Shown here: piece by piece, positions 1 through 43,972 of the stretch
Layout: each line of letters begins with the position of its first letter
Position numbering within the stretch: the stretch's first letter is position 1
DNA from: Myxococcales bacterium
GTDB lineage: Bacteria; Myxococcota_A; Polyangia; Fen-1088
DNA length: 43,972 nt
Assembly: GCA_003153015.1 (NCBI GenBank)
Contig: PMBS01000041.1
Coordinates: forward strand, 1 to 43,972
Reading direction: 5' to 3'
The notes under the pieces: generated by a model
Seen by the model: the letters and a program-made list of their open reading frames with translations, nothing else
What the model was told of the DNA's origin: nothing
Database searches by the model: none
Program-made: the position numbers and the translations under genes

Positions 1-2
1 GG

Positions 3-1118
3 GCGACGGGCGGCGCGACCGGCGGCTCTGTCGGCGGCACGAGCGGCACATGCAACCCGACGGACGCCGGAACCGTGACCAGCGCCGGGAACCCCAATGG
101 CTCGTGCAGCGCCGGCGTTCCCGCCAGGGGCCAACCTGTCGACACCTCCAATCCGACGACCGTGGTGGGAACCGGCAGCGAGGCAAGCTGCACCTTCAGC
201 AAGCTCCAGGCCGCGGCGACCGCAGGCGGCATCATCACCTTCAACTGCGGGAGTTGCCCGGTCACCATCTTGGTCACCGCCACGCTCAACCTGCCGACGA
301 CCAAGAACACCGTCATCGACGGCGGCAACAAGATCACCCTCGACGGTGGCAATGCCGTGCAGATCCTGAGGTTCGATAGTGCGAATTTTCAAGCCAACAC
401 CATGGGACTGACGCTGCAACACATCACGATCATCAATGGCAAAATGACGCCCACCCTGGCTATCCCCGTTGCTCCGGCGCCCTGTTCACAGGGATGGGAC
501 GACGGCGAAGGCGGTGCCCTATACATGCGGGATGGCAACCTCACGGTTATTGATTCGATTTTCATGAACAATCAGGCTGCTCCTCTCGGGCCCGACACGG
601 GCGGCGGCGCCATCTATATTCTGGGAAGCAAGAACGGCGTACTCATTGTCGGAAGCACGTTCAGCAACAACAGCGCTAGCAACGCCGGTGCGGTGGGATG
701 CCTGTTCGCCGAGCTGGATGTCTACGACAGCTTGTTCACCAACAACACGGCCATCGGCCACGATAACAACAGAGACGACGCGACCCTGTGTTCCGTGATC
801 AACAACGGCCAGAACGAGGTTGGATCGGGCGGGAACGGCGGCGCGCTATACAGCGACGGTCAGTCAGTGAACATCACCCTCTGCGGGGACGCAATTCTCA
901 ACAACAGCGCTGGTGTAAACGCCTTCGGCGGCGGCCTCTTCTTCACCAGCAACGACTTCGGCGGGACTCTCTCCATCGCCGATACCACGATGACGGGAAA
1001 CACCGGCGGGCATTGGACGGTGGTTTCCACTGGCAGCGTCACCAACGCCGGGACCGCGGTCGGCACCAACGCGAAGAGCATCACCATCTCGAACTCGACC
1101 CTGCAGGGCGTCCCCTAG
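3..1118 (+). CDS. Secreted right-handed beta-helix protein, 5' truncated by window edge; Gly/Thr-rich linker at N side
   Basis: Frame is open from base 3 (ATGGATGGSVGGTSGTCNPTDAG...) through the 75..1118 ORF; repeated NN/GG-rich rungs (GGALYMRDGNLTVIDSIFMNNQA, GGAIYILGSKNGVLIVGSTFSNNSA) typical of PMP/parallel beta-helix proteins. Confidence 0.75.
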   Translation, partial: ATGGATGGSVGGTSGTCNPTDAGTVTSAGNPNGSCSAGVPARGQPVDTSNPTTVVGTGSEASCTFSKLQAAATAGGIITFNCGSCPVTILVTATLNLPTTKNTVIDGGNKITLDGGNAVQILRFDSANFQANTMGLTLQHITIINGKMTPTLAIPVAPAPCSQGWDDGEGGALYMRDGNLTVIDSIFMNNQAAPLGPDTGGGAIYILGSKNGVLIVGSTFSNNSASNAGAVGCLFAELDVYDSLFTNNTAIGHDNNRDDATLCSVINNGQNEVGSGGNGGALYSDGQSVNITLCGDAILNNSAGVNAFGGGLFFTSNDFGGTLSIADTTMTGNTGGHWTVVSTGSVTNAGTAVGTNAKSITISNSTLQGVP

Positions 1119-1156
1119 CCCGTCCCAGCCAGAATATGTAGCACCAAAGGCACGAC

Positions 1157-2200
1157 ATGAGATCCCTTCGATTTGTTGCGCGAACAATTCCTCTTGCGGG
1201 GCTGTTGGCAACCGGCGGATGCGGCGCCGGGTCGTCGACCTCGGGCAAGGACTCAGGCGGGAGCAAGCCGAGTGACTCCAGCGTCGACAGCGGCAGCAGC
1301 GACGCCAGCGGCGGAGACTCGACGACTACCGACGTGGCCAACGTGGCCACGCCAAGCAATGTGGTGAACGACGGCTATGTCACGACAGGCCCATGGGCGG
1401 GATTCGGCTTCACCGCCACCGATCCGGGCGCCGCGCAGATCGTTCCAGACTGCGGCGGCGGCTCTTGCAATCCACCCTTTGTTGGGAAGTATTTCTGCAT
1501 GCACGGGATCGTCACCGGGCGCATGGACTGGACCGGCTTTGCCATGCTGGGCTGGAACGTGAATCAAGACAATGCCGGTGGAGCGGCACTGACCTGGGCC
1601 GTTCCAGAGACCGGCGGACTGATCGTCACCGTTGAGAATCCCAGCAATGCCCTCCTGCGCGTCCAGTTGCAGGGCACGGATCCTCACAGCAGTGCGGATC
1701 GCTGGTGCGCGCCTTTGGTTAGCGGGCAGTTGATTCCGTGGGGGTCGCTGCTGACCAATTGCTGGACCGGTGGCAAGCCCCAGAACCCGCTTGCCCCGGG
1801 AACCCCGATCCAGCAGGCGGCCATCATCGTGCCTGGCCTGCAGACTGACTTGCCGTTCGACTTCTGCCTTGTCGATGTTCAGATCCAGTCAGGACAAACG
1901 AATGTCGACGGCGGCAACGATGGCCCTCTGGCCGCAGAGGCTTCTCCGTCTGGAGAATCGCAAGATGGTGCCTCCTCGGCAGCCGATGTGGCGAACAATT
2001 GTTCGGGGATAACCACCAACGACGCCGGGCCGATTGAGGAATGCCCGTGCGTCAGCGCCGTGGGAGATCCGTCGGGTACGGCTTGCGGAAATGTTGGGCA
2101 GGAGTGTGACTACGAGCCGCACGGATGCGGGACTGTCAACTGTAATTGTGAGGCGACGGATGCAGGTGGTCAGTGGTTGTGTTTCCAGCTGATGTGCTGA
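1157..2200 (+). CDS. Lipoprotein with probable carbohydrate-binding-like beta-sandwich
   Basis: Signal peptide and lipobox (LLATGGC), Ser/Gly/Asp linker, then WAGFGFTATDPGA...WTGFAMLGWNVNQ...FCLVDVQIQ; Cys-rich C-terminus. Confidence 0.75.
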   Translation: MRSLRFVARTIPLAGLLATGGCGAGSSTSGKDSGGSKPSDSSVDSGSSDASGGDSTTTDVANVATPSNVVNDGYVTTGPWAGFGFTATDPGAAQIVPDCGGGSCNPPFVGKYFCMHGIVTGRMDWTGFAMLGWNVNQDNAGGAALTWAVPETGGLIVTVENPSNALLRVQLQGTDPHSSADRWCAPLVSGQLIPWGSLLTNCWTGGKPQNPLAPGTPIQQAAIIVPGLQTDLPFDFCLVDVQIQSGQTNVDGGNDGPLAAEASPSGESQDGASSAADVANNCSGITTNDAGPIEECPCVSAVGDPSGTACGNVGQECDYEPHGCGTVNCNCEATDAGGQWLCFQLMC

Positions 2201-2315
2201 GCGCTACAATCCGGGCTTCCCCCACCCCTATCGGGGAAGCGCAGCTGACACCTAGGATTTCGCAGGCAAGAAACCTGGGATGGGGACCATAGCCACCGGG
2301 CCGCAGCAACGTCGG

Positions 2316-3155
2316 TCAGCGATGTCCGCCGCCGCGACCACCGCCAAGACCACCATGACCGCTGAAGCCGCCATGCGAGCCGCCGCCAACGCCGCCCCCG
2401 TGGAATCCGCCCCCAGTACTGCCGCGATAGCCGCTGACAGAGTGAGCGGCGCCGCCAGCGCTCCCGCGATAGCCCCCGCCAACGCTCCCGCGATAGCCGC
2501 CGAAAGCGCCGCCGCGAGAGCCGCCAAGCGCGCCGCCGCGGTATCCGCCGTTAGCGTGGTAGCCGCCCCCGCCGCGATAGCCCCCGCCGTAGCCACGATA
2601 TCCGCCGCCGTAGCCGGCATGATAGCCACCACGATATCCGCCCCAACCATACCCGGCCCGGTGGAGGCCGCGATACCAGCCGAAGCCTAAAGGACCGCGC
2701 AGACCAAAGTATGGATACGGGCCCCAGCCCCAAACCCAGGGCGCTGCCAGCCACATCCATCCGTAGCTGGGGTAGTACACATAGGCATAGGGAGAGGCAT
2801 CGTAGTACGTCCCTTCGTAGGCGTACTGGTCTCCGTAAGGCATCCAGATCCAGCCATACTGATCCGTATACACCCACTGGCCCCCGGCCGTGGCCGGCGC
2901 CGGCGCTGCCCCAGCAGGTTGCTGAACCTGAGGCTGCGCCTGGCCCTGGGCCTGAACTGGCGGTGCTGGCGGCTGTTGCGGCGGCGCAGGAGGCTGCATG
3001 TCCGGCGCCGGCGTGGCTGGCTGCACCGCTTGCGGCGCAGCGCCAGGGTCTGGAACCTGGCTCGTCGAAGCCCCGACAACGCTCACATCCTGGGCTCGAG
3101 CTACGCCGAACCCCAAGAGCAAGAAACACAAAGAGGCAGTCAGCTTGGTCTTCAT
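2316..3155 (-). CDS. Exported Gly/Tyr-rich protein with Pro/Gln-rich linker and WxWxP/Y-rich region
   Basis: MKTKLTASLCFLLLGFGVARA signal peptide begins at 3155 (ORF extends to 3260); PPQQPPAPPVQAQGQAQPQ linker; YTDQYGWIWMPYGDQYAYEGTYY; long GGYRGGY repeats. Confidence 0.7.
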   Translation of the reverse strand: MKTKLTASLCFLLLGFGVARAQDVSVVGASTSQVPDPGAAPQAVQPATPAPDMQPPAPPQQPPAPPVQAQGQAQPQVQQPAGAAPAPATAGGQWVYTDQYGWIWMPYGDQYAYEGTYYDASPYAYVYYPSYGWMWLAAPWVWGWGPYPYFGLRGPLGFGWYRGLHRAGYGWGGYRGGYHAGYGGGYRGYGGGYRGGGGYHANGGYRGGALGGSRGGAFGGYRGSVGGGYRGSAGGAAHSVSGYRGSTGGGFHGGGVGGGSHGGFSGHGGLGGGRGGGHR

Positions 3156-3367
3156 GGCACCACCCCAAATATGAGACGATCGTGTGCTTGCTTTTGTTCT
3201 ACAACATATCCTGCGATAGTCGATGAAATCGCTATCTCGCGTCAAGCAAACAGCCCTCACTGACGCGGATCATCGGCGCCCTTATGCCACTGCGCCACGG
3301 CCGCTCCGCTCCGGGGCGGGAACCCGCAGCCCCGCCCGGAGGCTGCGGGACGGACCAGCCATCCGTC

Positions 3368-4657
3368 TCAGTTGCTGACGAACGAAACGTCATCAATGGT
3401 CAAATTGATGCCCGTGCACCCTAGCTGACCACCGTCGCCCACCGGCGCGGGCGACTGGAACTGCCATTGCAGTCCCACGATCTCGTTCGCGATGGCCGCC
3501 TGGGTGGTCAGCTGTCCGCCACTCAGATTCGCAAAGGGGACGGAGACCACGCCCGAGGTACTCGTCAGCTTCGTGCCCGGGAATACGTAGCAGCCGGATG
3601 TGCATCCGCCCACCTGCCCCGGACCTGCGGGTTTCTCGTCGAAGGTCTGGACCTGGAAATAGAGATCACAACCTGCGACGCTTCCGCCCAATGTAAACTG
3701 CACTCCGGTGTAGATTGTCGTGTTTACACATGCATCGAACGACATGCCACCGTTAGCAAAGTCGCCTGCTGCCACGGTGCCAGCCAGCACCAAGTTCTCG
3801 CTGGTCGTATTGACGGTCGCGTTCATCGTGCTGTTGGATGGTGCGTAGCTAAAAATGCTGCCTGACAGGGCGCCAATCGTTCCCCACTTGCCACCTCCAA
3901 CAAGTGGGTGCCATCCGGCTAGTCCGGTTGCCGAGAAATCCGTAATCAGCGGCGTGGTGGGTGAAACGCCTGGCGTGCACGTGGGCGCAGTCCCCGTGGT
4001 CCCGCCAGCAGTAGCCCCACCTGTGCCTGTCGTACCGCCAGTGGTCGTCGTGGTCCCGCCTGAATTGGTCGATCCGCCGGAACCAGTCGACCCACCTGTG
4101 TCGGAAGATCCGCCAGAGCCAGTCGACCCACCTGTGTCGGAAGATCCGCCAGAGCCAGTCGACCCACCTGTGTCGGAAGATCCGCCAGAGCCCGTGGACC
4201 CGCCTGTGTCGGAGGATCCGCCGGAACCAGTCGACCCACCTGTGTCGGAAGATCCGCCAGAGCCAGTCGACCCACCTGATGCGGTAGTTCCTCCCGAGCT
4301 TTGCGACCCGCCTGATGCGGTAGTTCCTCCTGAGCTTTGCGACCCACCTGACGCGGTAGTTCCTCCTGAGCTTTGCGACCCGCCTGACACGGTAGTTCCT
4401 CCTGAGCTTTGCGACCCGCCTGATGCGGTAGTTCCTCCTGAGCTCTGCGACCCACCTGATGCGGTAGTTCCTCCTGAACTTTGCGACCCACCTGACGCGG
4501 TAGTTTCTCCTGAGCTGGACGAACCACCCGAGCCTTTGCTTCCGCCAGAGGCCTGGTTGCCGCCACTCGTCTGGGTGCAATTCGCGGTTGCTGCAGCGAG
4601 GGCCAAACATCCGATCCACGTGGTGATCGTCGGACAAGTCGTTGCTGTCTTTCGCAT
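3368..4657 (-). CDS. Lipoprotein-like secreted protein: two families of 12-aa repeats plus C-terminal CBM-like domain
   Basis: Signal/lipobox region (LALAAATANC), repeats SQSSGGTTASGG and STGSGGSSDTGG, C-terminus ending LTIDDVSFVSN as in CBM-like jelly rolls. Confidence 0.75.
   Translation of the reverse strand: MRKTATTCPTITTWIGCLALAAATANCTQTSGGNQASGGSKGSGGSSSSGETTASGGSQSSGGTTASGGSQSSGGTTASGGSQSSGGTTVSGGSQSSGGTTASGGSQSSGGTTASGGSQSSGGTTASGGSTGSGGSSDTGGSTGSGGSSDTGGSTGSGGSSDTGGSTGSGGSSDTGGSTGSGGSSDTGGSTGSGGSTNSGGTTTTTGGTTGTGGATAGGTTGTAPTCTPGVSPTTPLITDFSATGLAGWHPLVGGGKWGTIGALSGSIFSYAPSNSTMNATVNTTSENLVLAGTVAAGDFANGGMSFDACVNTTIYTGVQFTLGGSVAGCDLYFQVQTFDEKPAGPGQVGGCTSGCYVFPGTKLTSTSGVVSVPFANLSGGQLTTQAAIANEIVGLQWQFQSPAPVGDGGQLGCTGINLTIDDVSFVSN
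4060..4530. repeat. Coding minisatellite: two adjacent 36-bp repeat families
   Basis: + strand shows reiterated 'ccagtcgacccacctgtgtcggaagatccgccagag' and 'gcggtagttcctcctgagctttgcgacccacctgat' units, matching 12-aa protein repeats on the - strand. Confidence 0.85.
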
Positions 4658-4709
4658 TTTTCTAACCCCTTCGTGAGATATCGTGTCACCTCAAGTCTGG
4701 GTGGCCACA

Positions 4710-6743
4710 CTACCTACCAGCATTGTCCGCCTTCGACAAGGTGGCCCCATCACCACCCCGAATGGCGCGTCGAAGAGCAGCGCTTGCGGATGACCTCCGA
4801 GCGAACCCCAAGGCAAGCAAACTGAGCAAGCCTGCCAGGGTCGAACCCGACGGCCCGCCCGCCACGCGGCAGCCGCAGCCTCCAATCTCCCCAGAATTGC
4901 TGGCTCCGCTGGTCCCTGCGCCGCCTGCCCCACCCATGTTGCCGCCGCTGTTCGCAGCGCCACCAGTAGGGCCACCGCCAGCAGCACCGCCGGCTGAGCC
5001 TCCCATGCTCGCGTTCGTGCCGCCAACCGCGGCAACCACACCGCCGATTGCGTTGACACCGCCGCTTGCCACCAGACCACCCGAGCCCAATGAACCGCCC
5101 GCGTTGGACCCGCCTACGACAGTCGCGCCGCCGGTCCCAGGCACCGTGCTGGTCGTGCCACCCGTAGCCTTGCTACCCCCGGTGTTGGGCAAGCCCCCAG
5201 TCCCAGTCATCACGGTCCCACCGGTTCCCGTCACGCCACCCGCAGCTTGGGTGCCGCCGCTGCCGGCGATCGTACCCCCCGTGGCTTTCGAACCGCCGCT
5301 AGTGGTGCCACCGAGTGCGGTCGAGCCCCCGGCAGAGGTGGTCCCGCCCCTGGCCGTGGCGCCACCCGTCGCGGTCGAGCCCCCAGCAGAAGTGGTCCCG
5401 CCCCTGGCCGTGGTGCCACCCGTTGCATTCGATCCTCCGGTACTCGTGGTACCGCCTGTTCCGGACGCCCCGCCCGTCGCAGGGGTGGTCCCGTTGTACT
5501 CATAGGCGCCGATATCGGGGGTGTTGGACCGGGTGGCAGGATTGAAACACCTCGCAACGCCGCCGATGCTCGCAATGTAGGCATAGTCAATCGTGTAGCT
5601 CCACCAGCTTGCTCCGCCTGGGCTGCCACTCTTGATGCACTTCGCATCAAATCCGATATCCTGCGTGGGAGCACCGGAAGCGGTTCCCTTGTCCACAATG
5701 TTCGCCGTCGCGGACGAGGTCAGATGAAAATCTGGATTCGCGCCCGCCGGATTCACGAAGAATGGTGTCGCCGCATTGGCATTGACCGCATAATTCGTCG
5801 TTTGCGTCGGCAATGGTCCGCCAAATGCGGTCTGCGTGTTGTTGTACCCACTGGCCGCAGCCAGGTTGTTCTGAAACACTGCTCCGCTTTTCGCCGTCGC
5901 ATCCGAATAGTAGATTTCACCCGGAGCTGCCGGTAGGCCCTGCGCATCGCTCGGCTCCAGACCATCGTGGTAGCAAGTATTGTTCACTACGTGCGACCCA
6001 GGACAATTCACCCGAATGCACGAACCGCCGTTGCGAAAGCCGATATTGTTTTCAAACAAGGCGCCGGTGCTGCTTTGGTCCAGGATGAAGCCGCTACCGT
6101 CCGAATGGTGAGATGATATGTCGATGTTCTCGAAGGACACGTTTCTGCGAATGATGTTGTCTTGGTAGCTGCCACCGGCGGTATACAAATTGACCCCACT
6201 TGACCAGGAGGGCTGCAGATTCCCATTGTGGGCAACGATGCTTTGTTGAATCAACACACCCGTCGCCTTGTAAAAGGCGATGCCGTTGACGCCATTGCCG
6301 TCCGCAATGCAATTGATGAACTGAATGTGGCTCGAAGGAGTGTTCCACCCGTTGGAGAAGCCGCTGGACTGCCAGTTGCGCGAGGCGATGCCGTCGAAAA
6401 TTACGTACTGCACCGAGGCGTTGGGCTCCGCGCCACAGCCGACCCCGCCTCCGCCGTCGAGGATTGGCAGCTGGCCGTCAACCGCCTTGAAGGTAATCCA
6501 TGCCCCCGAATTGCCGCTGGCCCCATTGCGAATGTACTGACCTGAGTACGTTCCGCCGAGAAGATAGATAGTGTCACCTGGCTGAAATGCCTTGCCGCTC
6601 GTGTTGTAGTCGAGGGCGCAAGGCGCTGCTTGGGTGCAGGCCGCGCTGGCGAGTCCGCTGGGGCCGTAGTAATACGACGCGGCATGGACCGCGGGCGCGA
6701 CGAGCACGGTGGCCAGCAATGGCGAAATGATCAGCGGCTTCAC
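4710..6743 (-). CDS. Secreted beta-helix (pectate-lyase-like) protein with TGG linker and MYXO-CTERM-type tail
   Basis: Signal peptide; GDTIYLLGGTYSGQYI...ITFKAVDGQLPILDGGGG; beta-helix rungs; (T/S)GG repeats; C-terminal GGCGCRVAGGPSGSTLAGLLSLLALGFARRS. Confidence 0.8.
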   Translation of the reverse strand: MKPLIISPLLATVLVAPAVHAASYYYGPSGLASAACTQAAPCALDYNTSGKAFQPGDTIYLLGGTYSGQYIRNGASGNSGAWITFKAVDGQLPILDGGGGVGCGAEPNASVQYVIFDGIASRNWQSSGFSNGWNTPSSHIQFINCIADGNGVNGIAFYKATGVLIQQSIVAHNGNLQPSWSSGVNLYTAGGSYQDNIIRRNVSFENIDISSHHSDGSGFILDQSSTGALFENNIGFRNGGSCIRVNCPGSHVVNNTCYHDGLEPSDAQGLPAAPGEIYYSDATAKSGAVFQNNLAAASGYNNTQTAFGGPLPTQTTNYAVNANAATPFFVNPAGANPDFHLTSSATANIVDKGTASGAPTQDIGFDAKCIKSGSPGGASWWSYTIDYAYIASIGGVARCFNPATRSNTPDIGAYEYNGTTPATGGASGTGGTTSTGGSNATGGTTARGGTTSAGGSTATGGATARGGTTSAGGSTALGGTTSGGSKATGGTIAGSGGTQAAGGVTGTGGTVMTGTGGLPNTGGSKATGGTTSTVPGTGGATVVGGSNAGGSLGSGGLVASGGVNAIGGVVAAVGGTNASMGGSAGGAAGGGPTGGAANSGGNMGGAGGAGTSGASNSGEIGGCGCRVAGGPSGSTLAGLLSLLALGFARRSSASAALRRAIRGGDGATLSKADNAGR

Positions 6744-7094
6744 GTCTTGCAGCTCCTAGCGAGATTCCATGCTACTGCCCACGGGGTGCCTATGCTACTC
6801 CTCGCAAGGTCGCCAGCTGTCCGGTCGCGTCAGCCGCCCTTAGCGCGATCCGTCACGAGTGAACTTGAGGCCCCGACGGAAGCCACTGCTGGCCAGGCAG
6901 CGCCTCGTGCCGCGGTTCACCCACGAACGAAAGTCTGGCTGCCATTCCCAAGGCCCGGAGCCACAGGTTGCCGCATAGAGATAATCATGCCCAGTCTCCT
7001 CCCCAACCCGCGGTTCCCATTCGGTTCACCTTTCCTGTTAGCTCAGCAGGGTGCTATCGTTAAATGCGGCTCTTTGGGCTGCAGGCGAGTCGCC

Positions 7095-10000
7095 ATGATT
7101 CAATCTTCGCATAGCCGCCGACTAAGGGCAGAGCTGCGCCACATCGCAGGCGCTGCATGGAACGTAACGCGCTGGTTCTTGCTGAGCGCAGGCATGCTCC
7201 TAGCGCTGTGGAGCTGCAACTCCCATCCCATGGCGAGCGGGACACCCGGCCGTGCCTGGGCTTACGAGCCACCCGACGCGGCCATTGCCTCCTCAGGCGG
7301 TACCACGCAGGTTACGACGACCGCCTCTTCCACCCCGCGGAACCCGTTTGCGACCGGGTCAGGCGGTAGCACGGGCGGCGTGGCAGCTTCCGGCGGCGTG
7401 GAGGCGTCGGGGGGCGCGGAGGTGTCTGGCGGCGCGGAGGCGTCGGGCGGCACGCCTGCCGGCGGTACCACGAGGATTGCAACGACCGGCCCGACCGGCG
7501 GCGCAACCGTTCCCGATGCCGCCGTGGCCCCACCTCCCGACACTCGGCCGCCGCCGCCTGACCTGCCGCCGGACCAGTCGATCGAAACCTTCTCCTGTCC
7601 CATCGGTCAGGTGCGAATGCACGTACGAGACATCTGGTCGAGCACGGTCAACCCGACCATGAACACCATGTCTGCTCCCCCGTTGTCGGTTGTCGTCATC
7701 AGGCCAACCGGGAGCTATGTCCAGTACGGTGCGCGCCAGGACGCAGCCAACTGTTCTTGGTATTCGGTGTGCATCCCCAACACTGTCGCCACGATCCAGA
7801 TCAAGCCGGTCGGTCCTGATGGCTGCCCAGCCAACAACGCCTCGGGTGCCTTTGATATTTCGAAACTAGCTCCCACCAGCCCGGACATTTGGCTCGACTA
7901 CACTGGCCCATCCAGCACCCTGGCCGCTGATTACAGCGCCTATCCCAATGCCAATGTGGGCGCGCAGAAGTTCCGCCTCACCAACGACAAGACCCTGGTC
8001 GCTTCCGAGGCATGCCCGCCAGGGCAACCCGATCAGTCTGTCCCCACTGGCTACATCAAGGTCCACTTCCGCTGGCCTTGGGGCGATCCGCAATTGACTC
8101 ACTTCCCGGGCTCGGCCTGTGGAAAGCTCAAGCTGGGCTACGACACGCCCCCCTACCCCAGCAGCCTGAAAGTCACTGGGGTGGGCTGCGAGATGCAGGC
8201 TCTGCTCGAATACCAAGACGGCAATTGCCCCTGGTACTTCGTGCTCATCCCCACGAGTTCTTGGACAAAGACCGCCGCGAACCCGGTGAACATCACCTTC
8301 CGTTACCCCGACGACAGCGTGGGCCTGTGGACACCGAATCTGCCCCTGCCCGTGCTCACCCCCGGCGTCAACGAATACTGGATTGGCTACGCGGGCGCGC
8401 CCGACAACACAGCGGCATCCATGCCAGTGTGCATGGACTGGTCGCAAGATCCACTCACCTACTACTTCTACACAAAGAACCCCGGTCCTGGGTATGAGCA
8501 CTGTGGCGGGTCCACTGGCCCAGTCGATCCGTGCCGGCCGCCGGTTCCATCCAACTTCCACACGGTGCACTTCCGCTATATCTGGGCCGGACAGAAGACG
8601 TTCACATTCTTCCCCAAACCCGCGCTCATGCCCCCGTGGATGGAAATGGAAGTAACCAGCAACAAGGTCATTTGCTTCCGCGAGGCCGATCGCCCGTGGT
8701 ACAATTGTCCTGTCCCCGACAAATTCTTTGTCGCGGGTGCTACCTGGCGGGCAGTGGACAAAACCCATAGCCCCGAGTGGAACACCGTCATGCCGCGTCC
8801 CTTCCCCGACACACCCAACGAATACTGGCTGCGCTGGGACTACGGCAAGCCCGACATCCCAGCCACTAGTCGTTTCAAGTTCTTCACCTACTATCCCGAT
8901 GCAACCAACGGTGACTGGTCCGCCACCAGCAACTGGAACGACGGCGCCTGCGCGCCCAAACCGCCGGCCACGCCGGTCATCGTCGGATTCGACTTCGGGG
9001 GTTGGTTCCCCTACGCCAGCACCAACTACCTCTATCCCAACGGGGGATCGTTGGCCTACGTCTATCAGGAAGTGGCCAAGGTCCAGGACCTGCTGAATGC
9101 CTTCGTGTTCGAGCGCTACTTGATCTGGCGAGACAACTACGTCACGGCCACAGACACGGTGTGCGGCGCGGGCACCGCGCGCATCAAGACCGACCCGCCC
9201 AAGACAGTCAGCGAGGGCCAGGGCTATGGCATAGCCATCTCGGCCGCGATCGGCGACAAGCCAACCTTCGATGCCCTATGGAAATTCACCAGGCACTTCC
9301 TGTCTCAATCGGCCAAGAAGTACTGTGGCGGGCTCATGGGGTGGATGTGGGACGGCAACATTGCCTGCCGTCCGCTCGATACGCCCTGCGATCCAGACAC
9401 TGGCGCATGCGGTGGCAACCAGGACAGCGCATTCGATGGCGATGTGGACATCGGCATCGGCCTGGTGTTCGCGGCCCTGCAATGGCCCGAATACCAGCAG
9501 AACGCAATCGACTGGCTGGTCAAGATGGAATGCGAAATCAATACCGTCTACGACGGGAAGTGGAACTACCCGACCAACGGCGACACCTGGGACAAGACCG
9601 ATTGCTCGGGCTACCAGGCCACTGGCCCCAGCAAGCCGTGCTCGTATGTCAAGGGCGTCCCCACCAACATGTTCCTGGACTACTTTCCGCCCGGCTATTT
9701 CAGGGTTTTCGGCGATTTCCTTGCTGCCAAGCTGGGCAGCACTCAGACGGCAGCGAACGGGCAAACCCACCGCGACTTCTGGTACAAGACTGCCGAGACC
9801 GTGTATGAGCTGCTTGAGCGGTGCTACAACCAGACCGGCGTCAATCCCGGCCTGGTGGGTGCAGACGGCAACATCGAGACGCCTTGTTCTGCGGCGAGCG
9901 CAGGAACCTACGAAGAGCTGCGGTCACTCTGGCGCGTGGGCATCGATGCGGCTTGGTTTGGCGACAACACGTCGCTGCCGGAGAACACTGCAAAGTCTTC

Positions 10001-10388
10001 GTCCCACTACCCGACCAAGACCCGCATGCAGGCCAAGATCGACAACACACAGGAGTTCTTCAACAACTTCTACAAGAAGAATCCGGTCGAGCCCAATGCC
10101 AACCGCTTCTCGTCGATTTGCGACTCGCTGCACGGCGATGGCGCCGTGGCCGCCTGCGACCCGGCCTTTGGTCACAACTCGTACACGGTCAACATGGCCA
10201 TGTGCAACTACGTCAGCGTGTTCAACGATGGCGGGGCCACGACTCAGGACATCCGGCAGGAGGCTCTCGAAGAGGCCGTGTCAACCACCGTCGAGAATGA
10301 TCGCTACTTCCAGGAATCGCTCGGCGTATACTCTATGCTCTTCCTGTCAGGCAACTTCCCCAACCCGCTGACGGTGCCGACCAAATAG
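7095..10388 (+). CDS. Lipoprotein endoglucanase-like GH8 enzyme with about three N-terminal CBM-like modules (copy 1)
   Basis: Start set at 7095 (MIQSSHS) by alignment with copy 2; lipobox LLALWSC; TVSEGQGYGIAISAAIGDKPTFDALW and QDSAFDGDVDIGIGLVFAALQWPEY match GH8 motifs; repeated VHFRW...YW(I/L)xY modules. Confidence 0.85.
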   Translation: MIQSSHSRRLRAELRHIAGAAWNVTRWFLLSAGMLLALWSCNSHPMASGTPGRAWAYEPPDAAIASSGGTTQVTTTASSTPRNPFATGSGGSTGGVAASGGVEASGGAEVSGGAEASGGTPAGGTTRIATTGPTGGATVPDAAVAPPPDTRPPPPDLPPDQSIETFSCPIGQVRMHVRDIWSSTVNPTMNTMSAPPLSVVVIRPTGSYVQYGARQDAANCSWYSVCIPNTVATIQIKPVGPDGCPANNASGAFDISKLAPTSPDIWLDYTGPSSTLAADYSAYPNANVGAQKFRLTNDKTLVASEACPPGQPDQSVPTGYIKVHFRWPWGDPQLTHFPGSACGKLKLGYDTPPYPSSLKVTGVGCEMQALLEYQDGNCPWYFVLIPTSSWTKTAANPVNITFRYPDDSVGLWTPNLPLPVLTPGVNEYWIGYAGAPDNTAASMPVCMDWSQDPLTYYFYTKNPGPGYEHCGGSTGPVDPCRPPVPSNFHTVHFRYIWAGQKTFTFFPKPALMPPWMEMEVTSNKVICFREADRPWYNCPVPDKFFVAGATWRAVDKTHSPEWNTVMPRPFPDTPNEYWLRWDYGKPDIPATSRFKFFTYYPDATNGDWSATSNWNDGACAPKPPATPVIVGFDFGGWFPYASTNYLYPNGGSLAYVYQEVAKVQDLLNAFVFERYLIWRDNYVTATDTVCGAGTARIKTDPPKTVSEGQGYGIAISAAIGDKPTFDALWKFTRHFLSQSAKKYCGGLMGWMWDGNIACRPLDTPCDPDTGACGGNQDSAFDGDVDIGIGLVFAALQWPEYQQNAIDWLVKMECEINTVYDGKWNYPTNGDTWDKTDCSGYQATGPSKPCSYVKGVPTNMFLDYFPPGYFRVFGDFLAAKLGSTQTAANGQTHRDFWYKTAETVYELLERCYNQTGVNPGLVGADGNIETPCSAASAGTYEELRSLWRVGIDAAWFGDNTSLPENTAKSSSHYPTKTRMQAKIDNTQEFFNNFYKKNPVEPNANRFSSICDSLHGDGAVAACDPAFGHNSYTVNMAMCNYVSVFNDGGATTQDIRQEALEEAVSTTVENDRYFQESLGVYSMLFLSGNFPNPLTVPTK

Positions 10389-10399
10389 TGCCATACCAA

Positions 10400-13300
10400 A
10401 TGACCACGCTTCAATCTTCGAATAGCCGCTGTTTCGGGGCAGAGCTGCGTCAAGTCGTGCGCGCGATGTGGAACGTAACGCGCTGGTTCTTGCTGAGCGC
10501 AGGCATGCTCCTCGTGCTGTGGAGCTGCAACTCCCATCCCATTTCGGAGGGGACACCCGGCCATGCGTGGGCTTACGAGCCACCCGACGCGGCCATTGTC
10601 TCCTCAGGCGGTACCACGCAGGCCACGACGACCGCCTCTTCCATCCCGCGGAACCCGTTTGCCACCGGGGGACGTGGCACAGGCGGCGTGGTAGCGTCTG
10701 GCGGCGTGGAGGCCTCCGGCGGCGCAGAGGCGTCTGGCGGCGGGGGGGCGTCTGGCGGCGGGGAGGCGTCTGGCGGCACGTCTGCAGGCGGTACCACGAG
10801 GATTGCCACGACCAGCCCCACCGGGGGCGTAGTTGTTCCCGATGCCGCAGTCCCACCTCCCGACACCCGGCCGCCGCCGCCTGACCTGCCGGCGGACGTG
10901 AGCGAAAACTACACCTGTCCCACAAGTGACGTGCGCATACACGTACGAGACATCTGGTCGAGCACGGTCAACCCGACCATGAACACGATGTCGGCTCCGC
11001 CCTTGGGGGTTATCGTCATCGACCCAGTAGCCAACTGGTTGCAGTACGGTGCGCGCCAAGACACAGCGAACTGTTCTTGGTACTCGGTGTGTGTTCCCAA
11101 GACCATCACCAAGTTCGAGATCAAGCCGATCGGTCCTGACGGCTGCCCCAGCGGCAACCCCTCGGGCAATTTCGATGCCTCGAAACTGGCGCCCACGAGC
11201 CCAGAGATTTGGCTCGACTACACCGGCCCGTCCAGTACCCTGGCCGCTGACTACGCCAACGCCAATGTCGGCGCCCAGAAGTTCCGCCTCACCAACGACA
11301 AGACCCTGGTCGCTTCCGAGGCATGCCCGCTAGGGCAGCCCGATCAGTCTGTCCCCACTGGCTACATCAAGGTCCACTTCCGCTGGCCTTGGGGCGATCC
11401 GCAATTGACTCACTTCCCGGGCTCGGCCTGTGGAACGCTCAAGCTGGGCTACGACACGCCCCCCTACCCCAGCAGCCTGAAAGTCACTGGGGTGGGCTGC
11501 GAGATGCAGGCTCTGCTCGAATACCAAGACGGCATTTGCCCCTGGTACTTCGTGCTCATCCCCACGAGTTCTTGGACAAAGACCGCCGCGAACCCAGTGA
11601 ACATCACCTTCCGCTACCCCGACGACAGCGTGGGCCTGTGGACGCCGAATCTGCCCCTGCCCGTGCTCACCACCGGCGTCAACGAATACTGGATCGGGTA
11701 CGCGGGCGCGCCCGACAACACGGCGGCATCCATTCCCGTGTGCATGGACTGGTCGCAAGATCCCCTCAGCTTCTATTTCTACACAAAGAACCCAGGTCCT
11801 GGGTATGAGCACTGCGGCGGGGCCACCGGCCCGATTGATCCGTGCCGGCCGCCGGTTCCGTCCAACTTCCACACCGTACACTTCCGCTACATCTGGGCCG
11901 GACAGAAGACCTTCACGTTCTTCCCCAAGCCCGCGCTCATGCCCCCGTGGATGGAAATGGAAGTAACCAGCCACAAGGTCATCTGCTTCCGCGAGGCCGA
12001 TCGCCCGTGGTACAATTGTCCCGTCCCCGACGCGTTCTTTGTTGCGGGGGCTACTTGGCGGGCAGTGGACAAGACCCACAACCCCGAGTGGAACACCGTT
12101 GCGCCGCGCCCCTTCCCCGACACGCCCAACGAATACTGGCTGCGCTGGGACTACGGCAAGCCCGACATCCCAGCCACTAGCCGTTTCAAGTTCTTCACCT
12201 ACTATCCCGATGCAACCAGCGGCGACTGGTCCGCCACCAGCAACTGGAACGACAGCGCCTGCGCGCCCAAGCCGCCGGCCACGCCGGTCACCGTCGGATT
12301 TGGGTTCGGAGGCTGGTTCCCCTACGCCAGCACCAACTATCTCTATCCCAACGGGGGATCGTTGGCCTACGTCTATCAGGAGGTGGCCAAGGTCCAGGAC
12401 CTGCTGAATGCCTTCGTGTTCGAGCGGTACTTGATCTGGCGAGACAATTACGTCACGACCACGGACACGGTGTGCGGCGCGGGCACGGCGCGTATCAAGA
12501 CCGACCCGCCCAAGACAGTCAGCGAGGGCCAGGGCTATGGCATGGCCATCGCCGCGGCCATCGGCGACAAGCCGACCTTCGATTCCTTGTGGAATTTCGT
12601 CCGGCATTTCCTCTCACAATCCGCGGTGAAGTACTGTGGCGGTCTCATGGGCTGGATGTGGGACGGCAGCATTCCCTGCCGCCCGCTCGATTCGCCCTGC
12701 GATCCGACCAAGGAGAACTGCAGCGGACAGCAAGACAGCGCGTTCGATGGTGACGTCGACATCGCCATCGGGTTGGTGTACGCGGCCCTGCAATGGCCGG
12801 AGTACACCCAATTCGCCACCGACTGGCTGGTCAAGATGGAGTGCGAGATCGACACCAAGGCCGACGGCATCTGGAACTACCCCACGGAAGGGGACACCGG
12901 GCCCAAGAACTGCCAGGACTATCCCAACAAGCCCTGCTCCTACCAGACCGGAGTCATGTCGGTGAACGTGCACATGGACTACTACCCGCCGGGCTATTTC
13001 CGGGTCTTCGGCGATTTCTTGGCTGCCAAGCTGGGCAGCACTGCACAGGCGGCCAACGGGCAAACCCACCGCGATTTTTGGTACAAGACCGCAGAGACGG
13101 TCTACGAAATGCTTGAGCGTTGCTACGATCAAGCGGGGTTGCAGCCGGGACTTGTCGGGCAATCAGGTAGTTCTTTCACTACGCCTTGTTCCGAAGTTGG
13201 AGGTCCATCTGGACCGTACGAGTGGGAGCGCTTCTTGTGGCGCGTGGGCATCGACGCTGCCTGGTTCGGCGACAATACTAGCCTGCCGGAAAACGCCCCC

Positions 13301-13696
13301 AACTCCTCAAAGCACTATCCCGGCAAGACGCGCATGCAGGCCGAGATCGACAACGTACAGAACTACTTCAACAGTTTCTACAAGAACAACCCGGTCGAGC
13401 CCAACGCCAACCGATTCTCGTCCATTTGTGACGTGCTGTCACCGAGTGGCACTGTCACGAATTGCGACCCTGCCAATGGCCATAATTCCTACACCGTCAA
13501 CTCGGCCATGTGCGCGTATGTCAGCGTGTTCAGCAATGGCGGGGCCACGACCACGGACATCCGGCAGGAGGCCATTGAAGAAGCCGTATCAACCACCGTC
13601 GAGAATGACAAGTACTTCCAGGAATCACTCGGCGTGTATTCCATGCTGTTCTTGTCAGGCAACTTCCCGAATCCGATGACGGTGCCCACCAAATAG
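10400..13696 (+). CDS. Lipoprotein endoglucanase-like GH8 enzyme, tandem paralogue (copy 2)
   Basis: Same architecture as the preceding gene; GTG at 10388 or ATG at 10400 as start; TVSEGQGYGMAIAAAIGDK and SAFDGDVDIAIGLVYAALQWPEY. Confidence 0.85.
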   Translation: MTTLQSSNSRCFGAELRQVVRAMWNVTRWFLLSAGMLLVLWSCNSHPISEGTPGHAWAYEPPDAAIVSSGGTTQATTTASSIPRNPFATGGRGTGGVVASGGVEASGGAEASGGGGASGGGEASGGTSAGGTTRIATTSPTGGVVVPDAAVPPPDTRPPPPDLPADVSENYTCPTSDVRIHVRDIWSSTVNPTMNTMSAPPLGVIVIDPVANWLQYGARQDTANCSWYSVCVPKTITKFEIKPIGPDGCPSGNPSGNFDASKLAPTSPEIWLDYTGPSSTLAADYANANVGAQKFRLTNDKTLVASEACPLGQPDQSVPTGYIKVHFRWPWGDPQLTHFPGSACGTLKLGYDTPPYPSSLKVTGVGCEMQALLEYQDGICPWYFVLIPTSSWTKTAANPVNITFRYPDDSVGLWTPNLPLPVLTTGVNEYWIGYAGAPDNTAASIPVCMDWSQDPLSFYFYTKNPGPGYEHCGGATGPIDPCRPPVPSNFHTVHFRYIWAGQKTFTFFPKPALMPPWMEMEVTSHKVICFREADRPWYNCPVPDAFFVAGATWRAVDKTHNPEWNTVAPRPFPDTPNEYWLRWDYGKPDIPATSRFKFFTYYPDATSGDWSATSNWNDSACAPKPPATPVTVGFGFGGWFPYASTNYLYPNGGSLAYVYQEVAKVQDLLNAFVFERYLIWRDNYVTTTDTVCGAGTARIKTDPPKTVSEGQGYGMAIAAAIGDKPTFDSLWNFVRHFLSQSAVKYCGGLMGWMWDGSIPCRPLDSPCDPTKENCSGQQDSAFDGDVDIAIGLVYAALQWPEYTQFATDWLVKMECEIDTKADGIWNYPTEGDTGPKNCQDYPNKPCSYQTGVMSVNVHMDYYPPGYFRVFGDFLAAKLGSTAQAANGQTHRDFWYKTAETVYEMLERCYDQAGLQPGLVGQSGSSFTTPCSEVGGPSGPYEWERFLWRVGIDAAWFGDNTSLPENAPNSSKHYPGKTRMQAEIDNVQNYFNSFYKNNPVEPNANRFSSICDVLSPSGTVTNCDPANGHNSYTVNSAMCAYVSVFSNGGATTTDIRQEAIEEAVSTTVENDKYFQESLGVYSMLFLSGNFPNPMTVPTK

Positions 13697-13720
13697 GGCA
13701 GCGCTTCTGCCCTCTGCCCC

Positions 13721-14176
13721 TCAGGGGACCGTCCCAGGGGCGGCGTCCCCGACGGCTTGGTCGTTGCAGTTGAAGCTTTTGGAGAGGTCGCTTGAGCAGA
13801 GCACAACTTTCTGCTCGGGGGTCACGCACACACCCGTGTCGTCGCTTCCGCTTGGGCAGACACAGGTCGTGCCGTTCTGGCAGCGGTCATCAAGCACCGC
13901 CCCGCAGACGCAGAACCCCGCGCTGATCGCTGTGCAAACATTGACCGGGCCAGCATGGTCGCGCGTCTGGATGCACTGTGCCTCCGCGAGGCAGGCGCCA
14001 CCACACCCACATGCCTCACCAGGTGCCCCGAGGCCAGCGCTGCACGCAGCATCAGCCAGCAAGCTCCCCGCGTCGCCAGGAGCTTGTGATCCCGAGCACC
14101 CGCAGACGAACACAATGGCCGTAAGCCTCGCCAGTGTGCCGTTGCTCATCACTATGCGGTGGCTCGCCTTCGTCAT
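13721..14176 (-). CDS. Small Cys-rich lipoprotein
   Basis: IVFVCGCSGS lipobox; many Cys (ACGCGGACLAEAQC..CVCGAVLDDRCQNGTTCVCPSG). Confidence 0.6.
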   Translation of the reverse strand: MTKASHRIVMSNGTLARLTAIVFVCGCSGSQAPGDAGSLLADAACSAGLGAPGEACGCGGACLAEAQCIQTRDHAGPVNVCTAISAGFCVCGAVLDDRCQNGTTCVCPSGSDDTGVCVTPEQKVVLCSSDLSKSFNCNDQAVGDAAPGTVP

Positions 14177-14397
14177 CGTTGTGCCTCTTTCCCAACCCTG
14201 CTCGTCCCCAGATACTGGCCTGGATCGGTCTAGCGTATCACCTAGATTGGACCAAGAGCCTCCGTCCCTGTCAAGCGTCCCCTCGCCCTCCTTGCCGTCC
14301 TACTGCCGGTGCTCCGCCGACAGTTCCAAGCAACTAGAGCACCGAACGGTTTGAATGCTGGGCAGAATCGAAGACTTGCGGGCGCACGGGAAACTCG

Positions 14398-14431
14398 CCT
14401 CTCCCCGCGCAGCGGGCGCAGCGGGGAGAGG
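14398..14431. repeat. GC-rich hairpin with 11-bp perfect stem
   Basis: cctctccccgc (14398-14408) pairs with gcggggagagg (14421-14431) around a 12-nt loop; intergenic. Confidence 0.6.
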
Positions 14432-14588
14432 GAATCGGACAGGTGCTCGGGCATCACAACTCCTGGATTTCACGGCGGAGTCAAACCGTTTGGTGCTCTA
14501 GGCGGTGACCCCAGGCCGCGGACGTTCATTCGGCACCACCGGGGACAGATGGGTGCCATGTCCCTGACAACTGCGCTAAAAGAGGCCC

Positions 14589-16811
14589 ATGTCTCGTGTT
14601 TCTTTCGGTCTCGCCGCACCCGTCGTCGCTTGCCTCGGCCTCGCCTGTCAGCGTGCGCCTCTGCCCGCGCACGCGGCATCGCCCTCTTCCGCGGCGTCGC
14701 CCAAGACGGCCCAGCCGGCCGCGCCGCGACTGGATGAGTCCGGGCCGCGCGTGGATCTGCTGGCCAACCGGGCCATGTGGCACCTGTTTCAGCGTGGCCT
14801 GGTCATTCCTCTTGGCAGTGAAGGATTCAGGAAGTACACGCAGGAATACACCAGCCCCTGGCGAGGGGTGAGCAAGCTGCAAGATCGCGCCGGTCGCGTC
14901 TTGGGCTCCACCACGAGCAGCTTGCGCTTCCCCTGGGACGGCGAAATTGGGGCAGCCACCATCGTTGTGCGCATGAGCGGCGATGCCGGACAGCGGCTGT
15001 CGCTGCGCCTGAACGGCAGGCCTTTGAAGCCCGCCGCCCTGACCAGCGGCTGGCAGGCAGTGGCGGTCAATGTGCCGGCCGGCGTGCTTCGCGTCGGCGA
15101 GAACGATCTCATCATCGCAGTGGCCAGAAAGGGCGCGCTCTTTCACTCGCTGGAGGTATTCGCCGGGCCGGCACCCGAAGCGGGCGACGCCTGGCCGGCC
15201 TCGTCCCCGGTAATTGCGGCCAGCGTGGCCGGGCAAGAAAAGGCCGCTCTCGCCGGATTTCGCCGCTATGCCATGCTGCTGGAAGTCCCGCGCCAGTCGT
15301 TCCTGGTACTGGAAACCGCGGCGCCGCAGGCAGCCGCACACCTGCGCGTTTCTGCGCGACCCGAGGGTCAGCCAGCCCAGATCCTGCTCGACGAAACCCA
15401 AACCCCGGGGCGCTGGCAGCCCCATACGCTTTCGCTGGCGGCCCTGGCTGGGAAGCTGGTGGCGCTTGAACTCGCCGTGGTTGACGGCGGCGATGGACTG
15501 TGGGCCTCGCCGCGCATTCTACTGGCTGCGGCGCCGTCGCTTGCACGCCCCAAACCAGTACGCAATCTGGTACTGCTCATCGGCGATGCCCTGCGCGCCG
15601 ACAGCCTCGCGCTCTACCACCAGAGCAAGGTTCTCACCCCGCGCATCACCGAGGCCGGCCGCAAGAACGGCGTGGTCTTTCTCAACACCGAGGCCGCCTC
15701 GCCTTCATCACCGCCTTCGCATGCCAGCATCCAGAGCGGCACCTTGCCGCGCGTGAACGGCATCCTGGGCGACAAGGCCAAGCTCAACCCGGGCACGCCG
15801 ATGATCAGCGCCGTACTGGGCGAAGAAAGGATCGCCACCGGCTACTACGGCGACAATTCATTTGCCATGGGCCGGCTCAAGACCGCATCCAAGTGGACCG
15901 CGTATCATCAGCCCTCGCAGGAAGGCAAAGGTGGGGGCTGCCCTACCCTGGTCAAGATGATGCTGGGCTTCGCCGACGAGCAGATCAAGGCAGGACGACG
16001 CTTCTTCCTGTCGTCGATAGCCTTCGAACCGCACACCCCGTACATCTATCACCAGGGCATTACCGAACACTACGTGAAGGGCGAGTTCGACCCGGCCATC
16101 GGCAAGAGCCCCGACGGCGTCATCCTGACTGCCATCGTGAAGGGCAAACTGCCCATGACCCCGGCGCGCTGGCAGCAACTGCGCGGGCTCTATGACGGCG
16201 AGGTCGAATACCTCGATCAGTGTTTCGGCACGCTGGTCGACGGGCTGGCGGCGCGGGGCCTGCGCGACAACACCGCGGTCATCTTGCTGGCAGACCACGG
16301 CGAGGGATTTTTCGAGCACGGCAGCCTGGGCCACGCCTATGGCCACTGGTTCGAGGTCACGCAGGTGCCGCTGGTAATGTGGGTTCCGGGCCTCACCGAC
16401 AAGGAGATCACTGTCGACACGACAGTCAGCCACGTGGACCTGGCGCCCACCATCCTGGATCTTCTGGGTCTGCCGCCCGAGCCGCGCATGCAGGGAGAGA
16501 GCCTTGTACCGATGGCCCTGCGGCAGGGACCGTGGACACCGCGTGTGGTGCCGGCGGAATACGGCCGCAGCTACTCGCTGCGCGCCGCCAATCTGCGCTA
16601 CATCGTGGACTATTCCGGCAAGGAAACGCTCTTCGATACAGTCGACGATCCTATCGAGAAGACCGACGTCAAGAACCAGCGCCCCATGGCCTTGCGCTAC
16701 CTGCGTGACTGCGCTGGCTTCTACCTGGCCCATCGTACCCGCTGGCACACGGCCACCTGGGGCACGCTCAACAATCAGACAGAGGAATTTGTGAAAGCAA
16801 CGGGGGGTTAG
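14589..16811 (+). CDS. Sulfatase/alkaline-phosphatase-superfamily lipoprotein
   Basis: [28 protein letters not shown]...; [58 protein letters not shown]; putative lipobox ACLGLAC. Confidence 0.85.
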
Positions 16812-16832
16812 AATGCCTTCGGCCTTTCGGCC

Positions 16833-17747
16833 CTAGCTCGCGGGCTGGCGCTTGCGGCGGATGAGTTCCAGTTCGCTCTCGGAGAAGCTGTACTGCTGGC
16901 CGCAGAAACTGCAGCTGACCTGAGCCTGGTTGTCCTGCAGGATCATCGCCTGCAGATCCTCATTGTGGAGCATTTCCAAGGTGGAGGCGGCGCGGGCGCG
17001 GCTGCACGAGCAGGCGAAGGTGACCGGCCGCCTTTCGAGTGTCTGCAGACTCTCCGCCACCGGCCCCAGCAGCCGGCGAGCCAGGGTCTCGGCGTCAATG
17101 ACGCCCGCCGCTTCGAGCAGCACCTGACTCAATCGCTGGTCATCCAAGGCCTGGCGAATGAACTCGACCAGGGCCGCGCCCTCGGCCTGGGGCAGGGTCT
17201 GCACCAACAGGCCCGCTGAGGCGATGACCTCGCCCTCGCCGTCCACCAGCGTATCGCAACGAAGCACGCTGTCGATCTGCTCGCTGGTCGAGAGATAGTT
17301 CTCCACATCACTGTCGATCTCCCCGGTCTGCAGCGCGGTCTGACCGGCGTAGTTCTGTGCCAGGCCCAGATCGCGGATCACGTTAACCACGCCCTTGTTT
17401 CCCACGGCCTCGGCCAGCGACAGGCGGGCCAAGTCGGATGCGCCGACCCAGGGAACTGCGCCGGGATGCCTGAGGTAGCCGCGCGCCCGACCGGACGAGC
17501 GCGCGTCCACAGTGATGCTGCCGAGCGGCCCATTGCCAAGAATCTGCAGGGTGACCTGTTCCTCGTCTTTGGTCAGCGTGGCCAGGGTCAGCCCCGCGGT
17601 GACCGCGCGACCCAACGCAACCGCGGCCACTCCCCGCAGGTGGTGCCGGCCTGCGATCTCGCGCACGGTCTGGGTCGTGATCGCGGCCACGACCCGAGCA
17701 CGGTTGCGTTCCAGCAAACAGCGAATGATCTCGTCGTGGTCGGTCAC
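16833..17747 (-). CDS. hslO: Redox-regulated chaperone Hsp33
   Basis: GNGPLGSITVDA..., RPVTFACSCSRARAASTLEML, QVSCSFCGQQYSFSESEL: Hsp33 fold and CxC/CxxC zinc site. Confidence 0.93.
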   Translation of the reverse strand: MTDHDEIIRCLLERNRARVVAAITTQTVREIAGRHHLRGVAAVALGRAVTAGLTLATLTKDEEQVTLQILGNGPLGSITVDARSSGRARGYLRHPGAVPWVGASDLARLSLAEAVGNKGVVNVIRDLGLAQNYAGQTALQTGEIDSDVENYLSTSEQIDSVLRCDTLVDGEGEVIASAGLLVQTLPQAEGAALVEFIRQALDDQRLSQVLLEAAGVIDAETLARRLLGPVAESLQTLERRPVTFACSCSRARAASTLEMLHNEDLQAMILQDNQAQVSCSFCGQQYSFSESELELIRRKRQPAS

Positions 17748-17773
17748 GTCTCGGCCCTGTCAGTGCGGATCGC

Positions 17774-19144
17774 TTAGTCCTTCGAGGAAAACACGATGGC
17801 CCCCGGATCCCGTTCGCGTCCCGAGGCCTGGGTACGGGCCTTGTCGACATCCGCAAGCTCCTCGGCGATACGCGGGAAGGCGTAGCGGATCTGGCCGTTG
17901 TCGTCGGTCACCACATCACCGCCCAGGGCCACCAGATCCTGGGACAACGCTTTGGCCGCGGCAGGCTCGGGCGCCAGTTCCTCGACCGACGCGGCTTGGC
18001 CCTGCTTGGCCAGCACGGTTTGCAGCAGGCGCCGGCGGGCGTTGCGCCTGCGCCGGCCCGGCTCGCGCGCCCGCTCGGCCAGCCAGCGACCAAGCGGAAC
18101 CGCGAACAACAGCGACGAGAACAACAGGGGATAGTCGTGCAACAGGAACTCCTGCCCAGGGAACGAAGTGCGCATGCCGGCCTCGAAGGCCGGTACGATC
18201 CAAAACGGCGCCAGCAGATTGAACCCGTTAAACAGGCTGATGGCCACGTTGGTACCGGTGCGGTTTCCGGTCAGCGCCGGCCTCGATTCCAGGCGCTCCC
18301 AGGCCCGGTGCACAACGGGCTCGGGTTGCTGGCCCAACTCCGCCGTCTTGCGAATGTCTTTGAACACGTAGACCACCACGCCCCCATCGGTGACCTCGGG
18401 CTCGCCGCCGTAGTTGACCAGCAGACGGGTGGCCTCCTCCTCGGCACGGGCAAAATCCCATCCCATCAGCATCACCAAGTCCACCGCGGCGATGCGGCCA
18501 TTCTTCTGCCGGATGTAGGCCAGGGTTTCCTTTTCTTCCGCCAACGGATCCACCGGCGGCTTGCCAGGCCCGAAGACGAACTCGAAGACCTTCTTGTAAA
18601 GTGGCTTGTCCGGGGGCCGGCGGCGGCGGCGGCGGTAGGGGCCACCGTCGAAGCTTGGACCCCAGCCCCACATCCAGAAGAGCGGCCAGGCGAAGTCGAT
18701 GTCTCCCCCCCCGCTGTCGCGATCATCCGAGCTACGCCGCGCAAATAGCACCGCGATCAGCATCGCGACGAACAAGACGAAGTACACGACCAGCGTCGTC
18801 ACGATGGAGATCTTGAAAAGGAAGGTGAACCCTCTCCACAGCGCATTCCCGACCTTGGCCAGTTTCTCGCGCAGCGGCACCGCATCCCTGCGCGTGAATG
18901 ACGGATCGAACTGATAGATGAGCTCGCCGCTCTCGGTAGCTGCGAGATGACTGTGAAATTCCTTGAGCAAGCCGCCAAGCGCATCCTCGGCGACCGGCAC
19001 CGGAAGGCCGGACTTGGCGACCGCGTCGGCTTTGGTCAACTGGCCGCCCTGGCCCTTCAGGGCGTCGAGCAGAATGCGGCGCGCCTCGATCTCGGAGTAC
19101 GACTTGGTTGCAAAGGTGGTATCGGCCCCCATGCTCCCTGTCAT
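17774..19144 (-). CDS. Conserved hypothetical membrane protein
   Basis: N-terminal helical region, TM segments (ISIVTTLVVYFVLFVAMLIAVLF), long charged C-terminus; no family recognised with certainty. Confidence 0.65.
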   Translation of the reverse strand: MTGSMGADTTFATKSYSEIEARRILLDALKGQGGQLTKADAVAKSGLPVPVAEDALGGLLKEFHSHLAATESGELIYQFDPSFTRRDAVPLREKLAKVGNALWRGFTFLFKISIVTTLVVYFVLFVAMLIAVLFARRSSDDRDSGGGDIDFAWPLFWMWGWGPSFDGGPYRRRRRRPPDKPLYKKVFEFVFGPGKPPVDPLAEEKETLAYIRQKNGRIAAVDLVMLMGWDFARAEEEATRLLVNYGGEPEVTDGGVVVYVFKDIRKTAELGQQPEPVVHRAWERLESRPALTGNRTGTNVAISLFNGFNLLAPFWIVPAFEAGMRTSFPGQEFLLHDYPLLFSSLLFAVPLGRWLAERAREPGRRRRNARRRLLQTVLAKQGQAASVEELAPEPAAAKALSQDLVALGGDVVTDDNGQIRYAFPRIAEELADVDKARTQASGRERDPGAIVFSSKD

Positions 19145-19325
19145 GCCTTACATTGGCGCAATCGCCAAGAGGTTCTCGCCCTGATCCCGCGGCAAGGGCA
19201 GCGACGCCACCGGGCGCCTCGCAGAAGGCCGTCGTGGCACGCCGACGGTTGCACGGCCGCCGCCCGCGGCTATATTCATTGGGTAAGCGCCTGCGCGGCA
19301 GGATTCGGGCGCGGAAAGGTATCCA

Positions 19326-20417
19326 GTGGACGAGAGACTCGCCGCAGAGTTGCGCCAGATGGACACGGCAATTGCAGCGATGGCTGATGGCCTGGTGCTC
19401 TACGCACCCGACGGAAAGATCCAACGCATCAACCCAGCGGCCGAGAGACTTCTGGGACTGCCCAGTGACCAAGCCGACCTGTCGATCGAAGAAAGCCTGC
19501 GTGGCCTGAGGGTGCTGACCATCGATGGCAAGCCAGTCGCACCCGAGCAGCGACCAACCGCGCGCGCCTTGCGTGGCGAGGCCGTGTACCACGAGGTGCT
19601 CATCCTGAACGGGCCACCTCCGCACGGACGACGTTCGGTATCGGTCAGTGCAATCCCCATCAGAGGAGCAGACGACAAAGTGGACGCGGTGGTCGCTACC
19701 TTGGTCGAGGTCACGCGCTGGCAACAGGTCCAGGAACAGCGTGATGACCTGGTCCGCACGGTGTCGCACGAACTGCGCACGCCCCTGTCCGTCCTGCTCT
19801 TGCAGGCGCAGATGCTGCAACGTTCGCTCGCACCAGGGGATCGCCATGCCAAGCGCGTGGCCACCATCATTGCCAACGGCCAGCTCCTGGCCACCATGAT
19901 CCGGGACCTGGTGGACTCGGCTCGTCTGGAAAGCGGCCAGCTCCAGCTTGTCCGGAAACCCATCGACCTGCAGATCTTCATCACCAGACTGGTTGAGCGG
20001 CTGGCAGCCGACCTGCCCACGGAACGTATCCGGGTGTCTTTCGACGGACGTCTGCCGTCCCTGCCGGCTGATCCCGACCGGCTCGAACGCATCCTGGCGC
20101 ACCTGCTCAGCAACGCGCTCAAGTACTCCAATTCGCCCGACGAGGTCTTCCTCCACGCAAGCTGCGCCGACGGGTTGGTGAGCATAGCGGTCACCGACCA
20201 CGGCGTCGGCATTCCCGGGCAGGAGCTGCCCCACTTGTTCGAGCGTGGCTCGCGAACCAGGGACGGAAGCCAGCAGAAAGCCCTGGGCCTGGGGCTCTAC
20301 ATCACCGCCATGTTGGTGCGCGCGCATGGGGGCCGCATCGAGGTCGAAAGCGAGGTCGGCAAGGGCAGCGTCTTTCGCGTCTACCTTCCCGTCGACGGGG
20401 CTGCGCCGGTGCGGTAG
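19326..20417 (+). CDS. Soluble PAS-domain sensor histidine kinase
   Basis: PAS-like DGLVLYAPDGKIQRINPAAERLLGL; H box RTVSHELRTPLSVLL; N/G boxes LLSNALKYSN, VTDHGVGIPG, GLGLYI; no obvious TM segment. Confidence 0.9.
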   Translation: MDERLAAELRQMDTAIAAMADGLVLYAPDGKIQRINPAAERLLGLPSDQADLSIEESLRGLRVLTIDGKPVAPEQRPTARALRGEAVYHEVLILNGPPPHGRRSVSVSAIPIRGADDKVDAVVATLVEVTRWQQVQEQRDDLVRTVSHELRTPLSVLLLQAQMLQRSLAPGDRHAKRVATIIANGQLLATMIRDLVDSARLESGQLQLVRKPIDLQIFITRLVERLAADLPTERIRVSFDGRLPSLPADPDRLERILAHLLSNALKYSNSPDEVFLHASCADGLVSIAVTDHGVGIPGQELPHLFERGSRTRDGSQQKALGLGLYITAMLVRAHGGRIEVESEVGKGSVFRVYLPVDGAAPVR

Positions 20418-20424
20418 CGCGGTT

Positions 20425-22701
20425 TCAGTAGCGCGAACGCCCGCGCACCGGCACCAACGCCCGTCGGATGGGCTCAACCTCGTCGGGGTAGCAGGCCAAA
20501 CGCTGCGCAATCTCCGCCGGGCGCGCACCTGCTGCCACACGCTTGGCGACGGTTTCCACAATATCCGCCCGGATGGCGCGGCCCCCAATCACCGGAAATC
20601 CCATGGCTGCGTAGGTCGCGTCGCTTACCTCGGAACTGGGCAGGAACGACACCGCGTCGGATCTGGGTGGCTCGAGCCGGCGGCCCATCTCGGCCTGGCA
20701 AAGCAGAGAGCGCTCGCGCAGCGCCGAGGGCTGCAGCAGCCTGGCTGAGAACACCACCTGCTGGCCCACGCGCACGCCGGCGCGGCCGAACGCGCTGCGA
20801 TCGCGTGGTGCCAATTCGCGCACCTGCTCGCGCGCATGAGCGACCAGAACCGTGCCCAGCCCCTGTTCGAGTTGATAGGCAAGCCCACGCCCCGCCGCTC
20901 CCAGGCCGGCCAGTCGTTCGTCACGCAGGGGCGCCAGCAGTTGTGCCACCCAATCGCGAGTCCAGGCCAGCAGCCGCCGGTGCAGACGCAGTCGTTGGCC
21001 GGCGCCAAGGTCGTCCACAAGCAGCGTGATCTCGGGCCGCAAGCGATCCACTCCCGCTGCCAGCCGCGCCAGCACCCGATCGCCGTCCAGAATGCGACCA
21101 ACATCGTCCAACCGGAAGCGCTCGTGTGCCGCCGCCACCAACCCCTCGATCCAGCGCGGAATCTCTGCGCTTGCGTCGGCGTCCTCACGCCGGGTTTCGG
21201 CCGGCGGCACCACCGCGCGCAGTTGCTCGCCCAAAGACCCGTCGCGCGGCCCGCGCGAGCGCGTACGCCGAGATGTGGGATCCACGAAGCGCGCTACCAA
21301 GCGATCGTGCAAGGCATCGCTCAGACGATCTTCGATGGCCCGCGCGCGTTCCTGCCATGCCCGGGCATCGTTCACCCAGCGCGTGTGGTGCGTGATGTAT
21401 GTCCAAGTCCGGACGAAGGCCATGCGCGCCAGCAGGGTGTCGATATCACCATGCGCATCGTCGAGCGGGTCGACATGGCATCGGATCCAGTCCTCGGCCA
21501 ATCCCTGGCGCGGTCCCTGAAGTTGCAAGAACACCGAGCGCAGAAGCTGGAAGTGGTCGTCAAGCTGTAACTGGCGATAGTCAGGAATCTGGCAAACCTC
21601 CCAGAGCAGGCCGACGCTCTCGGCGTCCCGCGTGCGGGCCATCACCTCCCGGTCTTGAGCCAAGCGCAAAAGGGCGCGCGTGTCTTCGGCCCCGTCCTGG
21701 AGTTCGAGGCAGGCGGCAAAGGGCCGCTGGCGCAAAGACGCCACCAGCGCGTCCACCGAGCTAGTGTCGAGATCGCGGCTGCGCCAAAGAATCCGCCTTT
21801 GTACCGGGAAGCGATGGTCTTCGATGGCGTGGCTGACCGCGGCCGGTAGCGGCGGCAGCGGCGCCAGGGTGGCAAAACGACCGTCGTTGTGGTGCCGTCC
21901 AGCGCGCCCTGCGATCTGCGCCAGTTCGGCCTCGTCTAGCTCGCGTGTCTGCCGGCCGTCGAACTTGCACAACTCGGCAAACGCCACGCAATCCACGTCC
22001 ATATTGAGTCCCATCCCGATCGCGTCCGTCGCCACCAGATAGTCGACTTCGCCGGCCTGGTAGAGAGCCACCTGCGCATTGCGCGCCCGCGGCGACAATG
22101 CGCCCAGCACCACCGCAGCGCCGCCCCGCCGCACGCGCAGCCGTTCGGCCAGGCGGTACACGGCACCAGCCGAAAAGGCAACTACGGCGGTGCGCGGAGG
22201 AAGGCCGCGCAACGGCAGGGCGCCTGCGCCCAAAAGGCGTGACAGGCGCGGCCGCCGATCAATGACCGTCGTGGGCACCAATCGCTCCAAGATGGGCCGT
22301 ATGGTGTCGGCGCCCAAAAACCAGGTTTCCTGCCGACCGCGCCCGTGCAAGAGCCGATCGGTGAACACATGACCGCGCTCGCGGTGGCCACACAACTGGA
22401 CCTCGTCGATGGCGATGAAATCCACCTCCCGCTCTATTGGCATGGCCTCGACCGTGCAGACCCAGTAGCGTGGCCGCGGCGGCAGACGCTTCTCTTCCCC
22501 GGTGACCAGGGCCACCGCCCCCTCGCCGACCCGCGCGGTCACCCGGTCGTACACTTCACGCGCCAGCAGGCGCAGGGGCAAGCCGATCATCCCGCTTTCA
22601 TGCTGCAGCATCCGCTCGACAGCGCGGTGGGTTTTCCCGGTGTTGGTGGGACCCAACTGGGCGGCGATGGACTGCGCACCGCTGGCACGGGGTGGATGCA
22701 T
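20425..22701 (-). CDS. SUV3-like superfamily 2 RNA helicase
   Basis: GPTNTGKTHRAVERML, VTGEEKR, IAIDEVQLCGHRERGHVFTDRLLHGRG, YLVATDAIGMGLNMDVDCVAF, QIAGRAGRHHNDG motifs in the SUV3 arrangement. Confidence 0.85.
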   Translation of the reverse strand: MHPPRASGAQSIAAQLGPTNTGKTHRAVERMLQHESGMIGLPLRLLAREVYDRVTARVGEGAVALVTGEEKRLPPRPRYWVCTVEAMPIEREVDFIAIDEVQLCGHRERGHVFTDRLLHGRGRQETWFLGADTIRPILERLVPTTVIDRRPRLSRLLGAGALPLRGLPPRTAVVAFSAGAVYRLAERLRVRRGGAAVVLGALSPRARNAQVALYQAGEVDYLVATDAIGMGLNMDVDCVAFAELCKFDGRQTRELDEAELAQIAGRAGRHHNDGRFATLAPLPPLPAAVSHAIEDHRFPVQRRILWRSRDLDTSSVDALVASLRQRPFAACLELQDGAEDTRALLRLAQDREVMARTRDAESVGLLWEVCQIPDYRQLQLDDHFQLLRSVFLQLQGPRQGLAEDWIRCHVDPLDDAHGDIDTLLARMAFVRTWTYITHHTRWVNDARAWQERARAIEDRLSDALHDRLVARFVDPTSRRTRSRGPRDGSLGEQLRAVVPPAETRREDADASAEIPRWIEGLVAAAHERFRLDDVGRILDGDRVLARLAAGVDRLRPEITLLVDDLGAGQRLRLHRRLLAWTRDWVAQLLAPLRDERLAGLGAAGRGLAYQLEQGLGTVLVAHAREQVRELAPRDRSAFGRAGVRVGQQVVFSARLLQPSALRERSLLCQAEMGRRLEPPRSDAVSFLPSSEVSDATYAAMGFPVIGGRAIRADIVETVAKRVAAGARPAEIAQRLACYPDEVEPIRRALVPVRGRSRY

Positions 22702-22718
22702 GGGACAAATACTATGGC

Positions 22719-22793
22719 GCGTGGGGAGCCCGCCGGCTTTGCCGGCGGCGTACCATCGCGGGAGGGCATGGGAACCCTCTCAGGGTTCCCATG
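22719..22793 (+). repeat. 75-bp dispersed repeat, copy 1 (two hairpins)
   Basis: gcgtggggagcccgccggctttgccggcggcgtaccatcgcgggagggcatgggaaccctctcagggttcccatg; about 5 mismatches to copy 2 at 27233. Confidence 0.85.
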
Positions 22794-23552
22794 TCAAGGA
22801 ACCGTTCTCGCGCCAGCGCTGCGGCCCGAACAACTCCGGTAGGCGCGCGCCACCTCGGCCGCTGCCCCGTCGGCCACGACCTTTCCTTCGTCCAGCCAGA
22901 TCAGCCGATCGCACTGCGAGACCAGGTGGTCCAGGTTGTGCGAGACGATCACCGTGGTTACGCCTCGGCGCATGAGTTGCTGCAGCCGCTCCTGGCTCTT
23001 GCGCTGGAAGAACTCGTCGCCCACGCTCAGGATCTCATCCAGCAGCAAGACCTCCGGTTCCACCTCGGTGACCAGGGCGAAGGCCAGCCGCGCGTACATT
23101 CCAGAAGAGTAGTTCTTCACCGGGGTATCGAGAAACTCGGTCATCTCGGCGAACTCCGCGATGCCGGCCAAACGCTCCTTGGTCCGCGCCGTCGAGAACC
23201 CGAGCAAGGTCCCCACCAGATAGCAGTTCTCGCGTCCGGTCATCTCGGGATGAAATCCCACGCCTAGCGCCAAGAGCGGCACCACGCGCCGACGTGCCAC
23301 CAGCCGGCCCCGGTTGGGGATGATGATCTGGCCCAGTACACGCAGCAGGGTGGACTTGCCCGCCCCGTTGCGGCCGATGATTCCGACCGACTGGCCCTCG
23401 CCAATGGAGAGCGACACCCCGTCCAGCGCCGCAACCACCGCCGGCCGGCGGCGGTCGAACATGTGGGCCAAAGCCTGCTTGAGGGTACGGTGGCGCAGGT
23501 TCGTGTCGCGGAACCAAACGCTGACGTCATGAAGTTCGAGAGCAGGCGGCAT
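22794..23552 (-). CDS. wzt: ABC transporter ATP-binding protein, polysaccharide/teichoic-acid export type
   Basis: Start at MPPALELHDVSVWFRD (23552); IIGRNGAGKSTLLRVL Walker A; YSSGMYARLAFAL signature; LLLDEILSVGDEFF. Confidence 0.85.
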   Translation of the reverse strand: MPPALELHDVSVWFRDTNLRHRTLKQALAHMFDRRRPAVVAALDGVSLSIGEGQSVGIIGRNGAGKSTLLRVLGQIIIPNRGRLVARRRVVPLLALGVGFHPEMTGRENCYLVGTLLGFSTARTKERLAGIAEFAEMTEFLDTPVKNYSSGMYARLAFALVTEVEPEVLLLDEILSVGDEFFQRKSQERLQQLMRRGVTTVIVSHNLDHLVSQCDRLIWLDEGKVVADGAAAEVARAYRSCSGRSAGARTVP

Positions 23553-23557
23553 GAGGG

Positions 23558-24373
23558 CTAGAAGTAGAAGTAGAACTTGTGACGGAGCGATCGATAAAGG
23601 ACAGTTCCCAGCACGATCACACCAACGCCACTGGCCAGACTGACCCCCCAGTCTAGGGACGACGGCCAGACGCCGTAGTAGATAGGCTTCTGAAACAGCG
23701 CTGCCCAGTAGCAAACCGGATTCACCGTCAGCCAAATCTGCCCAGCCCGGCCAGACAGGGTTGCCGGCTTGAAAAACACGGTGGAGGAGAACAAGGCCAG
23801 CATCAGCCCCATCTGCACGATGGGCCGAATGTCACGAAAGAACACGAAGATCACGGAAAGACACAGACCGGCGCCCGCCGTGATCAGCACCCAGACCAGC
23901 ACGCTGAAGGGCAGGATCAGCATCTGCAAATGCCAGGACGCATGGAAGACCTGCAACACCGCCAGCAAGGTGACGAAGCTGACCAGAAAGTCGGTGAGCT
24001 GCGCGCCGAGCTCGCTGGCCGGAAAATAGAAATAGGGGACGCAGAACCCCCGGGTGAAAACCGCGCTCGACGCGATGGACGCGGTCATCGCGTCGCAAGC
24101 CTGCTCGAAGAAGCGCCAGGGTACCAGGCCGGCGAACAGGTACACAACGAAGTCGCCGTAGTTCGACCGGTTCACCACCGCGAACACTAACCCGAGCATC
24201 ACGAGAAAAAGCGCGGGCTGCAGGATGTTCCAGGCCAATCCCAGGGCGGCGCCCCGGAAACGGAGGCGAACCAGATCCCTGGTGTGGAGCAGAAGGAAGG
24301 TGCGCTGGGTCCGCAAGGCTTGACTTCCTAGCATGAATCCCTGCCCGGTGGCAGGGAAGGGGTACAATGGCAA
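23558..24373 (-). CDS. wzm: ABC-2 type polysaccharide export permease
   Basis: TRDLVRLRFRGAALGLAWNILQPALFLVMLGLVFAVVNRSNYGDFVVYLFAGLVPWRFFEQA; adjacent to wzt-like ATPase. Confidence 0.85.
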   Translation of the reverse strand: MPLYPFPATGQGFMLGSQALRTQRTFLLLHTRDLVRLRFRGAALGLAWNILQPALFLVMLGLVFAVVNRSNYGDFVVYLFAGLVPWRFFEQACDAMTASIASSAVFTRGFCVPYFYFPASELGAQLTDFLVSFVTLLAVLQVFHASWHLQMLILPFSVLVWVLITAGAGLCLSVIFVFFRDIRPIVQMGLMLALFSSTVFFKPATLSGRAGQIWLTVNPVCYWAALFQKPIYYGVWPSSLDWGVSLASGVGVIVLGTVLYRSLRHKFYFYF

Positions 24374-24498
24374 GAAGGCCTGCGTTGCCTCTATGGGTGC
24401 ATCCTCGATCTAGCGCATCCGGTATCGCGCTCGCCCACGCGACCCGCGATCCGCGGGCCGGCCCTTCGCCCGGCCCGGAATCTCCCGACGGGCTGTAG

Positions 24499-25794
24499 CT
24501 ACGGCGTACAGCCTCCCTCCTCGCAGTGTGAACCCATCAACACGGATACTGGCCAGACGTTCGCGCAAGACTGATCGAGCGCCACTTCCTGACCGCCCGT
24601 GCAAGTGACTTTGTAGAAGTCGCCCGCGTAGTCATACGCCACGCTCCCTACGGTTGCGCCGGAAGCGTCCATCACGGTTATGTTTCCTACGCCGTTGTAG
24701 AAGTCGTTCCCGTTGAACTCCGTCGAAAAACACGTCGAGCCGGCCTTCTTCACGGTCAGGGTTCTGTCATCAGTTTGCGGGTTGTGGACCATGATCTCGG
24801 TTACCCCGTTGCTGTAACAGCTGTTCGAGCTGCCGGTGGCCAAATCCGCCTGCGAGGTACAGCTTCCACTTTCGACGCAGTCGGCGCCGAGGTTCTTCAG
24901 ACAGTCCGGCAGCTCGCACACGGGAGGACCGCAGACGCAAGCTCCAGAGGATGTCGTGCCGGTGTCGCCGCCGCTGCCTCCCGAGCCTGTCCCGCCCGCC
25001 CCGCTACCAGTGCCTCCCGCGCCCGCCCCACTGCCGCTGCTGCCTCCCGAGGCTGTCCCGCCCGCCCCACCACCGCTGCCTCCCCTGCCGCCCGTGCTGC
25101 CTCCCCCACCGCCGCTGCCTCCCCGGCCGCCCGCGCTGCCTCCCCCACCGCCGCTGCCTCCCCGGCCGCCCGTGCTGCCTCCCGCGGCGCCCGCGCTGCC
25201 TCCCCCACCGCCGCTGCCTCCCCGGCCGCCCGTGCTGCCTCCCGCGGCGCCCGTGCTGGTCCCGCCTCCGCCACCACCCGTCGTGCCCGTGCCAGTTCCG
25301 CCAACGCAGACGCAACCTCCGGTGGATGTCCTGCCGGTATCGCCGCCGCTGCTGCCCCCGCTGGCGTTCGTCCCGGTCCCGCCGCTGCCGCCGCTGGCAT
25401 TCGTGCCGGTCCCGCCGCTGCCGCCGCTGGCGTTCGTGCCGGTCCCGCCGCCATTGCCGCCTGAGGCTGTCGTGCCGGTATTGCCGCCACTGCTGCCCCC
25501 GCTGGCGGTCGTGCTGGTCCCGCCACTATTGCCGCCCGAAGCAGAAGATCCGCCGGAACCCGGGGCCCCGCCGCTGGCCGTCGTGCTGGCCCCGCCGCTG
25601 CCGCCCTTGGCAGCCGTGCTGGTCCCGCCGCTGCTGCCACCTGAGGCAGCCGTGCTGGTCCCGCCACTGCCGCCCTTGGCAGCCGTGCTGGTCCCGCCGC
25701 TGCTACCACCCGTGGGTGTTGTGCTGGGGCTCTTAGCGCAGCCCTGCGCAACCGCGAAAAGGCCAACGATAACCAAGGCACCTACTTTTCTCAT
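24499..25794 (-). CDS. Gly/Ser-repeat lipoprotein with C-terminal globular domain
   Basis: IVGLFAVAQGCAKS lipobox; extensive GGSTGGRGGSGGGG repeats; C-terminal about 130 aa with even Cys content. Confidence 0.75.
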   Translation of the reverse strand: MRKVGALVIVGLFAVAQGCAKSPSTTPTGGSSGGTSTAAKGGSGGTSTAASGGSSGGTSTAAKGGSGGASTTASGGAPGSGGSSASGGNSGGTSTTASGGSSGGNTGTTASGGNGGGTGTNASGGSGGTGTNASGGSGGTGTNASGGSSGGDTGRTSTGGCVCVGGTGTGTTGGGGGGTSTGAAGGSTGGRGGSGGGGGSAGAAGGSTGGRGGSGGGGGSAGGRGGSGGGGGSTGGRGGSGGGAGGTASGGSSGSGAGAGGTGSGAGGTGSGGSGGDTGTTSSGACVCGPPVCELPDCLKNLGADCVESGSCTSQADLATGSSNSCYSNGVTEIMVHNPQTDDRTLTVKKAGSTCFSTEFNGNDFYNGVGNITVMDASGATVGSVAYDYAGDFYKVTCTGGQEVALDQSCANVWPVSVLMGSHCEEGGCTP

Positions 25795-25911
25795 GTGCTC
25801 TCCTTCTCATTCACGGGGATCGTTCGGGCTACCCGTCCGAGGCGGAATTATAGGACAGGATACTCCGCTCGGCATGCCCACGCTAGCACGTGACGACGGG
25901 CAGAGCCCTGG

Positions 25912-27105
25912 CTACATCTTGTAGCGCAGGAACCTCACGCGCGGTGCCCCGGAGATCTCGACATAGAAGCCGAAATCGAAATCGATGAGACCTGCCCGCA
26001 CCAGCTGGTGTGGCGGATTAGGAAACGGCTGGGCCTGCTTGAATGCCTCGATGGCCGTGTCGTCAAGGAAGTCCACCCCGGAGGTCTGGGCCACCGAGGC
26101 CTTGGCCAGCGAGCCATCGGAACGAAGCTGGACGTGGACCAGCGTGAAACGATCCTGCGCCCCGTAGATGGCGCCCGTAGGATCACGGCGCTGGTACTCC
26201 TGGCCCGCCTTCCAGTGGTTCTGCACCTGCTCCTTGACCCGGTTGAAGAAAGTGGCGAACTTCCAACGCTTGGCATTGAGCGCCGTCTCCTCGCCCTCGT
26301 CAACGTCGCGCAAGTAGTCCTGGGTTCCGCTGCCCACCGCGCGCGCGACCTCCTCTTCCGAGGGCATGAGCGAGGCCAAGCCGGGGCCGGGCGAGAACAG
26401 GGGCTCGCCTTCGCGTGCCAGCGACTGAGCCCGACGCGGCCCACCGCCGCCGGACGGGGCGTAGAGTCCCTCGGGATCCGATGGTCCCGGGACCGGTTCG
26501 CCCGTGTCGCCAGGAACTTTGTCGCGATCGCCCGGGCTTGACAAGGCGCTCAGCCTCCTGTGCGGCGGTGTGCGCATGGCTAAGGCACCCGCCGATCCCG
26601 GCGGCCGAGGCGAACTCGCCTGCTCAGGCACCGCTGCCCGGTTGCGATCGCCCTCCCCGCGTGACCGTTGCAGCTCGTTGGGATCGAACTTGCCGTACTT
26701 GCGGGTTTCGTGCTCGACCGAGGAATCGTACTCGGCAGCAAAGCGCGCGCTCTCGGGCCGCTTCTCCTCGCGCGGCCGGGCCAAGTCCACTACCTGCCCA
26801 GGTGCCTTGGTCGACTCTTCCTCCTTCTTCAACTGCTCCTGTTTTGCCTTTTCCTCCAGGCGCTCCATGTCGGCGATGAGCTTGCGCGCGGTATCATCGT
26901 CAACCGTACTAACCGATATGGGCTCGGCCGGGCCCTCGGCCGCAGCCCGCTGCCGCGCCGCCACAATGTCGGCATCGCGCGGGGCCCAGATGTGGAGCAC
27001 CACCCCGGCCACCAGCAGGAGTTGCAAGTGGATGAGCGCGGCCAGTGCGGCCCATCGGCCGAGCGAGGAGCCTTTCCGTCGCTGGGATGAATCGAAGATG
27101 GCCAT
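25912..27105 (-). CDS. TonB-like energy transducer with C-terminal TonB-box domain
   Basis: N-terminal single TM (LQLLLVAGVVLHIW); coiled-coil/charged periplasmic region; GAIYGAQDRFTLVHVQLRSDGSLAKASVAQTSGVDFLDDTAIEAFKQAQPFPNPP matches TonB C-terminal pattern. Confidence 0.8.
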   Translation of the reverse strand: MAIFDSSQRRKGSSLGRWAALAALIHLQLLLVAGVVLHIWAPRDADIVAARQRAAAEGPAEPISVSTVDDDTARKLIADMERLEEKAKQEQLKKEEESTKAPGQVVDLARPREEKRPESARFAAEYDSSVEHETRKYGKFDPNELQRSRGEGDRNRAAVPEQASSPRPPGSAGALAMRTPPHRRLSALSSPGDRDKVPGDTGEPVPGPSDPEGLYAPSGGGGPRRAQSLAREGEPLFSPGPGLASLMPSEEEVARAVGSGTQDYLRDVDEGEETALNAKRWKFATFFNRVKEQVQNHWKAGQEYQRRDPTGAIYGAQDRFTLVHVQLRSDGSLAKASVAQTSGVDFLDDTAIEAFKQAQPFPNPPHQLVRAGLIDFDFGFYVEISGAPRVRFLRYKM

Positions 27106-27189
27106 GGCGCCGAACCCGCCTTACACCCACTATTGTAGCGGCTTTTCCTCGGAGACCAACAACCACTGTATGGTAAGCACGTCCACGTC

Positions 27190-28107
27190 ATGAGCCGCCC
27201 CGTTCAACCTGGCAAGCCCAAGCGGCCTAGTCGCGTGGGGAGCCCGCCGGCTTCGCCGGCGGCGCACCATCGCGGGAGGGTTTGGGAACCCTCCCAGGGT
27301 TCCCATGCTAATGATCGGCCAGCGCAACTAGTTGAACGCGACCTTCTGCATGGGGTGGGTCGCGCTGTGGCAGAATTCGACCTCATCTCAGAGGGTGACC
27401 GGATCTTGGTGGCGGTTTCTGGTGGAAAGGACAGCTATTCCCTACTCGCTGTTTTGGAGACGCTGCGGCGGCGGGCGCCAGTTAGCTTCGAGCTTCTGGC
27501 TGTGCACCTTGACCAAGGCCAGCCGGGCCACGATCCCGCACCGCTTGCCGAGTGGCTGCGTACCCATGGGTTCGACCACCGCATCGTGCGCGAAGACACC
27601 TATTCAATAGTGGTCGACAAGATCCCTGAAGGCGGCACCTACTGCTCGCTGTGCGCGCGCCTGCGCCGCGGAATCCTCTACCGCCTGGCCCGCCAACTCG
27701 GGTGCACGAAGATTGCACTCGGTCATCACCGCGACGACGCGGTGGAAACTCTGCTGCTCAACATCTTCTTCGCAGGCAAGCTGGCCGCAATTCCTGCGCG
27801 CTTGCTCAGCGACGATGGCGCGTCCATCGTCATTCGGCCGCTCATCTATTGCGCCGAAGCAACCTTGGCCCGCTTCGCCAAGAACCAGCGCTTTCCCATC
27901 CTGCCCTGCCACCTGTGCGGCTCGCAGCCCGATGCCCAGCGAAAACAGATGAAGGCCCTGCTGTCCCGCCTGGAAGCCAAGCACCCCAACTTGCGCCAGA
28001 CCATGTTGGCGGCGCTGGGCAATGTGAATCTGTCTCACCTGTTGGATCGCAAAGCGGGCGATGTCATTCACCGCGACAGCGGCGCGCCGCTGAGAACACA
28101 GAGGTGA
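27190..28107 (+). CDS. ttcA: tRNA 2-thiocytidine synthetase TtcA-like PP-loop protein
   Basis: VAVSGGKDSYSLLAVLE PP-loop; YCSLCARLRRG and HLCGSQ Cys motifs; IALGHHRDDAVETLLLN; no in-frame ATG between 27190 and the PP-loop domain. Confidence 0.88.
   Translation: MSRPVQPGKPKRPSRVGSPPASPAAHHRGRVWEPSQGSHANDRPAQLVERDLLHGVGRAVAEFDLISEGDRILVAVSGGKDSYSLLAVLETLRRRAPVSFELLAVHLDQGQPGHDPAPLAEWLRTHGFDHRIVREDTYSIVVDKIPEGGTYCSLCARLRRGILYRLARQLGCTKIALGHHRDDAVETLLLNIFFAGKLAAIPARLLSDDGASIVIRPLIYCAEATLARFAKNQRFPILPCHLCGSQPDAQRKQMKALLSRLEAKHPNLRQTMLAALGNVNLSHLLDRKAGDVIHRDSGAPLRTQR
27233..27307 (+). repeat. 75-bp dispersed repeat, copy 2 (two hairpins), read in frame in the ttcA N-terminus
   Basis: gcgtggggagcccgccggcttcgccggcggcgcaccatcgcgggagggtttgggaaccctcccagggttcccatg. 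Confidence 0.85.
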
Positions 28108-28336
28108 GAGGAGAGGACACGGAGACGGAGCTGAGGGGGCGGCCGAAAGGAAATTCAACTGATACTTTTTAGCTTGGTATCTATCTATGGGTAATGATGA
28201 GGGATTCTTCATACGCTGGCGACCACAAGTCTGCCCCAGGCGAAAAAGAAACGTGCCGGCTGTACTTCCCCCTCTAACGTTGAGATTCGCTATCATCTTT
28301 GGTAGCTGCGTCACGCACGCACATACGGGGACGAAC

Positions 28337-29770
28337 ATGAAAGCAAATCACTCGAAACTCTGGCTGACTCTTGCACTCCTGCTCGCGATGGGATGCGGGG
28401 CACGAACACCGCTCGACGACTGGGAGACACCGGCTAGCCCGGGCGCCGGCGGAACCACTTCCCAGAGTGGAGGCACAAGCGGAACCTCCGCAAGCCTTGG
28501 GGGCAGTCTCGCAACCGGCGGCCAGGGCGACGGCGGGCAAGTCGCGACCGGCGGACGCGGCGGGCAAGTCCCCTTCGGCGTCGGCGGTACCGTGGTCGGC
28601 GGCCGCGGCGGGCAAGTCGCGACTGGCGGGACCGGCGGACAAGTCCCCTTCGGCGTCGGCGGTACCGTGGTCGGCGGCCGCGGCGGGCAAGTCGCCACCG
28701 GAGGGACCGGTGGACAAGTTGCCACCGGCGGACGCGGCGGGAATATCCCAGACGGCGGCATCATAGTTGGCGGACGCGGCGGCGCGGGCGGGACCCCGCC
28801 ACTCGGTGGCACCGTGATCGGCGGACGCACCCGCGGGTCCGGCGGGCAAGTCGCTGCTAGCGGCGGCGCGGGCGGGACCCCTCCACTCGGCGGCACCGTG
28901 ATCGGCGGACGCACCCGCGGGTCCGGCGGGACAACCCCATCGGGCGGCACCGTGGCCGGCGGACGCACTGGAGTGACCACCGGGCCCATCCCCTTGGGCG
29001 GCACCATAGTCGGCGGACGCGGCGGCGCGGGCGGGACCACGCCACTCGGCGGCACCGTGGTCGGTGGACGCGGCGGCACCGCTGGCTCGAGCACCGCGGG
29101 TGGAACTGGGGCTGCGGGTAGCGGCGGGACGGCCGGCACCACGTGTGTAGGTTTGGCTCCCAATGAAGAACTGATCGACGACATGAATGATGGTGATCGC
29201 TTCATCCCGCAGGTCAACGGACGTGCCGGGGCCTGGAAAGACAGCGACGACGGCACTCCGGGCGCAACCATGTTCCCCGATCCAGCGGGACTATTCACCA
29301 TGACAGACACAGGCGACGCCTGTCGCAAGTACGCGGCCTACGCGTACGGTGGGCCCTTTGTAGACACGGGCGCTACCTTTGGGTTCGGGATCGGCGGCCC
29401 GTACAACGCATCCGCGTACACAGGCATCAGTTTCTGGGCAAAGATCGACGGCGGCACATCGTCGGGCTTGCGGGTCGCGTTCCCCGACAAGGACACCCAG
29501 CCTGATGGCGGGCTCTGCCAGCCGGGCGTCGCGGGTCCGACACAGTGCTGGGACCACTACGGCAAACGCATTACCAACCTCACCACGTTTTGGTCGAAGT
29601 ACTTCGTCGACTTCTCTTCACTCAGCCAGGACGCGTGGGGGCGCCAGGGAACCGCCTTCGACCCGTCGACCATCTACGAGGTGCAGTTCCAGATTCCGGT
29701 CGACGCCAAGTTCGGGATTTGGATCGACGACGTCGCGTTCTTCACAGGTTACTTCGGTCCCACACCCTAG
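28337..29770 (+). CDS. Gly-repeat lipoprotein with C-terminal CBM-like domain
   Basis: MKANHSKLWLTLALLLAMGCG lipobox; reiterated GGTVVGGRGGQVATGG; C-terminus ELIDDMNDGDRF...FWAKIDGG...FGIWIDDVAFF. Confidence 0.8.
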   Translation: MKANHSKLWLTLALLLAMGCGARTPLDDWETPASPGAGGTTSQSGGTSGTSASLGGSLATGGQGDGGQVATGGRGGQVPFGVGGTVVGGRGGQVATGGTGGQVPFGVGGTVVGGRGGQVATGGTGGQVATGGRGGNIPDGGIIVGGRGGAGGTPPLGGTVIGGRTRGSGGQVAASGGAGGTPPLGGTVIGGRTRGSGGTTPSGGTVAGGRTGVTTGPIPLGGTIVGGRGGAGGTTPLGGTVVGGRGGTAGSSTAGGTGAAGSGGTAGTTCVGLAPNEELIDDMNDGDRFIPQVNGRAGAWKDSDDGTPGATMFPDPAGLFTMTDTGDACRKYAAYAYGGPFVDTGATFGFGIGGPYNASAYTGISFWAKIDGGTSSGLRVAFPDKDTQPDGGLCQPGVAGPTQCWDHYGKRITNLTTFWSKYFVDFSSLSQDAWGRQGTAFDPSTIYEVQFQIPVDAKFGIWIDDVAFFTGYFGPTP

Positions 29771-30794
29771 CACTACTGACTGAAATTCGGACCGAGCCGG
29801 CGCGTCGCGAGGAGCCCTGGCCGCGACGAGCGACGAGGGAAGATACTCGACGTATTGTGCAGCGATGCTAGCTGACGTTCTATCGGGTGAAAGTCCCGTC
29901 GGCGTAGCCCTCCCAGGGAGCGCCGTAGTCATATCTGCTGTCAGGACGGGTGACCAACCTGACAAAAGCGCAGACGTAAAAGTCCTCGTGGGCTGGCGCA
30001 CGGGTACGCCCGTGCCTCGGTCCGATCCGCCAGGAGGGCGAGCAAACGGACAGGCCGCAGCGAAGGTGAATAGCCGCAAGCGAACCAGGAGACCCCGAAA
30101 TAGTATTCCCGCCCGAAGCGGATGGCGGGGGAGTCGAGCGCGCCGAGCCTCAAATACGTGGGCGAAGGCCATCGTCGTCGGTGAAGAGTACATCTGGGAA
30201 CAGGCAGCCGACGAGCACTCCGGGGGCATAGAGGACGGCATGTCAGGAAAGAGCGGGCAGCGAAAGCACGGAACCACTCGCGGGTCGCCTAGGCGCTCCC
30301 GCACAGCGAAGGCGTTGCGCATAATCGGCACTGCCGAGAAAACGCGACGTGCCTGCGAGTGGGGCGGATGGGGCCGGTTAAGCGTCGATGGACCGGGACA
30401 GAACAACCCGGACCGGAGCGAGGGCCCCTGGGGTAGAGCGGCGGGTGCCGCTCGCATGGCGGCGTCACACCGAGCCGGCTTCCTCGACTCTGATCGAGGT
30501 TTTCGGTGCGGCCACGGAGGACGCGAGCGTCGGAAGCAAACCCGAGAACGAGCAGGGCATGCCGGGAGTGGGCTTAACCTGCACGGACAAGGGGCAGGCC
30601 CCGACGGAAAGGCCAGCCTTGGAGCCGTACTGGGGAAAACTCGCCGTACGGAATCTTAGGGGGGACGATGGAAACGTCGGCATCATTCGAAGTCCGGTCC
30701 GCGCCATCGTCCTACCCGACTGACTGAGGAGCGAGAAAGCGGACAGGGCCCGCAGCAGCGACGGCGACGGGAGAATTTCAATCAGTAGTGCTAG
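29767..30794. mobile_element. CTAG-bounded element with 22-bp inverted ends (1 mismatch), containing the group II intron; MITE-like or large palindrome
   Basis: ctagcactactgactgaaattc (29767-29788) and gaatttcaatcagtagtgctag (30773-30794); weaker inverted similarity continues inward. Confidence 0.6.
29857..30720 (+). ncRNA. ORF-less group II intron ribozyme (864 nt)
   Basis: 5' GTGCAGCG...; TATCGGGTGAAAGTCCCG domain I signature; DV-like GAGCCGTACTGGGGAAAACTCGCCGTACGGAATC at 30622-30655; DVI stem GGACGATGG/CCATCGTCC with bulged A at 30714, 7 nt from the AC 3' end; EBS1 AATACG (30153-30158) complements IBS1 CGTATT (29851-29856). Confidence 0.87.
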
Positions 30795-30852
30795 TCACCT
30801 GACAGCCGCATCTCTCTCTCCTGACCTCCGCGCTCGATGGTGAGCTCGCAGC

Positions 30853-33318
<2,466 letters not shown>

Positions 33319-33443
33319 GGTTTGCAGACTAGCAGAAACGATCCCATGACCAAACAAATCGGTTGAGTCCGTCAAGCGCTTGACAGATCCCGCCGCGAAG
33401 ACTAGTTTGGCGCCGTACTGACAACTGAATACGGACGCGAGCG

Positions 33444-33640
33444 CGGGGCCTCGACGGCCCCGCTGAAAAGGGAAGCCGGTGCGCACCCAAGGGTGTCATT
33501 CCGGCGCGGTCCCGCCACTGTATGTGGGAAGTCTGTTCCGATATGACCACTGGAGGACAACCTCTGGGAAGGCTGGAGCAGGTGACGCGGCCTTGCCGCA
33601 AGACCCACGAGCCAGGAAACCTGCCCGCGTCAGCCACGAT
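33444..33640 (+). promoter_or_regulatory. Cobalamin (AdoCbl) riboswitch aptamer
   Basis: gggaagccggtgcgcaccc... gcggtcccgccactgta ... cacgagccaggaaacctgccc, the conserved cobalamin-riboswitch order, upstream of btuB-like gene. Confidence 0.93.
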
Positions 33641-33684
33641 GCCTTTCCCGAGGAGGAAGCGGGCGCCGAGCTAGCAGCTTGCGA

Positions 33685-33716
33685 CCCCCGCTTCCGCCGA
33701 CGGAACGGGGGTTTTT
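33685..33716 (+). terminator. Putative rho-independent terminator, riboswitch expression platform abutting the start codon
   Basis: cccccgcttccgccgacggaacgggggttttt: CCCCCG/CGGGGG and TTCCG/CGGAA stems plus T5, directly before cATG at 33718. Confidence 0.75.
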
Positions 33717-33717
33717 C

Positions 33718-35817
33718 ATGGGGTCGAAAAGGGTGCCGGCCGGCGCGGAGATCGCCGACCAAGCCTGCAAGCACAGACTTTCGTTTCCAGGCGCCGCTTC
33801 CGCGGCGGCGGTTCTGTGCATGACCGCGGGCACCACGCGGGCGGCCGAACCGCTCTATGAGACCGTGGTGGTGGCCGAGGCAGGGGCCGGAGACCGGGCG
33901 CGCCAGGATGACGCAGCGTCGTCTTCCATAGTCACGGCCGACCGCACTCCCCGTAGCGCTGAGGACTTGCCCCAACTCCTTTCCGAGCTGCCCGGCGTCT
34001 CGGTCACGCGTTTGGGCGGTCTGGGATCCATGGCCACCCTGTCGCTGCGCGGATCATCGGCCAACCAGGTCGAGGTCTACTTCGACGGCGTGCCGCTCTC
34101 GGCAGCCTCCGGTGGTGGCGTAGACATCGGGCTCATTCCGGTCGTGGATCTCGATTCGGTCGAGGTCTATCGGGGAATGAGCCCTATCGTGTTCGGCACC
34201 TCGGCCATGGGCGGAATTGTGTCGCTTTCGAGCGCCGCCGCAACCGATTCAGGTGCGCGCGCCTACGCGGGCGGCGGCTCTTTCGGGACCGAGTTTGCCG
34301 GGGTGCAAGGACGGTGGGCCGCGAAAAACCTACGCGCGCTCGGCAGCGTGAACGCTTTCAGCTCGGCCGGCGACTTCACCTATCACAACGACAATGCCAC
34401 ACTCCTCGATCCCGACCCCAGCGACGATTCCACACGTCGCCGCCAGAACAATGCCCTCTGGCAGATCGACGGCCTGGTTCACGTAGTGGGGCTTTTGCCT
34501 GGGCGGCGACAGATCTGGGGCACCGCCAGTTTTCTTCACCGCGATCAGGGCGTGCCACCCGTGGGCTCGCTGCTGGCGAGGGGAGCAGCGCTCGGCACCG
34601 ACAGACTGATTGCCACCGCGGCCTACCAGTCGCGCGACGATCTCGGGCTGGGCAGTTCGTTGCGTGCCCAACTCTACACGGTAACCACCTGGCAACGCTT
34701 CCACGATCCCTGCGGTGATCTGTCAGGCCAGCCCACCCAAACGCGGGACCTTTCCACCAGCTCTGGCGCCACGCTCGCTGGCTCGAAGCCGCTTGCTGGG
34801 TGGCTGAGGCTTTCCGCGATTGCCGAAGGCCGCTATGAACGCTTCGATCCTTCGAACGTTCTGTCCGGCGCGGTTTCCATTCCACCTGGCTCGCGTACTT
34901 TTGCTGCCGGCGGCATGGAGGCGCGTTTTCTCGTCCAAGCGCTACGTCTGGCCGTAATCCCGTCGCTGCGCCTGGAGGTGGCCAAGGACGAGATCACGAG
35001 CCCGAAACGCTATCGCCTGATAAACGCTGACACCCGACCCGCCACCTACTGGCTGCCCAACGCGCGCTTGGCCCTCGTGCAATGGGCGAGCGAGCAAGTC
35101 ACTCTGCGCGCAAACCTGGGGCGCTACGGTCGTCTGCCTTCGACGTTCGAGCGCTATGGAGACACCGGCCAAGTCTTGGGCAATCCCAGCCTGGTGCCCG
35201 AGACCGGCACCAACGCAGACCTTGGCGCAAACTGGACTCGCGCAGGCGCGCGGCTGCGGCTTTCGCTCGACGGCGCTCTGTTTGCCGCCTGGGCGCACGA
35301 CCTCATCCAATTCCTTCAGGTCGGGACCCAAATGCGGCCGGGCAACGTTGGTCGTGCGCGCATCCTGGGCGCGGAATTTTCGGCCACCGCCGACTGGCGA
35401 CGCCGCTTTCGGTTCTTCGGGCAAACCACCTTCACGGATGCGCGCGACCTAGAGGACGTGGCCTGTTGCCACAATAAGCAGCTTCCCCACCGGCCTCGCC
35501 TGCGCGCCTACGCGCGGCCCGAGCTGCGCAATCTTGCCCTGGCGGGTCGCTGGCGCTGGGGGCTGTACGCCGACCTGGACGTGACCAGCGGTAACTACCT
35601 CGACTCGCCCAACCTGGTCGAAGTCAACCCGCGTGTGCTCTTCGGTGCGGGTGGGCAGATCAGCGCACCCCACTGGGGGCTGCGCCTAGTGGCCAGCGCG
35701 CAGAACCTGGCCAACACCCCTGTCGTCGATCTGGTCGGCTATCCCCTGCCCGGCCGCTCGGTCTTTCTCACCCTGCAATGGTCCACGCCCGAAACCAACA
35801 AGGAGATTCTGGAATGA
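33718..35817 (+). CDS. btuB: TonB-dependent outer-membrane receptor, BtuB-like
   Basis: Plug-like ELPGVSVTRLGGLGSMATLSLRGSSANQVEVYFDGVPL...DSVEVYRGMSPIVFG; C-terminal beta strands; riboswitch upstream and btuCDF downstream. Confidence 0.88.
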   Translation: MGSKRVPAGAEIADQACKHRLSFPGAASAAAVLCMTAGTTRAAEPLYETVVVAEAGAGDRARQDDAASSSIVTADRTPRSAEDLPQLLSELPGVSVTRLGGLGSMATLSLRGSSANQVEVYFDGVPLSAASGGGVDIGLIPVVDLDSVEVYRGMSPIVFGTSAMGGIVSLSSAAATDSGARAYAGGGSFGTEFAGVQGRWAAKNLRALGSVNAFSSAGDFTYHNDNATLLDPDPSDDSTRRRQNNALWQIDGLVHVVGLLPGRRQIWGTASFLHRDQGVPPVGSLLARGAALGTDRLIATAAYQSRDDLGLGSSLRAQLYTVTTWQRFHDPCGDLSGQPTQTRDLSTSSGATLAGSKPLAGWLRLSAIAEGRYERFDPSNVLSGAVSIPPGSRTFAAGGMEARFLVQALRLAVIPSLRLEVAKDEITSPKRYRLINADTRPATYWLPNARLALVQWASEQVTLRANLGRYGRLPSTFERYGDTGQVLGNPSLVPETGTNADLGANWTRAGARLRLSLDGALFAAWAHDLIQFLQVGTQMRPGNVGRARILGAEFSATADWRRRFRFFGQTTFTDARDLEDVACCHNKQLPHRPRLRAYARPELRNLALAGRWRWGLYADLDVTSGNYLDSPNLVEVNPRVLFGAGGQISAPHWGLRLVASAQNLANTPVVDLVGYPLPGRSVFLTLQWSTPETNKEILE

Positions 35818-37046
35818 CCCATCGACGATTCGATTCTGTTTTTTCCCTTGTGCTTCCTGCAATGCTCGGGCTGGCTTGCGGCAGTGGTGCTGCGCCGGCG
35901 TCAGGCAGCGCCGGCCCAACCGGCTTGGCCGTCATCCACGGCAGCATCGACTACACTTCGTCGCTGCTGTCGCTCGTCGATCCAGCGACTGCCACGGTGG
36001 CGCGCGACAACTGCCTCAACTCGGGCAGCGCACCTCCGCAACTCTCGCAAGCGCTTTCTGGTGACGTGGTCCTACCCAGCGCGCCCTTGCCCGGCCATCC
36101 GCTAGTGCTTATCGATCGCGGCAACAACGCCCTTCTGTGGGTGAACCCCGCGGACTGCAGCGTGACCCGCGAGATCAGCGTCAGCACAGGATTTGCTGCC
36201 GACCCGCATGACGTGGTGGCGGTTGCGCAGAACAAGTTCTACGTGACCCGCTATGCGACCAACCTCAAGCCGAGCGCGGACCTGTCTGACTTCGACGAGG
36301 GCGCGGATCTCCTGATCTTGGACCTCGATCTTGGCAAGCCGGTGGCCCGCATTGACCTTTCCCCCTACGCCACGGGAGCGGGCATCAATCCCAACCCCGA
36401 CCGTGGCCTTGTTCTCGACGGCAAGATCTACATCACGCTCAACAACTTCAGCGCGGATTTCAGCCAGGCCGGGCCCGGTCGCGTGCTGGTGGTGGATCCA
36501 GCGACCGACGCGGTCACCACGATCATCGATCTGCCAGGTCTTAAGGACTGCAGTGCCATCGTGCCGGTGCCGGGGCAAGAAGGAGCCCTGGCTGTGGCGT
36601 GCGGCGGGGCCTTTGCCGACGGTGCTGACCGAGTCAAGGGCTCGGGCGTGGTCTTGATCGACACATCGGTGTCGCCCGCCACGGTACAGCCCCTGATGGC
36701 CGCGGCCTTTGGCCGCCCACTCTCATTCGCCGATCTCGCCGTGGTGAGCCCCACCCTCGCCTTTGCTGTCTTGCCTGGTGACTTTTCGGGCTCGCCTCCC
36801 GATCAACTGTGGCAGTTCGACTTCACCCGGGGCGTGCCGCAGAAGCTGCTCGACGGCGGTACTGACTACGTACTAGGAGGCCTGGTCTTTGATCCAGAAA
36901 CGCAGCGGGTTTTTCTGGGCGATGCCGATGCACAGACGCCCAAGCTGCATGTGCTTGACGTGAGTGTCTGGCCGCCGGCTGAGCTGCCCTCGTTCTCAAG
37001 CGACCCAGCCGCAGGCATGCTACCGCGGAATCTTGGATTGTACTAG
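35814..37046 (+). CDS. Beta-propeller (YncE-like) surface/periplasmic lipoprotein, candidate B12-binding accessory
   Basis: Lipobox MLGLACGSG; repeating blade-like segments (LSLVDPATATVARDN, LLWVNPADCSVTREI, LLILDLDLGKPVARID, VLVVDPATDAVTTI, VFLGDADAQTPKLHVLDV); ATGA overlap with btuB stop. Confidence 0.8.
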   Translation: MTHRRFDSVFSLVLPAMLGLACGSGAAPASGSAGPTGLAVIHGSIDYTSSLLSLVDPATATVARDNCLNSGSAPPQLSQALSGDVVLPSAPLPGHPLVLIDRGNNALLWVNPADCSVTREISVSTGFAADPHDVVAVAQNKFYVTRYATNLKPSADLSDFDEGADLLILDLDLGKPVARIDLSPYATGAGINPNPDRGLVLDGKIYITLNNFSADFSQAGPGRVLVVDPATDAVTTIIDLPGLKDCSAIVPVPGQEGALAVACGGAFADGADRVKGSGVVLIDTSVSPATVQPLMAAAFGRPLSFADLAVVSPTLAFAVLPGDFSGSPPDQLWQFDFTRGVPQKLLDGGTDYVLGGLVFDPETQRVFLGDADAQTPKLHVLDVSVWPPAELPSFSSDPAAGMLPRNLGLY

Positions 37047-37131
37047 TGCCGCTTGCCCGAAGTTACGAAAGGGTTTCAAACGATGCGCGCAACAATGAGG
37101 GACACTGAAACACGAGGCGAGGCGGCACTAG
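37043..37131. repeat. 89-bp CTAG-bounded palindromic element with 10-bp perfect inverted ends
   Basis: CTAGTGCCGC (37043-37052) and GCGGCACTAG (37122-37131); a third copy of the end (GCAGCACTAG) at 37286-37295. Confidence 0.6.
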
Positions 37132-37155
37132 TCTCGATTTACGGAGGGGTGTGCC

Positions 37156-37182
37156 CCTCCCCCCGTCGGGCGAAGCCCGACG
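37156..37182. repeat. GC-rich hairpin cccgtcgggcgaagcccgacggg
   Basis: Palindromic arms flanking GAA loop, located between the beta-propeller gene and btuC. Confidence 0.6.
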
Positions 37183-37294
37183 GGTCCCCCCTTCCCCCGC
37201 TCGGCCTTGCGGCCTCGCGGCTCGCGCTTTGCGCTCGCGTGCTACCCGAAGAGCCCCTGTGCATCCCTTCTACGAGTTCTGGCGGGCAGCACTA

Positions 37295-38281
37295 GTGAAG
37301 ACTGCGCTCACATACGCTGTCCTGCTCGTGCTCCTGGTGGGCTCGGTGGCGCTGGCGTTGCTGGTCGGGCACGGCAGTCTGGCCGACCCAGCGCTGCGTT
37401 CGACGTTGCTCGGCTTGCGGGCGACACGCGTAGGGGCAGCCTTGCTGGCAGGCGCGGCCCTGGCCACTGGCGGGGCCGTGGTGCAGGGCGTGTTCCGCGA
37501 TCCACTGGTCAGCCCATCCATCCTGGGCACCACAGCGGGCGCCAGCTTAGGCGGACAGTTGGCCATGCTGGCTTTGGTTTCGGGCTCGCCCTTGGCCAAC
37601 TTGGCGGTCAGCGCCGAAATGGTGTTGCCGCTCGGCTGCCTGCTGGGCGCCGGCCTGTCGCTTGCCATCGTGCTCACTTTCTGTCGCGAGCGCACCGGCA
37701 CGCTGACTCTCATCCTCACTGGGTTCATCCTGTCGTCGCTGTTTCTCGCCCTGTCCAGCTTCATCACCAGCCTGGCACAAGATTCCTGGGACATGAGCCG
37801 AGCCGTGGTGTCCTTCACTTTGGGCGGCGTGGGCGGGGTCAGCACGCGCCAGCTTTTCGCGGTCCTGCCCTTGGTCGGCATCGGCATCCTCGCCTGCTGG
37901 CTGTGGAGCGACAACCTCGACCTGCTGCTTTCCGGCGAAGACGAGGCCGGCAGCTTGGGCGTCGAGGTAGGGCGAGCCCGACGCTGGGCCGTGACCTGGG
38001 TGGCGGTACTGGCCGCTGCCGCCATCGCGGTGGGCGGCAACGTGGGGTTTGTCGGCCTCATCGTTCCGCACACCCTGCGGCCCTTGGTGGGCGTGCGCCA
38101 CCGGCGCCTGATTCCGGCCTGCGCCCTTCTGGGCGGCGCATTCCTCGTCGCCTGCGACGTCATCGCGCGCGTCTTCCCCAGCCGGTCCGAGCTGCCTCTC
38201 GGGGTAATCACCGGCATCATCGGGGCGCCCGTGTTTCTGATTTTGCTGGCACGCTCGCAACGCGAGGTGAGCCATGGCTGA
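37295..38281 (+). CDS. btuC: FecCD-family cobalamin/metal ABC transporter permease
   Basis: GTG start at 37295 (VKTALTYAVLLVLLVGSVALALLVGHG); LRATRVGAALLAGAALATGGAVVQGVFRDPLVSPSILGTTAGASLG; VGFVGLIVPHTLRPLVGVRHRRLIPACALLGGAFLVACD. Confidence 0.92.
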   Translation: MKTALTYAVLLVLLVGSVALALLVGHGSLADPALRSTLLGLRATRVGAALLAGAALATGGAVVQGVFRDPLVSPSILGTTAGASLGGQLAMLALVSGSPLANLAVSAEMVLPLGCLLGAGLSLAIVLTFCRERTGTLTLILTGFILSSLFLALSSFITSLAQDSWDMSRAVVSFTLGGVGGVSTRQLFAVLPLVGIGILACWLWSDNLDLLLSGEDEAGSLGVEVGRARRWAVTWVAVLAAAAIAVGGNVGFVGLIVPHTLRPLVGVRHRRLIPACALLGGAFLVACDVIARVFPSRSELPLGVITGIIGAPVFLILLARSQREVSHG

Positions 38282-39056
38282 CGAAGCACTCATCGAGGCA
38301 CAGGGGCTGACTGTGCGGCGGGGAAATCACGTACTGCTCGACCAGATCTCCTTTTCTCTTGGGGCAGGACAAGTGGTTGCGCTGCTCGGGCCAAACGGCG
38401 CGGGCAAGAGCACGCTGCTCAAGGCCCTGGCCGGCCTGTTGCCATTCTCGGGTGAGCTGCGGCTCGACGGCCGCGAGGCATCCCAACTTGGCCGCCCCGA
38501 ACGCGCGCGCCTGGTGGCCTATGTGCCCCAGCATTCGGCGCTGGATGCGGCCTTGCCAGTACGCGATGTGGTGGCGCACGGTCGCTTCGCCTATCGGGAT
38601 GTCTGGGGTCGGCCTGACCGGCGCGACGATGCGGCCATAGATCGGGCCATGCAGCTCACCGACACGCGCCGGCTGGCCGGCCGATCCTTCAGTCGCCTGT
38701 CCTACGGCGAGCGACGGCTGGTGCTGCTGGCGCGCGCCCTGGCCACCGAAGCGCGCGTGCTCCTGCTCGATGAGCCCACCGCCGCGCTGGATGTGACCCA
38801 CGCACTTGGCTTGCTCCACCTGCTACGGGACCTGGCGAGCCGCGGGGCTCTGGTCATGGTGGCGCTTCATCAACTCAACGAAGCCGCTCAGGTGAGCGAT
38901 CGGGCGCTGCTGCTCGCCAGCGGCCATCTGGTCGCCGCAGGCTCTGCGGCGGAGGTCATTTCTGTCGAGCCTGTGCGCCGGGTCTACGGCGTCGAAATCG
39001 TGCCCGCAGCCCAGTTTGGCTTTCGCACGCCGGCTGAGAAGGACACCCCTCCATGA
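38274..39056 (+). CDS. btuD: Cobalamin ABC transporter ATP-binding protein
   Basis: LLGPNGAGKSTLLKALAGLL; LSYGERRLVLLARALATEARVLLLDEPTAALD; overlaps btuC. Confidence 0.92.
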   Translation: MADEALIEAQGLTVRRGNHVLLDQISFSLGAGQVVALLGPNGAGKSTLLKALAGLLPFSGELRLDGREASQLGRPERARLVAYVPQHSALDAALPVRDVVAHGRFAYRDVWGRPDRRDDAAIDRAMQLTDTRRLAGRSFSRLSYGERRLVLLARALATEARVLLLDEPTAALDVTHALGLLHLLRDLASRGALVMVALHQLNEAAQVSDRALLLASGHLVAAGSAAEVISVEPVRRVYGVEIVPAAQFGFRTPAEKDTPP

Positions 39057-40000
39057 ACCGCGCCACCCTAGCCAATGCCTGCGCCCTGGCAGCGGCTGTC
39101 GCGTTGACCATTCACTTTGGCCGCAGCCCTGGCCGAGCCATGCCCGGCCACCGAGGCGGCCCACCGACTGCAATAGGTCCGACTGCCAACCCAAGCCTTC
39201 CCGATGCTACCTCCCACCCCGTGCCTTTGCGGCGCTACACCCGCATCGTGTCCACCAATCTGGTCACCGATCGCCTGCTCTTGGATCTGGCCGAGCCTGA
39301 CCGCATCTTGGCCTTCAGTCGCGCTGCCGCCGAGCGGCCGCAGGACGGCTATCGCTATTCCGGCAAGCCGGTTGTCGACGGCTTCGGCCCGGTTGAGGCG
39401 CTGATTGCGTTGCGGCCGGACCTCGTGCTCACCAACAGCTTCGGCACCGCCGGACGCGCGGCCAAGCTGCGTTCAGCTGGCATTGAGGTCTTTGACTTGG
39501 GCGAGTTGCGGGGTGTCAGTAGTTTGCTCAAGGCAGCCAAGACGCTCGCCCAACTGCTGGGGAAGCCCGAGCGCGGCCAGGACTTTGCGCACAGCTTTGC
39601 GCAGCGAATGAACAACGTGGCTGCTGCGCTGGCGGGGCGGCCGCGCAAGACCGCCCTGTTTCTGTCGATAATTGGCAACCAGGTACAAGGCGGCACCACC
39701 GGCACGGCGTTGCACGACGTCCTGACCGCAGGCGGCCTAGTCGATATCGCTGCCGCCCTCTATCGCGACTGGCCTGCCTATTCGGCCGAGCAGCTCCTGG
39801 CTCTGGAACCCGACCTGATTGTGACCAAGCAGGGAATGTCCGCCGCGGTGTGCGCCTTTCCTGGCGCCGACTTCCTGGCCGCCTGCCGCGAGCCCGACCG
39901 AATCATCGAGCTTCCCGCTGAACTGCTCGATGAGCCCGGCCCGGCCATGCTGGAAGCTGCCGAGGCCATCTACCGGCTAGTGTACGGCGAGCAGCAGTAG
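39053..40000 (+). CDS. btuF: Cobalamin-type periplasmic substrate-binding protein
   Basis: RIVSTNLVTDRLLLDLAEPDRILAFSR...VEALIALRPDLVLTNSFG...LAQLLGKPERG; overlaps btuD. Confidence 0.88.
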   Translation: MNRATLANACALAAAVALTIHFGRSPGRAMPGHRGGPPTAIGPTANPSLPDATSHPVPLRRYTRIVSTNLVTDRLLLDLAEPDRILAFSRAAAERPQDGYRYSGKPVVDGFGPVEALIALRPDLVLTNSFGTAGRAAKLRSAGIEVFDLGELRGVSSLLKAAKTLAQLLGKPERGQDFAHSFAQRMNNVAAALAGRPRKTALFLSIIGNQVQGGTTGTALHDVLTAGGLVDIAAALYRDWPAYSAEQLLALEPDLIVTKQGMSAAVCAFPGADFLAACREPDRIIELPAELLDEPGPAMLEAAEAIYRLVYGEQQ

Positions 40001-40049
40001 TCACATCGCACTTGGCCTGCGAATCTGACAGAGTCATCGGCAGCTGTTC

Positions 40050-42077
40050 ATGCCGAACCCCGCTGACAAAACCCCTGCTTCCGCCCGCTGGCAGATTGTC
40101 TCGCCCAGCCGCTTGCGCCCTACCCTGTTCGCGCGGCGAAAGTACTGGGCGCATCGCTTTGGCGTAGCGCCGGTCCTGCCCATGTCGCGCGCCGAGATGG
40201 AGCAGCTCGGCTGGGAATGCTGTGACGTCATTCTGGTGACCGGCGACGCCTACGTTGATCACCCGAGCTTCGGCGCGGCGCTCATCGGCCGCGTGCTGGA
40301 GGAACAGGGCTTTCGCGTCGGCATCATTGCCCAACCCGACTGGCGTTCGGCAACCGGGTTCGCCTGCCTGGGCCGCCCGGCCTTCATGTTTGGCGTGACC
40401 GCCGGGAACATGGATTCGATGGTGAATCTGTTCACCGCGGAGAAGCGGGTGCGCAGCGACGACGCGTATTCGCCAAACGCAAAGCCTGGCCTGCGGCCGG
40501 AACGCGCGGTCACGGTCTACGCCCAACGCTGCCGCGAAGCCTTTCCCGACGTGCCGGTGGTCATCGGCGGCATCGAAGCCAGCCTGCGCCGGGTCGCTCA
40601 TTATGATTACTGGTCGGACAAGGTTCGGCGCTCTGTGCTCTTCGATTCCAAGGCTGACCTACTCGTCTACGGCAACGGCGAGCGCCAGGTGGTCGAGATC
40701 GCCCATCGCCTGGCCATGGGCGAACCGGTTGCGGCGATCACCGACGTGCGTGGTACGGCGTTTGCGCTGTCAGCCAAGACACCACGGCCCGGTGAGATCA
40801 ACTGCACCACCGTCAGCGGCAGGCGCGCATACAACGGCCAGGTGATCCGCCTGCCCAGCTTCGAGGCTGTGGCCGAGGATCCAGTCCTTTACGCCCATGC
40901 CTCACGCATTCTCCATCTCGAATCCAACCCAGGCAACGCGCGCACCTTGCTGCAACGGCACGACAACCGCGACCTGTGGGTCAACCCGCCGGCCCTGCCG
41001 CTCACCACAGCAGAGTTGGACGCCGTCTACGATCTGCCCTTTTCGCGCCGGCCCCACCCAAGCTATGGCGGCTCGCGCATTCCGGCGTACGAGATGATCA
41101 AGTGTTCGATCTCGATCATGCGCGGATGCTTCGGCGGCTGCACCTTCTGCTCGCTCACCGAACACGAAGGTCGCATCATCCAAAGCCGCTCGCCCGAGTC
41201 GGTCCTACGTGAGATTGCGTCGGTACGCGAGAAGACACCGGGGTTCACGGGCGTGATTTCCGATCTGGGCGGGCCCACCGCCAACATGTATCGGCTGGCC
41301 TGCAAGAACCCCTTGATCGAGGCTGCGTGCCGGCGGCTTTCGTGCGTCTTCCCAGGCATTTGCCCCAACCTCGACACCAACCACGGCCCGCTCATTGATC
41401 TCTACCGGCAAGCGCGCCAGGCACAAGGGGTGAAGAAGGTCACCATCGGCTCAGGCGTGCGCCACGACTTGGCCCTGGCCTCGCCCGCCTATGTTGAAGA
41501 GCTGGTCAGGCACCATGTGGGTGGCTATCTCAAAGTCGCTCCTGAGCACAGTGAGTCCGGGCCGCTCGACAAGATGTGCAAGCCCGGCATCGCCGCGTTC
41601 GACGAGTTCCGCGTGCTGTTTGAACGCTTTTCGCGCCAGGCGGGCAAGGAACAGTATCTCATCCCCTATTTCATCGCCGCGCACCCAGGCGCCACGCTGC
41701 GAGACATGCTGGAGCTGGCGCTCTGGTGCAAACGCAATCGCTTCCGGCCCGACCAGGTGCAGGCCTTTCTGCCCACACCCATGGCCCTAGCGACCGCCAT
41801 GTACCACACGGGCAAGAACCCTTTGCGTCGCTTGCGCCGCCGCGGCGGCGAAGAGGTTTGCGTGGCTTGCGGTGAGAAAGAGCGCCGGCTACACAAGGCA
41901 TTTCTGCGCTACCACGATCCGGAAAACTGGGCGCTACTTCGCGCTGCCCTTCTCCACCTGGGCCGGCCAGACCTCATCGGCCACGGCCAAAACTGCCTGG
42001 TTCCGCCTGACCACCAGACGATGCGCGGAATCCGTCCCGCCCTGAACAAGCCACGAAGCACGCACCGCCGCCACTGA
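40050..42077 (+). CDS. ygiQ: YgiQ-family radical SAM protein
   Basis: [60 protein letters not shown] radical SAM cluster; [20 protein letters not shown]. Confidence 0.93.
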
Positions 42078-42249
42078 TCGTACCCGCCTTTGCTCGATTT
42101 TGGGGCCGTGAGCCGCCGCGTTCTACGGCCAGAACGTTGACCGCGTCAGCCACCGCCAAACCTACGCAGCTCTGCACAGCCCGCCGCGCGAACGGTTGCC
42201 GGCGCATGGGTCTCTTTCCAAATCCGTCGGAGATAGCTACTCTACTGAT

Positions 42250-43887
42250 ATGGCTGCAACCACACGACTCCCTCGACTCATAGCAATAGTGGCGGTATGC
42301 GCGCTGATGGCAGGAGCCGGGGCATGTGCCAAGACGGTCACCTCTGAGTCTAGCAATGGCGGATCAACTGGCGCCTCCACGACCAATCCGAAAGGGGGAA
42401 CCACGAGCAGCGGCGGCTCCTCAGGAGCCGGCGGCGGCGGGGGCTCTGCAAGCTCCTCGGCTCCCGCTGGCGGCGGCTCCACCAGCAGCAGCGGCGGCTC
42501 CATCAGCAGTGGCGGCTCCACCAGCAGCGGCGGGTCGACCAGCACCGGCGGCACGCAACAATCGGGCGGCGCGACCGCTACCAGCGGGGGAAACACCGTA
42601 GTCGGCGGCACGACTGCCAGCGGGGGCAGCACACGAACCGGCGGCACAACTGGAACCGGGGGAAACACCGGAGCCGGCGGCACGGGTACAAGCGGGGGCA
42701 ACGCCAGTACCGGCGGCGCGACCGGCACGGGCGGCTCCACGACCAGCACCACCGTTCCCTTGCTGCCGCCGCCCAACCCGTGCTCCAACCAGTTCACGAG
42801 CCAGGGGTGCAGGAAAGGCCAAGCGTCGAGCACGTGCGGCGGCATTTGTGCGAACGACTACGGCGGCACTGCCGCCAACGTGTGCCAGGGGGGAAGCAAC
42901 GGCGTCCCCGTGAACTACGCCTGCCCGCAATTCATGCTTTATAGCGATGCGCTGAATCAAGCGGTGATCGCCGACGGCTTTGGGGACAAGCTCAACTACG
43001 CCGTGGTTGGGCACGACATGGACGGCGGCTCGGGTGGCGTTGACAGCGGCCTCCCGGACGCCTGCTGCCAGTGTTACCAACTGGTGTTCGATTATCCGAA
43101 GGAAAACCAAGTCTGGGTTGACCCTGACCATACGCCTGGAACATCTGCGATCAACATCCCGAAGCCCTTGGTGGTTCAGAGCTTCAACACAGCGACCAAT
43201 GGACCCGATGACTTCGACATCTACATGGGCGCGGGCGGCTTCGGCGCCAACAACGGTTGCTATGTGAGCGGCGGAACTTGCCCAGGCGGCCCCTGCATGT
43301 ACAGCGGGTATCCCACCCAAGACGGCGGCATGGTCAAAGCCGTGGGCAACACGTTCCAAAACCCCTGGCCCGATCCGTGCAAGACCTCGGTTACGAATTG
43401 GGTCACCCAGGCCACTCTTACGTCACCGGCCTGCGCGAATGCCGTGACTACCGCGTGCAATCAGATCACCTCGCCCAATGCCAGCATCCAAACCCAGACG
43501 ATCCGCTCGTGCGTGCAGTCGAACGGCGTGAAGGCCGATGACACCGGGCAGATCCCCGGCGACTACCACGTCAACTGGTACATCTGGGTCAAGCGCGTCG
43601 AGTGCCCGACCAGCCTCACCAACATCACCGGCTGCAAGCTCGCGAGCCAGGCACTGCCCAAACCAGATCCGAACGTCGCCACCGTCCCGCAAGCCAAGGC
43701 CGCCGGCTTCCTTCAAAAATCCGGCAGTGGCAGCAACTTCAGCACGACTCAAATGCAGGACTGCTGTATGGCTACCTGCTCCTGGTCGAACAACGTGAAG
43801 GGCACCACGGTCAACGGCTACAACTCGTTCTATTCATGCGACAAAGACGGCGTGCCGTGGACGACCGCCGTCACCCGGACTCAATGA
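42250..43887 (+). CDS. Lipoprotein with Gly/Ser/Thr linker and circularly permuted GH45-like endoglucanase domain
   Basis: ALMAGAGACAK lipobox; GGSTSSGG linker; DACCQCYQLVFDYP...LVVQSFNT...DDFDIYMGAGGFGANNGC...WYIWVKRVECPTSLTNITGCK matches GH45 core order; STTQMQDCCMATCSW...SCDKDGVP lies at the C-terminus. Confidence 0.82.
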   Translation: MAATTRLPRLIAIVAVCALMAGAGACAKTVTSESSNGGSTGASTTNPKGGTTSSGGSSGAGGGGGSASSSAPAGGGSTSSSGGSISSGGSTSSGGSTSTGGTQQSGGATATSGGNTVVGGTTASGGSTRTGGTTGTGGNTGAGGTGTSGGNASTGGATGTGGSTTSTTVPLLPPPNPCSNQFTSQGCRKGQASSTCGGICANDYGGTAANVCQGGSNGVPVNYACPQFMLYSDALNQAVIADGFGDKLNYAVVGHDMDGGSGGVDSGLPDACCQCYQLVFDYPKENQVWVDPDHTPGTSAINIPKPLVVQSFNTATNGPDDFDIYMGAGGFGANNGCYVSGGTCPGGPCMYSGYPTQDGGMVKAVGNTFQNPWPDPCKTSVTNWVTQATLTSPACANAVTTACNQITSPNASIQTQTIRSCVQSNGVKADDTGQIPGDYHVNWYIWVKRVECPTSLTNITGCKLASQALPKPDPNVATVPQAKAAGFLQKSGSGSNFSTTQMQDCCMATCSWSNNVKGTTVNGYNSFYSCDKDGVPWTTAVTRTQ

Positions 43888-43972
43888 GCCACAGCGTGCG
43901 CACGTCCACCGAGCGCACGCCCACCTTCTCGAGTTGGTTGTGTGCGGCGGGTTGCGCTGTTGCTTGGGGGAA

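Follow-up and report, generated by a model that had tools for sequence, protein, structure and literature searches.

Subfamily A of the GH45 glycoside hydrolases (Pfam PF02015), typified by Humicola insolens Cel45A (2ENG) and the enzymes of Neurospora crassa (6MVI) and Thielavia terrestris (5GLX), provided the comparison set for this study. In the Humicola enzyme, disulfides are formed by the residue pairs 11-135, 12-47, 16-86, 31-56, 87-199, 89-189 and 156-167. The catalytic mechanism is inverting, with Asp10 as the base and Asp121 as the acid (PMC5829257; the roles are also given in PMC6509783); for HiEGV the reported distance between the two aspartates is 11.3 A (PMC5829257). Some beetle GH45s in which Ala74 or Asp114 is altered tend to be inactive or shifted in substrate (PMC6509783). 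Natural permutation is already known in other glycoside hydrolases: the GH16 lichenase of Fibrobacter succinogenes is cited as a natural circular permutant (Tsai 2003, cited in PMC2395249), and a ruminal GH3 beta-glycosidase is cited for its permuted domain topology (PMC6165527). Here we describe a gene on a 43,972-nucleotide contig from a Myxococcales soil bacterium (PMBS01000041.1, analysed over its whole length and hereafter called the window), whose product is very probably a true circular permutation of a GH45 domain of the subfamily A type. An earlier note on this stretch had proposed that the GH45 core here precedes the segment with the catalytic DCC motif, and this order is upheld by the homologues, a rotation scan and shuffle controls.

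Layout of the permuted gene

The gene (42250-43887, forward strand) is a single uninterrupted ATG-to-TGA frame without internal stops, which has full-length homologues and encodes a lipoprotein-like protein of 545 residues. It begins with a predicted signal peptide (42250-42327) ending in a probable lipobox cysteine (AGAC, codon 42325-42327). Lipoboxes are clearer in the homologues L007, L014, L015 and L010 (for example TGC, AGC and MGC), and the product of the window gene is probably secreted and anchored in the outer membrane. The signal peptide is followed by a Gly/Ser/Thr-rich linker made of tandem 18/36-bp repeats (42328-42765). Other reading frames of the window, at 3368-4657 and 24499-25794 on the reverse strand and 28187-29770 on the forward strand, also run across tandem-repeat regions and have no Pfam match. 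Next comes a new, Cys-rich N-terminal lead of the form CGGxC...C (42766-42921), one cysteine of which may correspond to canonical Cys47. Several relatives (L014, L015, L013, L023 and L025) have a motif (N)GxxxxGETGxDCGGxCxxCP after the linker and ahead of the permuted domain.

The GH45 core (42922-43638) corresponds to canonical residues ~55 to 199, as delineated by HHalign (columns 79-228) and PDB profile hits, and displays the motifs CCQCYQLVF (from 43063), FDIYMGAGGFGANNGC and VECPTSLTNITGCK. Within it, a Gly-His-Asp triplet (43009-43017), invariant in 44/44 permuted sequences, stands in place of canonical Ala74 and the adjoining groove loop, and the equivalent of the catalytic acid, HiCel45A Asp121, is encoded at 43216-43218. 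From the old C-terminus (TGCK) a linker of 35 codons (43639-43743) leads to the moved segment (43744-43884; TTxMQDCCxxxC...FYSCDxxG), which HHalign and the PDB profile equate with canonical residues ~5-35 and which contains the equivalent of the catalytic base, Asp10, at 43759-43761. The part of the protein after the core thus reads STTQMQDCCMATCSW...FYSCDKDGVPW. The codons that had been assigned to the two aspartates (in FD and QDCC) proved exact and in frame, and the reported absence of a DCC strand upstream of the core is correct for both the window protein and its homologues; the linker, put earlier at roughly 45 residues, was slightly overestimated, with ~40 residues separating the core from the catalytic Asp. 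Just upstream of the gene (33679-42077) are a TonB-dependent receptor and then BtuC-, BtuD- and BtuF-like uptake genes, the last gene before the GH45 gene encoding a YgiQ-type radical SAM protein (40050-42077). The neighbouring genes in the window were uninformative as to the substrate.

Rotation, distribution and origin

The window protein alone retrieved no match in Pfam, NCBIfam or PDB (phmmer), because it is too diverged when taken singly, and rotating it by hand brought no Pfam match. A profile of 23 relatives, when searched against PDB, found 10 sequences, all of them GH45s (best 6.8e-9), and the best alignment fell into three blocks whose order was rotated (query 294-321 with chain 21-47, 87-154 with 105-160 and 247-270 with 203-226). 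For an HHalign rotation scan, a profile of 47 permuted sequences was cut in 10-column steps and compared with a canonical GH45 profile of nine sequences. The native order scored 104.3 over 147 columns, whereas cuts between TGCK and DCC formed the peak of the scan, with scores of 138.9-139.8 over 215-221 columns; a cut slightly inside the moved segment gave 136.0 and cuts at other places 80-120. Doubling the permuted profile produced one collinear alignment spanning the whole domain. The moved segment by itself aligned to canonical columns 5-38 with a score of 51.8, as against 11.8 +/- 2.6 (maximum 21.0) for 200 column shuffles, and shuffling its columns within the rotated profile brought the score back to 104.2 +/- 0.7.

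In native order PF02015 is matched by 15 of the 45 relatives at E<=1e-3, and these match nothing else in Pfam. Rotation raised the PF02015 score of one short-form relative from 39.5 to 50.7 bits and that of another from 35.1 to 50.4 (cut-off 27), and the match, which had covered model positions 44/47-170, now covered 4-170. The expectation that a de-permuted sequence would score better was therefore borne out for these two relatives and for the HHalign profile (104 to 140), but not for the window protein, which was unmatched in either order.

The core comes first and the DCC segment last in every full-length homologue (45 distinct sequences from myxobacteria and Fibrobacterota), and the canonical N-terminal strand is found in none of the close homologues, all of which are permuted. 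This conserved order, together with the shuffle controls, rules out a chance arrangement. Matches to the window protein are present in 16 of 59 related genomes; the same-order homologues among them, full-length or nearly so and 39-87% identical, occur in the genus of the window and beyond, while a few weaker matches cover the Gly/Ser/Thr linker only. A scan of 85,462 genomes (one per species) yielded 52 loci, carried by myxobacteria and Fibrobacterota (Fibrobacter sp. and Chitinispirillaceae MAGs). As most of the source genomes are fragmented MAGs, an assembly or binning artefact might be considered. However, the order recurs across dozens of independent contigs and in the genome of an isolate, Polyangium fumosum DSM 14668, and the gene is a single open frame without stops, which makes an artefact exceedingly improbable. 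The permuted gene was found in 2 of 331 Myxococcota genomes sampled evenly, pointing to a patchy distribution, common in the family of the window and rare elsewhere. The window genome itself has two permuted genes (on C176 and C51) and one canonical gene (on C222), and both orders coexist in many other genomes too. At another locus, in Polyangium sp. y55x31 (L086:5950-6132), only about the final 45 codons are still in frame, downstream of unrelated or decayed sequence; this is a relic of a permuted GH45 gene.

The position of the cut could be anchored with the short-form relatives (L013, L014, L015, L027 and L075), in which the start of the domain resembles PPNLKNNAQSSCGGGQGFMC. The lead in L013, L015 and L027 is just NxxxxSxCxGGxxYMC with canonical spacing, and L014 terminates in FYTCDKAGNPS; the corresponding stretch of the canonical paralogue from the window genome (L001) is HTCGKDGTATVNNDTQSACGGGGGYMC. 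The Cys47-Cys55 spacing of the short forms is 8, the same as in canonical enzymes. These ends and this spacing place the break between canonical Cys31 and Cys47, in the loop that separates them, with the new linker joining the old termini. We propose that canonical residues ~5-35, a stretch comprising the first barrel strand, the catalytic base Asp10 in DCC and cysteines 11, 12, 16 and 31, came to follow the former C-terminus (TGC, residue 199) by way of a new 35-residue linker, with new termini opened in the Cys31-Cys47 loop.

A tree was built from 44 permuted GH45s, 29 canonical ones from bacteria and 3 from eukaryotes (fungal and springtail). In it, the permuted sequences form one clade with support of 100/100 and a long stem of 1.93, and the bacterial canonical GH45s form a separate clade (90/91). 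The simplest reading of the single permuted clade is one origin. Permuted GH45s of Fibrobacterota are placed at two points within the myxobacterial tree (L055/L061/L062/L063/L069 and L057/L065), which suggests at least two transfers between the phyla. Side-by-side pairs of canonical GH45 genes were detected at G375:C58:2681-4402 (L145, L147) and G377:C344:9025-11428 (L135, L146), in genomes that hold permuted GH45s as well. Given such tandem genes, duplication followed by fusion and trimming would be a plausible route to the permutation; among the reading frames inspected, none was an intermediate with DCC at both ends of the core. The same tandem pairs in related genomes show that fusions can arise, and the protein could accordingly be a truncated GH45 core fused to an unrelated sequence or to the decayed start of a second GH45, the C-terminal piece being an accessory module. 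Nevertheless, a second core was never found downstream in the homologues, none of them has its own upstream DCC strand, and the base Asp and the cysteines of the moved piece are 100% conserved, all of which makes such a fusion very improbable in comparison with a permutation.

Active site, predicted fold and function

Residues were compared between 44 permuted and 29 bacterial canonical sequences, with numbering per the 1oa7 chain. Both catalytic aspartates, Asp10 and Asp120 (121 in Humicola numbering), are invariant in 44/44 permuted and 29/29 canonical sequences. Also common to both sets are Cys11, Cys12, Cys16, Cys31, Cys55, Cys85, Cys88 and Cys134, the GGxG glycines and the cysteines of the second half. 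Thirteen of the 14 canonical cysteines are aligned in all 44 permuted sequences, and an upstream candidate for the fourteenth is present in 45/45. The equivalents of Cys87 and Cys199 are both missing in bacterial canonical GH45s (L001, L032-L037 and L111-L147) and both present in the permuted ones; this joint presence or absence is consistent with an 87-199 pair, and the bacterial canonical enzymes have apparently lost one disulfide as a unit. If the Humicola pairing given above is right, four bonds would link the core with the moved segment.

AlphaFold (AF2) models were generated for the window protein with 23 sequences and for the short-form relative L015 with 45. The former (pLDDT 74) gave no significant Foldseek match, although GH45s ranked at the top. 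The latter (pLDDT 84.9, pTM 0.88) had eight matches at E<=1e-3, all of them GH45 chains of subfamily A, with E values between 2.5e-6 and 4.1e-5 and target-normalised TM scores of 0.52-0.58, from an alignment that is sequential and hence silent on the place of the moved strand in the barrel. The L015 model thus has the GH45 double-psi beta-barrel fold, and the moved segment is predicted as a confident strand (256-263, pLDDT ~90), which is compatible with the structural expectation of the earlier note. We would expect the six-stranded double-psi barrel of canonical enzymes to form here too: its C-terminal strand would be fastened to the core through the disulfides of canonical GH45s, and the two aspartates would face each other for inverting hydrolysis. 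The linker is long enough for the C-terminal DCC segment to reach either its own barrel or that of a neighbouring chain, the latter giving a domain-swapped dimer or oligomer, and the sequence does not distinguish between the two. However, the single-chain model has good confidence and shows this segment as a strand, and nothing specific speaks for oligomers; we regard such a swap as unlikely and retain closure within one chain.

Around this conserved pair several accessory positions, for which a role has been demonstrated or suggested in other GH45s, are altered. Tyr8 is replaced by Met in 44/44 permuted sequences and Trp9 by Gln or Glu; Ala74, which is Ala in 29/29 canonical sequences, is Gly in 44/44; and Asp114 is absent, its place being taken by a gap or by G, S or N. 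The replacement of YW by MQ before DCC, noticed earlier, is hence real but incomplete as a description, since Ala74 and Asp114 (Humicola numbering) are altered too. Furthermore, the permuted set has acquired new invariant residues, namely His-Asp after the Ala74Gly change (GHD), a further Asp before CCQC, and YHxNW. Given that Ala74 and Asp114 are also changed, the case for cellulase activity is weaker than it would look from the two aspartates alone. The shared Asp pair makes hydrolysis likely despite the altered accessory sites, and we lean towards the two aspartates cleaving a polysaccharide of the beta-1,4-glucan type.

In evolutionary terms, the permuted proteins may be a GH45 subfamily in their own right, of single origin and carried by myxobacteria and Fibrobacterota. 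Its active-site groove would be remodelled, GHD...D and YHxNW having been fixed and Tyr8, Ala74 and Asp114 lost, and its classical Asp pair would act on something other than plain cellulose; we advance this combined reading tentatively, at a little short of even confidence. The permutation is common to this reading and to one that differs from it in function alone, whereby the permuted fold is not a cellulase and either acts on another polysaccharide or binds and loosens without cutting, like expansins or loosenins. The alteration of Tyr8, Trp9, Ala74 and Asp114, the new invariant GHD, Asp and YHxNW, the long stem branch (1.93) and the GH45 relatives on record with a xyloglucan shift or without activity (PMC6509783) all favor a function of this kind. 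Against it, an Asp pair invariant in 44/44 would be unexpected if hydrolysis had been lost, and the base Asp, present in all of these, is missing in expansins, loosenins and subfamily C (PMC10909974, PMC5829257). On this balance a non-cellulase function is a real possibility, albeit a doubtful one.

Relationship to known systems

No description of a permuted GH45 was found in the papers searched, though absence there is no proof, and CAZy and UniProt lay outside the search; we regard the clade as a probably new, permuted form of GH45. Its barrel is cut between catalytic base and acid, the cut is fixed clade-wide, and the canonical paralogues in the same genomes offer a ready-made comparison for studying the constraints that barrel topology, the order of folding and disulfide pairing place on the evolution of enzymes. 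A blind spot is exposed as well, as Pfam and NCBIfam profiles miss permuted GH45s or truncate them (to the core only in the two relatives inspected), and the GH45s of myxobacteria and Fibrobacterota are therefore probably undercounted.

With subfamily A the permuted proteins share the Foldseek fold, the acid and base Asp, the GGxG loop, the Cys framework and the CPxxL...TGC end of the core. They differ from it in their rotated segments, in the replacement of Tyr8, Trp9, Ala74 and Asp114, and in having an extra Cys pair, a new N-terminal lead and a new linker. The canonical-order GH45s of Myxococcota and Fibrobacterota (L001, L111-L147) occur in the same genomes, have the same Gly/Ser/Thr lipoprotein-like architecture and share with the permuted proteins an additional cysteine ahead of the core's second half; in contrast to them, they have an N-terminal DCC and no equivalents of Cys87 and Cys199, which the permuted and most eukaryotic enzymes keep. 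GH45 subfamily C, expansins and loosenins are without the base Asp10, unlike the permuted set (44/44). Among rearranged glycoside hydrolases, the GH16 lichenase is likewise a bacterial, naturally permuted catalytic domain, but belongs to another family with a jellyroll fold, whereas the GH3 enzyme, to go by the title of the cited work, has reordered domains rather than a cut inside one GH45-type barrel.
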